A stretch of 64,000 nucleotides of DNA from Bryobacterales bacterium (GTDB lineage: Bacteria; Acidobacteriota; Terriglobia; Bryobacterales; Bryobacteraceae), in assembly GCA_003166865.1 (NCBI GenBank), contig PMUP01000030.1, forward strand, positions 33,361-97,360, written 5' to 3'. The notes under the pieces were generated by a model. The model saw nothing but the letters and a program-made list of their open reading frames with translations, was not told where the DNA came from and did no database searches. This document shows, one piece after another, positions 1-64,000 of this stretch (position 1 is the first letter of the stretch; the number at the start of each line of letters is the position of its first letter). Both the position numbers and the translations under genes were made by a program.

Positions 1-2
1 CG

Positions 3-110
3 CAGCACGGCGATAACCTCGGACCCTGGATCGATCCCGAACCGGGGCTGCGGATTTTGCCTAGAATTGAAGAATGGCGCAAAGGTATTTCTGCGGCGAG
101 TACGACCTGA
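3..110 (+). CDS. possible C-terminal fragment of an unidentified gene entering from the left
   Basis: A reading frame open from the window edge reads about 35 plausible residues (including GPWIDPEPGLRILPRIEEW) before a TGA. It overlaps the next ORF by 37 bases, so one of the two may be spurious. I do not recognise the family; too short to call. Confidence 0.25.
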   Translation, partial: QHGDNLGPWIDPEPGLRILPRIEEWRKGISAASTT

Positions 111-343
111 TCACGGGAAAGCAATGCGGCTTGGAATCGAAGCGCGTTCACGGCGGGCACGACTTCGCAACGGAGATAATCCTGCCAACCGGCAAAACCC
201 TTGAAGAAATGCCAAGGAACCGAAAGGTTGAGCCGTTGCCGCTAGGCGTTCAGCACTGCATCCTGATTGAGTGTCCGGTGCATGGCCAAAAGTACCTCCT
301 GAAGCCCACCAGCCATCATGTGGACAAGAAGTACCTGAAGTAG
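74..343 (+). CDS. hypothetical 89-residue protein
   Basis: The product is a small, charged protein with four cysteines (FCGEYD, KQCGLES, QHCILIECPVHG) and several histidines, which could bind a metal, but there is no recognised domain. There is no signal peptide or membrane segment. A TAGAAT hexamer ends 6 bases before the ATG and no ribosome binding site lies between, the same spacing as upstream of eno in this window, so a leaderless transcript is possible. It stands alone upstream of the convergent tRNA-Leu. No function is proposed. Confidence 0.5.
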   Translation: MAQRYFCGEYDLITGKQCGLESKRVHGGHDFATEIILPTGKTLEEMPRNRKVEPLPLGVQHCILIECPVHGQKYLLKPTSHHVDKKYLK

Positions 344-505
344 AATCCAGTAAAAGCGTTGTCCCGAATTGCCAGAGCGGAACACATGGTCGGTGACGGT
401 TCCGCACCGTGATCCGGCAACGCGAAGCGGCAGGCCGCCAGTAGCAAATCCGAGCGCCGATCTGCTACCCGGCCCAAAGATTTGCTACCACATTTGCTAC
501 CCGCT

Positions 506-532
506 TCAAAAACGCCCTCCAGTGACGGAGGG
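506..532 (-). terminator. intrinsic terminator of tRNA-Leu
   Basis: On the minus strand CCCTCC-GTCACT-GGAGGG forms a 6-bp GC-rich hairpin followed by GCGTTTTTG. It lies about 30 bases beyond the 3' end of the tRNA gene, as expected for Rho-independent termination. Confidence 0.65.
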
Positions 533-562
533 TATTTTCGTTGCAACTCTTTTTTTTTCTGT

Positions 563-649
563 TGGTGCGGATGAGAGGACTTGAACCTCCACTCCCTTGC
601 GAGAACATGAACCTGAATCATGCGCGTCTGCCAATTCCGCCACATCCGC
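563..649 (-). tRNA. tRNA-Leu (anticodon CAG)
   Basis: The minus strand gives a complete class II tRNA. The acceptor stem GCGGATG pairs with CATCCGC, the D-arm contains GGCGGAATTGGCAGACGCG, the anticodon stem-loop is CATGA-TTCAGGT-TCATG with anticodon CAG, a variable arm is present, and the T-arm is GGAGGTTCAAGTCCTC. The 3' CCA is encoded (563-565). The anticodon reads the CUG codon. Spurious ORFs over it (one beginning MWRNWQTRMIQVHVLAR) are typical mistranslations of this tRNA. Confidence 0.97.
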
Positions 650-666
650 AGGATGGTGGGCCGATC

Positions 667-1152
667 TTATTGTCGAGTAGGCCGCTTGCGGCTGTCAACC
701 CGCACGGCAGCCGTTACCGTCTCCGACCCCACCGTCTTGCGCGACCGCAGCCGCTCAATCAAAACCAACACGCGCCGCTCAATCTCATCGCGCACCTCGC
801 GGAAGACTTCTTCCGGCTCGCCGATCGGATCGGGAACGTCCCATTCTTCCACCGCCACCGGATTTCTCAACTGCAGCTCGTAACCAGACATGTTGATGAT
901 CAGGTCCACGCCGTCCATGCCGCCCCCGACGCGATCAATGCCCCGGCCCATCTCCTTGGGATAGAAATCGCCTAAGTCGATATCTTTTTCGAGCATTACC
1001 ACGTGCGTGAGCGGGGCCACAGCCAGCGCTGGCGCAAGTCCAGCGCTCTGCGCTTCCAACACGTCCGAGCCGTGCGTGCGCGCGAAAGCCTCCGCCATTG
1101 GGCTTCGGCAAGCGTTGCCGAGGCATACGAATAACACCCGAGTAATTGCCAC
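667..1152 (-). CDS. low-molecular-weight protein-tyrosine-phosphatase / arsenate reductase-like protein
   Basis: The 161-residue product has the LMW-PTPase fold signature. The phosphate-binding loop CLGNACRSP (C-x5-R-S) sits at about residues 10-18 directly after the first strand ITRVLFV, and a DVPDPIGEP segment near residue 105 corresponds to the acid loop that supplies the catalytic Asp. Members of this superfamily remove phosphate from tyrosines, or reduce arsenate through the same cysteine; this sequence alone does not decide which. No ars genes adjoin. The enzyme is cytosolic. It lies 40 bases downstream of pdxT on the same strand and could be read through from that operon. Confidence 0.85.
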   Translation of the reverse strand: MAITRVLFVCLGNACRSPMAEAFARTHGSDVLEAQSAGLAPALAVAPLTHVVMLEKDIDLGDFYPKEMGRGIDRVGGGMDGVDLIINMSGYELQLRNPVAVEEWDVPDPIGEPEEVFREVRDEIERRVLVLIERLRSRKTVGSETVTAAVRVDSRKRPTRQ

Positions 1153-1192
1153 TGATTATTAGTCTACCGGAGCACGCGCACTTCTCAGCCGT

Positions 1193-1765
1193 CTAAGGGA
1201 TTTTCTCCAGGAACATAAGGTGAACGCGGGCATCGCCGGTGAGTTCCGGATGAAACGTCGCGGCCAAATGCCGGCCTTGCTCCACCAACACCGGATCGCC
1301 CTCGTAACTCGCAAGCACCTTGGCGTCCCTGCCAACCCGCCGAATAATCGGAGCGCGTATGAACACTGCTTCCAGACCGCCGTCCATTCCTTGAGGATTC
1401 AGATGGGCGATCCGGCTGTCGAGCTGGCGGCCATAGGCATTGCGCTCCACCTGGATGTCCATCAGCCCGAGCGAAACCTGCGGTGAGTTGGCAACATCGG
1501 TGGCGAGCAGGATCGCGCCCGCGCATGTTCCAAAAATCGGCCGCCGCCGGCCGAACTCGCGCAGAGGATCGAGCAGCTTCTCTTCTTCCAGCAGCTTCAC
1601 CATGGTGCTGCTTTCGCCGCCCGGAATGATCAGCCCCTGAACGCCCTCCAGATCGCCGGCGGTGCGAACTTCCACCGCTTCCGCGCCCGCGCGCTCGAGC
1701 GCCCGCTGGTGCGCCTGAAAATCCCCTTGCAGCGCGAGCACTCCCACGCGCTTCTTACCGGCCAT
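1193..1765 (-). CDS. pdxT: pyridoxal 5'-phosphate synthase glutaminase subunit PdxT
   Basis: PdxT hydrolyses glutamine and channels ammonia to PdxS for DXP-independent synthesis of pyridoxal phosphate. The class I glutamine amidotransferase features are present: VGVLALQGDF at the N terminus, IPGGESSTM, the nucleophile elbow FGTCAGAI and the C-terminal ATFHPEL with the catalytic His-Glu. Length is about 190 residues, normal for the family. The ATG at 1765 overlaps the pdxS stop (TGATG), and an in-frame GTG lies one codon earlier, so the two are translationally coupled. Together they form the PdxS12-PdxT12 complex in the cytoplasm. Confidence 0.96.
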   Translation of the reverse strand: MAGKKRVGVLALQGDFQAHQRALERAGAEAVEVRTAGDLEGVQGLIIPGGESSTMVKLLEEEKLLDPLREFGRRRPIFGTCAGAILLATDVANSPQVSLGLMDIQVERNAYGRQLDSRIAHLNPQGMDGGLEAVFIRAPIIRRVGRDAKVLASYEGDPVLVEQGRHLAATFHPELTGDARVHLMFLEKIP

Positions 1766-2649
1766 CACCAGCCTCGCGTTTGCAGCAGCTCCGACTCCGG
1801 CAACTTCGCGATGTCGATTCCAAACATGGCCGCCCCCAGCTCTTCGCTGGCTTCCAGCAGTTTGGCGGGATCGTTAAAGTAAGTGGCCGCCTTCACGATC
1901 GCGCGGGCGCGCGCTTCGGGATCCGACGACTTAAAGATCCCCGAGCCGACGAACACCGCCTCGGCGCCCAGTTGCATCACCAACGCAGCGTCGGCGGGCG
2001 TGGCAATGCCTCCGGCCGAGAAGTTGGGAACCGGCAGCTTGCCGTGCTTGGCTACGTATTCAATCAGCTCGAGCGGCGCTTGATGCTTTTTCGATTCGGC
2101 CACCAATTCCTCGTGCCCCAGCACCGTGAGCTGTTTCATTTCCTTCACGATGGTGCGGATATGGCGCACCGCCTCCACGATGTTCCCCGAACCCGCTTCG
2201 CCCTTAGTGCGGATCATGGCCGCGCCCTCGGCAATCCGGCGCAGAGCTTCGCCCAGATTCCGCGCTCCGCACACGAACGGCACTTTGAAGTCCCGCTTGT
2301 CGATGTGGTGCTCTTCGTCGGCCGGCGTCAGCACTTCGCTTTCGTCGATGTAATCCACCGCCAAGGCTTCCAGGATCCGCGCCTCCATGAAATGACCGAT
2401 GCGAGCCTTGGCCATCACCGGGATGCTGACCTGCTGCATGATCTCGCGGATTTTCCCGATCGGCGCCATGCGCGCCACTCCGCCCTCTTTGCGAATGTCG
2501 GCGGGCACGCGTTCCAGCGCCATCACAGCGGTGGCGCCGGCCTTCTCGGCAATCACCGCCTGTTCGGCGTTGGTGACGTCCATGATCACGCCGCCCTTGA
2601 GCATCTCGGCCAGCCCAGCCTTCAGGCGAAAGCTTTCATCCAAAAACAT
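1765..2649 (-). CDS. pdxS: pyridoxal 5'-phosphate synthase lyase subunit PdxS
   Basis: PdxS condenses ribose 5-phosphate, glyceraldehyde 3-phosphate and ammonia into PLP. The 294-residue sequence is strongly conserved: [13 protein letters not shown] with the first active-site region, [22 protein letters not shown] with the catalytic lysine, [41 protein letters not shown] and the phosphate loop VFVGSGIF. The ORF track extends upstream, but the family N terminus and a strong GGAGAGGAGA site 5 bases before the ATG at 2649 fix this start. It lies 14 bases after the MocR-type regulator and overlaps pdxT, so all three are one operon. Confidence 0.97.
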
Positions 2650-2663
2650 AACGTTCTCCTCTC

Positions 2664-4106
2664 CTATACGAGCGCCGTGGCTTCGGCCAGCGGCGTATGC
2701 GCGCGCACGCGCTCCAATTCTTCTTGAAATATACGGCCTAAAATCGTCAGCCCCGAGCGGATTTCCTCCGGCGTCATCCCCGCAAAGCTGATGCGCAGAC
2801 CATTCGGCTGCGGTCGCGACACCGCAAAGTATCTTCCCGGCAAATACGTCACGCCTTCGCGCTCGGCGCGCGGCAACAATTCCGCGGCATCCAGAGCGCC
2901 GGGCAGTTCCACCCACAAGCTCATCCCTCCGCGCGGACGCGTGAATTTCGTGCCGGAAGGGAGATACGCGGCGCAAGCCTCAAGCGCGGCCTCCAATCGC
3001 TCGCGCCCGGCCACCAGCATGCGCTGTCGATGCTGCTCCAAGCGACCCGACTCGGCGAACCGCAGCAGCACCGCCTGCGAGAGCTGATCGGTGTGCAGAT
3101 CGCTCCACTGTTTCGTCTCCGTCAGCCTTTCAATCAGCGGACGCGGCGCGATCACCCATCCCACGCGCAGCCCCGGAAAAGCCACCTTCGAAAAGCTGCG
3201 CAGCAAAATCGTATCACCGGTATCGTCCAGCCGCTTGATCGCGGCGATCGGCTCGCCTTCATAAGCCAGCGCGCCGTAAATGTCGTTCTCGATCACCATC
3301 ACGCCCGCGGCCTGCGTGATTCGAAGCAGGCTCTTGCGCGCGGCCAGAGGCATGGTGGAACCCGTTGGATTCTGAAAATTCGGAGTCACGCAAAGCAGCA
3401 GCGGACGCTCGCGCGCAATGGTGCGCTCGAGGACTTCCAGGTCCATCCCTTGACGGCCCACTGGAACGCCGATCAATCGAGCGCCCGCGCGCTCAAACAC
3501 ACTGCGAGCACCCGGATACACTGGGTCCTCCATCAGCACCGGGGTCCCTTGACCGATGGTGCGTTGCAGCAAGTCGAAAGCTTGCTGGCAGCCGCTGGTG
3601 ATCAGGATGTCGTCCGATTCGCGCGCCACGCCTTCGGCACGCGCTTGTTCCAGCAGATAGCGCCGCAGCGGCGGATAGCCGGACGGAGAGCCGAGCTGGA
3701 GAATAGACGCCGCGTCATCGCTCGCGATCACTTCAGCGCAAGTCTTGCGAAACTCCTCCAGCGGGAACAGCAGCTCGGAAGGACGCGAGCGCGAAAAGCT
3801 GCTGGGGCCCGAGTACGCCGCCGCGCCGTTCCAACTGGCCGCACTGCCGTGCTCGAAATTGGTTCCGCCCGATACGAAGCTTCCCCGCCCTACATGACCG
3901 GTGATCAAGCCCTCGGACTCGAGCAGCGCGTAGGCCGCCGAGACCGTTGTCCTGTTCAGTCCAATCTGGCCAGCCAATTCGCGAGTGGCTGGCAAGCGGC
4001 TACCCCTGGAAACGGCCCCCGACTCAATCAACCCCTTCATCTGAGCGTGGAGCTGACGGAAAAGAGGGGTCTTATCCCGTGGATTCAATGGGGCGATCGG
4101 AAGCAT
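2664..4106 (-). CDS. pdxR: MocR/PdxR-family transcriptional regulator with aminotransferase-like domain
   Basis: An N-terminal GntR-type winged helix (about residues 5-75: [38 protein letters not shown]) is joined to a fold-type I aminotransferase domain ([28 protein letters not shown], and a PLP-lysine context [16 protein letters not shown]). This is the MocR architecture, in which PLP acts as effector. Because it precedes pdxS by 14 bases it is probably PdxR, controlling PLP synthesis and its own operon; PdxR is commonly divergent from pdxST, so co-directional placement is less usual. The track starts at GTG 4130, but that codon lies inside the likely -10 region, so ATG 4106 (MLPIAPLNP) is preferred, giving 480 residues. 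Its 5' end is duplicated at 6750-6934. Confidence 0.85.
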
Positions 4107-4142
4107 GCCAAACCATCCAAAGCATATCACATTGGTTGGCCG
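3958..4142. repeat. 185-bp direct repeat, copy A (5' end of pdxR)
   Basis: It starts AGTCCAATCTGGCCAGCC and ends TTGGTTGGCCG. It recurs 2,792 bp to the right with about 17 mismatches (about 91% identity) and no gaps. Copy A is part of the intact pdxR gene and its promoter. Confidence 0.9.
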
Positions 4143-4155
4143 GCGGGTGCGTCAA
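4121..4155 (-). promoter_or_regulatory. probable promoter of the pdxR-pdxS-pdxT operon
   Basis: On the minus strand TTGACG is followed by an extended -10 element TGATATGCT ending 14 bases before the chosen ATG. The spacing from TTGACG to TATGCT is 23 bases, so recognition would rest mainly on the extended -10. The same TGATATGCT occurs in the duplicated copy near 6913-6921 and before the gene at 60371. Confidence 0.45.
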
Positions 4156-4367
4156 GTCTCCGGCGTGGCCATCCACGACCAACCCCCCACCTCCCCGAAA
4201 ACGGGACCTCTGGCTCGGATCGAATACCCCCTGTGGCGGGCCATAGATAACCCATAGCCAAGCCGACGCCTATGTTTCAGCTAGCCTCAGACACGCGCAG
4301 TCTCGATCGCAAGAGCGATCTCCCTGGTGGCACATCGCTTCGGCTGTATACTTCAAACGAGGGCCTC
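4143..4367. other. spacer between the divergent pdxR and ATPase cassette
   Basis: No gene is seen here. The only notable element is a TATACT hexamer at 4347-4352 in the sequence GGCTGTATACTTC, 15 bases before the chosen ATG of the cassette, which could be its -10 box; no good -35 is seen. An in-frame ATG at 4272 would extend the first cassette protein by 32 residues, but those residues look unlike coding sequence. Confidence 0.4.
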
Positions 4368-5630
4368 ATGCCGAAGCAGCCAAGCACAACCTCGCCTCTC
4401 GATCGACGCCAACGCTTCAGAGCATTCATGAAGCGATTCAACCCAACAGCGTCGGCGAAGGTTGCCATCGGGGAGGGGCTAATCTGCCAGCACGCTGGAC
4501 GTTCTGTATTCAAGAAGCTTGCGGCAGGCGCCGACTTGACCCTCGGTAGCCAGCAACTTCTGGTCGGTGGAATCGGCTCCGGCAAAACCACGGAGCTAAT
4601 GCTCGCCGAGCGAGAGTTGGCTCGCAACGAGAGTATGTCGCCTCTGTATATCGACGTGTCGGCTGAAACCGATTTGAGCACCGTGAATTCAGGCGCACTC
4701 CTGGCGAGCCTAGGAATGCATACCTGGAGGGCAATCGCATCGAAGTTCAATCCTCCCGAAGGGCTGTCTGAGGTTTACACCGCAGTCAGGAACGCGGCCT
4801 TTGGGCATCAAAAGCAAGTTTGGGTGGAAGATTTCCCCGAGCCCGATTTCGACGACTACGATCGGCGCGAAGACTACGACGAGTCAGGACACTGGAAGAC
4901 GATCAACGTGCCCGGGAAGCTCAAGCCGCCTTTTCCGGCATTTCGGAGAGACGTAAAGGACCTGGCGGGGCTGGTGTCGAAGCTAACAGGTTTTCTGAAA
5001 GACCAGGGAACCGAACTCGTTGCCGTGTTTGACGGTCTAGATCGTCTGATAAAGGCTGACCAGTTTTGGTCCGTCGCGGAACAAGACTTCCGTGCAATTA
5101 GGCCGCTTGAGGTCTCGGTATTGGCTGCTGGCCCGCTCTCGATCCTTTACGGCCAAGGTCGACAAGTCAAGGACTATTTTGACGAGGTCCATTACCTGCC
5201 ACCTGCCGTGGCCGATCCGAGAGTATCGTCCTTCCTAATTGACATTCTCCGCGCAAGAGGTGCCGATGAACTGATGCGTTTCGACCTGATGCAGAAACTT
5301 TGTCTGGCATCGGGTGGCGTCCTGCGCGACCTGATCTCGCTCGCCCGGAATGCGGGAGAGAACGCATATCTAGAGGACGCTGATAATATCGAGGCATCCC
5401 ACGTAGACCGGGCAATTGAACAACTCGGTAACAGCTATCTGCTGGGTCTTGGTACGCGCCAAAAGGTGGACCTCAGAAAACTGTTGCGGGGAGATGGTTT
5501 TGCTCCGTCTGATTCAACAAGCATGGAGCTATTGATCACCAGGCGGGTTCTGGAGCAATCCGAGTCTAGATACGAAGTGCATCCCGCATTGGCCACGGTT
5601 CTGTCGCAAACCTCGAATGATCCGGAATGA
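4368..5630 (+). CDS. P-loop AAA/STAND-like ATPase, first gene of an unrecognised three-gene cassette
   Basis: The 420-residue product (from ATG 4368, preceded by CGAGGG) has a clear Walker A motif VGGIGSGKTTEL at about residues 66-77, a Walker B-like strand LVAVFDGLDRL near 217-227 and a SGGVLRDLI segment near 316, positioned like the sensor-2 helix of AAA+ (Orc/Cdc6- or STAND-like) ATPases. An acidic insert (PEPDFDDYDRREDYDE) lies between the Walker motifs, and the tail looks like a winged helix. No signal peptide or membrane segment. The stop overlaps the next start (ATGA), so the two are coupled. The three genes sit between duplicated pdxR ends, which points to horizontal arrival. An NTP-driven switch in a defence or stress cassette is possible; the family is not identified. 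Confidence 0.7.
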   Translation: MPKQPSTTSPLDRRQRFRAFMKRFNPTASAKVAIGEGLICQHAGRSVFKKLAAGADLTLGSQQLLVGGIGSGKTTELMLAERELARNESMSPLYIDVSAETDLSTVNSGALLASLGMHTWRAIASKFNPPEGLSEVYTAVRNAAFGHQKQVWVEDFPEPDFDDYDRREDYDESGHWKTINVPGKLKPPFPAFRRDVKDLAGLVSKLTGFLKDQGTELVAVFDGLDRLIKADQFWSVAEQDFRAIRPLEVSVLAAGPLSILYGQGRQVKDYFDEVHYLPPAVADPRVSSFLIDILRARGADELMRFDLMQKLCLASGGVLRDLISLARNAGENAYLEDADNIEASHVDRAIEQLGNSYLLGLGTRQKVDLRKLLRGDGFAPSDSTSMELLITRRVLEQSESRYEVHPALATVLSQTSNDPE

Positions 5631-6217
5631 GCTTCAAGTCGGCTCCCATATTTGAAATAGTTCGGCTGATCGACCTTCAACCGCCGGGCGAGACCGGATT
5701 CTGCATGTTAGTTGACGCGTCCTCCGAGCCACGACTGGTCCGAGACCTCCAAGAAGAGCTGGCCGTTCAGAATGCAGGATCTCTGGGCGTCATAGATGTC
5801 AGGGACGAAACGGTGCCCGCCCTGGTCGAGCAACTACGCAAGATACAAAACGCCGTAGTGCTCATGCACGGCTTCGACGGATGGAACGAGGGCACATTTG
5901 CTTCATTGGACGTCAATCGAAGTAGGCTCGAAACCGGCAGTTTTCTCGTGTTCAGCGTCGACTTGGAGACAGCCGGCCGGTTTCTTGACAGCGCACCTAA
6001 CATACGTAGCTTCTTGGGATCGAACATCTTTGTGGCCGCACCCGATCCATCAGCGATGGGCCCCGAAGAGATCGCTGATCGTCTGGCTCAGCTAAGAAGG
6101 TACTACGACCTAAGCGACGCAGAGGTAATTCAACGAGCTGCAAATAGGGATCTTCCTTCTGAGCCACACTTCATAGAATGGCTGATCCTCTTGGGGAGAA
6201 GCGAGCTTGCCCGTTAG
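5627..6217 (+). CDS. unrecognised partner protein of the ATPase cassette
   Basis: The product has 196 residues and no signal peptide. It alternates hydrophobic strands and helices. The central part (AVVLMHGFDGW, LDVNRSRLETGSFLVFSV, FLDSAPNIRSFLGSNIF) resembles the segment (L-x-x-x-R-x-x-L, then APN/APD-x-x-S) often seen in NTPase-like regions ahead of TPR or CHAT domains, but it has no Walker A motif. It could therefore be a degenerate NTPase domain that pairs with the ATPase encoded just upstream; this is inference. Start ATG overlaps the upstream stop, and its own last 11 bases overlap the next ORF. Confidence 0.65.
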   Translation: MSFKSAPIFEIVRLIDLQPPGETGFCMLVDASSEPRLVRDLQEELAVQNAGSLGVIDVRDETVPALVEQLRKIQNAVVLMHGFDGWNEGTFASLDVNRSRLETGSFLVFSVDLETAGRFLDSAPNIRSFLGSNIFVAAPDPSAMGPEEIADRLAQLRRYYDLSDAEVIQRAANRDLPSEPHFIEWLILLGRSELAR

Positions 6218-6749
6218 GCCTTGGAATCGGGTAGAAGCGGCCAAAGCCTTAGAGGCAAGAACCGAAGCAGACCTAGCCAACATCAGCCTCCCCCCACCGC
6301 ATGAGTACTTCAGGGATATTCGCATTTACCGTCAGCGAGCCACCGACGGCGGGCGTACCAGAAACGGTGTGCACGTCCTGTCACGGCACAGTCTCGGAAA
6401 CGGCGACACCCAGATTAACGCTGGTCCCACGATTTTCCGCGACCCGTGCGAGAACTGCATCCAGTTCCGTTCAGGCGCACAACTCGCGTTCGGAGTCACG
6501 CTACGTTTCGACGGCGCACAAAGCACTCTGCTTGCGTACCGGTTTTATCTCTCGCTTCTTCCAGCTAGTGGTCTTCGATTCGTTCGGATCGACCTCAATG
6601 CCCCAAAGGAAACTTACGATCCACTACATATGCCCCGGTGCCATATGCATCCCGGATTCGAGGGAATTCATATGCCTTTCCCCGTGATGACGCCCATCGA
6701 AGTTCTGGACCGCATCGTCCATGTTATCGAACCGCATTTCACCCCGTAA
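6207..6749 (+). CDS. unrecognised 180-residue protein, third gene of the ATPase cassette
   Basis: The start is a TTG inside the end of the upstream gene, with GGGGAG about 9 bases before it. The C-terminal third contains RFVRIDLNAPKETYD, HMPRCHMHPGFEGI and MTPIEVLDRIVHVIEPHF. This R-x-D ... H-x-H-x-G ... helix order faintly recalls TumE/DUF6516-type toxins, which carry an R-x-D and a HHKH-like motif, but the match is loose and unverified. The TAA stop ends at 6749, one base before the duplicated pdxR segment begins, so the gene abuts the recombination junction. An effector role is a guess from gene order. Confidence 0.6.
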   Translation: MPVRPWNRVEAAKALEARTEADLANISLPPPHEYFRDIRIYRQRATDGGRTRNGVHVLSRHSLGNGDTQINAGPTIFRDPCENCIQFRSGAQLAFGVTLRFDGAQSTLLAYRFYLSLLPASGLRFVRIDLNAPKETYDPLHMPRCHMHPGFEGIHMPFPVMTPIEVLDRIVHVIEPHFTP

Positions 6750-6898
6750 AGTCCAATCTGACCAGCCAATTCGCGAGTGGCTGGCAAGCGGCTGCCTTTG
6801 GACAATTCACCCGACTCAATCAACCCCTTCATTTGAGCATGGAGCTGACGGAAAAGAGGGGTCTTATCCCGCGGATTCAGTGGCGTGATGGGAAGCAT
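6750..6898 (-). pseudogene. truncated N-terminal fragment of a MocR/PdxR regulator
   Basis: The minus strand of repeat copy B still encodes about 50 residues ([19 protein letters not shown] onward) that differ from the intact PdxR at only about four positions (A/T, AV/EL, R/K), with most other base changes silent. The frame then runs out into the antisense of the cassette gene. The silent-rich divergence suggests the fragment comes from a different allele and not from a recent duplication of the resident gene. Confidence 0.75.
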
Positions 6899-6934
6899 GC
6901 CAAACCATCCAAAGCATATCACATTGGGTGGCCG
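6750..6934. repeat. 185-bp direct repeat, copy B (diverged pdxR 5' fragment)
   Basis: It aligns without gaps to 3958-4142 with about 17 mismatches, eight of them clustered around GCCTTTGGACAATTC. It ends at GGGTGGCCG, next to the arsR promoter. Confidence 0.9.
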
Positions 6935-6945
6935 CGCGAACTTGC

Positions 6946-6972
6946 TTGACAATAACTTATTACTTATATAAT
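6946..6972 (+). promoter_or_regulatory. promoter of the arsR-SRPBCC pair
   Basis: TTGACA and TATAAT are both perfect consensus hexamers, separated by 15 bases in an AT-rich stretch. The ATG at 6982 is only 9 bases beyond the -10 box, so the message would be nearly leaderless (a second in-frame ATG lies at 6988). Confidence 0.7.
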
Positions 6973-6981
6973 CTACTAACT

Positions 6982-7329
6982 ATGCAGATGACGTCAAATC
7001 TCGATGCCGCCTTCTCTGCCCTGGCCGACCCCACGCGTCGTGCGATTCTTGCACGCCTTGCCCAAGGAGAAGCCACGGTGATGCAACTCGCGCAGCCGTT
7101 CGAAATGACGCAACCGGCCATCTCGCAACACCTGAAGGTGCTCGAGCAGGCGGGACTCATTGCCCGTCGAGTCGACGGGACCAAGCGCCCTCGCCGCCTG
7201 GTTGAAGCAGGTATCGAAGCCATGGACCAATGGCTCGCGATGGTGCGAACAGCTCTGACGAAAAACTACGACCGGCTGGACCAGGTTCTGGCCGCTATGG
7301 AACCAGAGAAAGGAAAGGAAACGCGATGA
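6982..7329 (+). CDS. ArsR-family (SmtB-like) winged-helix transcriptional regulator
   Basis: The 115-residue protein has the ArsR fold: AAFSALADPTRRAILARLAQGEA, the recognition helix FEMTQPAISQHLKVLEQAGLI and the wing IARRVDGTKRPRR. It has none of the metal-binding cysteine motifs (ELCVCDL) of true metal sensors. This is the metal-independent subgroup normally paired with an SRPBCC (AHSA1) protein, and that partner follows here with an ATGA overlap. It probably represses its own operon. The track's longer start (6928) runs through the promoter and is rejected. Confidence 0.9.
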   Translation: MQMTSNLDAAFSALADPTRRAILARLAQGEATVMQLAQPFEMTQPAISQHLKVLEQAGLIARRVDGTKRPRRLVEAGIEAMDQWLAMVRTALTKNYDRLDQVLAAMEPEKGKETR

Positions 7330-7799
7330 GCAAGCTGACGCTTAAGACAGAAGGCGATACACATATTGTGGTGACCAGGCGCTTCGCGGCGCCTCCGGAA
7401 GCTGTGTACCGCGCGCACACCGAGCCGAAATTAATCCAGCAATGGTTGCTCGGTCCCGAGGGATGGACCATGCCCGTCTGCATCAGCGATGCTCAGACGG
7501 GCGGAAAGATCCGCTACGAATGGACGAACGGCAAAGGTGGCGGATTTCATCTGACCGGTGAATATCTGGAACTCGAGCCTTTCGGCAGAATCGTACATGT
7601 GGAACGGATGTACCTGCCCGACCCGACGCCGGATAATCACGTGGAAACGCGTTTCGATGCGGATGGCGCCGGAACGTTGATGACGCTGCGCATGACCCTG
7701 CCCGATGCCCAAACGCGAGCGGCCATGCTGGCTACCGGCATGGAGCTCGGAATGGAAGTGAGCTACGTTCGGCTGGAGAACATTACTTGCAAAACTTAG
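7326..7799 (+). CDS. SRPBCC (AHSA1/START-like) domain protein
   Basis: The 157-residue protein begins with VTRRFAAPPEAVYRAHTEPKLIQQWLLGPEGW, the signature of the AHSA1 branch of the START/SRPBCC superfamily, followed by GGKIRYEW and GEYLELEPFGRIVHVERM. These folds form a hydrophobic pocket for small ligands. ATG 7326 overlaps the arsR stop (ATGA), which rules out the upstream start in the ORF track. Adjacent regulator and binding protein suggest that the bound ligand, still unknown, is linked to the response. Confidence 0.88.
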   Translation: MSKLTLKTEGDTHIVVTRRFAAPPEAVYRAHTEPKLIQQWLLGPEGWTMPVCISDAQTGGKIRYEWTNGKGGGFHLTGEYLELEPFGRIVHVERMYLPDPTPDNHVETRFDADGAGTLMTLRMTLPDAQTRAAMLATGMELGMEVSYVRLENITCKT

Positions 7800-7864
7800 T
7801 TGCAAGTTTTCGCCTCGACGGCTCATTCATACCTAGGAACGTACGAGAAAAGGGGCGACTAACG

Positions 7865-8203
7865 ATGCACTTGCGTGTTGACTGCTGTGTCTTGTGTACT
7901 GTTTTGGTGTTTGGGCTCGCCGGCTGTGGCGGAGCGGGCTCCGAACCATCCGAAGCACAGATGAAAGACGCGATGGAGTATGCCATGAACCACCCGCCGG
8001 GCGTAGTCAACAGCGAGCCAATCAAGATCACCTTTTTCAAGAAGGAGGCTTGCGACAAACCGGCTGAGCAGGGTTTCCGATGCACTTTCACCGTGATGGT
8101 CGCGTCAGCGAATATCGGCGCCGGGATGTACAACAACATATCCATGGGCTATTTTTATAAGGACAAGGATTCAGGCAAGTGGATGATGCGGCCGCCGTTC
8201 TAA
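7865..8203 (+). CDS. small predicted lipoprotein, function unknown
   Basis: From ATG 7865 (AGGGGCG upstream) the 112-residue product has a short signal peptide (CCVLCTVLVFG) ending in a lipobox LAGC, so it should be lipid-anchored after cleavage. The mature part has two cysteines (EACDKP, FRCTF) that may form a disulfide and the segment IKITFFKKEACDKP. I do not recognise a family. The longer ORF start at 7787 would bury the signal peptide and is not used. Confidence 0.65.
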   Translation: MHLRVDCCVLCTVLVFGLAGCGGAGSEPSEAQMKDAMEYAMNHPPGVVNSEPIKITFFKKEACDKPAEQGFRCTFTVMVASANIGAGMYNNISMGYFYKDKDSGKWMMRPPF

Positions 8204-8229
8204 GAACGCAGAGCTCGGGTACTTGCCGG

Positions 8230-8575
8230 CTCGGCCGACACAATGTCCGCTCCAAGCGGGTCAGGCTTACAGCTCCGCACCTGAAGGTTCCAGCACAATT
8301 CAACCGCGCGGACTGCACGCCTCGGCAAGCCCGTGCGGGATTGGCCGAGAGCGCCGCTCGCTGCGCGGAGATGCTCGCTGAGGCGCTCGGCGGTGCTGGG
8401 GGCCGCGTCGCGAAGTTTCTCAGAGACGGCTGGGCGCGGCCTTGGCCGGTTGGCCTGGAAATGCTGTGCTACATGCTTTCTCACGAAGCCCACCATCGCG
8501 AGTCGCCTGGCCTGGCGAGTGCGCCGTAAACCATGCTCCGTAAATCAGGCGCTATCCGCTTCCCGATCGGCTACA
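8230..8575 (+). pseudogene. decayed DinB-family gene
   Basis: The frame starting around 8230 reads LTAPHLKVPAQFNRADCTP, SAARCAEMLAEAL, FLRDGWARPWP and MLCYMLSHEAHHR, matching the C-terminal half of small DinB-fold proteins including the metal-site HEAHHR. The expected continuation (about RRYPLPDRLH) is found in another frame at about 8535-8565, so at least one frameshift separates them, and the N-terminal third is missing. An intact, different DinB gene lies at 38565. Confidence 0.6.
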
Positions 8576-8696
8576 CTTAGCTGAATCAGCGTATGCCGCT
8601 CCTGCGCGATCCGGATCGTATCGCTCGCTTCCCGCTCCCGCTAAAGGAAGCGGTTGCGATCTCCAGGCAAATCATCGAAGGGCTGCCATCCACACG
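8576..8696. other. spacer without recognised feature
   Basis: Between the DinB remnant and the methyltransferase. I see no gene, repeat or terminator here. Confidence 0.4.
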
Positions 8697-9245
8697 TTGA
8701 AGATTGCGGCGTATTGCGTCTATCTCGCGGCTTGGTTGGTATTCGCCATGGGCGCCGTGGCGGGCGCATTGCCGCGGCTACGCAGGCAGACCGCCGCGAC
8801 GACGGCGATCACAGCGCCGGTGCTCCTCGGCAGTCTGCTGCAGGCCCTCGCGGCATTCGCGGTTACCAGGTCCATGGGCAGTGGACCGCTACACCCTCGG
8901 ATGTTTGAATTGGCCGGTGCGCTCGTGCTTGCACCACTCGGCGCGGCTCTATTTGTATGGGCGCTTCGATCCGTACCCCGGAATGCTCACGGCGATACAT
9001 TGGTCACCGGAGGCGCCTACTGGTGGCTGCGCAACCCGATCTATCTGGCTTTCCTCGCGATGCTGCTGGCCACCGGCTTCCTCATTTCGGATGGCATCAA
9101 ATTGATCCCGCCGGTGCTGCTGTACCTGGCTGGGTCGGAGTTGCGGATCGCTTCCGAAGAACGTGAACTCGCCCAGAAGTTTCCGCAGGATTATGCGATG
9201 TACCGGAGCCGGACACGCTGGCGTTATCTCCCATGGTTACGGTGA
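8697..9245 (+). CDS. membrane methyltransferase of the isoprenylcysteine/phospholipid (ICMT/PEMT) family
   Basis: The product has 182 residues from a TTG start and about four or five hydrophobic helices. The C-terminal part has the family hallmark: GDTLVTGGAYWWLRNPIYLAFLAMLLATG, then an EERELAQKFPQDYAMYRSRTRWRYLPWL tail, which form the SAM-binding region in ICMT/PEMT enzymes. It should methylate a lipid or a membrane-associated thiol or amine at the inner membrane; the substrate cannot be told. It stands alone between a pseudogene and the cytochrome b gene. Confidence 0.8.
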   Translation: MKIAAYCVYLAAWLVFAMGAVAGALPRLRRQTAATTAITAPVLLGSLLQALAAFAVTRSMGSGPLHPRMFELAGALVLAPLGAALFVWALRSVPRNAHGDTLVTGGAYWWLRNPIYLAFLAMLLATGFLISDGIKLIPPVLLYLAGSELRIASEERELAQKFPQDYAMYRSRTRWRYLPWLR

Positions 9246-9327
9246 AAATCAGACGTTGGCCAGCGCTCCCACAACCCACCTCCCGCCCGGCTTGCGCAAC
9301 GTGCGCACCACCTGCTAGCATTCGCGT

Positions 9328-10089
9328 GTGAGCGATGCTGCTTGGGTCGCAACTTCCGACGCAGCCGTCCCAGCCAGGACGGTACCTTCGCGGCACTCTG
9401 CCCTCGTCCGCGTCACTCATTGGATTGCCACCCTGAGCTTTCTTGCCCTGCTCGTCACTGGAGTCGAAATCCTCATCTCTCACCCGCGCTTTTATTGGGG
9501 TGAAGCGGGCAACATAAACACTCCGGCCCTCTTCAAAATTCCGATCCCCGCCTCCAGGTCATCCGTGCCCACCGGCTACGGCTACGTGCTGCCGGACCAG
9601 AACGGCTGGAGCCGCTATCTCCACTTTCAATCTGCCTGGGTCGTCGTACTCACCGGCTTACTGTACATAATCTCCAGTTTCTTTAGCGGACATTTGCGGA
9701 AAAACTTGCTCCCAGATCGGGCCGATCTTTCGTGGCGGACCTTCTCAACTACAATCGCGAACCATTTGCGCTTCAAGCCGCCGGGTGATGAAGAAGCCTG
9801 GTCGTATAACCTGCTTCAGCGGCTCACCTACCTGTTGGTGATCTTCGTTCTGTTCCCCTTGGTCATCTGGACGGGCCTGGCGATGTCGCCCGCCATCGCG
9901 TCCGTGTTTCCCACCGCCGTCAGCGCGCTGGGCGGCCAGCAATCCGCGCGCACCATTCATTTCTTCGTCTCGGTGGCCCTGGTCCTTTTTCTGTTGGTTC
10001 ACATCATGATGATTTGCCTCGCCGGGCTAAGGAACCGCATGCGCGCGATGATCACGGGCCGATATAGTACAGATAAGGAGCGCGCATGA
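9328..10089 (+). CDS. cytochrome b561-type membrane protein, partner of a molybdopterin enzyme
   Basis: The 253-residue protein starts at a GTG and has about four membrane helices with histidines placed to ligate haem b: VRVTHWIATLSFL, YLHFQSAWVVVLTGLLY, RTIHFFVSVALVL and LLVHIMMICLAG. It matches the bacterial cytochrome b561 domain (PF01292 type). Its stop overlaps the start of the next gene (ATGA), which encodes a periplasmic sulfite-oxidase-fold protein, so it most likely links the quinone pool with that enzyme. Confidence 0.88.
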   Translation: MSDAAWVATSDAAVPARTVPSRHSALVRVTHWIATLSFLALLVTGVEILISHPRFYWGEAGNINTPALFKIPIPASRSSVPTGYGYVLPDQNGWSRYLHFQSAWVVVLTGLLYIISSFFSGHLRKNLLPDRADLSWRTFSTTIANHLRFKPPGDEEAWSYNLLQRLTYLLVIFVLFPLVIWTGLAMSPAIASVFPTAVSALGGQQSARTIHFFVSVALVLFLLVHIMMICLAGLRNRMRAMITGRYSTDKERA

Positions 10090-10844
10090 ACCCTCTTTCA
10101 CGCCGCAAACTCATTACCACCGGGATCACGGCAGCGGCGGGCGCATCGGGCCTGGCCGTCGCAGGCGGTCTTGCGAAGCGTTACGGACTGATCCCGCCGG
10201 ATGCTGGCGGTCTCTATGGCGTGGGCGAAACGCTGACCTATGCAGCGCAGCGCGTACTCACCAGCCACTCGATGGCCCGCGAGTTTTCTCCCAGCCAGAT
10301 TTCGAACCCTCCGTTCGCGAACGAAGTCGCTCCATTAGGCGGCACGTTCAAGCGCCTTCAGGAAGGAGGCTTCGCTGACTGGAGGCTCGCGGTGGACGGC
10401 ATGGTCGCCCGCCCAGCATCATTTTCGATTGCCGATCTCAAGAGCCATCCTTCCCGCAGCCAGATCACTCACCTGGCCTGCGAAGAAGGCTGGTCTTATA
10501 TTGCGGAATGGACCGGCGTGCCACTCTCCCACGTCTTGGACGTGGTGGGGATTCTGCCGCAAGCCAAATATGTTGTCTACTTCTCGATACAGCAAGACTG
10601 GTGGGACAGCCTCGATATGGCCGATGCCATGCATCCGCAGACCCTCATCGCCCACAGCATGAATGGCGGTGAGCTTCCGGTGGGCCACGGCGGCCCTCTG
10701 CGCATGCGTGTTCCACGCCAACTGGGCTACAAGAACGTGAAATACATCACGCGCCTGACGGTAACCGACGATCTGAAACGGTTCGGCCAGGGCTTGGGCT
10801 CCTCGTCGCCGGAAGGCGGTTACGCCTGGTACGCCGGCATCTGA
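10086..10844 (+). CDS. molybdopterin-dependent oxidoreductase (sulfite oxidase/YedY-like fold)
   Basis: The 252-residue protein starts with a twin-arginine-type signal (SRRKLITTGITAAAGASGL), so it is exported folded with cofactor. The molybdopterin domain is marked by the catalytic-cysteine segment THLACEEGWS, WTGVPLSHVLDVVGI and the C-terminal PRQLGYKNVKYITRLTV. As in MsrP (YedY) the electron partner is a membrane cytochrome b, here encoded immediately upstream and translationally coupled. The substrate is unknown; the general family reaction is reduction or oxidation of S- or N-oxides. Confidence 0.87.
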   Translation: MNPLSRRKLITTGITAAAGASGLAVAGGLAKRYGLIPPDAGGLYGVGETLTYAAQRVLTSHSMAREFSPSQISNPPFANEVAPLGGTFKRLQEGGFADWRLAVDGMVARPASFSIADLKSHPSRSQITHLACEEGWSYIAEWTGVPLSHVLDVVGILPQAKYVVYFSIQQDWWDSLDMADAMHPQTLIAHSMNGGELPVGHGGPLRMRVPRQLGYKNVKYITRLTVTDDLKRFGQGLGSSSPEGGYAWYAGI

Positions 10845-10891
10845 TTCGGCTAATGGCCGCTGACCTAAACGTGAAAATCGCGCTGGCTGGT

Positions 10892-10900
10892 TGCTATACT
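10892..10900 (+). promoter_or_regulatory. extended -10 promoter element
   Basis: TGCTATACT (TGn plus TATACT) lies 79 bases before the ATG of the next gene. The same nonamer occurs at 46145 and 55543, each time ahead of a gene on the same strand. Confidence 0.5.
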
Positions 10901-10979
10901 GCTCTACGTAGTGCATCCACCGGGTAGTGGACACCGATTCCAGGAATTTTCGCGCAACGCAACCCGGAGATAGCCTCGC

Positions 10980-12551
10980 ATGCACACGCACCGTATCGCC
11001 ACGATCACTGCAATTCTGTCGACCGCGTTAATCGCGGCTCCGCAGAGCACGCCTGCTCCCCAGCAACAGACTTTGCCGCGCACGGCCGACGGCAAGCCAG
11101 ACCTCGAAGGCATCTGGCAGGCGTCCAGCACCGCGGCAGCCGATCTTCAGGATCACGCCGCAAGCCTCAACATGCTGGCCGGCCGTTCGGTGATCGGCGG
11201 AAACGAAATCCCATATCAGCCGTGGGCCGCCAAGCAGAAAGCCGAGAATTATCAGAATCGGCAGACGGCCGATCCGCTCTCGAAATGCTTCTTGCCGGGC
11301 GTCCCTCGAATCATGTATCTGGACTTTCCGTTTCAGATTTTCCAGACGCCGAAAGCTATCGCGATGGCCTTTGAATGGGAACTGGACTACCGCCTGATCT
11401 ACACCGACGGCTCTCCTCACCCCACTGACGCCGATTCCTGGATGGGCGATTCACGCGGCCATTGGGACGGCGACACCCTGGTTGTGGACGTCGGCAACAT
11501 CAATGACAAAACCTGGTTCGATATGGCGGGGGACTTTCACAGCGACGCGCTCCACGTGGTGGAGCGATACCGCATGACCGGCCGCGACAGCATTCAGTAC
11601 CAAGCCACCATCGAGGATTCCAAGGTTTTCACTAAGCCTTGGACCATCAACATTGCCTTGCAGCGCCGAACGGATCGGGACAGACTGTTCGAGTACTCCT
11701 GTCAATCCGAAGTCGAAGAGGCGAACGGCGCGTTCACGCGTGAGGAGCGAACCTGGTATCCGGGTAGCGGAACAGCGCCCCCGGTGGCCATGGCCGCCTC
11801 TTCGCATGTGCCCGCCACTCCGCCGCGAGTTGTGGCGAACCTTCGGCGGACGAATGGCGACAAGCCAGACCTGCAGGGCTTCTATGAATCCAAGGCCGAG
11901 GGCGCGAACCAGGCATTGGAAAGACCGGGCGCGCCGGCCGGACAAGCCCTGATCATCGATCCACCGGACGGGAAACTTCCGACGCAGCCCTGGGCCGTGG
12001 ACGAGCACGCCAGCCGGAATTTGAGCGAGCGCGGTTACGACGATCCGACGGCTCACTGTTTCCCCCAGGGCGTCCCTCGATCGATGTACATCCCGCAGGG
12101 AATTGAACTCATTCAAACCTCCGATTACATCGTCTTTCTGTTCGAACGCATGTCCTGGCGCATAATCCCGCTCGTCGATCAGGAGAAAGCGGGGCGTGCC
12201 CACCTGCCGGACAACATTCGATTGTGGGAGGGCGATTCGCTGGGACATTGGGAGGGCGACACGCTGGTTGTCGACACGACCAGCCTCAACGGCAAGACCT
12301 GGCTGGGTGAAGGCGGCGAAATTGTGAGCTACGCCGAACACGTGGTGGAACGATTCACTCCGGCGAGTCCCGACGCTATCAACTATGAGGCGACCATCAC
12401 CGATCCGGTGGTGTACACGCGGCCGTGGACAATGGCCTTTCCAATGAAGCGCGAAAAGTTCCAACTTACCGAGGCGGCGTGTCACGAGGAAGATCGCGAC
12501 CTCCCGCACATGAAGGCCATCAAAGACGCGGCCGCCGGGAAAAAGAAATAG
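10980..12551 (+). CDS. secreted protein with two tandem copies of an acidobacterial domain
   Basis: After a signal peptide (ITAILSTALIAAPQS) the 523-residue protein contains the same roughly 230-residue unit twice. Copy 1 (about 35-265) has ADGKPDLEGIW, KCFLPGVPRIMY, GDSRGHWDGDTLVVDVG and FTKPWTINIALQRR. Copy 2 (about 285-510) has NGDKPDLQGFY, HCFPQGVPRSMYIP, GDSLGHWEGDTLVVDTTSLN and YTRPWTMAFPMKR. The gene at 60371 encodes a single-copy relative. The conserved His-Trp-x-Gly-Asp core and acidic residues could form an active or metal site, but the function is not known. It is preceded by the promoter at 10892. Confidence 0.75.
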   Translation: MHTHRIATITAILSTALIAAPQSTPAPQQQTLPRTADGKPDLEGIWQASSTAAADLQDHAASLNMLAGRSVIGGNEIPYQPWAAKQKAENYQNRQTADPLSKCFLPGVPRIMYLDFPFQIFQTPKAIAMAFEWELDYRLIYTDGSPHPTDADSWMGDSRGHWDGDTLVVDVGNINDKTWFDMAGDFHSDALHVVERYRMTGRDSIQYQATIEDSKVFTKPWTINIALQRRTDRDRLFEYSCQSEVEEANGAFTREERTWYPGSGTAPPVAMAASSHVPATPPRVVANLRRTNGDKPDLQGFYESKAEGANQALERPGAPAGQALIIDPPDGKLPTQPWAVDEHASRNLSERGYDDPTAHCFPQGVPRSMYIPQGIELIQTSDYIVFLFERMSWRIIPLVDQEKAGRAHLPDNIRLWEGDSLGHWEGDTLVVDTTSLNGKTWLGEGGEIVSYAEHVVERFTPASPDAINYEATITDPVVYTRPWTMAFPMKREKFQLTEAACHEEDRDLPHMKAIKDAAAGKKK

Positions 12552-12632
12552 GACCGAAACGGCGCTCCAGACACGCGACGAAATAAGGCCAAGGAACAGC
12601 CGCCCGTCTTCGCATAGGGAGATAATAGGGTA
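12552..12632. other. spacer before the HEPN pair
   Basis: No gene. The stretch ends in AGGGAGATAATAGGG, which may serve as the ribosome binding site for the next gene. Confidence 0.4.
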
Positions 12633-12947
12633 GTGCGCACTCCAGCCGGAAACGTCAATCAGGCCGAGCTCAGGGATGCGGTAGACCAGGCCGCTGAAGA
12701 ACTTGATCCCCGTGAAGTCCGAGAGGTCCGGTTCACTCTAGGATCTGATTCGGGCGGAGAACCATCAATATTCTTCGGCATCCTGCTGACCCCCTACGCC
12801 AGCCACCAATCCCGCTTGGCGCACGTAACCGGAAAAGTGGCAACGGCGCTATTTGATCAACTTCAACCTTACAATCGCTGGGGACTCCAGCCTTACTTTA
12901 ACTTCACCTCTGATCAGGCGCACTTCCGTAATCCAGGCTGGATGTAA
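12633..12947 (+). CDS. small protein partnered with a HEPN-like protein
   Basis: The 104-residue product (GTG start) has a conserved-looking core RFTLGSDSGGEPSIFFGILL followed by HVTGKVATALFDQLQPYN. It lacks the GSxD-x-D motif of the nucleotidyltransferase antitoxins that usually accompany HEPN toxins. It ends 3 bases before the HEPN-like gene. Pairs of such a short alpha/beta protein with a HEPN-like protein occur in many genomes; a toxin-antitoxin role is inferred only from that arrangement. Confidence 0.6.
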   Translation: MRTPAGNVNQAELRDAVDQAAEELDPREVREVRFTLGSDSGGEPSIFFGILLTPYASHQSRLAHVTGKVATALFDQLQPYNRWGLQPYFNFTSDQAHFRNPGWM

Positions 12948-12950
12948 TCG

Positions 12951-13433
12951 ATGGCGTTTGCTGAAGATCTTCTGAAGCAGGCGTTCCTTCTCCTCAATAA
13001 GGAGCCCAAAACCCCGACCCAAGCAAGTCTTCGAAGATCTGTTTCCACAGCCTACTACGCTCTTTTTCACCTACTGATACAGGACGCTTCCGCCAATTGG
13101 AGCCGATTGGATACGCGCGATTATCTTGCGCGGGCATTCGAACACAAGACCATGAAGGAGGCATCAACGCGGGCGGAAAACGCCACATATGATGATCCAT
13201 CAGTCCCTCCGCAGGTGGTGGCCAAGTTGCGCTCGGTTGCTAGGGCATTCAGGGAGCTTCAGTTTCAACGCCATCTTGCAGATTACAGCAATGCGACTAG
13301 GTGGGATAGGATCAAGGCGTCATCCAAAGTTAATCAATCCAAAACCGCTTTTGGTGACTGGAAGGCAATCCGCAACGAGTATGTTGCTCAGCGATACCTC
13401 ATCTCTCTTCTCAGTAACTACAAAGACGGGTGA
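12951..13433 (+). CDS. HEPN-like protein, candidate RNase toxin
   Basis: The 160-residue all-helical product has the N-terminal helix pair LRRSVSTAYYALFHLLI common in HEPN folds and a later FRELQFQRHLADYS segment with R-x6-H spacing, consistent with the HEPN R-x4-6-H catalytic motif. HEPN proteins often cleave RNA. The partner gene lies 3 bases upstream. Downstream (13434-13578) is non-coding debris, and base composition is less GC-rich than the flanks, which fits acquisition. Confidence 0.65.
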   Translation: MAFAEDLLKQAFLLLNKEPKTPTQASLRRSVSTAYYALFHLLIQDASANWSRLDTRDYLARAFEHKTMKEASTRAENATYDDPSVPPQVVAKLRSVARAFRELQFQRHLADYSNATRWDRIKASSKVNQSKTAFGDWKAIRNEYVAQRYLISLLSNYKDG

Positions 13434-13578
13434 CGACGTGGGATTCGAACGCTGACCCATCGGCAGCTCCGCCGCTCGAGGTCTGCAATCCGCGTTCCCC
13501 CGCAGTAGCATGATCGACAGCACCACGGGATAGCCCAAGGCATGAGCAACCGCGAGATCGCCGGGAAGCTGCCGATGC
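13434..13578. other. non-coding spacer with a T-arm-like fragment
   Basis: The segment holds GTGGGATTCGAAC, which recalls a tRNA T-loop on the minus strand, but no stem or acceptor pairs can be drawn around it. No gene is supported. Confidence 0.3.
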
Positions 13579-14070
13579 CTATTTCTTGGGCGCGCCCTGG
13601 TCTCCTGCCTTATAGAAGGCATGACATACGGCGCATGCCTGGTCAACCTCCTCGAGTTGTTTTGTGAATCCCGCTGTGTCGTTGGCCGCAGCCAGCGCAG
13701 CCAGCCGGGCTGTCGCGGACGCATAATTGGCCGCAGCCCGATCGAAGCCGGGGCGGTCTCGCCAGATTGCGGGGAGCGCCTGCGAATCCGCAGACGTCTC
13801 ACCCTCGCCGGTGCCAGGCGGAAACATTCGCGGAAGAGCCTTGGCCCATTTGGCAAGGGCAGCCGCCGGATAGCCTTGACTCTTTGCCTCGCGTCCCGCC
13901 TTCATGGCATCGCCCATCGAGCGGAACGTGATGGAGGACATATCCAGGCTCGCCTGCCGCGCGGCGATGGCATCCAGGCCCGATATGCCTGGGGTACTCT
14001 GCTGGGGCGAGCCGGTCGCAGCGAAGACAAACGATGCGCCGGACAACACGATCAGGCTCTTGAATCGCAT
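13579..14070 (-). CDS. cytochrome c'-like c-type cytochrome
   Basis: From ATG 14070 (AGGAGG 9 bases before it) the 163-residue protein has a signal peptide (SLIVLSGASFVFAATG) and a single haem-binding motif CAVCH near the C terminus within QACAVCHAFYKAG. The rest is helical (MGDAMKAGREAKSQGYPAAAL, AAANYASATARLAALAAAND), the four-helix cytochrome c' layout, where the CxxCH lies on the last helix. It acts in the periplasm. The promoter region is shared with the divergent padR gene. The longer ORF start lacks a signal peptide and is rejected. Confidence 0.8.
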   Translation of the reverse strand: MRFKSLIVLSGASFVFAATGSPQQSTPGISGLDAIAARQASLDMSSITFRSMGDAMKAGREAKSQGYPAAALAKWAKALPRMFPPGTGEGETSADSQALPAIWRDRPGFDRAAANYASATARLAALAAANDTAGFTKQLEEVDQACAVCHAFYKAGDQGAPKK

Positions 14071-14114
14071 GCGGGTCAACCTCCTGCACTCTGCTCCCTC
14101 GGCCGCCGCCCGGA

Positions 14115-14142
14115 TTGACAGAGTGGCTCTTCGATGATACTT
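14115..14142 (+). promoter_or_regulatory. possible promoter of the padR unit
   Basis: A consensus TTGACA at 14115-14120 is followed after 15-17 bases by GATACT/TACTTT. The -10 is weak, so this is tentative. Confidence 0.35.
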
Positions 14143-14170
14143 TGTTATCCAAGGCTTGGCAAACAAGGTC

Positions 14171-14500
14171 ATGGAGATCGACCGGCAGTTCCTAAAGGGC
14201 AGCATCAGTTTACTCTTGCTTCATCTGCTGTCGCGGGGTGAAATGTACGGATATGAAATTCTTCAGGAAGCCTCGCGCCGCAGTGCCAATGCTTTCGAAT
14301 TCAAGGAGGGCACTCTTTACCCCGCGCTGCATCAACTTGAGAAAAGGGGTGAGATCAAGTCCCAATGGCGCACGGCCGAAAACGGCAGGGAACGCAAGTA
14401 TTACTCGCTGACCCCCAAAGGCAGGAAAGCCGCCGCCGCGTATGAAAAGCAGTGGCAGCATTTGACCGGTGCGATCACGGCGATACTGGAGAGCAAGTAA
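14171..14500 (+). CDS. PadR-family transcriptional regulator
   Basis: The 109-residue protein from ATG 14171 (a TTG lies 15 bases earlier) shows the PadR winged helix: ISLLLLHLLSRGEMYGYEILQ, FEFKEGTLYPALHQLEKRGEI and GRERKYYSLTPKGRKA. PadR proteins are repressors. The adjoining gene encodes its usual membrane partner, and a secreted LPMO-like protein follows, so the unit may control expression of that protein in response to an unknown signal. Confidence 0.92.
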   Translation: MEIDRQFLKGSISLLLLHLLSRGEMYGYEILQEASRRSANAFEFKEGTLYPALHQLEKRGEIKSQWRTAENGRERKYYSLTPKGRKAAAAYEKQWQHLTGAITAILESK

Positions 14501-15313
14501 GTGCACGCGGCGGATGAACTGATCGACAGGATCGTGAACCGCTCGCGGATTCCATCGGCGAAACGACGGCGTGAGATTCAACGCGAGCTTCGCTCCCACA
14601 TCGAGGATTTCGCTGTCGCAGCGCGCGCGGCTGGCCGGGACGAAGACGAGATCGAGCGAGCGGTGCTGGCTAACTTTGGCGATCCCGGCCAGATCGCCCA
14701 AGGCTTTGCCTGGGTTTACCGGCACGAACGGCGAAGACTTCGGGTTTTCGCATACACGCTTTCCACCGTGCTCCTGGCGAGCTCTCTTTTAGCGGCGATT
14801 CTGGCAATGCAGACCGGTCTGGCGTTCGGCTTTGGCACGCCAATCATGAACGTGCTCGCGAGCAGGCATACGGTAATTGAAGCGCTCGACATCTTGGCGT
14901 CCGTGGCTGCCTATCTGGGCGTGACTTCGCTTGAAAATCTTTTCAAAAGCCGCCAGTTTCAAAAAGCAGCTTTCCTGCTCGCGGTAATCTTCACCATCCT
15001 CATGGCGTCGTGTGCCGCAGCGGGTCTCCACACAACCTTTCTTTTCTATGGACTCGTCAACGCACTCTTCTTTCGGGCAATTCAGCTATTCGTCAATCCG
15101 AAGGTCGCGCGTGTCGGCATCGTTGTGGTTTGTTTTTCGCTGGCCGGACTCGTTTCCGCTCTGCTGCGGGCGCCGGTTTCACAGGTTACCCTCGCGGCAA
15201 CTTGCGTCAGTTGGCTAGCTATGGGGGCTGGCTACCAACTCATGACTCATCTCGCGGCGCGTGTCGATGCAGCGCTTCTGAACAGCCTCCAGCGGATTCA
15301 AGCAGGTTACTAG
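14501..15313 (+). CDS. membrane protein with N-terminal permease-prefix (HAAS-like) domain
   Basis: The GTG start follows the padR stop without a gap. Residues 1-75 (IPSAKRRREIQRELRSHIEDF, DEIERAVLANFGDPGQIAQGF) form the helical permease-prefix/HAAS domain that accompanies PadR regulators. The remaining 195 residues hold about six hydrophobic helices (YTLSTVLLASSLLAAILA, FLLAVIFTILMASCAAAG and others). In this family the prefix domain is thought to contact the PadR partner; the transport or signalling role of the membrane part is unknown. Confidence 0.8.
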   Translation: MHAADELIDRIVNRSRIPSAKRRREIQRELRSHIEDFAVAARAAGRDEDEIERAVLANFGDPGQIAQGFAWVYRHERRRLRVFAYTLSTVLLASSLLAAILAMQTGLAFGFGTPIMNVLASRHTVIEALDILASVAAYLGVTSLENLFKSRQFQKAAFLLAVIFTILMASCAAAGLHTTFLFYGLVNALFFRAIQLFVNPKVARVGIVVVCFSLAGLVSALLRAPVSQVTLAATCVSWLAMGAGYQLMTHLAARVDAALLNSLQRIQAGY

Positions 15314-15326
15314 TGGGAGAGATCAA

Positions 15327-15947
15327 ATGAGAACCCTGACCATTCTGCTTGGGGGCTGCCTGCTGTTCGCGCTGGCGCCGCGCGGCGTCGCGCATTTCAG
15401 ACTGCTCGAGCCCGCATCCTGGCTTCAGGAATCGGAGGAGCTTGGCGATCCACAGTGGTCGGCTCCGTGCGGAGGAACGTTAACTGACCCCGGCAAATCC
15501 ACCGGCGCGATTACGAAAATCCAGGGCGGTGAAATGCTTCACATCCGAATCCGGGAAATGGCTTTTCATCCTGGCTTTTACCGCGTGGCCCTGGCCGTGA
15601 ATTCGCGCAACGAACTCCCTCCGGATCCCGAAGCCACGAGCGGGCCGGGGACCGACGGCCGTCCACGGTCTGTTTCGGGAGCCGTTCACTATCCGCCGTC
15701 ACCGCCAGTTCTTGCCGACGGCTTGTTCATGCACGTCGCGCCTTTCGAGAAGGAACAGGAAGTCGATGTCGAGATTCCGAACATCAGCTGCGAGAAATGC
15801 ACCTTGCAGGTGATCGAATTCATGGCGGCCCATGGCTGGAATAAAGACGGCGGCTACACCTACCATCATTGCGCCGACCTCCAGATCCGCGCCAACCCGA
15901 ATAAGCCGATCGATACAAGGTTTCCAGCCGAAAACAAACAGCGCTGA
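15327..15947 (+). CDS. secreted LPMO-like protein with histidine-brace N terminus (SCE4755-type)
   Basis: A signal peptide (LTILLGGCLLFALAPRGVA) is predicted to be cut so that the mature chain begins HFRLLEP, putting a histidine at position 1 as in copper lytic polysaccharide monooxygenases. Further histidines are in AFHPGFYR (H81) and TYHHCAD (H180-181), and cysteines in APCGGT, ISCEKCT and HHCAD could form disulfides. The sequence is like the group described as SCE4755-family polysaccharide monooxygenase-like proteins. Length is 206 residues. The gene starts 13 bases after the PadR partner gene, suggesting a shared transcript. Confidence 0.75.
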   Translation: MRTLTILLGGCLLFALAPRGVAHFRLLEPASWLQESEELGDPQWSAPCGGTLTDPGKSTGAITKIQGGEMLHIRIREMAFHPGFYRVALAVNSRNELPPDPEATSGPGTDGRPRSVSGAVHYPPSPPVLADGLFMHVAPFEKEQEVDVEIPNISCEKCTLQVIEFMAAHGWNKDGGYTYHHCADLQIRANPNKPIDTRFPAENKQR

Positions 15948-16007
15948 GATGCACCGCTAAGAGCGCCTGGAGCCGTGTGCAATGCCCCGCGCCGAATTCT
16001 TTCAGAT

Positions 16008-16434
16008 ATGACCGCCGGCCGAATCCTCATCGTGGATGAAGATGCTCGCCTCCGAGGCACGTTGGTTGAGCTCCTGGCAAGGGAGAATTTTCAACCCGCG
16101 CACGCGTCGAACGGAGCAGCCGCTCTCGCTTGTCTTCGCCGCTGCGATTTACCCCGGGATGATGTCGGCCACGTTCGAAGGAGTGCCCGTGCGGCTGACC
16201 ACCGCCGAGTTCATGGCGCTTGAGGCTCTCGCCCGATCCGCCGGGCGAGTTCAGAGCCGGGAAACTCTGACTTATCAGGCGCTCGGACGCCCGCTCCAGC
16301 CGTTTGATCGTAGCATCGATACCCACATCTCGAACATCAGGCGCAAACTATGCCTCGATCCGGGGCGAGGCATCGAAATCAAGAGCTCGAGGGGGCACGG
16401 CTATGTGCTCACCGTTCCCCGCTGGTGCGCATGA
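16008..16434 (+). pseudogene. response regulator gene with internal deletion and frameshift
   Basis: The first part (AGRILIVDEDARLRGTLVELLARE) is the start of a receiver domain. After about 50 residues the frame breaks; a second frame from about 16160 gives an OmpR-type winged helix (VRLTTAEFMALEALARSAGR, IDTHISNIRRKLCLDPG, IKSSRGHGYVLTVPR). The phospho-acceptor Asp and the rest of the receiver are missing, about 70 codons short of a normal 220-230 residue protein. No histidine kinase adjoins. Confidence 0.75.
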
Positions 16435-16803
16435 CTAATCCATCGGGACGTCGGCATGTCCCTCGATAACCAACTCGGCTAACCCGATTCTTCATCCGAA
16501 TCAGATACTTACGCTGTCGCCACCCACCCGTGTATCCAGCTATCTTGTACTCTGTTCTTGAAGCTGATCCGCGCTCCCTCCCCTCCCGTTCCATCCCTGC
16601 GACCAGCGCCCGTCTGAAGAGGAAGCAAAAAAACACGACCAAACACAAAAGTAGGCCACTTGCGCCACCCGGCCGGCGGCCCGAAAAATTTCGCCGCTCG
16701 CCGCACAACACTCCCCACCTCCCACCACCCACCTCCCACCTCCCACCTCCCACCTCCCACGCAAGTTGGACAATTCTGCCGATAGCCCCCTTAGAATGAA
16801 TAG
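16435..16803. other. intergenic region upstream of eno
   Basis: No gene is supported; ORFs in this stretch are antisense or low-complexity. It holds the CCCACCT heptamer array (16713-16760) and, immediately before eno, a TAGAAT hexamer 6 bases ahead of the ATG. Confidence 0.5.
16713..16760. repeat. short tandem repeat (CCCACCT)n
   Basis: About six units of CCCACCT with one interrupted unit (CCCACCA). On the minus strand this reads (AGGTGGG)n, regularly spaced G-triplets that could fold into a G-quadruplex. Copy number is likely to vary. Confidence 0.85.
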
Positions 16804-18086
<1,283 letters not shown>

Positions 18087-18087
<1 letters not shown>

Positions 18088-19622
18088 TGCTCGGCCAAAG
18101 AAAGCCGCTCGTCCTCACCATCCTGGACGGTTGGGGTTATTCCGCCGCCACGGAGGGCAATGCGATCGCCGCCGCGCGAAAGCCTACCTACGACGCGCTT
18201 CTGCGCGAATATCCGAACACGCTGGTGCGCACCTCGGGGCCTTCTGTTGGGCTACCGGAGGGACAAATGGGCAACAGCGAAGTGGGCCATTTGAACATCG
18301 GCGCCGGCCGCATCATTTATATGGATGTGACGCGCCTCGATAAGATGATCGCCTCCGGCGAGTTCTTCAAGAATCCGGTTCTGCTGGATTCCATGCTGCA
18401 CGCTCGTACCCATCGCCTGCATCTGATGGGCCTCTGTAGTGACGGAGGCGTGCATTCGCTGCTCACTCACCTCTACGCGCTGCTGAAGATGGCCAAGCAG
18501 CAGCAAGTGGAGCAGGTTTTCGTGCACTGCTTTATGGATGGGCGCGATACGCCTCCGGAGAGCGGCGCGGGTTTTCTCGAACAAGTACAAAAGGAGCTTC
18601 GCCAAATCGGAGTTGGCAAAATCGCGACCGTCTCGGGCCGCTACTATGCCATGGATCGCGACAAACGTTGGGATCGCATCGAGCGCGCATTTGGCGCAAT
18701 GGTGCTGGGCAACGGCGTCGCCTCCGATGACCCCGTGGCCGCGGCGAAGAAATCCTACGAGCATGGCGTTACCGACGAGTTCATCGAGCCGGTGACCATC
18801 GTCGATAGCAGCAAGCAGCCGGTGGGCCTCATCCGCGACGACGACGCCTGCATCTTCTTCAACTATCGCGCCGATCGCGGCCGCGAGATGACCATGGCGC
18901 TCACCGACCCCACGCTCGAAAAACCATCGCGGTCTCTGGCGCCCAAGAACCTGCACTTCACCACCATGACCGAGTACGACAAGAGCTTTTCCGTTCCTTT
19001 CGTGCTTCCGCGCGAGCATCCCAACAACATCCTGGCGGACGTGATGGCGCGGCTAAACTGGAAAAACCTGCGCGTCGCCGAAACCGAGAAGTATGCACAC
19101 GTGACTTACTTCTTTAATGGCGGCAACGAAAAACCTTATGACGGGGAGAGCCGCGAACTGATCGCCTCGCCGAAGGTTGCGACCTACGATCTGAAGCCCG
19201 AAATGAGCGCGGCCGGAATCACCGAAGTAGTGGTCAAGGCCATCGATCAGCGCAGCTTCGACGTCATCGTGATGAACTACGCGAATGCCGACATGGTTGG
19301 CCATTCGGGAAAAATGGCTCCCACCGTGCTAGCGGTGGAGGCCGTCGATGCTGGCCTAGGTGAGATCTACGCCGCTCTGCGCCGCTCCGGTGGCTCGTGG
19401 ATCATCACGGCCGATCACGGCAACGCCGAGATGATGATCGACCCAGTCACCAAAGGTCCGCACACTTACCACACCACCAATCCGGTGCCATTCATTTTGG
19501 TGAACGAAACGGGCGCCCGGTTGCGCTCCGGAGGCGCGTTGCAAGACATCTCGCCGACCGTGCTCAGCTTCCTGGACGAAAATCAGCCCAAGGAAATGTC
19601 CGGCCGCGACCTGCGCCTCTGA
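18087..19622 (+). CDS. gpmI: 2,3-bisphosphoglycerate-independent phosphoglycerate mutase
   Basis: This enzyme interconverts 3- and 2-phosphoglycerate without cofactor, using two Mn ions. The 511 residues show the alkaline-phosphatase-fold motifs: TILDGWGYS at the N terminus, the catalytic serine in [27 protein letters not shown], the [12 protein letters not shown] loop and the C-terminal metal site [11 protein letters not shown] with HTTNPVPFI. It overlaps eno and lies before a cyclophilin gene. Full length. Confidence 0.97.
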
Positions 19623-19667
19623 CAGAACCGCGACCGTGAGGGAGCGGTCCCCGGTTACACTGAAACT

Positions 19668-20150
19668 ATGTCCAAGCAATATTCAGCACCGCCCGCGATG
19701 GCGATTGATCCGGCCGGCAAGTACACGGCGACTCTCGATACCTCGAAAGGAAAAATCATTTGCGAGCTCTTCGCAAAAGACGCGCCGAAGACCGTCAACA
19801 ATTTTGTATTCCTGGCTAAGGAAGGCTTCTATGACGGCACGGTGTTTCATCGCGTCATCAACGACTTCATGATTCAAGGCGGCGATCCGACGGCCAGCGG
19901 CCGCGGCGGTCCCGGCTACAAGTTCGAGGACGAGACCAAGAACAATCCGCATCGCCACAAGATCGGTTCACTGTCCATGGCCAACGCCGGTCCTGGCACC
20001 AATGGCAGCCAATTTTTCATCACGCACATCGCCACCGATTGGCTGGACGGCAAGCATACCATCTTCGGCCAAGTGACCAGCGGTCAGGACGTGGTCAACA
20101 AGGTGAAGCAGGGCGACCAGGTGAAGTCCGTCACCATCCAGGAAGGCTGA
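19668..20150 (+). CDS. cyclophilin-type peptidyl-prolyl cis-trans isomerase
   Basis: The 160-residue cytoplasmic protein has the cyclophilin core: [20 protein letters not shown], the catalytic arginine in [35 protein letters not shown] and [10 protein letters not shown]. It speeds proline isomerisation during folding. No signal peptide. A TACACT hexamer ends 6 bases before the ATG and no ribosome binding site is visible. hemB starts 4 bases after its stop. Confidence 0.95.
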
Positions 20151-20154
20151 AGCG

Positions 20155-21126
20155 GTGGCCTTTCCGATTCACCGCATGCGGCGCCTGCGCGCGAGCGAGG
20201 CGCTGCGGAATCTGGTGCGCGAGACGGTGCTCGATCCCGGCGATTTCATCCTGCCGCTGTTCATCTGTCCGGGCGAAGGTGTGCGCCGCGAGATCAGCTC
20301 CATGCCGGGGCATGCGCAGCTTTCGGTGGACCGGCTGGTCAAAGAATGCGCCGAAGCGCACGAGCTCGGAATCGGCGGCGTGATTCTATTTGGGATTCCG
20401 GAAACGAAGGACGAGCTAGCTTCGGGCGCTTTCGCCGACGATGGCATCGTGCAGCAGGCCGTGCGGGCCCTCAAGCGCGAAGTTCCGAAGTTGCTGGTGA
20501 TGACCGACGTTTGCAATTGCGAATACACCAGCCACGGCCACTGCGGATTGGTTGTGGATGGCGAGGTTCAGAACGATCCCACGCTCGAGTGGCTGGCCAA
20601 AGCCGCCGTGTCTCATGCCCGCGCCGGGGCCGATGTGGTGGCGCCCAGCGACATGATGGATGGGCGCGTGGCCGCCATTCGCAAGGCACTCGATACTGCC
20701 GGCTTCACGAACACGCCCATCGTTTCGTACGCTGCTAAGTACGCCTCGGTTTTTTACGGTCCGTTCCGCGAGGCGGCCGAATCGACGCCCCAATTCGGCG
20801 ATCGGCGTAGCTATCAGATGGACCCGGCCAACTCGCGCGAAGCCATGCGCGAGATCGAGCTGGATATCGAGGAAGGCGCGGACGTGATTATGGTGAAGCC
20901 GGCCATGCCGTATCTCGACGTCATCCGCGAGGCCCGCCAGCGTTTTCCCACGCCGCTCGGCGCTTACCAAGTCAGCGGCGAGTTCAGCATGCTGACCGCG
21001 GCCATCAACAACGGCTGGCTGGACCGCGACCGGACGATCCTGGAATCGCTGACCGCCATCCGCCGGGCCGGCGCGGATTTCGTGCTGACCTACTTCGCGA
21101 AAGACGCGGCCCGCCTGCTGGCCTGA
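20155..21126 (+). CDS. hemB: delta-aminolevulinic acid dehydratase (porphobilinogen synthase)
   Basis: HemB joins two 5-aminolevulinates into porphobilinogen in tetrapyrrole synthesis. The 323-residue protein (GTG start) has the two Schiff-base lysines in [18 protein letters not shown] and [14 protein letters not shown]. The cysteine-rich [14 protein letters not shown] segment is the zinc-binding version of the active site, unlike the Asp-rich magnesium type. It is probably read together with the cyclophilin gene. Confidence 0.97.
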
Positions 21127-21140
21127 CAAGCCGCCGACCT

Positions 21141-21434
21141 TCACTGCCTCACGAAAAACCCCGAGGGCTCTTCCAGCGCCGCTTCGGCTTCATCCACACC
21201 GCGAACTTCGGCCCAGCGCGGTCCTTTCCACAGCAGTCCCGCGAGTTCGGAAAGCTGGGCGTGAGTGCCCACGGCATACACCTCCACGCTCCCGTCATCG
21301 ACATTGCGCACCCAGCCTCTCACGCCGAGCGCCTGCGCCGACTGCTCGACGAAATAGCGAAAGCCCACTCCCTGCACCTGTCCTCGCACACGGTACAGCC
21401 GGGCTTGTTTCTGGACGCTCAAGGTTTCGCTCAA
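21141..21434 (-). CDS. acyP: acylphosphatase
   Basis: The enzyme hydrolyses acyl phosphates. The 97-residue protein has the phosphate-binding loop and Arg in YRVRGQVQGVGFRYFVEQSA and the catalytic Asn in RGWVRNVDDGSVEVYAVG. Its TTG start overlaps the stop of the upstream DUF1080 gene (TTGA), so it is the last gene of a minus-strand operon. It converges with hemB, 14 bases apart. Confidence 0.92.
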   Translation of the reverse strand: MSETLSVQKQARLYRVRGQVQGVGFRYFVEQSAQALGVRGWVRNVDDGSVEVYAVGTHAQLSELAGLLWKGPRWAEVRGVDEAEAALEEPSGFFVRQ

Positions 21435-22414
21435 GGCTTCTTGACGAGCGGATAAACAACGATGCGGCGGAACTCCACGGGCCCACGATTGCCCTGCAGT
21501 AGAATGGGCCCAGGCTCGGCCTCGTTGAAGTCGAGCGCGATCGTAGTCGGACCCTCGATGCTTTGCCGATTGATCACGCGGTTGCCGTTCAGTATCACCG
21601 TGACTTCACGGCCCACCAGGCGAACCACCAGCATCTGCCACTCGCCGGCCGGCCGCTCGGCATTCAACGTGGGAGCGATGCGGCCCAAAATTGAACCGCT
21701 CGCGCGATTCGATACGGGTCGATCGGCATCGTCGGTAATCTGGACTTCATAGCGTCCGCGCAGGGCAATGCCGCTGTTGCTGTGCGGTTCAATCCGGTAT
21801 TCGGCGTCCACCACGAAGTTGAAAAACTTCTTGTCGGAAATGAGATCCACCGCTCCCGGCAGCGCCGTCAGAGCTCCATCCTTCACAACCCATCCCGCCA
21901 GATGCGCGGGCGGCGCGGCCTCCCAGCCTCCCAAATCGCGCCCGTCGAACAGCACCACCGGACCGCCGAGTTTCCACGAGCCATCGTCTCGATCCGGCAG
22001 CGCTGGTGCTCGCACGCCGGTCCATTCGAGATACGAAGACGGATCGCCCTCGATTTCAAATGTTCCCTTGAGCTTGCCGTCTTCCAAGCGGGCCCAGTAG
22101 AGGCCCTTCTCCGGGTTGCGGTCTTTCGCGAAGCGGGATTCCAGCGCAAAACGAAGCTCGCCTTCCGAAATGGAAAGCTTGGGGATCTCATCCAACAATC
22201 CGATGGGAGAGCCCAGGAACTTGCCCTTGAGATTGTCCGTTCCGGCACCCGACACTTCCAGCCACCAGCCGTGCGGCGCGGCCGGCCCGTTGGTGGTGAT
22301 GTCCCAGCGGCCGTTAAATTCCTGATCGTCCTTGGAAGCAGCAAAGCAGCACAGCGCAATGGCTGCGACGAAAACGTGTCGCACTGCGCCTACTTTACCA
22401 AAATTTACGTTCAC
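21431..22414 (-). CDS. secreted DUF1080 (3-keto-disaccharide hydrolase-like) protein
   Basis: After a signal-like N terminus (VFVAAIALCCFAASK) there is a roughly 120-residue region of lipocalin-like strands (FNGRWDITTNGP, LKGTFEIEGDP), then a DUF1080 concanavalin-like domain from about residue 150: PVVLFDGRDLGGWEA, WVVKDGALTALPG, FNFVVDAEYRIEPHSNSGI and a C-terminal GPVEFRRIVVYPL. DUF1080 proteins act on glycosides in several Bacteroidetes and acidobacteria. 327 residues. It follows the M50 protease by 16 bases and overlaps acyP. Confidence 0.8.
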   Translation of the reverse strand: MNVNFGKVGAVRHVFVAAIALCCFAASKDDQEFNGRWDITTNGPAAPHGWWLEVSGAGTDNLKGKFLGSPIGLLDEIPKLSISEGELRFALESRFAKDRNPEKGLYWARLEDGKLKGTFEIEGDPSSYLEWTGVRAPALPDRDDGSWKLGGPVVLFDGRDLGGWEAAPPAHLAGWVVKDGALTALPGAVDLISDKKFFNFVVDAEYRIEPHSNSGIALRGRYEVQITDDADRPVSNRASGSILGRIAPTLNAERPAGEWQMLVVRLVGREVTVILNGNRVINRQSIEGPTTIALDFNEAEPGPILLQGNRGPVEFRRIVVYPLVKKP

Positions 22415-22430
22415 CGCGCGTCCGTAAATC

Positions 22431-23561
22431 TCAGTGCCTCAGCTCTGCTCGCGTCTGAAGAAATTGCACGACGTTGGCCCGCGTTATGATTCCATCCAAA
22501 TGGCTGCCGCTGACCACCGGCAACTGGTTCACGTCATCGCGCCCCATGGTCTCCAGCGCTTCCATCACCGGCGTCACGGGCGTGACGGTGTGGATTTGGT
22601 CCAGCGGACGCATGACGTCGGCGAGTGTCATGTAGGGCCAGCGCGGCCTCTCCAGTTCCTTAATCTCGTGCGGAGTCACCAGTCCGGCGATCTCGCCATT
22701 TTGCTGGACGACAAAACAGCGGCGTCCGGATTTCAGCAGGTAATTTTCGACAAATTGCTCCACGTTCATGTTGCCGTCCAGCGTCACACAATCGCTGGTC
22801 ATGATGTCGCGCACCTGCACGCCTTTCAGCCCTTCGGTGAGCGCAACCGAGCTGGCGCTGGCCGTAGCCGCTTGCAGCAGAAACCATCCGATGAACGCGA
22901 TCCATAGGCCGCCAAACCCGGCGCCACCAAAGAAGCGGAAAATCCCGAACGCGATGAACAGCAGCGCGATCGCTTTGCCGACAGTCGCGGCGCGTCGCGT
23001 TGCAACCTGGACATTCCCTGAGCTCAGCCACAAGATGGACCGCAGGATGCGGCCGCCATCCAGCGGGTAACCCGGAATCATGTTGAACGCCGCCAGCATA
23101 AGGTTGATGTATCCAAGCCAAACGAACATGGCGTGCAGCGGCGTTTCCGGCGCCGCGCCCATGCGCCATCCGAGCGCCCACGCCACAGCCAGACAGAGAC
23201 AGCCGATGACGGCGCTGGAAAACGGCCCCACGATGCCGACCAGGAATTCGGTTTTGGCGTCCTCCGGCTCTTTCTCGATTTGGGCCACGCCGCCCAGCGC
23301 GAACAGCGTGATGGCTTTCGTGGTCAGTCCGCGCGTCCGCGCCACCAGCGCGTGCGACAGCTCATGCGCCAGCAGAGTGACGAAAAATAGCAGCGCGGTC
23401 AGAATCGAGAGCGACCAGATCACCGTCGATCCCCACTCCGCGTGGCTGGCCTGGAATTGCGAACCCAGGGACATGGTGATCAGCAGCGCGATGATGAACC
23501 AACTGTAGTGAAGACCGACCTCGATGCCGAACAGGCGCCCGAGTCGAATGGAAGAGTGCAT
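22431..23561 (-). CDS. M50-family site-2-type protease with C-terminal CBS domains
   Basis: This intramembrane zinc metalloprotease has 376 residues from ATG 23561, preceded by GAGAGAGG. The membrane part carries the zinc motif [12 protein letters not shown] (HExxH) and the third ligand in [15 protein letters not shown]. Two CBS domains follow ([35 protein letters not shown]), which usually bind adenine nucleotides and regulate the protease. Substrate unknown; site-2 proteases often release anti-sigma factors. The ORF track start lies in the M3 gene and is wrong. Confidence 0.92.
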
Positions 23562-23616
23562 CGACCACCTCTCTCCATTCCTACCACGTACCGAGCCGCG
23601 TCCGTGACGGGGCGGG

Positions 23617-25671
23617 CTAAGATGCCGCCAGCAGACCGGAGCGCGCGAGCAGAGCGTTCGGATCGGGATCGCGGCCCATGAAGCTGCGATACAGCTCCGC
23701 CGGATCTTCGCTGTCGCCCCGGGCGAGGATTTGTTCGCGGAATCGGCCACCCACTTCGCGGCTGAAGATTCCGCCGCGCTGAAATAACGTGAAAGCGTCG
23801 GCGTCCAGGACCTCGGACCATTTGTAGGAGTAGTAGCCGGCGCCATAACCCACCGGACTCGAGAACAGGTGCGTGAAGCTGACGATCATCGCGTAGTGTT
23901 CCGGCAGCTCGGCCGCGGAGAATTCCTGCAGAATACCGCGCGCGAAGTCGAGCAAGTCGACGCCGGACTTTGGATCCACATCGCGATGCAGCGCCAGATC
24001 CACGAAGGCGAATCCGAGCTGCCGCATTTGCAGGTTGGCCGCCCGGAAATTGCGCGCGTTCCGCATCTTGTCGAACAGTTCCGCCGGGATCGGGGCGCCG
24101 GTCTGGTAGTGCCGGGCAAACAAATCCAGAGCATCCCGTTCCCAGCACCAGTTCTCCATGATCTGCGATGGCAGCTCCACGAAGTCCCAAGCCACGTTCA
24201 CACCCGCCAACCCCCGCAGTTCCACTCTGCTCAGGCAATGGTGCAACAGATGCCCGAACTCGTGGAAGATGGTCTGCACTTCACGGTGCGTCAAAAGCGA
24301 TGGGCGATCCTCGGCAGGCGGAGTGAGGTTGCCGCAAATCAGCCCCAAGTGTGGATCTTGGCGATCGCCGTGCGGTAGGCCGGTGATAAATGCATCCATC
24401 CATGCACCACCGCGCTTGTTCTCGCGCGGAAACCAGTCCGCGTAGAATGCTCCTACCAGGCGGCTGCCGGAAGCATGGCTTTCGTCGTAAATCTCGTAAT
24501 ACTTCACTTGCGAATCCCAGGCCGGCACGCCATTTCTTTCCACCACGCGGATGCCGTAAAGCCGGTGCACGATCTCGAACATCCCGTTCACAACGCGATC
24601 CAGCGGGAAATACGGGCGCAAAGCTTCTTCGTCAAAATCGTACAGAGCCGCGCGCTGCTTTTCCGCATAATATGCGATATCCCACGGATATAGTTGCGCT
24701 TTTCCAGAGAAAGCCAGTAGCTCGGCATTCTCTCTATGAAATTGCGATGCCGTCTTGTGCTTCAGATCGTCGAGGAACTGTTGGGCCCGTTCACCACTGC
24801 CGGCCATGCGGTCCTCGAGCACCAAGTCCGCGAAATCCCGGTAGCCGAGCAAGCGCGCCTTTTCACGGCGGAGTTCCAGGATCCCCCGCAAGAGCGGCCG
24901 GTTGTCGTACTTTTCTTCCGTCGCGCGATTGCTGAAAGCCTCGTAGACCTTCCGCCGCAGCTGGGGATCGTCCAGATACGTCAGCACGGCCAAATAGCTG
25001 GGGCCTTGCAGCGTGAAGCGCCAGGACGGTTCCGCCAGGCCTTTGGAAGCTGCGCTGGAGCGCGCCATCGCTCGCGCGCTCTCCGGCAAACCCGCCAGCT
25101 GGCGTTCATCGGTGATCACCCACTCATATTGATTGGTCGAGTCCAATACGTTTTCCGCGAAGCGAATGGTCTGCTTGGTCAGCTCGACGTCGATCTCGGC
25201 GATGCGCTTCTTCCCTGGCGCGTCCAATTCAGCCCCGTGCCGCCGGAAATTGTCGATGGTTTTTTCCAGGAATCGTTTTCGGACGCCGGCCAGATTCCGG
25301 GCCTCGCCCGTTTGCGAATAGCTCTGCACGGCGCTCCACAGTGCTTGGTTCAAAGGCAGCGACGAATAGAATTTGCTCACCTGGGGTTGGACCGCGTTGT
25401 AAGCGGCGCGCAACTCGGGCGTCGTGGCAACCGCCTCCAGGTTGCGGATGATCTGCATGGCGTATTCCAGGCGCTCCGTGAGATCATCCAGCCGCTGCAT
25501 GGTATTGGCAAAACTGCGTGGCGCCGGTTCGGAGGTGAGCCGGTCCAGCTCCGCGCGCGTGTCCGCAAGCAGTCCGGCGATGGCCGGCTCCACGTTTTCC
25601 GCGCGAATCTGGTCGAACGGGATTTGAAATTGAATTTGAAGCAGCGGGTTGGCAATGGTCGGAGATGTCAT
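23617..25671 (-). CDS. M3-family oligopeptidase (oligopeptidase A-like)
   Basis: The 684-residue zinc peptidase cleaves short peptides in the cytoplasm. It has the M3 signature [16 protein letters not shown] (HExxH plus downstream Glu), [19 protein letters not shown] upstream, and the conserved tail [19 protein letters not shown]. Length and order match PrlC/OpdA proteins. It leads the minus-strand operon M3-M50-DUF1080-acyP and is divergent from the ABC transporter. Confidence 0.93.
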
Positions 25672-25792
25672 TCGAATTATTTCTTATTCTACGACAGACA
25701 CGGAAGCATTTAGAAACTATTCAGCACCCGGGGTGCGGCGGCCGGATTTTCCAGCTGCCGGGAACAAACCGCCGGCGTTCCTGCGTATCCTA

Positions 25793-26725
25793 ATGAGAGT
25801 GGACTCCGAATACGCCATCGAAACCCAGGATCTCACAAAGATCTACCATGCGCGATGGTCCGGTGGCGAGGTCCGGGCCATTGACGGTGTTTCCCTGCGG
25901 GTTCCCAAGGGGACCATCTTCGGCCTGCTGGGGCCGAACGGCGCTGGAAAAACAACCTTTGTGAAGACGCTGCTCTCGGCGGTCCGTCAAACCCATGGCA
26001 GCGCCCTCATTTTCGGACGCGATGCCAGTGATCCCGAGGCGCGCCGGCCGATCGGATATCTGCCGGAGAACCATCGCTTCCCCACGTATTTTACGGGCGC
26101 CGGAATGCTCGATTTCTACGCGTCTCTTTCGGGGGTCAGCGCCTCTCGAAGAAAGAAGCTGATCCCGGAACACCTGGAGCTGGTGGGCCTCAGCCAATGG
26201 GGCGCGATGCGTATTGGCAAGTACTCCAAGGGCATGCTGCAGCGCCTGGGGCTGGCGCAAGCGCTGATTCATTCGCCTTCCATGCTGATCCTGGACGAAC
26301 CCACCGACGGCGTCGACCCGGTGGGCCGCCGCGAGATCCGGGAGCTTCTGGTGCGCTGTGAATCCCAAGGCGTGACGATTTTCGTCAATTCGCACTTGCT
26401 CGCGGAAATTGAGACCCTGTGCCGGGAGATCGCGATACTGCACAAGGGAAAAGTGGCGCTCACGGGAAAAATGCACGACCTCACGGCCGGCAAAGGCTAC
26501 CGGTTAACCGTTACCAAGCCAAGTGATGCTCTAACCGAGGAATTGCGCGCTAAAGCAACGTCGATGGCCGCGCGCGACGGCCTGATCGACTTTCAATTCC
26601 CCAGCCGCGAGCTGGTGAACACCGCGGTGGATCTGCTACGGGCGCAACAATGCGAAATCGAGTCGCTGGCGCCAACCACCAGCACTCTCGAAGAAGTGTT
26701 CGTTCGAACCGTGGAGAAAAAATAG
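25793..26725 (+). CDS. ABC transporter ATP-binding protein
   Basis: The 310-residue ATPase from ATG 25793 has Walker A LLGPNGAGKTTFVK, Q-loop context GYLPENHRFP, the signature YSKGMLQRLGLAQAL, Walker B SMLILDEPTDGVDP and the switch His in VNSHLLAEIE. A C-terminal extension of about 70 residues (AGKGYRLTVTKPSDALTEEL) is typical of CcmA/NatA-type exporters. The permease begins 3 bases after its stop, so both form an ABC-2 type exporter with a lipoprotein in the same operon. Confidence 0.93.
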   Translation: MRVDSEYAIETQDLTKIYHARWSGGEVRAIDGVSLRVPKGTIFGLLGPNGAGKTTFVKTLLSAVRQTHGSALIFGRDASDPEARRPIGYLPENHRFPTYFTGAGMLDFYASLSGVSASRRKKLIPEHLELVGLSQWGAMRIGKYSKGMLQRLGLAQALIHSPSMLILDEPTDGVDPVGRREIRELLVRCESQGVTIFVNSHLLAEIETLCREIAILHKGKVALTGKMHDLTAGKGYRLTVTKPSDALTEELRAKATSMAARDGLIDFQFPSRELVNTAVDLLRAQQCEIESLAPTTSTLEEVFVRTVEKK

Positions 26726-26728
26726 GCA

Positions 26729-27550
26729 ATGGTCACCCTGGCACTCGTTCGCGATACGTTCCGCGAAGCGCTTACCCGAAAGATTTTCTGGGTCCTGTTC
26801 GGCTTGTCCACCCTGATGATCCTGTTCTTTCTGTTCCTGCTGAAAATCGATATTGTTGCCGGCGCCACCGCCACGGTATCGCTGTTTGGCCGCCCGACCC
26901 GCGGGAGCCCGGACGTGAACCGCATGGTGCGCGGAGTCTACGGCGGCATTGCGACCTTTCTCTACACCTTTGGAATGTTCCTGGCGGTCTTCGCTTCCGC
27001 CGGTCTGGTTCCCAGCGTCCTCGAACCGGGCCGCATCGAACTGCTGCTCTCGAAGCCGCTCTCCCGCGCGCATCTCCTGCTCGGACGCTTTCTCGGCAAC
27101 ATCTTGCTGGTCTCGCTGAATAGTATCTATCTGGTGCTGGGCGTGTGGACCATCCTCGGCGCCAAGACCGGCATTTGGTCACCCGTTTTCTTGATCGCGA
27201 TTGCCACCACCACCTTCATATTCGCCGTCCTGCTGTCGGTTGTCGTTCTGATTGGCGTGACTTTGGAAAGCGCCGCCGCCGCTACCATGATCACCGTAGC
27301 TCTGATGATCATCAGCCCGATTCTGGCGCAGACCAATCTGATGATGCGCCTGCTCTCTTCGGAATGGTCACGCAACCTCTGGCGCGCTCTCTATTACACG
27401 TTCCCCAAAGTCTACGAGCTCGGCAAGATGACCCTGGACGCGATCCAGAGCGGGACCTTCGCCGGATTCACGCCCATTTGGACCTCGGCGCTGTTTGGAA
27501 TCCTAATGCTCGGGGCGGCTCTGTGGATTTTCCAGCGGAGAGATTTCTAG
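26729..27550 (+). CDS. ABC-2 type transporter permease
   Basis: The 273-residue protein has six hydrophobic helices (ILFFLFLLKIDIVAG, ATFLYTFGMFLAVFASAGLV, ILLVSLNSIYLVLGVWTI, TTFIFAVLLSVVVLIGV, AALWIF) in the ABC-2 layout, with LEPGRIELLLSKPLSRAHLLLGRFLGN as a cytoplasmic coupling segment. It partners the upstream ATPase. The substrate is unknown. Its stop overlaps the GTG start of the lipoprotein gene by one base. Confidence 0.88.
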   Translation: MVTLALVRDTFREALTRKIFWVLFGLSTLMILFFLFLLKIDIVAGATATVSLFGRPTRGSPDVNRMVRGVYGGIATFLYTFGMFLAVFASAGLVPSVLEPGRIELLLSKPLSRAHLLLGRFLGNILLVSLNSIYLVLGVWTILGAKTGIWSPVFLIAIATTTFIFAVLLSVVVLIGVTLESAAAATMITVALMIISPILAQTNLMMRLLSSEWSRNLWRALYYTFPKVYELGKMTLDAIQSGTFAGFTPIWTSALFGILMLGAALWIFQRRDF

Positions 27551-28458
27551 TGCGGTGCGCCGCGGCGGTTGCACTAGTGGCATTAGCACTCAGCGGTTGT
27601 CAGCCCAAGAAATCGGCTTCGCTGCACGTGAGTCCGGCGCTCGAAGCGTTGGTCCCGTCCGACACCGTGGTGGTGTTGGGCGTGAATCTGGCCTCAATCG
27701 GCGCCACGGCCATTTATCAAAAGCTCATAACTCGCGTTCCTCTGCCGCAGCTTGACGAATTCGAACAGCAGACCGGTCTCGATCCGCGCAAGGATCTTTC
27801 GGAGATCCTGGTCTGCTCCAACGGGAAGAACGCTGTGCTGCTGGTGCGCGGAAAGTTTCGCGTCCCCGATTTGCAGGCACGCTTCAAATCGAAAGGCATC
27901 ACGCCGTCGAACTACAAAGGGCACGACCTGTTCGGAGATGAGCGGGCCGCCATCACGCTCTTGGACGATTCCACGGCCGCCGCCGGGTCACCCGCCGCAT
28001 TGCGCTCCCTGATCGATCAAGCCGGTTCCAAAGGCGGCGGTCTTCCGCCGGAGCTCCGCGATCTTCTGCGCACGCTTCCTGAAGGCGATCAGGTGTATGC
28101 CGCGCTCACCGGCGGCGTCGAAAACTTGAATTTGCCGCTGCCGCGCGAAGGCAACCTGGGAAACATCCTGGACGCGCTGCGATCGGTCGACAGCGCCACG
28201 CTTGGCATGAACCTGAGCAAAGGCATCGACGCAGTGGCGGTTGTAAACTGCAAAACCGCCGGCGACGCAAAGTTCGTTCACGACCTGGTTCGCGGCCTGG
28301 TCGGATTCGGACGGCTCAACACTCCGGACAACAAGCCTGAGATGCTCAAGCTGTACGACGCGATTCACGTGACCCAGCAGCAGACGCAGACCAAGGTGAT
28401 CGCCGATGTCCCGCAGGAGCTTGCGGACCATTTTTTAGATCTGTGGTTAAAGAAATAG
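27550..28458 (+). CDS. predicted lipoprotein linked to the ABC-2 transporter
   Basis: From GTG 27550 the 302-residue product has a signal peptide with lipobox LALSGC at about residues 12-17. The mature protein consists of repeated alpha/beta segments (PSDTVVVLGVNLASIGATAIYQ, DLSEILVCSNGKNAVLLVRGKF, LDALRSVDSATLGMNLSKG). I do not recognise a named family. The one-base overlap with the permease gene suggests it works with the exporter. The longer ORF in the track is an extension through the permease gene. Confidence 0.75.
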   Translation: MRCAAAVALVALALSGCQPKKSASLHVSPALEALVPSDTVVVLGVNLASIGATAIYQKLITRVPLPQLDEFEQQTGLDPRKDLSEILVCSNGKNAVLLVRGKFRVPDLQARFKSKGITPSNYKGHDLFGDERAAITLLDDSTAAAGSPAALRSLIDQAGSKGGGLPPELRDLLRTLPEGDQVYAALTGGVENLNLPLPREGNLGNILDALRSVDSATLGMNLSKGIDAVAVVNCKTAGDAKFVHDLVRGLVGFGRLNTPDNKPEMLKLYDAIHVTQQQTQTKVIADVPQELADHFLDLWLKK

Positions 28459-28464
28459 CGGACG

Positions 28465-28857
28465 TTACTTCTTGCCGACCGGCGCTGGAATCGCATCGCC
28501 CAGGTTCATGGAACCGCCGCCTTCGCTGACGTAATTGATGTTCCACGACGGGATCTCCACCTCGACGTCGCCTTCCACCACGCACTGGCAACCCAGGCGC
28601 GATCTCAGCGTGAGGCCGGGAGCCATCTGGAGGCGATCCCCTTCTTCGTCCTCGTCCAACTCGGAAAGGTTTTCCATCCCCTTGGTGACGATCACGTGGC
28701 AGGTGGTGCAGGCGCAGTTTCCGCCGCAGGCATGTTCGAGATGCATTCCAAAGTTCAGGCAGACGTCCAGAAGCGATTCGGGCTTTCCGTGCTCGTGATA
28801 GGGCAGTTTTCCCGACTCGAACTCGACTGTCTTACCGTCGATTGTAACCTTGGGCAC
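28465..28857 (-). CDS. [2Fe-2S] ferredoxin of the adrenodoxin/ISC type
   Basis: The 130-residue protein has cluster cysteines C44, C50, C53 and C90 in EHACGGNCACTTCHVIV and SRLGCQCVVEG, the C-x5-C-x2-C-x36-C spacing of vertebrate/ISC-type ferredoxins, with an acidic ELDEDEEGDRL stretch for partner docking. It has a roughly 25-residue C-terminal tail beyond the domain. It delivers single electrons in the cytoplasm. No isc genes adjoin. It is divergent from argS and converges with the lipoprotein gene. Confidence 0.9.
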   Translation of the reverse strand: MPKVTIDGKTVEFESGKLPYHEHGKPESLLDVCLNFGMHLEHACGGNCACTTCHVIVTKGMENLSELDEDEEGDRLQMAPGLTLRSRLGCQCVVEGDVEVEIPSWNINYVSEGGGSMNLGDAIPAPVGKK

Positions 28858-28889
28858 GTCCTATTATAACGTGTGCATACTGAAAGGAC

Positions 28890-30818
28890 GTGTTTCATTC
28901 CATCGAGAAGAACATTTCCGCGCGCGTCGCTGAGTATGTCCGGACCAAGTACGGCGTGCAAGGCGCTGGCGCGCTCGAGCAGCCCAAGCAGTCTTCCTTC
29001 GGCGAGTTGGCGATTCCAGTCGCGTTTCACTTGGCTCGGCAATTGAAGCAGGCGCCGCGCGCGATCGCGGCCGAGCTGGTGGCTGGCTTGGGATCGATCG
29101 ACGGCGTCGCGGCCCTCGAAGTCGCGGGTAACGGCTACATCAATGTGCGGCTGGATCGCGGGGCGTATGGTTACGCCGTACTACACACAGCGGACAAAGC
29201 CGGCGAGCCGGTTCCCGGCAAGATCATCGTCGAGCACACCAACATCAATCCGAACAAGGCCGCGCACATCGGTCATCTTCGCAATGCGGTGCTGGGCGAC
29301 ACGTTCGTGCGCATGCTGCGCGCGAGCGGCCGGACGGTGGAGGTGCAGAATTACATCGACAACACGGGCGTGCAGGTGGCGGATGTCGTAGCCGGGTTCG
29401 AGCACCTGAGGCCACAAGAAGATGTTGAGACGCTCATCAAAACTACCCGTTTCGATTACTACTGTTGGAATCTCTACGCTGAAGTCTCGTCACACCCAGA
29501 GCTGAAAGAATGGCGTCGCGAGACGCTTCACTCGATCGAACACCGCACTGGGCAATCGGCGTTCTTGGCCGCACTTATCAGCGAGACCATCGTGAATTAT
29601 CATCTCGCAACCATGCGCAAGCTAGACATTTCCTATGACTTGCTTCCTCGCGAGAGCGAGATCCTTTACCTCAAATTTTGGGAGACGGCCTTTGAGCAAC
29701 TGAAAGAGCGCCAGGCCATCTATTTCGAGACCGAAGGAAAGAACAAAGGCTGCTGGGTGATGCCGGCCAGCGCATTCAAGGAACAAACCGGCGAAGATAC
29801 TGACGACAGCAAAGTGATCGTGCGTTCCAACAACACCGTCACTTATGTCGGAAAAGACATCGCCTATCAGCTCTGGAAGTTCGGGTTGTTGGGGAAAGAC
29901 TTTTACTATCGCCCGCTGCGAGAGGTCGACGGTCATATCGTGTACATTACGACCGGCGAGCCACAACCCCAAGCGCCTTCGTTTGGCCACGGCGAATGGG
30001 TCTACAACGTAATCGACTCGCGCCAATCTTATTTGCAGGACGTCGTCGTCGCCGGCCTGCGCGCCCTCGGTTACAACCAGCAAGCCGACCGGTCCACACA
30101 TTTTTCGTACGAGATGGTCGCGCTCACGCCGGGAACTTGCGTCGAGCTGGGCATCGAGCTTTCTGAAGAAGACAAGAAAAAGACTTACGTCGAGGTGTCG
30201 GGCCGCAAGGGGTTGGGCGTCAAGGCCGACGACCTGATCGACAAACTGATCGAAAAGGCGCTCCAGGAAGTGGACTCGCGGCACTCTGAAGCGCCCGCGG
30301 CCGAGCGCCTCCGGATCGCCACCGAGATCGCCATCGGTGCCCTGCGCTACTTCATGCTGAAGTTCACGCGCAATTCGGTGATCGCCTTCGATCTCCAGGA
30401 AGCTCTCAGCTTCGAGGGCGATACGGGACCCTACGTGCAATACACGGCAGTGCGCGCCGGCAATATCCTGCGCAAACTTGCCGAGCGCGGTGAAGCATTA
30501 CCCGATTTCTCGGCGGAACTCGACCAGGACGCACTCGCGCGTCAGCTCGCCTTGGAAGACTATTGGCAGCTGCTCCTGATGGCATCGAAATCCGAATCAG
30601 CCATAGAGCGCGCCATCGTTTCGGGCGAGCCCGCGCATGTCGCCAAATACGCATTTCAGCTCGCGCAGGCATTCAATAATTTCTATCACGGCACGCAGGT
30701 CCTGAGCGAAGAGAATCGCGAGAAGCGCGTCTTTCTTCTTTGGATGACCCACTATGTCCGGCGGCAGCTGGAGCGCACGCTCGCGGTGCTCGGGATCACC
30801 GTGCCCGCATACATGTAG
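28890..30818 (+). CDS. argS: arginyl-tRNA synthetase
   Basis: This class I synthetase charges tRNA-Arg. The 642-residue protein (GTG start, AAGGA upstream) has the signature loop HIGHLRNAVLGD after EHTNINPNKAA, the additional N-terminal domain, and the DALR anticodon-binding tail (FNNFYHGTQVL). The KMSKS region is the variant form SGRKGLGVKADDLI. An insert-rich middle (GKNKGCWVMPASAFKEQTGEDTDDSK) is seen in other bacteria as well. Full length. Confidence 0.96.
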   Translation: MFHSIEKNISARVAEYVRTKYGVQGAGALEQPKQSSFGELAIPVAFHLARQLKQAPRAIAAELVAGLGSIDGVAALEVAGNGYINVRLDRGAYGYAVLHTADKAGEPVPGKIIVEHTNINPNKAAHIGHLRNAVLGDTFVRMLRASGRTVEVQNYIDNTGVQVADVVAGFEHLRPQEDVETLIKTTRFDYYCWNLYAEVSSHPELKEWRRETLHSIEHRTGQSAFLAALISETIVNYHLATMRKLDISYDLLPRESEILYLKFWETAFEQLKERQAIYFETEGKNKGCWVMPASAFKEQTGEDTDDSKVIVRSNNTVTYVGKDIAYQLWKFGLLGKDFYYRPLREVDGHIVYITTGEPQPQAPSFGHGEWVYNVIDSRQSYLQDVVVAGLRALGYNQQADRSTHFSYEMVALTPGTCVELGIELSEEDKKKTYVEVSGRKGLGVKADDLIDKLIEKALQEVDSRHSEAPAAERLRIATEIAIGALRYFMLKFTRNSVIAFDLQEALSFEGDTGPYVQYTAVRAGNILRKLAERGEALPDFSAELDQDALARQLALEDYWQLLLMASKSESAIERAIVSGEPAHVAKYAFQLAQAFNNFYHGTQVLSEENREKRVFLLWMTHYVRRQLERTLAVLGITVPAYM

Positions 30819-30847
30819 GGATCGCCGTAGAGGAAGACACCCGGATA

Positions 30848-31767
30848 CTAAGGTTCAAGAACGATCTTGCCACGGGTATGGCGCTGCTCAAGCTCTCGAT
30901 AGGCATCGCGAACCTGGGCCAGAGGATAGACCCTGGCGATCGGAATCTCAAGGTGGCCGGCGGCTAGCAGCCCAGCAAGTTGCGCGAGCACGTCCGCAGT
31001 GGCTGCTTCATAGCTACCTTCCGTCTTCACTCCATATTTTGCCGAGGCGGCGAAGTCGATGATGGTGTCGATTCGATTCGGAGCGACGCCCAACTTGAGT
31101 GCAAGTTCGACGTATCCACCGCCGAATGTGTCAATGAAGGCATCCACTTTCCCCGCGAATGCAGCGCGGATCCGATCTTCAACCCCATCACCATAGAGAA
31201 CAGGAATTACGCCGTGATCGGTGAGCCACTTGTGATTCGTGGCGCCGGCCAAGCCGATAACTTTGGCCCCGGCATTCCTGGCCAACTGCACGGCGATGGA
31301 GCCTACCTCACCCGCGGCACCGGAGACAACCACCGTGTCACCCGCGCTCAGAGCGACGCTCCGCACCGCGGCGTATGCCGTGGTGCCGGCCACGAACAGG
31401 GCGCGGCTTGCTCCCACGGCACGTTTCGAGGACGCGGCACGAGGTTGCCGGATTCGACGAGCACGAACTCGGCTTGGCTTGATCTGTCGTTGGTGAATCC
31501 AATGCCCTCATCACCCACCGCAACATTCGCCACCCCCGGGCCGACCTCCTCCACGATGCCAGCGAGATCGCTGCCCTGCCCTGAAGGAAATGTTGAAGGC
31601 CACCGGTCGGCAAACAGTCCTTTCCGGATCGAGGCCTCGCCCGGATTAATGCCCGCGGCTTTGACCCGGACAAGGACCTTCCCAGGCCCCGGGGTCGGGC
31701 GGTCGACTTCCACCACTTGCAGAACTTCGAGCCCGCCATACTTATCGAATCTCACCGCATGCGGCAT
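30848..31767 (-). pseudogene. NADPH:quinone oxidoreductase (MDR superfamily), frameshifted
   Basis: Two overlapping ORFs together make one medium-chain oxidoreductase of about 306 residues. The N-terminal part (MPHAVRFDKYGGLEVLQVVEV, ATG 31767, GAGGAGAG site) covers the GroES-like domain up to RNVPWEQAA; the second ORF continues FVAGTTAYAAVRSVALSAGDTVVV, the NADPH motif SGAAGEVGSIAVQLA and RHTRGKIVLEP. A single missing base near 31400-31405 would restore the frame, so this is either a recent mutation or a sequencing error. Confidence 0.8.
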
Positions 31768-31858
31768 AAGACTTTCTCTCCTCTCAAGAGCAACACTGCT
31801 AGTAGATTCCATTCAACCTTATCGGATCGGTAACCGAAGTTCTAGGCCCTCCAGCGTC

Positions 31859-31864
31859 TACAAT
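31859..31864 (+). promoter_or_regulatory. -10 element of acnA
   Basis: TACAAT ends 7 bases before the acnA ATG, separated only by AAAATAA. There is no room for a ribosome binding site, so the transcript may be leaderless. Confidence 0.45.
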
Positions 31865-31871
31865 AAAATAA

Positions 31872-34520
31872 ATGCCACAGTCGAATAGTTTTGGAGCCGC
31901 TTCCACTCTCACCGTCGGCGGCAGCCAGTACCGTTACTACGCGCTGGAGGCGCTGGAGAAGCGCGGCGCGAACATCTCACGCATTCCTTATTCCATCAAG
32001 ATCCTACTCGAAAACCTGCTTCGCACCGAAAACGGCGCGACCGTGAAGCCGTCCGATATCGAATACGTCGCGCAATGGAAAATCGGCGCCCAGGCCCAGG
32101 AGATCAACTTCAGCCCGGCGCGGGTGCTGCTCCAGGATTTCACCGGCGTTCCCTGCGTGGTCGATCTCGCGGCCATGCGCGACGCGCTACGCGAAATGGG
32201 CGCCGATCCCAAGCGGGCCAATCCGCTGATCCCCGCCGATCTGGTGATCGATCATTCGGTGCAAGTGGATCAGTTCGGCTCGTCCGGCGCATTCGCCTTC
32301 AACGCGCTGCTCGAGTTTCAGCGCAATCAAGAGCGCTATGCGTTCCTGCGCTGGGGTCAGAAGGCCTTTCAGGATTTTCGCGTGGTGCCGCCCGACACCG
32401 GCATCGTGCATCAGGTGAATCTGGAATATTTGGCGCCGGTGGTCTTCACGGACCAGAAGCAGTCGCCCGTGCTCGCGTATCCCGACACGCTGGTGGGAAC
32501 CGATTCGCACACCACCATGATCAACGGCCTGGGTGTGGTCGGCTGGGGCGTCGGCGGCATTGAAGCCGAGGCTTGCATGCTCGGCCAGCCCATCTCGATG
32601 CTGCTTCCGGAAGTGGTCGGGTTCAAGCTCAAAGGGCGGCTGTCCGAGGGATGCACCGCGACCGATCTGGTGCTCACCGTCACGCAAATGCTGCGCAAGA
32701 AAGGCGTGGTTGGAAAGTTCGTCGAGTTCCATGGGCCGGGCGTGGCCGCGCTGCCGCTCGCCGATCGCGCCACCATCGGCAATATGGCGCCGGAATATGG
32801 CGCCACCATCGGATTCTTTCCCATCGATCATCAGACGCTTGACTATCTGCGGCTCACCAATCGCTCCGCCGAACTGATCGCGCTGGTGGAGGCTTACGCC
32901 AAGGCGCAGGGCCTGTTCCTCACTCCCGATTCGCCCGAGCCCGAGTATTCCGATGCTTTGGAGCTCGATCTGGGGACCGTGGTTCCATCCATGGCGGGTC
33001 CCAAGCGGCCGCAGGATCGCATCAACCTTCCGGATGTTAAAAAGAACTTCCTGGACACATTGACTGCGGCACAGAAGTCGGCAGAAGTTGCTACAAATGG
33101 CTCGAAGTCGACGATTCACGACGGCTCGGTGGTCATCGCCGCGATCACCAGTTGCACCAACACCTCCAATCCGTCGGTCATGATCGCCGCTGGTTTGCTG
33201 GCGAAAAAAGCGGTCGAGAAGGGACTCAAAACCCAGCCCTGGGTGAAGTCGAGTTTAGCGCCCGGCTCCAAAGTTGTCACCGACTATTTGAACGATGCGG
33301 GCCTCACGCCGTATTTGGAAAAGTTGAAATTCAATCTGGTCGGCTACGGCTGCACCACTTGCATCGGCAACAGCGGGCCGTTGCCGGAACCCATCGCCGA
33401 CGCGGTACAGAAAGGAAAGCTGACCGTGGCCGCGGTGCTGAGCGGCAATCGCAACTTCGAAGGGCGCATCAATTCGCTGGTCCGCGCGAACTATCTGGCT
33501 TCGCCGCCGCTGGTGGTGGCGTACGCGCTGGCCGGCCGCGTGGACATCGATCTGGTGAGCGAGCCCATTGGCGCGGACTCGAGCGGCCGCAGCGTTTTCC
33601 TCAAAGACATCTGGCCCACGCCCGAAGAAGTGCAGGCCGTGGTGAAGCGTTCGGTGCGCGCCGAAATGTTCCAGAAGGAATACTCGGAAGTCTTCCAGGG
33701 CGACGATCGCTGGAACTCTGTGCAAGTTCCGTCGGGTGATCTGTACGAGTGGACCGAAAAATCCACGTACATTCGCAAGCCGCCGTATTTTGACAACATG
33801 GTGGACCCCGCGACTTCGGTGAAGGATCTCTCGGGCCTGCGCGTGCTCGCGATGCTGGGAGATTCGGTGACCACCGATCACATCTCGCCGGCCGGCAATA
33901 TTCCCGCCGATAGTCCCGCCGGCAAGTTCCTGATCGAGCAAGGCGTGAAGCCCGGCGACTTCAATTCCTATGGCGCGCGCCGCGGCAACCACGAGGTGAT
34001 GGTGCGAGGCACGCTCGCAAATATTCGCCTGCGCAATATGCTCGCGCCGGGCACCGAAGGCGGCTGGACCACGCACGTGCCATCGGGCGAGAGGATGTTC
34101 ATCTACGACGCGTCGGTTCGATATCAGCAGGAGGGCACGCCGCTCGCGATCATCGCGGGCAAAGAGTACGGCTCGGGATCGTCGCGCGATTGGGCCGCGA
34201 AAGGCGCGCTACTGCTTGGTGTGCGCGCCGTAATCGCGGAGAGCTTTGAGCGGATTCATCGCTCGAATCTGGTCGGGATGGGCGTATTGCCGATGCAGTT
34301 TCTCCCCGGCCAAAATCGCGAGTCGCTGGGATTGACGGGCTTCGAGGAATATTCGATCACAGGCATCCCTGAGGCGATCGCGAAAGGAGCCAAGGCGCAC
34401 GTTCGCGCGGGCGACAAAACTTTCGATGTTGTGGTTCGCATCGACACGCCGCAGGAGGCCGAGTATTACCGTAACGGCGGCATCTTGCCGTACGTGGTTC
34501 GCCAGCTCGCGAAATCTTGA
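31872..34520 (+). CDS. acnA: aconitate hydratase A
   Basis: Aconitase isomerises citrate to isocitrate using a [4Fe-4S] cluster. The 882-residue protein is full length for the AcnA/IRP class: [32 protein letters not shown], the cluster cysteines in [14 protein letters not shown] and [14 protein letters not shown], and the swivel domain with [32 protein letters not shown] and [15 protein letters not shown]. It is a single-gene unit, converging with the S24 gene. Confidence 0.97.
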
Positions 34521-34532
34521 TGAAGAGCCGGT

Positions 34533-35324
34533 TTAATCGAGTACGCGGATGAATTCGGCGATGATGCGGTATTTCTCTTCGTTCGCATCGAGATTCCAGT
34601 CTGGATATTCCCGGTTCAGGGATTCCAGCCGAATCCAATTGTGCCGCCATTCTTCCGAATCGGTTTTGTCGCTCTGGTAGCGTTTCACGGCGTAGCGATT
34701 GTTGCCGCCGGTTTCGAGATTCTCCGCCAGCACTAGCCGGCCTTGCCTGGATCCGGTGACGCCGTGCCTGAAGACGCAGAGCGAGCAATCCGGTATGGTG
34801 GGTTCCATGGAATGACCGGCGATCTCAGCCACAAACATATCCGGCCCCAGGCGCAAGTTTTCCGGAACCTCGATCCAGCCCTCTGCGGTGACTTCCTGAT
34901 TCTCGAGAAATTTTCCGGCTGCGGCCCGAAGCGAGTATTTCGGAAGATGGGTGCGGAATTCGAGCACCTTGCTGGGGACGTGCTTGCGATACAACCGGTC
35001 GAGCGCGCGGTCGAAGTCCGACACCAGCACTTCTTCGCGATCGGTGATGCGAATGGCGCCTGACAGCGTGCCTTCCAGGTACTCGAACAGTTTTTCCGCG
35101 CCCAACTCTTGCGCTTTTTGCGCCAGGTCACCCGCCAGCGCGCGCAGAACGTCCAGGTCTTCGTTTGCCACCGACTCGAGATCCCTACGGAAACGCAGGC
35201 GCAACGAATCGGCCTGCGGATCTTGCAACAGAATGCCGAGCTTCACCGTCCCTTGCTCCGGCGTGTCGGCCTCGACGACGCAATACTTGCCCAAGCGGGT
35301 TTCGAAAGTCTCAGCGGTCGCCAT
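34533..35324 (-). CDS. S24-family (LexA-like) peptidase domain protein without a recognised DNA-binding domain
   Basis: The C-terminal 120 residues have the LexA/UmuD-type serine peptidase pattern: serine in VAEIAGHSMEPTIPDCSLCVF and the general-base lysine in NRYAVKRYQS, with an RLVLAENL strand. The first 140 residues (GKYCVVEADTPEQGTVKLGILL, LRALAGDLAQKAQELGAEKLFEYL) are not a helix-turn-helix and I do not recognise them. ATG 35324 is preferred over the upstream TTG at 35351; 263 residues. A SOS-type self-cleaving role cannot be assumed. Confidence 0.72.
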   Translation of the reverse strand: MATAETFETRLGKYCVVEADTPEQGTVKLGILLQDPQADSLRLRFRRDLESVANEDLDVLRALAGDLAQKAQELGAEKLFEYLEGTLSGAIRITDREEVLVSDFDRALDRLYRKHVPSKVLEFRTHLPKYSLRAAAGKFLENQEVTAEGWIEVPENLRLGPDMFVAEIAGHSMEPTIPDCSLCVFRHGVTGSRQGRLVLAENLETGGNNRYAVKRYQSDKTDSEEWRHNWIRLESLNREYPDWNLDANEEKYRIIAEFIRVLD

Positions 35325-35385
35325 ATTCGCTAAGTTGATCTTATCGGCCAAATCGGGGAAAGCGTCGCTAAGAGCACAGGCCGGC

Positions 35386-35436
35386 TTGCCGCCCCGCCAG
35401 GGGCCCGCCGGAGGCAGTTGCCGCCCCGCCAGGGGC
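35386..35436. repeat. two direct repeats of TTGCCGCCCCGCCAGGGGC
   Basis: The 19-bp unit occurs at 35386-35404 and 35418-35436. Each contains CCCCGCCAGGGG, a small inverted repeat. It lies between two minus-strand genes, downstream of the S24 promoter region and just after the VWFA stop, so it may act as a terminator-like element for neither strand clearly. Confidence 0.6.
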
Positions 35437-36498
35437 TCAAGGCGCGAATGGGTAGTATCCCTTCCTCGCCCGCACCTTCACGTTCGACAGATTCACCTTC
35501 ACTTCAATATCCCGGAACTGCTTTTTGGCATCGGTCGAATTCGGAACGTAGCGAATGATGTACTGCGTGGTCACCTCGCCCACCACGGCTTCGACCGCGC
35601 GGTACATGCCGTTCGCCAGCTCGGCGGCGTATAGGCCGGTGCCCACCTTCAGCGGGTAATTGCCTTCGTCGGACGGCGTCGATATAAATCCGGCCACGTC
35701 CTTGAACACGTCTTCCAACGGATATTCCACGCGGCCCCCGGTCTCCTCCGCCAGCCGGACCAGGTTCTTGGCGTCTTGGTTTGCGAAGCCGAAGGCCACC
35801 GTGCTGACGCCATAAATTGTCACCAGATTCCGTTGCGCGATTTCCAGCGCTTCGTCCAGCGTTTTCTTGCTGGCGTTGTCGTGCCCGTCGCCGATGATGA
35901 CCAGGATGCGCCGCGGCTCGATCGGCTCGCCCTGAATCAGCTTGCGGCTGGTGCAAGCCATATAGATGGCGTCGTACAAGGCCGCCCCGCCGCTGGGTTT
36001 CATTTTTTGGAGCTTTTGCACCATCGGCTCGGGATCCGTGGCGGTGTCCAGCAGCAGGTCCGCGGTATTGGAATAGCCGATCAGATAGCCGCTGAACTTC
36101 GGATTGTCACCCGGTATCAGGTTCTGCACCAGCTCGACGGCCGCGTCCTGATAGTTCTTCCAATGCAGGCGGCTGGCGTTGCTCAGATCCACCAGGAATC
36201 CGACCACCACCGGCTGGCTGCGCTCACGGGTGAAAAACTGGATCTCCTGCTGCTTGCCCTCTTCAAAGATGGTGAAATCCTTTTGATCCAAATCCGATAC
36301 GAAGCGGCCCTTTTCATCTGTGACCGTCACCGGAACAATAACTTCATTGACCTGGACCTGAATAGGGGGCGGGCCCTGATTGGCCGAAGAAGACGGTTGG
36401 CTATTGGGGGCCACGTCCGGCTTCTGTGCAATCGGCGTCGGCGACTGCCCAAACAGAGAAATCGCGATCAAGGGAAAAAGCGCGAACCGCAGGTACAT
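35437..36498 (-). CDS. VWFA-related acidobacterial domain protein (TIGR03436 type)
   Basis: From ATG 36498 the 353-residue protein has a signal peptide (RFALFPLIAISLFG), a proline/serine-rich linker and the acidobacterial VWA layout: IQVQVNEVIVPVTVTDEKGRFVSDLDQKDFTIFEEGKQQ, then the VWA domain with a MIDAS-like VGFLVDLSNASR, GGAALYDAIYMAC and ILVIIGDGHDNAS, and the tail FRDIEVKVN...RKGYYPFAP. This family is expanded in Acidobacteriota and its role outside the cytoplasm is unknown. Confidence 0.9.
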   Translation of the reverse strand: MYLRFALFPLIAISLFGQSPTPIAQKPDVAPNSQPSSSANQGPPPIQVQVNEVIVPVTVTDEKGRFVSDLDQKDFTIFEEGKQQEIQFFTRERSQPVVVGFLVDLSNASRLHWKNYQDAAVELVQNLIPGDNPKFSGYLIGYSNTADLLLDTATDPEPMVQKLQKMKPSGGAALYDAIYMACTSRKLIQGEPIEPRRILVIIGDGHDNASKKTLDEALEIAQRNLVTIYGVSTVAFGFANQDAKNLVRLAEETGGRVEYPLEDVFKDVAGFISTPSDEGNYPLKVGTGLYAAELANGMYRAVEAVVGEVTTQYIIRYVPNSTDAKKQFRDIEVKVNLSNVKVRARKGYYPFAP

Positions 36499-36602
36499 GA
36501 TTTGCCTTGCTCTGATTATAAGGCAGAAGTGGCGGCGCTTCCAGCGGCTCGTGAAGCCGGTGAACAGCGGCGACACCAGGACCATCGGCGCCTATAACTC
36601 TC

Positions 36603-36631
36603 TTGTAACGTTAACGATCTTCGATTACACT
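36603..36631 (+). promoter_or_regulatory. promoter upstream of the structured non-coding region
   Basis: TTGTAA and TACACT are separated by exactly 17 bases. The predicted start would be about 36637, just before a run of strong hairpins with no ORF. Confidence 0.55.
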
Positions 36632-36636
36632 GAAAG

Positions 36637-36904
36637 CGTTAGAAGAAACCCGCACCGGGGACCGGCTGGTGAGGACCGTCGAAGCGGCCGGTTCCGGTGC
36701 GGTCAAGATCTAGCGTCGGCACGTCTGGCCGGAAACTAACTTGCAGCTCCATCCTGGCGAGGCCCGCGTCCTGCTATCCCCGCCACGAGCGCCACACGCC
36801 GCCGAAACCATTCCGAAATGAAGACGGATCGGTTTCATGCTGCGAAGCGACCCAAAAAAATCCCTCTGTTGCAACTCGCCGGTCAGAGCCTAAAGCGGTT
36901 GCAA
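36637..36904 (+). ncRNA. candidate structured RNA or long structured leader
   Basis: No coding ORF is convincing between 36499 and 37129. From about 36637 the plus strand forms, in order, a long near-perfect hairpin (CCGCACCGG..ACCGGC / GCCGGT..CCGGTGCGG, 36650-36702), possibly closed by GTTAG with CTAAC further on, then GAAACCATTCCG/CGGAT..GGTTTC (36804-36836) and TTGCAAC/GTTGCAA (36869-36904). It does not show the conserved cores of tmRNA, RNase P, SRP RNA or 6S RNA that I know. It could be a stand-alone RNA or the leader of the gene at 37129. Confidence 0.4.
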
Positions 36905-37103
36905 ATCTCTTAAGCACCTGGTTCCCGCAAGCACGCCGTTCACCAGCCCGCTCATGACCCCGTCCCACGCGTTGCAAGCAGAGGGCAGGTTTTAAAGGTC
37001 ACTTCATCAATTCGGCTGCTCCAAATGCACGCCGCCCGCCACCGGTTTTCCCTTTGTTTTCAAAACGCTCTGAGGACTTCTTGGGGCGGCAAGCTGCCAG
37101 GAC
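36905..37103. other. remaining spacer before the heparinase-like gene
   Basis: No gene or repeat is recognised apart from the operator-like dyad that follows at 37104. Confidence 0.4.
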
Positions 37104-37120
37104 TGTGTCAGTGTGACACA
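37104..37120. promoter_or_regulatory. perfect dyad TGTGTCA-GTG-TGACACA, likely operator
   Basis: A 7-bp perfect inverted repeat with a 3-base centre lies 9-12 bases before the start of the next gene. Its size and position suit a dimeric repressor or activator; the regulator is not known. Confidence 0.55.
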
Positions 37121-37128
37121 ATTGGCAG

Positions 37129-38523
37129 TTGGTGATTAGCGATTGGGTCACACGCTTTGTCGTGCTCGCTTTCATCCTAACGCCGTCCCTGCCTGCGCAG
37201 GAAGACGAGTTCCGCGTCTACACCGAACATCCCCGGCTGATCTTGACCACCCAGCGCCTCCGGCTGCTCAAGCGCGAGCGCGAGCGCGAATCCCAGCGCT
37301 GGCGGCAGTTCGATCTGTTGGTGAAAGGGGCGGGCGCCTGGCCCGAGCCGGGGTTCGCGCTGGCGCTCTACTATGCGGTCTCGGGCGACCAGGCGGCCGG
37401 CAAACGGGCCGTGGAATGGGCCTTGGGTCCAGCGGACGACCTCAGGCAACTGGCCCTGGTCTACGATTGGTGTCAGCCCGTTCTCAGCTCCAAAGAGTCC
37501 GCGGCGCTGGCCGCGAAGATCCGCCAGCTTATCCAAAAGCGAACCGGCAATGACATCGCAACCCGGCGCGATCGCATCCTGGCTCTGATTGCAACCGCCG
37601 ATGACGCCGAGCATTCCGAGGAAGTTCCCCTCGAACAAGCTGTGCGCCAATGGCGGTTGGAATACGGGCCGGCGCTGGATGGCGGACGCACCACGCTGGA
37701 GCTCCCGGATGTGTACCCGTTGCTCGAAATCCTGCACGCCATCCGCGACAATTTGCAGATCGAGCTGCGCAACGCCGCGCCCGGCTACTTCGCGCATCTG
37801 GCGAAGTATCTCGTCATGGGGAACTATCCGGCGCCGTACCGCGCGCCCGAAAACGAATTCCGCATCCCGATGTATCTCGGCGGCATTGAATCAAGCGGCG
37901 TGAAATCAAGTCGCATTGAATCAAATAATGCCCAGCCCGATCTGAACCGCGCAGCGCTGGCGCGGGCGGCTGGCCTGAGCATGGTGGCGTACGATAACAA
38001 TGCATTGGACAATCAGTTCCTGCAAGGCTGGCTGATCCAGGATCGTTTCTCACTCATGACGCCCTTAGGCGCGCCGTACGAGTACCTGTGGGCCAATCCC
38101 TACCAGCCGGGACTCAGCTACTTTCAGCTTCCGCTGGTGTTTCATGACGAGAACTCTGGAGCGTTGTTCGCCCGATCCGCTTGGGACGAAGACGCCGATT
38201 GGTTTGGACTGTATGGGGGCGAGGCGGAGCTGTTTCATGATGGCCGTATTACGGTTGTGAACCAGGCCGCGGGCGCGGCGGCTCCCAAGCCGGTTGAGAT
38301 CGGGGAAACCAGCGTCGTTGTTGGACGCACTCCTTTGCAATTTTCAATGGAAGGAGGGACGGTATTGGTGATCGGATTGAAGCCGCTGTATCCATATTTG
38401 GTCGAGACGGACGACGAGGAGATGCGGGAGGCCGCAACGGATCGGGCCGGGACTCTGGTTCTCGAATACCCCTCCAGCCGGATGGCCGGCGTGCGTATCC
38501 ATACCGGAGCACTTATCCAGTGA
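37129..38523 (+). CDS. secreted heparinase II/III-like protein, function unassigned
   Basis: The track start is TTG; a GTG follows one codon later. A signal peptide (VTRFVVLAFILTPSLPAQ) precedes EHPRLILTTQRLRLLKRERERESQ, the beginning typical of heparinase II/III and alginate-lyase-like proteins, and an (alpha)-helical region to about residue 300. The C-terminal part is beta-rich (GALFARSAWDEDADWFGLYGGEAELFHDG). The catalytic residues of polysaccharide lyases are not evident, and the protein is shorter (464 residues) than typical family members, so activity is uncertain. A dyad operator lies just upstream. Confidence 0.6.
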   Translation: MVISDWVTRFVVLAFILTPSLPAQEDEFRVYTEHPRLILTTQRLRLLKRERERESQRWRQFDLLVKGAGAWPEPGFALALYYAVSGDQAAGKRAVEWALGPADDLRQLALVYDWCQPVLSSKESAALAAKIRQLIQKRTGNDIATRRDRILALIATADDAEHSEEVPLEQAVRQWRLEYGPALDGGRTTLELPDVYPLLEILHAIRDNLQIELRNAAPGYFAHLAKYLVMGNYPAPYRAPENEFRIPMYLGGIESSGVKSSRIESNNAQPDLNRAALARAAGLSMVAYDNNALDNQFLQGWLIQDRFSLMTPLGAPYEYLWANPYQPGLSYFQLPLVFHDENSGALFARSAWDEDADWFGLYGGEAELFHDGRITVVNQAAGAAAPKPVEIGETSVVVGRTPLQFSMEGGTVLVIGLKPLYPYLVETDDEEMREAATDRAGTLVLEYPSSRMAGVRIHTGALIQ

Positions 38524-38564
38524 GGAAAGCGAGGGGAGCTCCGAGGGCAACCCAGAGGCCAAAC

Positions 38565-39140
38565 ATGGAAAAGGCGGAGCGTGAGTTTCTGCTGCTGTAT
38601 CTGGCCGCCAGCCGCGAACGGCTGCTGGAGAGCGTGGAGGGCTTGAACGAACAGCAGCAGCGCTTTCGTCCCGCCCGGGACCGGTGGTCGGTGGCCGAGT
38701 GCGTGGAGCACGTGTCCATCGTAGAGCGAGGCGTGCTCAGGAAGATTGAGGCGCTGGTGCTCGCGCCCCAGCCCGAGATCCCGCCCCACGCCCAACCGCC
38801 GCCCCGCGCGCGCGTGCCAGACCAGGTGATCCTCGCTCGCGTGCCAAACCGGTCCTCGCGCGTCACTGCTCCGCCGGAAGCTCTGCCCGGCGGGCGCTGG
38901 ACGGATTTTGCGGAGTTGCTGCGGGAGTTTGAAGCCGCTCGCGAGCGCAGTCTGCGCTTCGCCGCCGTCACCCAAAGCGATCTGCGCGGCCATTTCTTCG
39001 CGCATCCATATTTGGGCGAATTGGATTGCTACCAGTGGCTCTTGTTTCTAGGAGCGCACTCGGAGCGGCATGCGCGGCAGGCCGAGGAAGTAATCGCGTA
39101 TCCCAACTTTCCCGGCGCGGCCGATTCGGCGACGGCCTGA
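38565..39140 (+). CDS. DinB-family protein
   Basis: The 191-residue four-helix protein starts best at ATG 38565 (GAGG upstream); a GTG at 38520 overlaps the previous stop. DinB_2-like features: SRERLLESVEGLNEQQQRFRP, RWSVAECVEHVSIVERGV with a metal-ligand His, and LFLGAHSERHARQAEEV with the other two His positions. DinB folds bind a metal and many act as thiol-dependent transferases; the substrate is unknown. Confidence 0.82.
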   Translation: MEKAEREFLLLYLAASRERLLESVEGLNEQQQRFRPARDRWSVAECVEHVSIVERGVLRKIEALVLAPQPEIPPHAQPPPRARVPDQVILARVPNRSSRVTAPPEALPGGRWTDFAELLREFEAARERSLRFAAVTQSDLRGHFFAHPYLGELDCYQWLLFLGAHSERHARQAEEVIAYPNFPGAADSATA

Positions 39141-39164
39141 GCGCCTGAGCCGCGCCGCCAAGCC

Positions 39165-39773
39165 CTACTTGATTTCCAGAACCTCTTTTTCCTTGGTCTT
39201 GACGGCCTGATCCAGCTTCGCGATATAGCCGTCCGTCAGCTTCTGGATTTCATCGTGCGCCCGGCGGTCCTCATCCTCGCTGATCAGTTTGTCCTTCAAC
39301 AGCTTCTTGATGTGCTCGTTGCTGTCGCGCCGGATGTTACGCAACGCCACGCGATGGTCCTCGGCGATATGGTGCACCTTCTTGACCAGCTCCTTGCGGC
39401 GCTCCTCGGTGAGCGCGGGAATGGGAACGCGAATCAGCTTGCCGTCGTTGGATGGATTCAGCCCCAGATCGGCCGCGCGAATGGCTTTTTCGATGATCGC
39501 GATCTGCGACACGTCCCAGGGCTGCACGCTGATGAGCGTGGGCTCCGGCACATGCAGGGTCGCCAGCTGATTGAGCGGCGTCAGCGTTCCATAATAGTCC
39601 GCGCGCACGTTGTCCAGCAGGCTTACCGAAGCGCGCCCGGTGCGCACACCCGCCATTTCGTGTTGCAGGTCCGACAGCACTTTGTCCATCCTGGTGTTGG
39701 CGTGCGCATCCACATCTTTGACGCTCTGAAAATTGTGAGCGGTTGGAGTAGTTGTTTGAGGTTCGTTTTTCAT
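39165..39773 (-). CDS. frr: ribosome recycling factor
   Basis: With EF-G it splits ribosomes after termination. The 202-residue protein (ATG 39773) contains the family core: MDKVLSDLQHEMAGVRTGRASVSLLDNVRADYYGTLTPLNQLA, VQPWDVSQIAIIEKAIRAADLGLNP and the three-helix tail RRKELVKKVHHIAEDHRVALRNIRRD. The N terminus is about 15 residues longer than usual. It ends the operon, 8 bases after pyrH. Confidence 0.96.
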   Translation of the reverse strand: MKNEPQTTTPTAHNFQSVKDVDAHANTRMDKVLSDLQHEMAGVRTGRASVSLLDNVRADYYGTLTPLNQLATLHVPEPTLISVQPWDVSQIAIIEKAIRAADLGLNPSNDGKLIRVPIPALTEERRKELVKKVHHIAEDHRVALRNIRRDSNEHIKKLLKDKLISEDEDRRAHDEIQKLTDGYIAKLDQAVKTKEKEVLEIK

Positions 39774-39781
39774 AGGCCGGC

Positions 39782-40489
39782 CTAGTGAATGAGCGTCCCA
39801 ATGGGTTCGCCCTTCGACATACGCATTATATTGCCGAACACGTTCAAGTTGAAAACCACAAGCGGAAGCTGATTGTCGCGGCACATCGCGACCGCGGAGG
39901 CGTCCAGCACCTTGAGCGCTTTTGCCAGGACGTCCTGATAACTGACCTCCGCGTACAGCACGGCGTCGGAGTGCCGCAATGGGTCCTTATCGTACACACC
40001 GTCCACGCGCGTGCCTTTGGCGATCACGTCGGCGTGGATCTCGAGCGCGCGCAGGGTGGCCGCGGTATCGGTGGAGAAATAGGGGTTCGAGGTGCCGGCC
40101 GCGAATACAACAATGCGGCCTTTCTCGAGATGACGGATGGCCCGGCGGCGAATGTAGGGTTCAGCCACCTGCTGGATCTGGATGGCCGTCATCACGCGCG
40201 TGGGCACGCCCGCCTTTTCGAGCGCGTCTTGAAGCGCCAGCGCATTGATCACGGTGGCCAGCATGCCCATGTGGTCGGCCGCGACGCGGTCCATGTTCAT
40301 GGCCGCCGCCGCCACGCCGCGGAAGAAATTACCGCCGCCCACCACCAGGCCGATCTGCACGCCGGTGCTGGCGACCTCGGCGATCTCTTCCGACAAGCTC
40401 TTGACTCGCGCCGGATCGATGCCGAAGGAGCTTCCGCCGGCCAGAACCTCGCCGCTCAGCTTGAGAACAATGCGCTGGTATTTAGGCAT
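39782..40489 (-). CDS. pyrH: uridylate kinase
   Basis: PyrH phosphorylates UMP to UDP and is allosterically regulated by GTP and UTP. The 235-residue amino-acid-kinase-fold protein has [68 protein letters not shown] and [13 protein letters not shown]. Cytoplasmic hexamer. Part of the tsf-pyrH-frr order common in bacteria. Confidence 0.97.
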
Positions 40490-40543
40490 GTGTGCATGTT
40501 AACTGAGCCGCGCGCGTGAGCAAGCGGTGCTTCAGCATCCTGC

Positions 40544-41182
40544 CTAGGCCTTGGGCGCCGAGTGTTCCGCTGTCTCCTCAATTAGCGCGGCTTCCCCGAC
40601 CTTGAAACGGACGAAGCGCGAAACCGAGACGTTCTCGCCCAGCTTGGCGATCGCGGATTTAATCAAATCGCCGATCGTGGTGGCGTTGTCGCGGATGAAA
40701 GGCTGTTCGTAGAGACAAATCTCCTCGTAAAACTTGGCCAGCCGTCCCTCCACGATCTTGTCCGCCATCTTCTCCGGCTTGCCTTCCTGCAAGGCGCGGG
40801 CGCGCTGAATGTCGCGCTCTTTGTCCAATACGTCGGCGGTGACGTCTTCCTTGCGGATGAATTGCGGATCGGCCGCGGCCACCTGCATCGCCAGATCCTT
40901 CACCAGTTGCTGGAAGTCATCGGTGCGGGCGACAAAATCGGACTCGCAGTTCACCTCCACCAGCACGCCCAGTTGCGAGCCCGGGTGAATGTAGCTGCCG
41001 ATGATGCCCTGCCGCGTGGTGCGGGTGGCCTTGGTTCCGGCCTTGGTGATCCCCGCCTTGCGCAGAATGATCTCGGCTTCCGGCAGATTGCCCTTGGATT
41101 CGACCAGGGCTTTCTTGCACTCCATCATGCCCGCGCCGGTCCGGTCGCGGAGCTCCTTCACTAATTTCGCGCTGATTTCCAT
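40544..41182 (-). CDS. tsf: elongation factor Ts
   Basis: EF-Ts releases GDP from EF-Tu. The 212-residue protein from ATG 41182 has the N-terminal UBA-like helix bundle ISAKLVKELRDRTGAGMMECKKALVESKGNLPEAEIILRKAG and the core strand region SQLGVLVEVNCESDFVARTDDFQQLVKDLAMQVAA. It is shorter than the E. coli protein (283) and close to the Thermus type (about 196), lacking one repeat of the core. Confidence 0.96.
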   Translation of the reverse strand: MEISAKLVKELRDRTGAGMMECKKALVESKGNLPEAEIILRKAGITKAGTKATRTTRQGIIGSYIHPGSQLGVLVEVNCESDFVARTDDFQQLVKDLAMQVAAADPQFIRKEDVTADVLDKERDIQRARALQEGKPEKMADKIVEGRLAKFYEEICLYEQPFIRDNATTIGDLIKSAIAKLGENVSVSRFVRFKVGEAALIEETAEHSAPKA

Positions 41183-41242
41183 GATTTGGTTCAAATTGAC
41201 TTCGTTCAAGTTGACTGCGTTCCCGCCGGCTTGCTGCCGCCG

Positions 41243-42142
41243 TTATTCTACCGTCTGTGAGGTGGTGCCGACTTCTTCGGCCGCTTCCGATCCCGGACCC
41301 TTACGAGGCAGAGACGTCGAAGGCAGATCTTCATCCGACAGCCCTTCCGACATGAGCTGATCGAGCTGCTGAGGATCGAACTGCGTGTACTCCAGAATCT
41401 CTTCGGTCGGAGTTTCGTCGGTGATGATCTTCTCGGCCGCGAAATCCTGTTCGGTGGCCAGTGCCCGGCCTTCGATGACGGCGTCGGCCACCTTGGTGGT
41501 GAACAGTCGAATGGCCCGCAGAGCGTCGTCATTGCCCGGTATCACGTGATCCACTTCGTCCGGATCGCAATTGGTGTCCACCACCGCGACCACCGGAATG
41601 CCGAGCCGGCGGGCTTCCTTCACCGCGATGGCTTCCTTGTTCGAATCCACCACGAACAGCACATCCGGCAGTCCCTGCATATCCTTGATGCCCGCCAGAT
41701 TCTGCTGCAGATGTTTGCGCTCGCGCTCTAGCCGGCTGGCTTCCTTCTTGACGCGGCCTTCGTAGCCTGCGCCCTCGGCCGCCATGATATCCAGCTCTTT
41801 GAGCCGCTTGATGGACTTTTGCACGGTCAACATGTTGGTGAGCAAGCCGCCCAGCCAGCGCTGGTTCACGTAGTATTGGCTGCAGCGCGTGGCCTCTTCG
41901 GCGATGGCTTCCTGGGCTTGCCGCTTGGTTCCGACAAACAGCACAGTCTTGCCTTGCGCGGCCGCCTCCGCCACATACCGCATGGCGTCTTTGAACAGCT
42001 TCAGGGTTTTTTGGAGATCGATGATGTAGATTCCGTTTCGTTCGCCAAAGATGTACTCTTTCATCTTTGGATTCCAGCGCTTGGTCTGGTGCCCGAAGTG
42101 AACGCCGGCTTCGAGCAATTCCTTCATGGAAATTGATGGCAA
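41243..42142 (-). CDS. rpsB: 30S ribosomal protein S2
   Basis: The 299-residue product has the S2 motifs [71 protein letters not shown] and [36 protein letters not shown] start with GGAGG 7 bases before it is favoured; ATG 42127 is an alternative. A 70-residue acidic C-terminal extension is present. Confidence 0.96.
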
Positions 42143-42246
42143 AATGCCTCCTTTGTTACTGGGTCACTGGTTCGCCCGATCGCGTCCGCGCACACGGCCC
42201 AAAGCGGAATTTGTGTGCGCCGGACTGAACCGGCCGTGAAACTCTA

Positions 42247-42290
42247 GCGTTCACACGAGTGTGAACGCGGCACGCACGAGTGCGTGCGCC
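42247..42290. repeat. two adjacent perfect palindromes between rpsI and rpsB
   Basis: GCGTTCACAC-GA-GTGTGAACGC (42247-42268) is followed directly by GGCACGCAC-GA-GTGCGTGCGCC (42269-42290). Both have a GA loop. They can form tandem hairpins in the transcript and may attenuate or process the message, or be REP-like elements found elsewhere in the genome. Confidence 0.75.
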
Positions 42291-42295
42291 ACTCA

Positions 42296-42691
42296 CTAGC
42301 GTTTGGAGAACTGGAACCGCTTGCGCGCGCCCTTCTGACCGTACTTCTTGCGCTCGCGAGAGCGCGGGTCGCGGCTCAGCAGTCCCAGCTGCTTCAACTT
42401 CGGACGCAGCTCGGCGTTGAATTCCAGTAGCGCGCGGGCAATGCCCAGCCGCGCCGCGCCGGCCTGGCCGTGAGGTCCGCCGCCGTCTGTCAAAATGAGG
42501 ATGTCGAACTTGTCCGCCACCTCGGCCGCCAGCAGAGGCTGGCGCACTAAAGCGCGCGCTGCTTCGTTGACAAAGTAATTTTCGAAGGTCCGCCCGTTGA
42601 CCGTAATCTGGCCTTTACCCGATCGCAAAAAGATGCGAGCGACCGCGGTTTTCCGGCGGCCGGTTCCTAGATGCTGGATTAATCCTGCCAC
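42296..42691 (-). CDS. rpsI: 30S ribosomal protein S9
   Basis: The 131-residue protein shows [48 protein letters not shown] and the basic tail [22 protein letters not shown] that reaches the decoding centre. It follows rplM by about 70 bases, the normal rplM-rpsI order. The palindrome pair separates it from rpsB. Confidence 0.97.
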
Positions 42692-42760
42692 TCAAATACC
42701 TTCCTTGCTGGTTGCTGTTGGGTTGTAAGTTGCCGGCCGCGGGAAGAACATTCTGAACAT

Positions 42761-43192
42761 TTACGACTTCGCGAGCGCCACCGGCTGTTGCGCCTGGTGG
42801 GGATGCTTGTCCCCTGCATAAACCTTCAACTTGCGGTACATTTGCTTGCCAAGCTTGGTCTTCGGGAGCATTCCCGCGATTGCGTGCTCGATCATTTTGG
42901 TGGGGCGAGTCGCGCGCAGTTTGGCGGCGCCAACTTCGGTGAGGCCGCCCGGGTACCCGGAGTGGCGGCGATAGAGTTTTTGCTGTTCCTTGCGGCCCGT
43001 GAGCTTGATCCTCTCGGCATTGATCACGATGACGTGATCGCCCGTGTCCAGGAAGGTGGTGTAGGTGGGCTTGTGTTTGCCCATCAGGATGAGCGCAGCC
43101 GCGCTGGCAACCCGGCCGAGCACTTGATCGGCGGCGTCGACAACGTGCCACTGGCGCACGATTTCCCCCTGGGACGGAATATGAGTTTTCAT
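42761..43192 (-). CDS. rplM: 50S ribosomal protein L13
   Basis: From ATG 43192 the 143-residue protein has [22 protein letters not shown]-type N terminus ([20 protein letters not shown]), [38 protein letters not shown] and [34 protein letters not shown]. It leads the translation operon rplM-rpsI-rpsB-tsf-pyrH-frr. The longer ORF start is not supported. Confidence 0.97.
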
Positions 43193-43321
43193 AAGGACAG
43201 AACTTCTCTGTTCGAGACTTACAGTCAATTTAGGTTACCGAATTGGGCGCTTGGGTGTCAAACGGAGGCGCAGTGGCTGGCGGCTGGTTCCAGGGCTTTA
43301 TAATGAATAAGGAGATCGCGC

Positions 43322-43639
43322 ATGGCCAAGGACTACATTGAGAAACGTTCCGGGGCCTACCTCATCGCTGGAACTCGCGTATCTCTGGACTCTGTCGTGT
43401 ACGCATTTCTGCGAGGCGAGTCCCCGGAAGGAATTGCCGAATCCTTCCCGGCTCTCACGCTTGAGCAGGTCCTCGGGTCCTTGGCGTTTTATCTGGCGAA
43501 TCGCGACGAGATCGACCACTATCTCCGGCAGGGTGCGGAGGACTTCGAACGCCTTCGTCAAGAAGCGCACCAAAATCGTCCAAGTCTCTACGCGCGCCTG
43601 ACGGATGCCCGCCAGCGGGCCAATCGCCCGGGTGCATGA
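43322..43639 (+). CDS. DUF433 antitoxin-like protein
   Basis: The 105-residue protein has the DUF433 winged-helix pattern: RSGAYLIAGTRVSLDSVVYAFLRGESPEGIAESFPALTLEQVLGSLAFYLANRDEIDHYL. DUF433 proteins act as antitoxins for DUF5615 PIN-like proteins, and that partner follows with an ATGA overlap. AAGGAG lies 7 bases before the ATG, and TATAAT at 43299-43304 may be its -10 box. Confidence 0.88.
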   Translation: MAKDYIEKRSGAYLIAGTRVSLDSVVYAFLRGESPEGIAESFPALTLEQVLGSLAFYLANRDEIDHYLRQGAEDFERLRQEAHQNRPSLYARLTDARQRANRPGA

Positions 43640-44148
43640 CGCCCCGATTTCAGGCGGACGAAGATTTCAATCAACGAATTGTCCTTGGCCTGCGCCGGAG
43701 GGAGGCAGCGATTGACTTCCGCGACGCACACGATGGTCGTGTGATTGGCGCTTCAGACGCCACTGTGTTGCGGCTCGCCGCTGAGTCCGGGCGAATTCTG
43801 ATCTCGCACGATCGAAAGACGATGCCCGCTCATCTGGCACGATTCCTTGAAAGCTATTCGATCCCCGGCGTCATTATTGTTTCGCAGGGGTTGGACGTGG
43901 CCACCGCGATCGAGGACCTGTTGATCATTTGGGCTGCTTCGGATGCAGAAATGGCGGAACCAACTTGGTTTTGTGCCGTTGTAGACACTAGCCATTTCAG
44001 GCCGATCCCAATCCTCGGCAAACGGAGCCAGCCGGCGACGCAGATCGGCCGACTGAGACTCGTCGATCCCTCGTTCGCGAAGATCGACCGACTTGACCAT
44101 ATGTTCAGTATCCCACGCCGTGCGCCACTCAGTCCAGGTCAGCCATAG
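43636..44148 (+). CDS. DUF5615 PIN-like protein with foreign C-terminal extension
   Basis: The first 105 residues match the DUF5615 PIN-like fold: FQADEDFNQRIVLGLRRRE, the acidic pair DFRDAHDGRVIGASDATVL and ILISHDRKTMPAHLARFL. A normal member ends soon after LLIIWAASDAE; here the frame runs on for 65 unrelated residues which are antisense to an antitoxin-like fragment (43955-44100, minus). The C terminus has therefore been replaced by recombination, and its activity as RNase toxin is uncertain. Confidence 0.75.
   Translation: MTPRFQADEDFNQRIVLGLRRREAAIDFRDAHDGRVIGASDATVLRLAAESGRILISHDRKTMPAHLARFLESYSIPGVIIVSQGLDVATAIEDLLIIWAASDAEMAEPTWFCAVVDTSHFRPIPILGKRSQPATQIGRLRLVDPSFAKIDRLDHMFSIPRRAPLSPGQP
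43955..44100 (-). pseudogene. fragment of another antitoxin gene, antisense to the PIN-like ORF
   Basis: The minus strand reads MVKSVDLRERGIDESQSADL and RRRLAPFAEDWDRPEM, like small type II antitoxins with an AFAEDWDRPEM-type ending. After SVYN the frame leaves the family at the junction with the DUF5615 gene. Its toxin partner, expected downstream at lower coordinates, is absent. Confidence 0.5.
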
Positions 44149-44239
44149 CTGTGTCGGCATTACAGAGCCCTCCGTCCATCATGGATGGCGTATACTTGAG
44201 CACAATACGGACTCCAAAATAGAAAAGACGGCGCGACCA

Positions 44240-45322
44240 ATGAAGCTCTGGCTCGGCGTACTGTGCTCGGTTTCGGTTCTATGGGCCGGCGATACTTCCA
44301 CCGCGCGCATTCAGGAAGCGGCCACCAAGGCGGTCGCGATTATTCAGAAAAGTCAACAAAACTGGTACGCCAAGCACAGCTGCTTTTCCTGCCACCAGCA
44401 GGTGTTACCGGCGCTCGCGTTTCGATTCGCCCGTGAGCACGGCATCCCGGTTGACGAATCGGCGGCGCACGCCGATGCAGCCGCCGCCTTCGGTTACTTC
44501 TCCAACTTCGAGCGGGCGGTGGAGTACACGCACATCATCGATCCAGCACTGAGCGACGGCTACGGAATGATTGCGGCGAACTCGGTGGGAGTGCGTCCCA
44601 GCGTGGTCACCGCGGTGTACGCGCGCTTGCTCGCGGCCCGGCAGGAGGCAGATGGACATTGGGAATCCGCCGATGAGCGGCCGCCGCAGTCTTATAGCCC
44701 ATTCACCGCGACCGCAATTTCTCTGCACGCGATTCAGCTTTACGCCCACCCCAGCCAGAAAGCCGACGCACAGGCACGTGCGGAACGCGCCCGAAGCTGG
44801 CTGCTCTCGCATCAACCTCCCGCAACCGAAGAGCGTGTGTACCAACTGCTCGGCGCCTCCTGGGCCGGCGCGGATCAGGCCACGCTTCTGAAGCTGGCCG
44901 CCGCACTGAAGGCCACCGAGCAGGCCGATGGCGGATGGAATTCGCTGGACGGCCGTTCCAGCGACGCCTATTCCACCGGCCAGGTGCTGGTCGCACTGCA
45001 CGAAGCAGGTGGCATGGCGATCACGGACCACGCCTGGCAGCGCGGCATCGCATATCTGTTGAACACGCAGGCCCCCGATGGCACCTGGCACGTGGTATCG
45101 CGACTCCATCCGCCGGCGCCAGTGAGCCCGGCGTATTTCGAGACCGGCCACCCCTACGGCCATGATCAATTTATCTCTACGGCGGGTGCGAGCCTGTCCG
45201 TGATGGCGCTGGCCACTGCGCTCGGCCCCGCAAAACCCACTCAGCCGTTTCTCAAGGAAGCGGAGCCGCGGCCATCGAGCCGTGGGCCGAAACGCTGCTG
45301 TTCGGCAGCACTGCCGATGTGA
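44240..45322 (+). CDS. squalene-cyclase-like repeat protein with CxxCH motif (N-terminal part of a frameshifted gene)
   Basis: A signal peptide (LGVLCSVSVLWA) precedes QNWYAKHSCFSCHQQVLPALAF, whose CFSCH could bind haem c. The rest (VYARLLAARQEADGHWES, LKATEQADGGWNSLDGRS, YLLNTQAPDGTWHVVSR, FISTAGASLSVMALATAL) shows the QxxDGxW repeats of the prenyltransferase/squalene cyclase alpha-toroid. The last 20 residues look out of frame: the adjacent frame reads AAIEPWAETLLFGSTADV and runs into the ankyrin ORF, so a one-base shift near 45255-45270 probably splits a single gene. TATACT at 44191 may be its -10 box. Confidence 0.75.
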   Translation: MKLWLGVLCSVSVLWAGDTSTARIQEAATKAVAIIQKSQQNWYAKHSCFSCHQQVLPALAFRFAREHGIPVDESAAHADAAAAFGYFSNFERAVEYTHIIDPALSDGYGMIAANSVGVRPSVVTAVYARLLAARQEADGHWESADERPPQSYSPFTATAISLHAIQLYAHPSQKADAQARAERARSWLLSHQPPATEERVYQLLGASWAGADQATLLKLAAALKATEQADGGWNSLDGRSSDAYSTGQVLVALHEAGGMAITDHAWQRGIAYLLNTQAPDGTWHVVSRLHPPAPVSPAYFETGHPYGHDQFISTAGASLSVMALATALGPAKPTQPFLKEAEPRPSSRGPKRCCSAALPM

Positions 45323-46080
45323 AGAAGCTGCTCGACGGGGGGTTCGATCCGAACTCTGCCACCAAAGCGGGCGGCGTCACGGCCCTGATGCTGGCCGCAC
45401 CGGACGTCGACAAAATGAAGCTGTTGATCGATCGCGGCGCGAACGCCGACGCCCGTGCTAAGAATCGATACTCCGCGCTGTTGGTTGCGGCGCAATATCC
45501 CGGTTCCAGCGCAGCCATGAATCTGTTGCTGGATCACGGCGCCAAAGTGCGGCTGCCCAAAGGCCAGGGCTCGCCATTGTTCAACGCTTTCCCAATCATG
45601 CTCGCCGCTTTTTCCGGCAACTCCGAAATCATCGCCCGTCTCCACAAAGAGGGGGACCGGGTGGACGACAAGATGACTTTCCTCGGCCTGGGTCCGATCA
45701 CGCCTCTGTTGGCGCTGGCGACCACGCATCGGACCGATTCCGTCCGCGCGTTGCTGGACGCCGGCGGTCAGGTGGACGAAGCCGATGACGACGGAATCAC
45801 CGTTCTCTCGTGGGCTGCTATCGGAAACCGCGCCGAAATGGCGCGCCTGTTGATCAAACGCGGCGCTGACGTGAATCACGTCGATAAGAGAGGGATGACG
45901 CCGCTGCTCTACGCGGCTTCGATCGACTTTGGCGATTCGGCGATAGTCGACCTGCTGATCAAATCCGGCGCCCGGACCAGCGCGCGCACCAAGGAAGGTC
46001 TGACAGCGCTGGACCTGGCGCACAAGTATCACCACACCCATCTCGTAGCGAGCCTGGAGGGGCCGCGAGCCTCAAGGTAG
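45319..46080 (+). CDS. ankyrin-repeat protein (C-terminal part of the frameshifted gene)
   Basis: About seven ankyrin repeats: KKLLDGGFDPNSATKAGGVTALMLAA, KLLIDRGANADARAKN, NLLLDHGAKVRLP, ALLDAGGQVDEADDDGITVLSWAA, RLLIKRGADVNHVDKRGMTPLLYAAS and DLLIKSGARTSARTKEGLTALDLA. The GTG at 45319 overlaps the stop of the cyclase-like ORF. The in-frame sequence upstream continues sensibly past this start, so it is likely the second half of one secreted cyclase-ankyrin protein of about 610 residues. Confidence 0.75.
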   Translation: MKKLLDGGFDPNSATKAGGVTALMLAAPDVDKMKLLIDRGANADARAKNRYSALLVAAQYPGSSAAMNLLLDHGAKVRLPKGQGSPLFNAFPIMLAAFSGNSEIIARLHKEGDRVDDKMTFLGLGPITPLLALATTHRTDSVRALLDAGGQVDEADDDGITVLSWAAIGNRAEMARLLIKRGADVNHVDKRGMTPLLYAASIDFGDSAIVDLLIKSGARTSARTKEGLTALDLAHKYHHTHLVASLEGPRASR

Positions 46081-46144
46081 CCGCGCCGCTATGATTTTCG
46101 GGCTGGTCGCCCGCGGGCCGTTTCCTTAGGCGACACCCAATCAT

Positions 46145-46153
46145 TGCTATACT
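46145..46153 (+). promoter_or_regulatory. extended -10 promoter element
   Basis: TGCTATACT lies 28 bases before the ATG of the S9 peptidase, identical to the elements at 10892 and 55543. CGAGGTG nearer the ATG is the ribosome binding site. Confidence 0.5.
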
Positions 46154-46181
46154 AACCCCGAAATCTCTTCCGAGGTGTCCC

Positions 46182-48281
46182 ATGAAGACCCGTCTTGTCG
46201 CGCTGGCGGCCTTTCTACTATTGGCCGCTTTCACCACCGTCTCCCAGGAGACCCCTTCCGCTACGCGTTTGACCAACGATCATTACTTTGACTTCGAGCG
46301 CTTGAGCAATGCACAGATTTCGCCCGACGGCGCGCACATCGTCTACACCCGCCAACAGGCCAACAAGATCGAGGACCGCTGGGATTCCTCGCTCTGGATC
46401 ATGAACGCCGATGGCAGCCAGCATCGCTTCCTTACCAAGGGCTCTGATCCGCGCTGGTCGTCCGACGGGAAACGCATCCTCTATATAGCGGATGGAGAGC
46501 CGCGCGGCCCGCAGATCTTTGTCCGCTGGATCGATGCCGATGGACCCGCTACGCAGATCACTCACGCCACCGACAAGGTCGCAGACGCGCGCTGGTCGCC
46601 GGACGGCAAGTCCATCGCGTTCTCCATGTTCGTGCCGGAGAAGGACACTTGGAATATCAGCCTGCCGACCGCGCCCCAAGGCGCCAAGTGGACCGGCTCG
46701 CCGCGTGTAGTGGAAACGCTGCACTACCGCCAGGATCAGGTTGGTTTCCTCGAAGACGGGCATATTCATCTGTTCATCGTCTCGGCCGATGGCGGCGCAC
46801 CTCGCCAGATCACTACCGGCCAGTGGACCGCGGGCGCCGGTGAATTGCGCGCCGCCGTGCCCTTGGACTGGACACCCGACAGCAAAGCGATCGTGTTCGA
46901 AGCGGAACGAAGCACGGAAATCGATCGGCAGTATCAAATCTCGGAACTGCTGGTGGCCGACATCGCGTCCGGCGCCATTCGCGAACTCGTCGCAAAACCC
47001 GGCTCCTGGAGTCGCCCCGCCGTTTCGCCCGACGGCAAGACCGTAGCCTTCACCGGTTACCCGGAATCCAAGCGCACGCACTCGGTGGCGGACCTGTATG
47101 TGATCCCGTTCCAGGGCGGAGAAATGCGGAAGATCAGCGGCGACTATGACCGCGATCCGGTGAATCTGCACTGGTCGCCCGATTCGGCCTCCATTTATTT
47201 CGACGCCGAGGATCACGGCTCCCGCAACGTCCAGTTCGTACCCCTTGCGGGCGGCGGCGTGAAGCCCGTCACCACTGGCCCTCATGTGCTGACCATGGAT
47301 TCAACCTCCAGCGACCTAATGGCGGTTGGCACCGAGTCCGATCCAGACAACCCGCCCGACGTGGTGCGCTACAACCTGCGCCGCCCAGGAGAGATAGCGA
47401 AGCTCACCAGCGTCAACGCAGGCCTGCTGAGCGGCAAGCACCTGGCGAAAACGGAGGAAATCAACTTCACTTCCAGCGGCAGTGCCAAAGTCCAGGGCTG
47501 GGTTGTGAAGCCGCCCGACTTCGACGCGACGAAGAAGTATCCGCTCATCCTCGAAATCCATGGCGGACCATTTTCCATGTATAGCGTGGCTTTCAACTAC
47601 ATGTTTCAGAATTTCGCCGCTAACGATTTCGTGGTTGTCTACTTGAACCCGCGCGGCAGCACCGGATATGGCACGGCCTTCTCCGGCGGCATCGACCACA
47701 ATTATCCAGGGCCCGACTACGACGACCTGATGGCCGGCGTGGACGCCACCGTCGCCAAAGGCTTCATCGACACCACGCACATGTATGTCTCCGGCTGCAG
47801 CGGCGGCGGAGTACTTTCGAGCTGGGTGATCGGCCACACCGACCGTTTCGCAGCGGCCGCCGTGCGCTGCCCGGTGATCGACTGGCTGAGCATGAGCGGG
47901 AACACCGACATTCCGCTCTTCACCTACAGCTTTTTCCAGAAGCCGTTCTGGGAAGACCCGAGCGATTGGCTCGCTCATTCTTCGGTAATGACGGTGGGCA
48001 AAGTGACCACGCCGACGCTTCTGATGACCGGAGTGCTCGACCGCCGCACGCCCATGCCGCAAACCGAGGAATACTACGCGGCGCTGAAGGTTCGCGGCGT
48101 GCCCGTGAAACTGCTGCAATTCGAGGGCGAATACCACGGGACTGGCTCGAAGCCGTCCAATTTCATTCGCACGCAGTTATATATGATGAGCTGGTTCAAG
48201 CAGTATTCGCGCACGCCCGATGGCAAGTCGACGCCCGTATCAACCGCCGCCGCTGGGAGCGCTAGCGGTGCGCTGCAATAA
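46182..48281 (+). CDS. S9-family prolyl-oligopeptidase-type peptidase
   Basis: A signal peptide (RLVALAAFLLLAAFTTVS) is followed by a beta-propeller built of WD40/TolB-like repeats (ISPDGAHIVYTRQQA, RWSPDGKSIAFSM, VSPDGKTVAFTGYPES, HWSPDSASIYFDAED) and an alpha/beta-hydrolase domain from about residue 440: LILEIHGGPFSMY, YLNPRGSTGYGTAF, the serine in VSGCSGGGVLSSW, the Asp in TGVLDRRTPMP and the His in EGEYHGTG. The serine box is GCSGGG in place of the usual GGSYGG. It should cleave peptides outside the cytoplasm. 699 residues. Confidence 0.92.
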   Translation: MKTRLVALAAFLLLAAFTTVSQETPSATRLTNDHYFDFERLSNAQISPDGAHIVYTRQQANKIEDRWDSSLWIMNADGSQHRFLTKGSDPRWSSDGKRILYIADGEPRGPQIFVRWIDADGPATQITHATDKVADARWSPDGKSIAFSMFVPEKDTWNISLPTAPQGAKWTGSPRVVETLHYRQDQVGFLEDGHIHLFIVSADGGAPRQITTGQWTAGAGELRAAVPLDWTPDSKAIVFEAERSTEIDRQYQISELLVADIASGAIRELVAKPGSWSRPAVSPDGKTVAFTGYPESKRTHSVADLYVIPFQGGEMRKISGDYDRDPVNLHWSPDSASIYFDAEDHGSRNVQFVPLAGGGVKPVTTGPHVLTMDSTSSDLMAVGTESDPDNPPDVVRYNLRRPGEIAKLTSVNAGLLSGKHLAKTEEINFTSSGSAKVQGWVVKPPDFDATKKYPLILEIHGGPFSMYSVAFNYMFQNFAANDFVVVYLNPRGSTGYGTAFSGGIDHNYPGPDYDDLMAGVDATVAKGFIDTTHMYVSGCSGGGVLSSWVIGHTDRFAAAAVRCPVIDWLSMSGNTDIPLFTYSFFQKPFWEDPSDWLAHSSVMTVGKVTTPTLLMTGVLDRRTPMPQTEEYYAALKVRGVPVKLLQFEGEYHGTGSKPSNFIRTQLYMMSWFKQYSRTPDGKSTPVSTAAAGSASGALQ

Positions 48282-48315
48282 CCGCTTGCCGAGCTGCGAC
48301 CGCATGCCCTATGCC

Positions 48316-48323
48316 CTGTTAAG
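48316..48323. repeat. target-site duplication, left copy (CTGTTAAG)
   Basis: Eight bases directly before the left terminal repeat, identical to 52384-52391. Eight-base duplications are characteristic of IS1595-family transposition. Confidence 0.93.
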
Positions 48324-48348
48324 GGTAACAATATAGTTGACAACTCAC
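48324..48348. repeat. left terminal inverted repeat
   Basis: GGTAACAATATAGTTGACAACTCAC in two halves; it matches the reverse complement of 52359-52383 except at position 7 (A versus C). It also contains AT-rich sequence that may be part of the transposase promoter. Confidence 0.93.
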
Positions 48349-48371
48349 CGGTTTTGAGTTAAGATTTAAGC

Positions 48372-49346
48372 ATGGAACCGAACACTCTTCAGGAAGTAAT
48401 CCTCTTCTTCGATAGCCCTGACAATTGCCGAGAGTACTTGGTAAAGCATCGCTGGCCCAATGGCGTTGTCTGCCCGCGTTGCGGCGGAACAAAGGTTCTA
48501 TTTCAACCGAAGTACAACCGCTGGCAGTGTGGTAGCAAGCACGCGCTGAGACAGTTCACCGCGAAGACTGGCACGATCTTTGAAGATAGCCCACTGGGTC
48601 TCGACAAATGGTTGCTGGCCATGTGGCAGGTTGTGAACTGCAAAAACGGCGTGAGTTCCTATGAGATCGCGCGCGCTACTGGCGTAACACAGAAGACTGC
48701 TTGGTTCATGGATCATCGCATTCGTGTTGCGCTCGGCATGGCGACGCCTGATAAGTTTTCGGGCCATGTCGAGGCAGATGAGACATTCATCGGCGGCAAG
48801 GCTCGGAACATGCATGTAGCGCAACGCCGCCGCCGCATAACGGGCACGGGCGGGAGAGACAAAACCGCCGTCATGGGAATTCTGGAACGCGGCAAAGATG
48901 GAACCAGCAAAGTCCGGACTAGCGTAGTAGAAAATCGCAAAAAGAAAACTCTTCAGGCTGAGGTGCACAAGCATGTAGAGGCTGGTTCGGCTCTTTACAC
49001 CGACTTCCTTCTCTCATATGAAGGATTGGAAGGCCGGTACGCGCATCAGGTGGTCGATCACGCCGTACAGTACGTGGATGGCAACGTTCACACGAACGGT
49101 TTGGAAAATTTCTGGTCTTTACTGAAGCGTGGCCTTAGCGGAACCTACGTGAGCGTGGAACCGTTCCACTTGTTCCGATACCTCGATGAGCAGTCGTTCC
49201 GATTCAATAATCGCAAGATGACCGATGGTGAGCGTTTCAGCGTGGCCGTTTCTGGAGTTGTCGGTAAACGCCTCACGTTCGATCAACTGACCGGCAAGAT
49301 TACTCCTGGGTCGAATTTGGAATCGACTTCCCCTGCTCCGATTTAG
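48372..49346 (+). CDS. IS1595-family (ISXO2-like) transposase
   Basis: The 324-residue protein has an N-terminal zinc ribbon (CPRCGG and the later WQCGSKH), a helical segment WLLAMWQVVNCKNGVSSYEIARATGVTQKTAWFMDHRI that binds DNA ends, and the DDE-type catalytic domain with GHVEADETFIGGKARNM, SALYTDFLLSYEGL and HTNGLENFWSLLKRGLSGTY. This is a full-length, uninterrupted member of the family and lies just inside the left inverted repeat. Confidence 0.95.
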   Translation: MEPNTLQEVILFFDSPDNCREYLVKHRWPNGVVCPRCGGTKVLFQPKYNRWQCGSKHALRQFTAKTGTIFEDSPLGLDKWLLAMWQVVNCKNGVSSYEIARATGVTQKTAWFMDHRIRVALGMATPDKFSGHVEADETFIGGKARNMHVAQRRRRITGTGGRDKTAVMGILERGKDGTSKVRTSVVENRKKKTLQAEVHKHVEAGSALYTDFLLSYEGLEGRYAHQVVDHAVQYVDGNVHTNGLENFWSLLKRGLSGTYVSVEPFHLFRYLDEQSFRFNNRKMTDGERFSVAVSGVVGKRLTFDQLTGKITPGSNLESTSPAPI

Positions 49347-49437
49347 GCGACAGCGGCGTGGCAAACGCAGCTGCGCCGGAAGTTGACCCAAGACGTGAGA
49401 TGATAACCTACTTGAACGGGAGGATAGGCGGACCAAC

Positions 49438-50133
49438 ATGGCAAATGTTTCGATCCCAGAGCGATACCAAGTCGGAGTGTCCAGAATTACCAAGCTCGAC
49501 ATCGAGACCGTTCGTGCGATAAGAGCAGCTTTGGATGCGGTCGTGTACCACGACCGTCCGCCTAAGGCTAGTTCGGTTATTGTCACCGCAATAGGATCTG
49601 TTTCTCCCCCGGAAATCACGGAAGAGGATTACAGGAAGATATCTGAAGCGCTCACGTCGATGTACGTGGTGCAGTCCGGACAGGACATGTCTTCAGATGA
49701 GTTTACTGAGGGGGTGGCGAATGCCTTGGAGGCGCTCCCCGATCCCGACTTGCGGTTGGAGCCCAGCGAACGCGAAACATTCAAGGAAAAGCTTTCTGTC
49801 CTCTTAGGTGCCGAAATGTTCGCCATGCTCTCGAAAGTGGGCGATCTACGTGCAGAGAGTGAGCATGTTTTTTGTCACGCTCGTATTTTGACGGACGTGC
49901 GCCCGGTGTTTGGGGCGCAAATCGAGAAAGGTCCCGTCGCGGCGCTGATCATGCACAATCTGAAAATAGCGTTTCATCTTTCTGGCAGGAGAGGCGATCA
50001 CGATTTTTATGTACTCCTGGATGGTGATGATCTATCGGAGCTGAAAGAAGTCATAATCCGAGCAGAAGCAAAGGCCAAGACTCTAAGGGGCATGGTTAAG
50101 AGTGATGTTAGGTTGATTGGAGAATCGACGTAA
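49438..50133 (+). CDS. transposon cargo: conserved unknown, first gene of a three-gene operon
   Basis: The 231-residue soluble protein (GGGAGGA upstream) has an N-terminal half with SRITKLDIETVRAIRAALDA and a C-terminal half with ESEHVFCHARILTDVRPVFGAQIE, ALIMHNLKIAFHLSG and DFYVLLDGDDLSELKEVIIRAEAKAKTLRG. The latter resembles an uncharacterised family with a short beta-strand/helix pattern ending in RAxxKAxxLR. The stop overlaps the next start (TAATG). No function is known; context suggests a module with the next two genes. Confidence 0.7.
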   Translation: MANVSIPERYQVGVSRITKLDIETVRAIRAALDAVVYHDRPPKASSVIVTAIGSVSPPEITEEDYRKISEALTSMYVVQSGQDMSSDEFTEGVANALEALPDPDLRLEPSERETFKEKLSVLLGAEMFAMLSKVGDLRAESEHVFCHARILTDVRPVFGAQIEKGPVAALIMHNLKIAFHLSGRRGDHDFYVLLDGDDLSELKEVIIRAEAKAKTLRGMVKSDVRLIGEST

Positions 50134-50615
50134 TGGATATTGATGCAGACTTCTGTTCTGGAGTCACGCATGTCAGCCAAAGCGAATGGATAGGTGGTGC
50201 AATTCACCGAGGCACCATTGAGCGAGTACACCACTGGCTGGGAAGGACAAAGGGAGAATCCTATCGGGCGATCGCAGAAATGTGGGCACATGCGGACGCG
50301 GGCGCTGTCACACATGCCCCGCAGGAATTACCCGGAGAGCGATTCGCACGGCTCGCGAATAAATGGTCTTCCGACACCGACCATATTTCTTCGGTAACGG
50401 ACTTGATCAACGATTCTAGCTATCAGCAGATAATTGATATGGGAATGGACGTTGTTCCGCATCTTTTGAACGATCTTGATCGCAATAAAAGATTTTGGTT
50501 CCCCGCTCTTGCCGCTATTACCGGATTGCGTCCGTTCGATCCCAAGGATATGGGAAACTATCGTTTAATGACCGAGGCATGGCTTCGCTGGGGCCGGCTG
50601 AAAGGGTTGATTTAG
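50133..50615 (+). CDS. transposon cargo: conserved unknown, second gene of the operon
   Basis: The 160-residue protein carries a well-conserved-looking C-terminal region: ANKWSSDTDHISSVTDLINDSSYQQIIDMGMDVVPHLLNDL, FWFPALAAITGLRP and GNYRLMTEAWLRWGRLKGL. I have seen this HxSSV..YQxIIxMG..AxPxxLxxL..WFxALxxITG..W..WGR pattern in unnamed proteins often adjacent to DUF7689-like genes. The helices and Trp-rich end suggest a protein-binding role; unproven. Confidence 0.7.
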   Translation: MDIDADFCSGVTHVSQSEWIGGAIHRGTIERVHHWLGRTKGESYRAIAEMWAHADAGAVTHAPQELPGERFARLANKWSSDTDHISSVTDLINDSSYQQIIDMGMDVVPHLLNDLDRNKRFWFPALAAITGLRPFDPKDMGNYRLMTEAWLRWGRLKGLI

Positions 50616-50643
50616 TCTGTCAGGTCTTCCACATCTTGAGCGC

Positions 50644-51204
50644 ATGTTCGACAAACTCTCCGTTGCTGGGTACGAAAAAACCAGTGAGCGGACCGACTAC
50701 CCGCCAACCCCTGGCGCATACAATTGCATAGCGTGGGCCGCTAACGATACCCATCATTTTCTTTGGCCACAGGCTGATTCTGACTGGCCTTTCTGGAGTC
50801 CGCGTATCGTAACTCGCGCCGCATTTATCCGCGCGTTTCGTGGATTTGGATATCAGACATGCGATAGCTCGCGCCCCGAGCTTTGGTTCGACAAAGTTGC
50901 TTTGTACGAACTTAACCAGGAGCCTAAACATATGGCTCGACTACGACGAGACGGAGCTTGGACGAGCAAATGCGGCGGGGCAGAAGACATTAAGCATTTT
51001 ACATTGGACGCGCTGGAGTCCTATGGCGGTCGCGTGCTGACCCCGCAGGGAGCATTGAGAAAAGCCGAGTACGGGTGTCCAGAGATGTACATGAAGCGGT
51101 TTATTCCACTTGGTTGGGTTGTACGAGCACTTCAGTGGATCACGTGGAAGCTGGAGACCGCCTTCCCATACGTCGGCTTTTGGATCTGGAAACGTCGCCA
51201 GTGA
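50644..51204 (+). CDS. transposon cargo: DUF7689-like protein, third gene of the operon
   Basis: The 186-residue protein has NCIAWAANDTHHFLWPQ (Cys and His that could form a catalytic pair), AAFIRAFRGFGYQTCDSSR, VALYELNQEPKHMARLRRDGAWTSKCG and EDIKHFTLDALES. The order Cys-Trp..His..Asp/His recalls papain-like folds, and the family is known only as a domain of unknown function. It ends at a CGCCAGTG/CACTGGCG hairpin. A conserved Cys/His arrangement makes an enzyme plausible. Confidence 0.68.
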   Translation: MFDKLSVAGYEKTSERTDYPPTPGAYNCIAWAANDTHHFLWPQADSDWPFWSPRIVTRAAFIRAFRGFGYQTCDSSRPELWFDKVALYELNQEPKHMARLRRDGAWTSKCGGAEDIKHFTLDALESYGGRVLTPQGALRKAEYGCPEMYMKRFIPLGWVVRALQWITWKLETAFPYVGFWIWKRRQ

Positions 51205-51219
51205 GACAAAACACTGGCG
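51196..51219 (+). terminator. hairpin at the end of the cargo operon
   Basis: CGCCAGTG-AGACAAAA-CACTGGCG is a perfect 8-bp stem overlapping the stop codon of the third cargo gene. No T-run follows (GTTATGATG), so it is a weak terminator or an RNA-stabilising end. Confidence 0.4.
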
Positions 51220-51235
51220 TTATGATGTCTGTAGG

Positions 51236-51400
51236 ATGAGCAAACCACAACCAGCACCGCAGGTACCGGGCAACACAGACGCCGAACGAATGAGCAACGC
51301 TCTCAGTATGGTGCTTACCGTGTCCAAAAAGGATCTGCTGACGAAGGAAGCGCGGCTGAAACGCGCCGGCGAAAAGAAGCGGGCGAAGAAGACTTCCTGA
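51236..51400 (+). CDS. transposon cargo: 54-residue basic protein
   Basis: Starts at an ATG preceded by TGTAGGATG; the product reads ERMSNALSMVLTVSKKDLLTKEARLKRAGEKKRAKK, like very small proteins found beside mobile-element genes. It has a helical middle and a lysine/arginine-rich tail. It lies between the end of the cargo operon and the convergent membrane-protein gene. Confidence 0.5.
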   Translation: MSKPQPAPQVPGNTDAERMSNALSMVLTVSKKDLLTKEARLKRAGEKKRAKKTS

Positions 51401-51411
51401 CCTGTGGTCAT

Positions 51412-51828
51412 TCAGGCGTGGTCCGCTGTATTGTCGTCATCCCTCCCGCGATTCGGGAAGAGGTACTTCGCAACGATGTATAAAATCCCGAGGACGTTTG
51501 CTGTGGTTGACCCAATCATAGCCAGCACAATGCTGTCCGACAATTTGAATGGTGCTCCCCAAAACGAGTAGCCAAACCCCTGAAGCATAATTATCGCTAC
51601 GATCGCGACTAGCCAAGCGCAAGAAAGATAGAAGAAAAGCCGCGCGTACTTCTTCCGCTCTTTGATGTCCTGCTTCTGACCCTCTGTCTGCGCCCCATAC
51701 CTTACCTTTTCGAGATCCGCCTTTTCCCTTAGAGTGTTTGGGTCTGGCTCGTTGCTTACCGTCTCACTCGCTGCCTCCGCTAGGCCACGGGCCAATTTGT
51801 CCTGCGGCGGTAGTTCGGGAGCACTCAT
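51412..51828 (-). CDS. transposon cargo: two-helix membrane protein, candidate toxin
   Basis: The 138-residue protein has a soluble N-terminal half (ASETVSNEPDPNTLREKADLEK, GQKQDIKERKKYARL) and two membrane helices, FFYLSCAWLVAIVAIIMLQGFG and SIVLAMIGSTTANVLGILYIVAKYLFP. Its ATG overlaps the stop of the Panacea-domain gene (ATGA). Small membrane-active toxins are among those neutralised by Panacea antitoxins, which makes this the likely toxin of the pair. Confidence 0.7.
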   Translation of the reverse strand: MSAPELPPQDKLARGLAEAASETVSNEPDPNTLREKADLEKVRYGAQTEGQKQDIKERKKYARLFFYLSCAWLVAIVAIIMLQGFGYSFWGAPFKLSDSIVLAMIGSTTANVLGILYIVAKYLFPNRGRDDDNTADHA

Positions 51829-52307
51829 CTTGGTAGGGCAGAGAAGTATCTCTTTATCAAATCATCGTCAATGAAAGGCTGGTTATTTTTCCGCGCTGTG
51901 CTCCACGGAGAGTCGGGAGCGTGCGTCATATTGGAAAGCTGAATTGCCGTGAAGTGCTTATAGGCTTCCCAAACCCTGCCCAGTAGATCCGTAACCTTTG
52001 GATCTTGGTACTTTGGGATTCCAGGATGAGTTACCCGAATGGTGGTGCCTGCAATTTGGAACACTTTCGCCGGTTCCGTGATGGGCTGGTTGCCAAACTG
52101 CTTGAACGCATGATAGAGGTCGGAAATAACTGGACCATAGTCCCACGCCTCTATCCTCTGACTGATAAGCGGACGCTCGTATACTCCCAGCATCCACCCA
52201 TGTGCAAAATACACAAATTTCTGCATCGCCATGGGAGTGATGCGTATACTTTCAGCGTTCCCGAGTTCTAGAAAATAATTAGCAACCGCTCTGGCATCGT
52301 AGGTCAT
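51825..52307 (-). CDS. transposon cargo: Panacea (SocA-like, DUF4065) antitoxin
   Basis: The 160-residue protein has the Panacea fold: YDARAVANYFLELGNA, ITPMAMQKFVYFAHGWMLGVY, RIEAWDYGPVISDLYHAFKQFG, and a C-terminal HFTAIQLSNMTHAPDSPWSTARKNNQPFIDDDLIKRYF. Panacea-containing antitoxins neutralise a wide range of toxins (PanAT systems), normally encoded in the same operon. ATG 52307 fits homologous starts better than the GTG at 52328. Its location close to the right end of the transposon would stabilise inheritance of the element. Confidence 0.82.
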   Translation of the reverse strand: MTYDARAVANYFLELGNAESIRITPMAMQKFVYFAHGWMLGVYERPLISQRIEAWDYGPVISDLYHAFKQFGNQPITEPAKVFQIAGTTIRVTHPGIPKYQDPKVTDLLGRVWEAYKHFTAIQLSNMTHAPDSPWSTARKNNQPFIDDDLIKRYFSALPR

Positions 52308-52358
52308 GCTAGGGCTCGGCGTTGCCACGCGCCAAGTCTACCATGCAAGGTCGTTGCC

Positions 52359-52383
52359 GTGAGTTGTCAACTATATGGTTACC
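52359..52383. repeat. right terminal inverted repeat
   Basis: The reverse complement reads GGTAACCATATAGTTGACAACTCAC in two halves, differing from the left repeat only at position 7. The last base (52383) is followed directly by the target duplication. Confidence 0.93.
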
Positions 52384-52391
52384 CTGTTAAG
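52384..52391. repeat. target-site duplication, right copy (CTGTTAAG)
   Basis: Identical to 48316-48323. Removing the element and one copy rebuilds an uninterrupted spacer between the S9 peptidase and the deacetylase genes. Confidence 0.93.
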
Positions 52392-52768
52392 GGCCAAGGG
52401 AGCCGGTCCCCGGTGTTACTGAGCTGCGGGCGCGTAGTCCTCGTGTGCGGCACAGGCAGGGCCCCGGACTGACGGCGCTCTCTGCTCTCCGATGAAGTTC
52501 CCGCGGCTACCATGCCCGGTCGCGACCATATTTCGTTATCGCAGCAGCGACAATTCTTTTTCCCGCCGCTCCTTCCACTTACGTCCCAACTCCACCCTCT
52601 CGCCCGATCCCAAATGCTATTTCTGGCTTGAAGGGATCGTGCCGCGCTCCGTTATGCGCGAGTTCCTCAAAAAGTGAAATTACCAAACGCAGCGAATCCC
52701 GTATATGAACACCTCGGCCGATGCTCAAATTCCCAGTCACCAGCCACCGACAACCAGCAACCAACCGC
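52392..52768. other. spacer without a recognised gene
   Basis: A 61-codon ORF (52492-52677) has no family resemblance. The right end (about 52732-52768) is a low-complexity run of CCAGTCACCAGCCACC and similar. I see nothing else to support. Confidence 0.4.
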
Positions 52769-53713
52769 CTACAAACCCAACCGATCGAGGATCGGCTTCT
52801 CGTACACGTCATCCTCGCCCGGATAGCGCAGCACGGAATCGTAGCGGCCCGTTTCCTTTGCCAGCGCCCACACCAGGCTCTCGCCCGCCGGCGCGGTGTC
52901 CGGTTGGCGCGTGAACACTTCATCTTGGAACGCGCGCTCGGCATCCACCAACTGCCAGCCCCGCATGCGGAACATGTCCATCGCATCGCCCAGGAAATAC
53001 GAATTCAAGACGTTGTAGTGCAGCAGGATGGTATGCGGGATGCCGCGGCCCAGCACCTCGCGCGCCAGCCGGTCATAATATGTCGCCCGATCCCAAAGAT
53101 GCGCCAGGTAAGGCTCGCGGAAAAGGTTCACGTCGAACTTCGCGCGTTCCTTCATACATTTTCTGAGGCGCTGGTCGTAATACCAATCCGACGCATCGAT
53201 GGTCACCGCGCCATTCCGGTATCCGTGCGCCTTCAAGAATGCGCGCATCCAATCGCGGCGCTCGCGCGTGCCGCCTTCCTTCAGCATCGGGAAACGCAAG
53301 TAGGGCCGAAACGTTGGAAACTGGCGCACGAAGGCGTCGCATCGAAGTATGTCGGCTCCGAATTGCTCCTCCGGCATCTTGTCATACCAACGATGCGACC
53401 AGGTGTGGTTGCCGATCATGTGCCCGCGCCCGCTCCACTCCCGCAGGATCGCGCGCCCTTCCGGCGTATCGCCATTCTCTCCGATAACGAATAGCGCGGC
53501 CTTCACCTTGTGCCGGTCGAGCGCCGCGCGCAGCCGCTGGTCCGCATCCTTCCGCATGGCCGCGGGAATGTCCTGCCATCGCAAATCATCCATCGTGATC
53601 GCGATTCGACGCTCTTCCGACGTCGCGGCGCTTGCAACTATGGAGCCAGTCATTATTGACCCGCTTAATGCAGCCAAAACATCCCGGCGCGATACGCCCA
53701 TGCGAATCATCAT
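52769..53713 (-). CDS. polysaccharide deacetylase (NodB-type, carbohydrate esterase 4)
   Basis: The 314-residue protein begins with a twin-arginine-like signal (VSRRDVLAALSGSIMTG). The NodB domain has motif 1 ITMDDLRW (a variant of TFDD) with the catalytic Asp and metal Asp, motif 2 GNHTWSHRWY with H-x3-H metal ligands, FPTFRPYLRFPMLKEGG with motif 3 Arg and HTILLHYNVLN with motif 5 His. It removes acetyl groups from an extracytoplasmic sugar or peptidoglycan. The start is 3 bases from that of the divergent ABC-F gene; ATG 53701 (MGVSRRD) is an alternative. Confidence 0.85.
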   Translation of the reverse strand: MMIRMGVSRRDVLAALSGSIMTGSIVASAATSEERRIAITMDDLRWQDIPAAMRKDADQRLRAALDRHKVKAALFVIGENGDTPEGRAILREWSGRGHMIGNHTWSHRWYDKMPEEQFGADILRCDAFVRQFPTFRPYLRFPMLKEGGTRERRDWMRAFLKAHGYRNGAVTIDASDWYYDQRLRKCMKERAKFDVNLFREPYLAHLWDRATYYDRLAREVLGRGIPHTILLHYNVLNSYFLGDAMDMFRMRGWQLVDAERAFQDEVFTRQPDTAPAGESLVWALAKETGRYDSVLRYPGEDDVYEKPILDRLGL

Positions 53714-53716
53714 GCC

Positions 53717-55525
53717 ATGCTGGAGAAGATGGGTGTTCTATTGAGCGGTTCCGCTCTGAGCAAATCCTTTGGCGCGCGGCCTCTGTTCGAGGATCTTTCG
53801 CTGAGCCTGTCCGATGGCGATCGCACCGGTCTCATCGGCCCCAATGGCAGCGGCAAAACCACCTTGCTCGAAATCCTGGCCGGCAGGGAAGCGCCCGACT
53901 CCGGGACCCGCGCCCTGCGCAAGCAAACCAGGCTCGCGTACGTCCCGCAAGATTCGCTTTTTGCTCCCAGCGACACCGTCGTTTCCGTGCTGACCGCCGC
54001 TCTTGTCGGGTTGCCGTTGGATGCAGAAGAGAAGCTAGGGCGCATCGAGCTCATGCTCGGCCGGGCCGAATTCACGGATCGCACCACGCCCGCCGCAGCG
54101 CTCTCGGGCGGCTGGAAAAAGCGCCTTTCCATCGCGGCCGCGCTGATCGCCGCGCCCGATGTGCTGCTGCTCGACGAACCCACCAATCACCTGGACCTCG
54201 AAGGCATCCTCTGGCTTGAATCGGCCATCCAGGCCGCGGGCGCTTGTTTGGTGGTCACGCACGATCGCTACTTTCTCGAGCGCGTCGCAACCCACATGCT
54301 GGAAATCAACCGGATTTATCCCGGCAGCGCGTTCCAGGTGAAGGGGAACTACAGCGAGTTCCTGGAAAAGCGCGAGGACTTTCTCGAAGCTCAGAAGAAG
54401 CAGACAGACGCCCTTGCCACCAAAGTGCGCCGCGAGATTGAGTGGCTGCGCCGGGGACCGAAAGCTCGCACCGGCAAATCACGCGCGCGTATCGATTCCG
54501 CCGGCCGTCTCATCGATGAGTTCTCCGCCGCCACTCAACGCAGCCGCGGCGGAACTGCCAAGATCGATTTCACCGCGTCCGATCGCAAGACCAAGCGCTT
54601 GATTGAAGCCGAAGCTATCGGAAAAACGCTCGGTGGCCGGCGGCTGTTCCGAAATCTGAGCCTCACCCTCGCGCCCGGCGTGCGCATTGGACTCGTCGGC
54701 GCGAACGGCAGCGGCAAAACCACGCTGCTCAAGCTCCTGGCGGGAGAGCTCTCGCCCGATGAAGGCGAGATCCGTCGCGCCGAGCGCCTGCAAATCGTCA
54801 GCTTCGCGCAGGATCGCGGCGCACACCTGGACCCCGACATCAGCCTACGCCGCGCGCTTTGCCCGGAAGGCGATATGGTGATCTATCGCGACCGTACCGT
54901 CCACGTCGTGGGCTGGGCCAAGCGCTTTCTCTTTTTGGAAGAGCAGCTCGAAATGCCGGTCTCGAAACTCTCGGGCGGCGAGCGCGCCCGCGTCATGATC
55001 GCGCGATTGATGCTGGCGACCGCCGACGTGCTGCTGCTCGACGAACCCACCAACGATCTCGACATTCCCACGCTCGAAGTGCTCGAGGATAGCCTGCTCG
55101 ATTTTCCCGGCGCCATCGTGCTGGTGAGCCATGATCGCTATATGCTCGACCGCGTCTCGACCATCGTTATCGGCCTCGACGGCGGCGAAGGCAACGCTTT
55201 CGCCGACTACTCACAGTGGGAAGCCTTCCGCGGCGAGCAGCTTTCCGAAAAGCCCGCGCCCAAACTTCCCCGCCCTGCCACGCCAACCGAGGAGCCGAAA
55301 AAGAAGCTGTCCTATTTGCATCAGCGCGAATGGGACGGCATGGAAGCGAAGATTCTCGAAGCCGAACACGAGCTCGCCGCCTGCCAGCGCGAGTTACAAG
55401 CCTCGGCGTCCGATCCAGATCGAGTCACCGAAGCCTACGACAAAATGCACGCCGCGCAACGCCGCGTGGAGGACTTGTATGCGCGCTGGGCCGAGCTGGA
55501 GTCCCAGCTAATCCCCAACCCCTAA
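53717..55525 (+). CDS. ABC-F family ATPase (Uup-like)
   Basis: Two ABC domains lie in one 602-residue chain without membrane segments: Walker A GPNGSGKTTLLEIL and VGANGSGKTTLLKLL, signatures ALSGGWKKRLSIA and LSGGERARVMIARL, Walker B LLLDEPTNHLDL and LLLDEPTNDLDI, with the charged linker EIEWLRRGPKARTGKSRARI that reaches the ribosome. A C-terminal coiled coil (LSYLHQREWDGMEAKILEAEHELAACQREL) marks the Uup branch. ABC-F proteins rescue or regulate ribosomes. ATG 53729 is an alternative start. Confidence 0.92.
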   Translation: MLEKMGVLLSGSALSKSFGARPLFEDLSLSLSDGDRTGLIGPNGSGKTTLLEILAGREAPDSGTRALRKQTRLAYVPQDSLFAPSDTVVSVLTAALVGLPLDAEEKLGRIELMLGRAEFTDRTTPAAALSGGWKKRLSIAAALIAAPDVLLLDEPTNHLDLEGILWLESAIQAAGACLVVTHDRYFLERVATHMLEINRIYPGSAFQVKGNYSEFLEKREDFLEAQKKQTDALATKVRREIEWLRRGPKARTGKSRARIDSAGRLIDEFSAATQRSRGGTAKIDFTASDRKTKRLIEAEAIGKTLGGRRLFRNLSLTLAPGVRIGLVGANGSGKTTLLKLLAGELSPDEGEIRRAERLQIVSFAQDRGAHLDPDISLRRALCPEGDMVIYRDRTVHVVGWAKRFLFLEEQLEMPVSKLSGGERARVMIARLMLATADVLLLDEPTNDLDIPTLEVLEDSLLDFPGAIVLVSHDRYMLDRVSTIVIGLDGGEGNAFADYSQWEAFRGEQLSEKPAPKLPRPATPTEEPKKKLSYLHQREWDGMEAKILEAEHELAACQRELQASASDPDRVTEAYDKMHAAQRRVEDLYARWAELESQLIPNP

Positions 55526-55542
55526 TCCCAAATCCCCAACCG

Positions 55543-55551
55543 TGCTATACT
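55543..55551 (+). promoter_or_regulatory. extended -10 promoter element
   Basis: TGCTATACT, identical to 10892 and 46145, lies 82 bases before the ATG of the helicase gene. It is preceded by AATCCCCAACC repeated three times (55510-55541). Confidence 0.5.
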
Positions 55552-55633
55552 CAGAACTACTGGAAGTTGATCCGAATCCCCCTCTCCCTTGACCGGCAGT
55601 CGGCTCGTCGTTTCTCCCTCCGCAAAATTACAA

Positions 55634-56776
55634 ATGAAAAGTTTCACTGAATTACCTCTGTCTGCTCTGCTTAAGAGCAATCTATCTAAGCACGGTTTCG
55701 TCCAGCCAACGCCCATCCAGGAGTTGGCCATCGAGCCCGCGCTGGCCGGCCGCGATCTGGTCGCCACCGCGCAAACCGGCACCGGCAAAACGCTCGCGTT
55801 TGTTCTGCCCATCATCCACCACATCTCGGCGCAATCCGGGCACTCCGGCGTTAATGCCCAAGCCGGCGTTCGGGCCGTTATCTTGACCCCAACGCGCGAA
55901 CTCGCCATCCAGATCAGCGAAGTGTTCGCCAAAATGGCCGCGGGTACCGGCGTTCGCGCCGCCGTCGCCGTCGGTGGGCTCAGCGAGCGAGTCCAGCTCC
56001 AAGCCATTCGCAAGGGCGCGCAAGTTCTCATCGCGACTCCCGGCCGCCTGTTCGATTTCCTCGGGCGCAAGCTCGTCAATCTCAGCCAGGTCCGCACGCT
56101 GGTTCTCGATGAAGCCGACCGCATGCTCGACATGGGCTTTCTTCCCACCGTCACGAAAATCATGGCGGCCATGCCGTCCGATCGCCAGACGTTGCTCTTC
56201 TCCGCCACCATTCAAAGCTCGGTCCAGCACCTGGTTCACACGCACGTTCGCAATGCCGTGCGCGTGGAAGCTGGCGACACAACCCAGCCGATCGCAAAAA
56301 TCGCTTTGCACCTTTATGAAGTGGAGCAGGACTGCAAGCTCGGCCTCCTTGAAAACATGCTGCGAAAAGAACCGGGCTCGTTCCTGGTCTTCGCCCGCAC
56401 CAAGCATGGCGCCGACAAGTTGTCAAAGAAGCTGGCGCGGGGAGGCGTAAACGCCGCGGTGATCCACGGCAATCGCAGCCAAAGCCAGCGCATTCACGCC
56501 TTGCGCGGTTTTCAGGAGGGCGACTATCGCGTGCTGGTGGCTACCGATGTCGCCGCTCGCGGCATCCACGTGGAAGGAATCTCGCACGTGGTGAACTACG
56601 ATCTTCCGCAAGTCCCGGAAGACTTCATTCATCGCGTCGGTCGAACGGGCCGCGCCGGCGCTTCCGGAACAGCTTCCACGTTCGCCACGCGCTCGGAGCG
56701 CTCGCAGATCGCCCAGATCGAGCGCAAGCTTGATTCCAAGCTGATGCGCCGCGCATTACTGCAATCCACGAACTAG
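55634..56776 (+). CDS. DEAD-box RNA helicase
   Basis: The 380-residue protein from ATG 55634 has all motifs in order: Q-motif FVQPTPIQELAIEPAL, motif I TAQTGTGKTLAFV, PTRELAIQ, GTPGR-type RLFDFLGR context, motif II VLDEADRMLDMGF, motif III FSATI, then FARTKHGADKL, VATDVAARGIHVEGISHVVNYDLP and motif VI HRVGRTGRAG. There is no long C-terminal extension, so it is a minimal RhlE-like helicase for RNA remodelling. The leader of about 80 bases may be structured. The longer ORF start (TTG 55589) is unlikely. Confidence 0.95.
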   Translation: MKSFTELPLSALLKSNLSKHGFVQPTPIQELAIEPALAGRDLVATAQTGTGKTLAFVLPIIHHISAQSGHSGVNAQAGVRAVILTPTRELAIQISEVFAKMAAGTGVRAAVAVGGLSERVQLQAIRKGAQVLIATPGRLFDFLGRKLVNLSQVRTLVLDEADRMLDMGFLPTVTKIMAAMPSDRQTLLFSATIQSSVQHLVHTHVRNAVRVEAGDTTQPIAKIALHLYEVEQDCKLGLLENMLRKEPGSFLVFARTKHGADKLSKKLARGGVNAAVIHGNRSQSQRIHALRGFQEGDYRVLVATDVAARGIHVEGISHVVNYDLPQVPEDFIHRVGRTGRAGASGTASTFATRSERSQIAQIERKLDSKLMRRALLQSTN

Positions 56777-56827
56777 TTGGATCGAGCCCACTCACCTGAT
56801 TGGGGCAGATCGGAGTTGAAGCTGAGT

Positions 56828-57145
56828 TCAGCCGACGTGGCTGACCAGGAAGCTGTTTACCAGCTCGACGAGATTCGACGCGTCCAGCAATGCCGGTTCG
56901 ACGAAGATCCCGGTTCGAAATCCGGCGCCTTCCGGTTTGGAATGTGCAACATGCCCGTAGAAAATGATCCCGAGGATTTCCAATTTCACCATCGTTCCAG
57001 GATCGGCCGCGGTCCGCAGCAGAACGCCAATGCCGGATTCGGAAAGGTCGAGCAGCTTTCCGCGCGCTTGTTCTTCGGATTCGAGGAGGGTGAGCAGCAC
57101 CGGCAAGTCCGCGGTGATGCGCTGATTGTAGCGGCGGTCCATCAA
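56828..57145 (-). CDS. PilZ-domain protein
   Basis: The 105-residue protein has the c-di-GMP binding pattern of PilZ: MDRRYNQRITADLPVLL with R-x3-R and LLDLSESGIGVLL with the D/N-x-S-x-x-G motif, followed by MVKLEILGIIFYGHVAHSKPEGAGF. It probably binds cyclic di-GMP as a stand-alone adaptor. Converges with the helicase gene. Confidence 0.85.
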   Translation of the reverse strand: MMDRRYNQRITADLPVLLTLLESEEQARGKLLDLSESGIGVLLRTAADPGTMVKLEILGIIFYGHVAHSKPEGAGFRTGIFVEPALLDASNLVELVNSFLVSHVG

Positions 57146-57190
57146 TCACTTATCGGCCCGGAGTAGGAATTACTTTAGTGGCCTGGATCC

Positions 57191-57949
57191 TTAGCGTTTC
57201 ACGATCAAGCCTTGGCCGGTAGGCAGGGACAGCACGTTGAACCCGAGCGATTGGGCGACCGCGTCGATAGCGTCGGCCTGGTATTCGAAACCATAGTAGG
57301 CATAATCGTCCAGCAGCACCAAGGCGCCGGGCGACAGGCGATTCCAAAAGTACTCGAGCGCGGCACGTTCCGGATAGGCGCAATTCATGTCGATATGCAG
57401 GAATGCCACGCTGGCTATGTTCAGCGCCGGCAAGCTATCCGGCACGGCTCCTGGAACTACCAGTGCATTCGGCCATTCGGCAAAATTGGCGCGCACACGG
57501 GCGAGGCTGGTTTCGTAGGCGCCCGTCTCCATGCCGTCCTGTGCCATTTTGCGCCTACCGCGCTGGATCTCTTCGGCGGAGAACTGCGACAGGACCGGGC
57601 CTGCGAACGTGTCCAGGAGGTAGAAGCGCTTGGCCACGTTCCGCCAATTGAGCCCGCCCATGATGGCCGAGCTCAAGAACCCGGTGTTGACACCGCACTC
57701 GACGAAATCCCCCGGCACTGCCAAGGCACTGGAGGCAGCCCAGAGAGCCACGTGCACTCGCCACTCTAAGTGCGGGTCGATGTTATTGTTGGCTTCGATA
57801 CCACGTTGATAGGCGGCTTTGAAGACCGGGTGCTGGCGAAAATGCTGGTTGTGAACGGTGAAGAGACCGTCTTCGTCGTAATGCCGGCGCGTGTTGATGA
57901 TCATGAGGCCTCTGTGGCCGAGGGCCTTCTTGATCAGAGTTTTAATCAT
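57191..57949 (-). CDS. TylF/MycF-type SAM-dependent methyltransferase
   Basis: The 252-residue protein has GDFVECGVNTGFLSSAIMGG as SAM-binding motif I, KRFYLLDTFAGP, VAFLHIDMNCAYPERAALEYFWNRLSPGALVLLDDYAYYGFEYQADAIDA with the acidic metal ligands, matching TylF macrocin O-methyltransferases and related sugar or lipid modifying enzymes. No signal peptide. The substrate is unknown; it lies alone between PilZ and TonB-type genes. Confidence 0.82.
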   Translation of the reverse strand: MIKTLIKKALGHRGLMIINTRRHYDEDGLFTVHNQHFRQHPVFKAAYQRGIEANNNIDPHLEWRVHVALWAASSALAVPGDFVECGVNTGFLSSAIMGGLNWRNVAKRFYLLDTFAGPVLSQFSAEEIQRGRRKMAQDGMETGAYETSLARVRANFAEWPNALVVPGAVPDSLPALNIASVAFLHIDMNCAYPERAALEYFWNRLSPGALVLLDDYAYYGFEYQADAIDAVAQSLGFNVLSLPTGQGLIVKR

Positions 57950-58032
57950 GCCGGACAGGAACCAGTTTACCTGTCAGGCGCACCAAGTCGCCGCCCTGCT
58001 GGCACCCTGGAATTGTGACCGGGCGCCGGCCC

Positions 58033-59358
58033 TCAGAAGTCGGCGGAGTCTGGCTTAAATAAATAGGTCAACACCATCTGGCTCTCGACCGCCCGCTCGC
58101 CTTCGCGCGCCGGCCGGAACCGCGACCGCCATGCCGCCTGAAGGGCCTCTTTGGTCAGCAGCGGCGCGCCTTGACCCATCGTCGATGCCACTTCCGCGTT
58201 GGTCACATTGCCCAGGTCATCGATCGCGACGATCACTTGCACGCGCGCTTCCGCCGGGACCTTCGTCCGCACATTAGCGGGGATCTCGAGCGCGATCTGC
58301 GGCCCTTCAAATCGCTGGGGCGGCTTGACGGGTTTGGGCTTCGCAGGCATTGGCTGGTCCGGCTTCAGAGCCCGGGCTGTTTCCATTGGCGGCGCCGGCG
58401 CGGCGGGAGACTTCGGCAGGACGACTGGCATGGTCCCCACGATCATGTAGTGCGACAATTCGCGTTGCAAGTCCGGAATCGCAAAACTGAGAGCCACTGC
58501 GGCGGCAGCCATCACCACGCCCACGATCCAGCGGCGCTTCGGTTTCTTCGCCGGACTTAGCGGGGCTTCGACTGGCGCGGGAGCGGCGGGCGTGGGTGCG
58601 GCCGGCACAGGTGCGGTTAGCAGGGGCATCTGCCGGGGAGCTTGCGCCCAAAACGTTTCCATGGCCGACAACAGTTGCTTGAATCGCTCGTCGCTCAAAT
58701 CCGGCGTCGTGACAATCCGCGTCTCCAGCTTTCGCGTTTGCACCGCCAGTTCGCCTTCCAGCAGCCCGATCCGCCGGGACAGGTTCGATTCCACTTCGCG
58801 GATCATCTTGGATGGATCAGCCGCCAGCTCTTCCCGCTCATGCCGGTTCTTGAACAGACGCCGCCCCGCAACACTGCCGTTCATCACCGCCGCCAGAGCT
58901 GTCACGGGTTGTGATTCGCCGGCCGCTTCCGCCAGCAATTGGATCTCCTGGCCGAAGCGCTGGGCATCGCGCTTGGACAAGCACCGCCACTCCGATGGCT
59001 CGGCCTCTGCATCCGCTTGGTACAGTCCGAATCCCACCAATTCGTCTTCGCCCAAGAAATCGGCGATGCGGGTAAATTGTGCGATGGTCGCGCGCCGCAG
59101 CGAAGTGGCGCCCGCGAACGCCGCGCCGAACGCATGTACCTGTTCGGCGGTGACTGCCCCAGAATATTCCGCGGTGAAGTTGAGCGACTCGGTATCGAAA
59201 TCCGACGCCATCCACTCGCCGCGCTCGGCCTCGATGTGGACATCCTCGGCCAGCAAGTGGAAGAACTTTCGCGTCTCTTCCACCACGCTGGCCAGTTTGT
59301 CGAGAGGCACGCCGGCAGTACGCCGGTTCAATTCCAGTCGAACGCGCAAGCGGGCCAT
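58033..59358 (-). CDS. TonB-family energy transducer with large N-terminal region
   Basis: The 441-residue protein has a 280-residue N-terminal part of unknown function (LDKLASVVEETRKFFHLLAEDVHIEAER, LFKNRHEREELAADPSKMIREVESNL), one membrane helix (RRWIVGVVMAAAAVALSFAIPDL), a Pro/Ala-rich linker, and a TonB C-terminal domain (VQVIVAIDDLGNVTNAEVASTMGQGAPLLTKEALQAAWRSRFRPA). TonB normally sits N-terminally anchored; here the anchor is in the middle, so the N-terminal region faces the cytoplasm. Its stop-start junction with the TPR gene is seamless. Confidence 0.75.
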   Translation of the reverse strand: MARLRVRLELNRRTAGVPLDKLASVVEETRKFFHLLAEDVHIEAERGEWMASDFDTESLNFTAEYSGAVTAEQVHAFGAAFAGATSLRRATIAQFTRIADFLGEDELVGFGLYQADAEAEPSEWRCLSKRDAQRFGQEIQLLAEAAGESQPVTALAAVMNGSVAGRRLFKNRHEREELAADPSKMIREVESNLSRRIGLLEGELAVQTRKLETRIVTTPDLSDERFKQLLSAMETFWAQAPRQMPLLTAPVPAAPTPAAPAPVEAPLSPAKKPKRRWIVGVVMAAAAVALSFAIPDLQRELSHYMIVGTMPVVLPKSPAAPAPPMETARALKPDQPMPAKPKPVKPPQRFEGPQIALEIPANVRTKVPAEARVQVIVAIDDLGNVTNAEVASTMGQGAPLLTKEALQAAWRSRFRPAREGERAVESQMVLTYLFKPDSADF

Positions 59359-60039
59359 CTACCTTACCCCCGGGATCGAAGCAGCGGGCTTCGAGACAGT
59401 GAACGCGGAAAGAATACGATCGAGAGCGATCCGCAAGTTGTGCCAGCCTTCCAGACAATCGGGCGCGAGCTCGACAATGCGATCGCAGTATTTCGCGGCG
59501 GCGTGGTTGTCGCGGCGCTCCAGCGCCACGGTCGCCAGTCCCTGCAGCGCAACAGCGGATTGCGGCGCAATGCTCAGCAGTTTCTGCGAATGTTCACGCA
59601 TGTTTTCCAGGTCGCGCGTTTCGGCGCTCATGGCGATCAGGTTCGCGAGGGTCTCTTCGGAATTTGGACCGGCTTCGAGCAAGATCTCATACGCGCTTTC
59701 GGCTTCATCGAAACGATGCAGCAGTTGCAGCGCCACGGCTTTGCCGAACAGTGCCGGGCCGGGCGCGTCGTCGCCGTGATTGAATACTTCCAACGCGTCT
59801 TCGATGCGATCCAATTTCAGCAGGCACGCTCCCAGGCCGATGCGCGCCGCTTCCCGCTGTGGCTCCAGACATAGCGCGCGATGGAATGCCTGGGCGGCCG
59901 CGTCCCAGCGTTCGGCGTGTTGGAGCCAGATGGCGAGATTGAGATGCGCGGCCGAGTTGTCGGGGTCCGCGATCACGGCGGAGAAATGATCCAAGGCTTG
60001 ATCCATCAACTCGGTTTTGATTTCGTCCGGCATTTTCAT
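59359..60039 (-). CDS. tetratricopeptide-repeat protein
   Basis: The 226-residue soluble protein has about five TPR units (AHLNLAIWLQHAERWDAAAQAFHRALCLEP, ARIGLGACLLKLDRIEDALEVFNHG, LFGKAVALQLLHRFDEAESAYEILLEAGP, ALQGLATVALERRDNHAAAKYCDRIVELAP), which mediate protein contacts. The ATG at 60039 overlaps the stop of the small upstream ORF (ATGA); its TAG is followed at once by the TonB start. The three genes look like one operon. Confidence 0.85.
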   Translation of the reverse strand: MKMPDEIKTELMDQALDHFSAVIADPDNSAAHLNLAIWLQHAERWDAAAQAFHRALCLEPQREAARIGLGACLLKLDRIEDALEVFNHGDDAPGPALFGKAVALQLLHRFDEAESAYEILLEAGPNSEETLANLIAMSAETRDLENMREHSQKLLSIAPQSAVALQGLATVALERRDNHAAAKYCDRIVELAPDCLEGWHNLRIALDRILSAFTVSKPAASIPGVR

Positions 60040-60272
60040 TTCCGCACCATTTTCGGAACCACCATTTCCCAAGCCGCCTCGTCACGTGAGGGCCGGCGCG
60101 GAGGGGGTTCGACAACTTGGAGAGCGCGCGAGGGCGCGGCGATCACAGGCTGTGGAAAAGCCAGCAGCGTATCCCAAGTCACTGAGAATCGGAATCCCTT
60201 GGGCTGCTCGGCGTTGCCGCCGGCCGGGTTCAGCAGCTTGGGCCGGGGCAAGGGAACAACCTTTGGATTCAC
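60036..60272 (-). CDS. small Pro-rich protein leading the TPR-TonB operon
   Basis: The 78-residue product from GTG 60272 reads NPKVVPLPRPKLLNPAGGNAEQP and ends MVVPKMVRK. It has no signal or membrane segment. The evidence that it is real is the ATGA overlap with the TPR gene and the ordinary codon use; the family is unknown. Confidence 0.5.
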   Translation of the reverse strand: MNPKVVPLPRPKLLNPAGGNAEQPKGFRFSVTWDTLLAFPQPVIAAPSRALQVVEPPPRRPSRDEAAWEMVVPKMVRK

Positions 60273-60339
60273 AATGAGTGAACATCGTCACCTAGCCCAA
60301 GGATGTTTAGAGTACTAAGGCCGGAATTTTCCCGCGGGC

Positions 60340-60348
60340 TGATATGCT
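60340..60348 (+). promoter_or_regulatory. extended -10 promoter element
   Basis: TGATATGCT lies 22 bases before the ATG of the next gene, the same nonamer as in the pdxR promoter. GAGGAG follows as ribosome binding site. Confidence 0.5.
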
Positions 60349-60370
60349 ACACAGAGGAGATTTCGACGCC

Positions 60371-61174
60371 ATGTTCAAGCGCCTCGGCACCGAAGCCGCG
60401 ATCGTGGCTGCGGCCGCCGTTTTCGTACTGTCGGGTCAAGACTTTGGCGCGAACAGCCGGGCCCCGCGCGCACCCCAGGGCCAGCCAGCGCCTCGCAGGG
60501 CAGATGGGAAGGTGGACTTCTCCGGCGTCTATCACGCGCCCGGCTATGGACCCGGCGATCCGCGCAGCAAAACCGGAGAGGGCTACGCACATAACATTGC
60601 GCGCGACCTTAATCCCGCCGATGTCCCCATGCTGCCTTGGGCCGCTAAGGTTTACAAGGAGCGCATGGATGCCGAAAGCAAGGATGACCCGGAAGGGTTT
60701 TGCCTGCCCATGGGGACGCCGCGCGTGAATCCGTATCCGTGGAAGATTGTGCAGACCGACAAGCTGTTCATCATCCTTTATGAGGGCAACGTTCACAGCT
60801 ATCGGCAAGTCTTTCTCGACGGGCGGCCGCACGATAAAGATGTGATCGAAACCTGGTGGGGCGATTCGATCGGCCATTGGGACGGCGACGCGCTGGTGGT
60901 GGATACGGTTGGAATGAACGATCGCGTGTGGCTGGACGCCGATGGTCATCCGCGAACGGCCAAGGCTCACACCATCGAGCGTTTCACGCGGCCGGAGTTA
61001 GCGAAGGTGGTGATCGAGATCACGATTGACGATCCCGGCGCTTACTCGAAACCATGGACCGTGCGGGAGGTCGCGCAGCTCGCGCCCGGTTGGGAAATCA
61101 TGGAAAACATTTGCAACGAGAATCAGGACGAGCACGGCAATAATTTAGACGTGCAGCATTTGGTCGGTAAGTAA
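60371..61174 (+). CDS. secreted single-domain relative of the tandem protein at 10980
   Basis: From ATG 60371 the 267-residue protein has a signal peptide (EAAIVAAAAVFVLSGQD) and one copy of the acidobacterial unit: ADGKVDFSGVYHAPG, EGFCLPMGTPRVNPYPW, WWGDSIGHWDGDALVVDTVGMN and YSKPWTVREVAQLAP, then two Cys/Asn-rich residues in ENICNENQDE. It shares the G-D-S-x-G-H-W-D/E-G-D core with both halves of the 10980 product. Downstream is a convergent DUF6152 gene, a common neighbour for such proteins. Confidence 0.75.
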   Translation: MFKRLGTEAAIVAAAAVFVLSGQDFGANSRAPRAPQGQPAPRRADGKVDFSGVYHAPGYGPGDPRSKTGEGYAHNIARDLNPADVPMLPWAAKVYKERMDAESKDDPEGFCLPMGTPRVNPYPWKIVQTDKLFIILYEGNVHSYRQVFLDGRPHDKDVIETWWGDSIGHWDGDALVVDTVGMNDRVWLDADGHPRTAKAHTIERFTRPELAKVVIEITIDDPGAYSKPWTVREVAQLAPGWEIMENICNENQDEHGNNLDVQHLVGK

Positions 61175-61188
61175 GTTGGCCAAATGAA

Positions 61189-61572
61189 TTATTGCTGGGG
61201 TCCACCGTCGGATTGCGATCCGGCGAACACTCGCTTGCCATCGGGAAACGTGACCGAGCGGGTGTTGCAGGTGTTGGTTCCGTCCTTGGCGCGAAAGCCT
61301 TGGATGGTCAGTTGATCGCCTGCTTTGACCGTGTCTTTCCGCCAGCCGGCGCGCATCAACGTATTCGGGTTGCCGCCTTCGCACATCCATTTAGTTACGG
61401 TGCCGGCGTCGTCGGTGGCATCGATGTGAAGCCAGATGTGCGGGTTGGTCCAATCGAGCTGGGTGATGGCGCCCTTGAGCGTCACCGGCTTCTTGGCGTC
61501 GAATTCCGCGGCAAAGGAATGATGCGCGAATATTGGCGCGGCGGACACCAGGAGTAAGGCGAGGTACTTCAT
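61189..61572 (-). CDS. DUF6152-family exported protein
   Basis: The 127-residue protein has a signal peptide (YLALLLVSAAPIFA) directly followed by HHSFAAEFDAKKPVTLKGAITQLDWTNPHIWLHIDA, the DUF6152 pattern, with GNPNTLMRAGWRKDTVKAGDQLTIQGFRAKDG. The double His after the cleavage site and NPH are conserved and could bind a metal. Its start overlaps the stop of the MBL gene by one base (TAATG). Function unknown. Confidence 0.82.
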   Translation of the reverse strand: MKYLALLLVSAAPIFAHHSFAAEFDAKKPVTLKGAITQLDWTNPHIWLHIDATDDAGTVTKWMCEGGNPNTLMRAGWRKDTVKAGDQLTIQGFRAKDGTNTCNTRSVTFPDGKRVFAGSQSDGGPQQ

Positions 61573-62426
61573 TACTGAGCTTCTTCGATCACCCCGTTGA
61601 GGCCCCGGGCAAGATGCAGGTCCGCCCAGTGGAACTCCGTCCTAAGCATCATGGCGATGTCGACCTTCGATTTCTTCGCGCGATTCATTTCGCGCACACG
61701 AGCGACCAGGCGCATGGTGCTTTCGCGGTAAGCCGCCATCTCTTGTTTGGTGGCCATCGGTCCGTGGCCTGGAACGACGGTGTCGAAGTCGAGTTGCAGG
61801 GCCGAGCGCAGGGTGCTGGGCCATTCGACGGCGCTGCCGCCGCCCGAATAATCGATGAGCTCGGGAACGTCGTCGCCCTTGGTGTACATGTCGCCGGCGG
61901 CTAGGACCCGATCGGCCGGGAACAGCACGACCACGTCGCCATTGGTGTGCGAGCGGCCGTAATGATAGAGCGCCACGTTCTTACCGCCGAGAAAAATGTG
62001 CGCGTGATGTTCGATCACGATGTCGGGAAGGCCAGGCTGGTTGGCGATCACCATTTGCTCGCGAGCTTCCTGAGACGCGACGACCTTGGCGTCCATGGCT
62101 TGGAACTTGGCGTTGCCTCCGCTATGGTCGCCGTGGTGATGCGTGTTGATGATGTACTTAACGGGCTTGTCGGTGATCTTCTTCAGCTCGGCCAGGATGC
62201 CGGCGTGATCGATGTCGAACTTGTCGTCCACCAGCAGGACGCCGTCGTTGGTTATCAACGCCGTGGTGTTGCCGGGGACGAAGTCGTTGTGGATCACGTA
62301 CAGGTCGTCTTTTAATTTGATGGTGTTCAGCTTCGAGGGCTGGTTGCCAAACTGCGTGTAGGCGGTGAACAGAGCGCCCAAAGCGAACACGGCCGCGAAC
62401 AATCGAACAACGGAGCTCTTGCGCAT
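61572..62426 (-). CDS. exported MBL-fold metallo-hydrolase
   Basis: The 284-residue protein has a signal peptide (SVVRLFAAVFALGALFTAYT) and the metallo-beta-lactamase-fold metal motifs: NTHHHGDHSGG (HxHxDH), GRSHTNGD, LAAGDMYTKGDD and VPGHGPM. It probably hydrolyses an ester, thioester or lactone in the periplasm; the sequence does not identify substrate. It is the third gene of the amidohydrolase-PrpD-MBL-DUF6152 group, 14 bases after PrpD. ATG 62426 is favoured over 62444. Confidence 0.86.
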   Translation of the reverse strand: MRKSSVVRLFAAVFALGALFTAYTQFGNQPSKLNTIKLKDDLYVIHNDFVPGNTTALITNDGVLLVDDKFDIDHAGILAELKKITDKPVKYIINTHHHGDHSGGNAKFQAMDAKVVASQEAREQMVIANQPGLPDIVIEHHAHIFLGGKNVALYHYGRSHTNGDVVVLFPADRVLAAGDMYTKGDDVPELIDYSGGGSAVEWPSTLRSALQLDFDTVVPGHGPMATKQEMAAYRESTMRLVARVREMNRAKKSKVDIAMMLRTEFHWADLHLARGLNGVIEEAQ

Positions 62427-62440
62427 AAGCGAAAAGTATA

Positions 62441-63901
62441 TCAACTTCGCTGGAGCAAGGGGCGCAGCTCGCGGACGGATTTCAGGCTTTCGAGAGCGAG
62501 CGTGGTCTGGATGAGTTTGCCGCAGCGATCGGGACCGAGAACGGGAGTCATTAGTTCACTTGCTTTCGTGATCACCTCGTCGCGCGGCATCGGATTTTCG
62601 GCGGTCCCGCGGACGGCTTTCACGGTTTCGGTGAGATGCGTTCCATCCGTGAGCACCACCTCGACGATCGCAATGCGGGCGGGTAGTTGACGCTCGAGTT
62701 CGGCGTCCCCAATGAGCTGCACTTTGGCGCGCTGCTTGAGGACTGCGGGATCCTGCATGCGCGGCTTGTCGTGCGCGGCTTTGAAGCTTGCCGTTTTGTC
62801 CAGCAGCATGACCGCGATCATGTGCTGCATACAAATGTCCGGCAGCTCGCGGTTGCTCACGATCGCCGCTTCGCTAGAGGCGACGCGGACGGTGACCGAC
62901 TGCACTTGATCGGCGTCGAAGGGGCGGCGTTTGAGAATGATCTCGAGCGCATCGAGCGGGGCTTGAATCGGCGAGCCCACAGTCCATTTCTTGATATTGG
63001 TGCGGGTGACTTCGTAGCGTTCACCGAGTTTGTTGATCAGGTTTGCGGCCAGCTTTGCGGGATCGGCCTGCGGCGCGTAATCGGCGAGGAAGTTGTCTTG
63101 TCCCGAAAGCACATCATCGACGCCCGTGGCTCCGGCTTGCACCAGCAGCGCGGCGGTGACGCCGTTGCGCGCGGGCATACCGGCGAACAGGAAGGCCTTT
63201 TCGATGTGATCGGTATCGCGCTGCCAGGTTTTGATTCCCGAAGCTTGCTGCGATGCGTAGTCGATCAGCCAGCGCATTTGCTGTTCGTTCAGAGCTGCGG
63301 CGCAACCGGCAGCGGCAGCCGAACCGAACGTGCCTGCCAGAGCGTGGGTGCTGATATGGTTCGCGGTTTGAAAGGCGCCCACGCCCACGGTCATGGTGAC
63401 GCGCGTCCCGACATCGTAGCCGAGCGCGACGGCGTGCAAGAATCGAGCGCCATCGATGTTGAATTGCTCGCCGGCCGCGAGCGCGGCGGGTACAACCGAA
63501 GCGCCGGGGTGCGATTCGGACGGCGCATGCGAGTCGTCTGTTTCGTCTGAATGAGCGAGCATCGCGTTAGAGAAGGCGGCCTCGATAGCACCGCAGACCA
63601 CATCGGAGGCCGCGACGGTTGCTGTTTTTTCGGCAGAGTGCGCTCGCGCAAAGCTGATCGCGAAACGGCCGGGCGCGAGCTCGGAACCGGAGACCATGGC
63701 GGCGAAGGTATCGAGGATATGCTCTTTGGTCTTTTCCAGGGCTTCCGATGGCAGCGGGCCAGTGCCGGCCTCAGTCATGTACGAACTCAGCCGCTTCATC
63801 GCCGGGCTGGGGGCCTGCGCGGTGGCGGCGCGGAGCGGAATAGCAACAGCAGCAGCAGCGGCGGCGAAAGATCGCCGGGTCATATTATTGTTTGATCTCA
63901 T
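62441..63901 (-). CDS. MmgE/PrpD-family protein with Tat-like signal
   Basis: The 486-residue protein has a twin-arginine-type signal ([19 protein letters not shown]), unlike the cytoplasmic 2-methylcitrate dehydratase PrpD. The family features are present: [39 protein letters not shown] with the PrpD active-site region, and [28 protein letters not shown]. The enzyme would remove water from a hydroxy-acid, but here it should act outside the cytoplasm. ATG 63901 has GGAG upstream and overlaps the previous gene by 17 bases; ATG 63883 would just clear it. Confidence 0.85.
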
Positions 63902-64000
63902 TTCGAAAAACCACTCCACCTTTCATGACAAATTTCACTCGCTGCATCTCGGTGATGTCGGCGAGCGGGTCGCCCGCGACGGCGATCAAGTCGGCGTACT
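63885..64000 (-). CDS. amidohydrolase-family protein, C-terminal end (partial at window edge)
   Basis: The minus-strand frame reads [20 protein letters not shown] and [17 protein letters not shown] before TAA, the typical end of imidazolonepropionase-like amidohydrolases in which the last strands return to the small beta domain. Only the last 38 codons are present. It leads the operon that continues with PrpD. Confidence 0.8.

Follow-up and report, generated by a model that had tools for sequence, protein, structure and literature searches.

A transposon-borne operon headed by a COMMD-like protein as a candidate three-gene toxin-antitoxin-like module

In the antiphage operon vapKSC, which gives about 2-log protection against phage, genes for a kinase, an antitoxin and a toxin follow one another in that order (EMBO J 2026, PMC13373217). 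The antitoxin VapS neutralises the toxin VapC, and the kinase encoded by the first gene triggers release; a phosphoserine at Ser48 of VapS is required for this, and a phosphomimetic residue at this position abolishes neutralisation (PMC13373217). A second family that bears on the present locus is known from eukaryotes, where COMMD1-10 of the Commander (CCC) complex form a hetero-decamer that acts in membrane recycling in human cells. A 2023 study detected no COMMD homologues in bacteria or archaea and placed the origin of COMMD on the eukaryotic stem (PMC10187114); structures of bacterial COMMD-like proteins were released in the PDB only in late 2025.

The window, the whole stretch of 64,000 nucleotides that was analysed, comes from a Bryobacterales genome (Acidobacteriota) and contains an IS1595-family transposon of 4,060 bp (positions 48324-52383), with 25-bp inverted repeats and an 8-bp target duplication read from the sequence (Table 1). 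Its transposase, inverted repeats and 8-bp duplication are all those of the IS1595 family. The element shares these features, and the carriage of cargo, with other IS1595 insertion sequences that have passenger genes, and differs from them by its particular cargo. The GC content is 52% in the transposon and 62% in the flanks. The source genome (6.67 Mb in 107 contigs) has a single copy of the cargo, and diverged IS1595 transposases are present elsewhere in it.

Table 1. Features of the IS1595-family transposon and its target site (positions in the window)
Feature	Position	Strand	Basis
Target-site duplication, left, 8 bp, CTGTTAAG	48316..48323		read from sequence
Left terminal inverted repeat GGTAACAATATAGTTGACAACTCAC	48324..48348	+	inverted-repeat search
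IS1595-family transposase	48372..49346	+	PF12762 E=6e-43; PF12760; NF033547 3e-53
Gene 1, COMMD-like: helical N-domain and COMM-type C-domain; putative sensor/release factor	49438..50133	+	PDB profile match, model, Foldseek
Gene 2, middle protein: variable N-part and conserved ~90-residue C-domain; putative antitoxin/adaptor	50133..50615	+	gene 3 adjacency; module junction within relatives' gene 2
Gene 3, DUF7689 protein, putative toxin; extra C-terminal helices	50644..51204	+	PF24738, conservation, model
54-aa ORF	51236..51400	+	54% identity over 46 aa to homologue in L022
138-aa protein with hydrophobic segments, partner of Panacea gene, start/stop overlapping	51412..51828	-	ORF list, domain search
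SocA/Panacea-domain antitoxin-like protein	51825..52328	-	PF13274 7e-21
Right terminal inverted repeat	52359..52383	-	inverted-repeat search
Target-site duplication, right, 8 bp, CTGTTAAG	52384..52391		read from sequence

The initial annotation had described three coupled genes as transposon cargo lying between a transposase and a toxin-antitoxin pair. Both the cargo status and the placement held up: the element could be delimited, with the transposase on one side of the genes and a minus-strand Panacea-domain and membrane-protein pair (51412-52328) on the other. This second toxin-antitoxin-like pair within the transposon has the Panacea domain in common with PanAT/SocA toxin-antitoxin pairs and is separate from the three-gene operon. 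Genes 2 and 3 also travel aboard two other IS1595-type elements with 8-bp duplications, one carrying a ~90-aa gene ahead of them as cargo (L086) and the other, with the duplication AAACTTTG, containing DUF7689 (L089). A homologue of the 54-aa ORF adjoins the triad in another genome (L022:9634-9771).

The three reading frames encode 231, 160 and 186 residues, as first reported, and are coupled as described, by an overlap of the gene 1 stop with the gene 2 start (TAATG) and a 28-base gap between genes 2 and 3; the ribosome site of gene 1 is of the GGGAGG type. A short overlapping operon, an inseparable pair and an exchangeable first gene are general traits of three-gene toxin-antitoxin systems, and all three are seen here. 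Genes 1-3 matched no PADLOC antiphage model at E<=1, and tblastn against plasmids, with these genes and with their relatives as queries, gave no match. Since the same gene order is found again in other phyla, the triad is more than a chance arrangement, and by its sequence relationships it is a real, modular operon.

Gene 1 had no family match in Pfam, NCBIfam or PADLOC. When a profile built from 16 relatives was compared with the PDB, it matched 9q6a with E=5e-38 over 216 positions; the target is the octameric "COMMD-like protein MBK5214510" (9q6a, 9q6c, 9q6d), which belongs to the same family by full-length profile match and fold, although it is only about 21% identical to gene 1 in structural alignment. 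The AlphaFold2 model of gene 1 (pLDDT 81.8) has seven helices within residues 8-142, then three strands and a last helix at 196-221, the three strands and helix behind a helical N-domain being the layout of a COMMD protein. Foldseek returned 18 PDB matches at E<=0.001, all of them COMMD chains, bacterial ones first and human Commander next, and the best 20 were COMMD chains throughout. Global TM-scores were low, at 0.3-0.5, which a different orientation of the two domains would lead one to expect; the isolated COMM domain of COMMD9 gave a TM-score of 0.75 by its own length. By profile and model, then, gene 1 is COMMD-like, and the earlier statement that none of the three genes is assigned no longer applies to it. 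The helical N-domain and COMM domain are common to gene 1 and the eukaryotic COMMD1-10, to which it has no Pfam-level sequence match. Viral contigs scanned with gene 1 gave no match. One locus (L124:1483-3054) has a COMMD-like N-part within a longer protein, followed by a 125-aa protein that is weakly retropepsin-like, below Pfam cut-offs.

We found gene 3 in eight genomes of the home-phylum sample, the source genome included. Gene 2 exceeded the same threshold in seven of these, and the eighth (G167) has a gene 2 with a broken frame adjoining a broken gene 3. A scan of 85,462 species genomes, for which a three-row gene 3 alignment worked and a six-row one was too diverse, yielded 80 DUF7689 loci in Acidobacteriota, Planctomycetota, Cyanobacteriota, Chloroflexota, Nitrospirota, Pseudomonadota, Actinomycetota and other phyla. 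Gene 2 lies directly upstream of gene 3 in 78 of them, the two exceptions being contig ends. With HMMs trained on the genome loci, the pair was also present in 19 of 19 loci of a viral collection, several on contigs with head and terminase genes; a tblastn search of phages left gene 3 unmatched. The suggestion that genes 2 and 3 belong to families that neighbour each other elsewhere is thus confirmed, and as judged from these loci the two are inseparable, being nearly always adjacent. Outside the transposon the pair recurs and gene 1 is found ahead of it in other phyla, and given this repeated co-occurrence the view of the three genes as a system is upheld.

Gene 3 had been called DUF7689-like, and it is a member of this family (PF24738, E=3.2e-26, 92.8 bits against a gathering score of 22.6). 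The NCIAWAAND and KHMAR motifs that were singled out for their Cys and His are present, and these residues, Cys28 and His96, do not vary among 65 homologues; nor do Tyr26, Asn27, Trp31, Pro42, Trp106, Lys109, Asp115, His118 and Gly144. In the gene 3 model (pLDDT 86.9), Cys28 stands at the start of a helix and His96 is part of a strand, an arrangement like that of papain-type enzymes. A fold search gave no PDB match at E<=0.001, NlpC/P60 entries recurring only at E about 0.3-1; DUF7689 matched no known toxin, and a PDB search returned nothing credible for it. The invariance is compatible with a catalytic role for Cys28 and His96; gene 3 might be an ordinary NlpC/P60 enzyme, and DUF7689 may hold a Cys/His/Asp/His metal site. 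Three loci have a frame-broken gene 3 beside an intact gene 2 and none the reverse, a direction that fits a toxin in numbers too few to weigh.

The C-domain of gene 2 matched no known antitoxin, and a PDB search gave nothing credible for it. This domain also forms the C-terminus of a Type I-like N6 DNA methylase (L089:2116-4758), inside the IS1595 element with DUF7689 mentioned above, and is fused to a sigma-70 region 2 protein on a viral-collection contig (L161:5115-5990).

The slot ahead of genes 2 and 3 is held by several families. Among the 80 genome loci it contains TIGR04255 in 21, a ~90-aa family in 8, a COMMD-like protein in 7 and a ~120-aa family in 4; a further two have COMMD-gene 2 fusions, about 33 have no recognised first gene, and five lie at edges. 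HMMs built from the genome loci assigned a first gene in 15 of the 19 viral-collection loci (TIGR04255 in 8, the ~90-aa family in 3, COMMD in 1 and the ~120-aa family in 3). With so many pairs lacking a recognised first gene, gene 1 is dispensable for the pair. The first-gene labels change repeatedly over the gene 3 tree, which is poorly resolved at 146 columns, so that the number of swaps counted on it is no more than indicative. The gene 2 C-domain carries a fused COMMD helical part in Laspinema and, as a separate case, in another cyanobacterium (L125). TIGR04255 occupies the same position as gene 1 but is unrelated to it in sequence. A PDB search found nothing credible for TIGR04255 or the ~90-aa family, and a search of a literature library found no paper on DUF7689, TIGR04255 or bacterial "COMMD-like" proteins.

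TIGR04255 has other companions as well. In five loci (L127, L128, L141, L142, L145) it is followed by a recurring pair, a helix-turn-helix protein and then one of ~270 aa bearing a VVTQTCDIVR-type motif, the latter without a Pfam match in the locus checked (L141). In two cyanobacterial loci (L143, L144) it is followed by proteins of ~178 and ~174 aa. An acidobacterial genome has, directly after TIGR04255, gene 2 and gene 3, a 970-aa protein that by eye is a P-loop ATPase (L025:7425-10337).

Three of the four first-gene families are also found in front of pairs whose last gene is a classical toxin (PIN/VapC, HEPN, ParE/RelE). COMMD heads X-HEPN pairs in four loci (L121, L122, L123, L126; HEPN, PF05168, 1.5e-5). 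TIGR04255 heads a HEPN-like pair homologous to the COMMD-led one (L139), a PIN pair (L130, 1.7e-11) and several unassigned pairs, and the ~90-aa family precedes a ParE/RelE pair (L189, 2.9e-9) and a HEPN-like pair below the Pfam cut-off (L190). One cyanobacterial genome (G411) contains two COMMD operons with different toxins. Because classical toxins recur in third position, DUF7689 is placed in the toxin slot.

A link to vapKSC comes from a cyanobacterial locus (L120) in which COMMD heads a VapS-VapC pair. Its third gene matches VapC of PDB 9Z7O (9z7o_C) with E=1.2e-43, and its second matches VapS of the same entry with E=3e-20. The position of Ser48, located by subtracting the 18-residue tag from the numbering of the 134-residue 9Z7O chain, is Ala in this COMMD-led VapS, an observation from one locus. 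A search of plasmids and viral contigs for further COMMD-VapSC loci turned up only a kinase-led one, on a Deinococcus plasmid; the Deinococcus VapS keeps Ser at this position. A locus with COMMD, gene 2 and DUF7689 (L057) has 71% DNA identity to L120 over 916 aligned bases. The shared stretch runs through gene 1 into gene 2, of which it takes in the first 68 or so codons, with no similarity beyond, a sharp junction that, like the Ser-to-Ala change, is known from L120 only. Since homology stops at this point, the DUF7689 pair appears to sit in place of VapS-VapC. The N-parts of the two middle proteins are 52% identical over 61 residues (E=2e-14) and their C-domains and toxins differ, which is most simply explained if the middle protein is fitted to the first protein by its N-part and to the toxin by its C-domain. 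For gene 2 of the window, no match of the N-part to L057 or L120 was detectable.

The window operon shares with VapKSC the order of (putative) sensor, antitoxin and toxin, and through L120 it has a COMMD-led relative with homologous VapS and VapC. We rejected membership of VapKSC itself on three features: the first gene is COMMD-like instead of a GHKL kinase, gene 2 has no match to STAS, the VapKSC antitoxin being a STAS protein with a conserved Ser/Thr, and gene 3 is DUF7689 instead of a PIN-domain VapC. Although outside VapKSC, the operon probably works like it, by analogy, and a defence function is plausible from the homology of the arrangement.

The surroundings of the loci were compared with a control. 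PADLOC families among 115 neighbouring ORFs included PglX, type I restriction, DrmMI, MzaA, RT, Cas1 and Fic, and such families were almost absent among 99 control ORFs. Hand counting gave about 9 defence genes near the loci against 1 in the control (p about 0.02), an enrichment that is only suggestive because the PADLOC output consists of families, not members, and the control came from other taxa. Of the support that the initial annotation had looked for, co-occurrence in diverse genomes was found, with defence genes nearby suggestively enriched at most.

We consider it reasonably probable that the operon is a three-gene toxin-antitoxin-like module, composed of a sensor or release factor (gene 1), an antitoxin (gene 2) and a DUF7689 toxin (gene 3). 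Comparison of sequences supplies the gene order, the COMMD identity of gene 1, the exchange of first genes and toxin pairs, and the homology to VapS-VapC in the COMMD-led relative; toxicity, neutralisation, the trigger and phage defence we infer. Gene 3 would act as the toxin, held inactive by the conserved C-terminal domain of gene 2. Gene 1 probably forms a ring, as COMMD proteins do through COMM-COMM dimers, and would bind the N-terminal part of gene 2 and release or stabilise the antitoxin on a signal, possibly phage infection or DNA damage. The IS1595 transposon carries the three genes beside its second toxin-antitoxin-like pair.

The features of the first-gene slot could also be caused by chaperones. 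In known toxin-antitoxin-chaperone modules, SecB-like proteins fold or protect the antitoxin, and gene 1, TIGR04255 and the small first proteins could likewise fold or protect gene 2 with no part in sensing. The first gene goes with the N-part of the middle gene and not with the toxin, the pair occurs without a recognised first gene, and the first proteins have no catalytic signature, all of which would suit chaperones. However, no similarity to SecB was found by sequence, and in the homologous vapKSC a release-triggering kinase comes first, which makes one case at least where a trigger is known to occupy this slot; we regard the chaperone explanation as unlikely.

Less likely still is a direct route in which gene 1 detects infection and switches on gene 3, with gene 2 serving as the adaptor between them rather than as an antitoxin and gene 3 being silent alone. 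The fusions of the gene 2 C-domain to a DNA N6-methylase and to sigma-70 region 2 would suit an adaptor, and nearby defence genes are somewhat commoner, but the parallel pairs occupying these slots are of the classical toxin-antitoxin kind, and the gene 3 breaks beside intact gene 2, few as they are, run against a silent effector. A metabolic or housekeeping trio that happens to travel with mobile elements seems very improbable. No activity is known for these proteins, and DUF7689 has no significant fold match, as such a trio would allow; against it stand the scattered distribution across many phyla, on transposons and on phage contigs, and the swapping with toxin pairs.

If the toxin-antitoxin-like reading is correct, a COMMD-like protein at the head of operons ending in VapC, HEPN or DUF7689 would give bacterial COMMD a first, directly testable role. 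DUF7689 would be a candidate toxin family and the gene 2 domain a candidate antitoxin domain, and the unexplained TIGR04255 family would gain a candidate role. L057 and L120 may illustrate, as a natural swap, the way in which toxin-antitoxin modules of three genes recombine. Related units with exchanged parts are found in many bacterial phyla and some phages. More speculatively, and with rather less confidence than for the module itself, bacterial COMMD-like proteins may be trigger subunits for interchangeable toxin-antitoxin pairs, with DUF7689 as a new toxin family, and the eukaryotic COMMD ring may have come from, or share ancestry with, such immune or stress modules.
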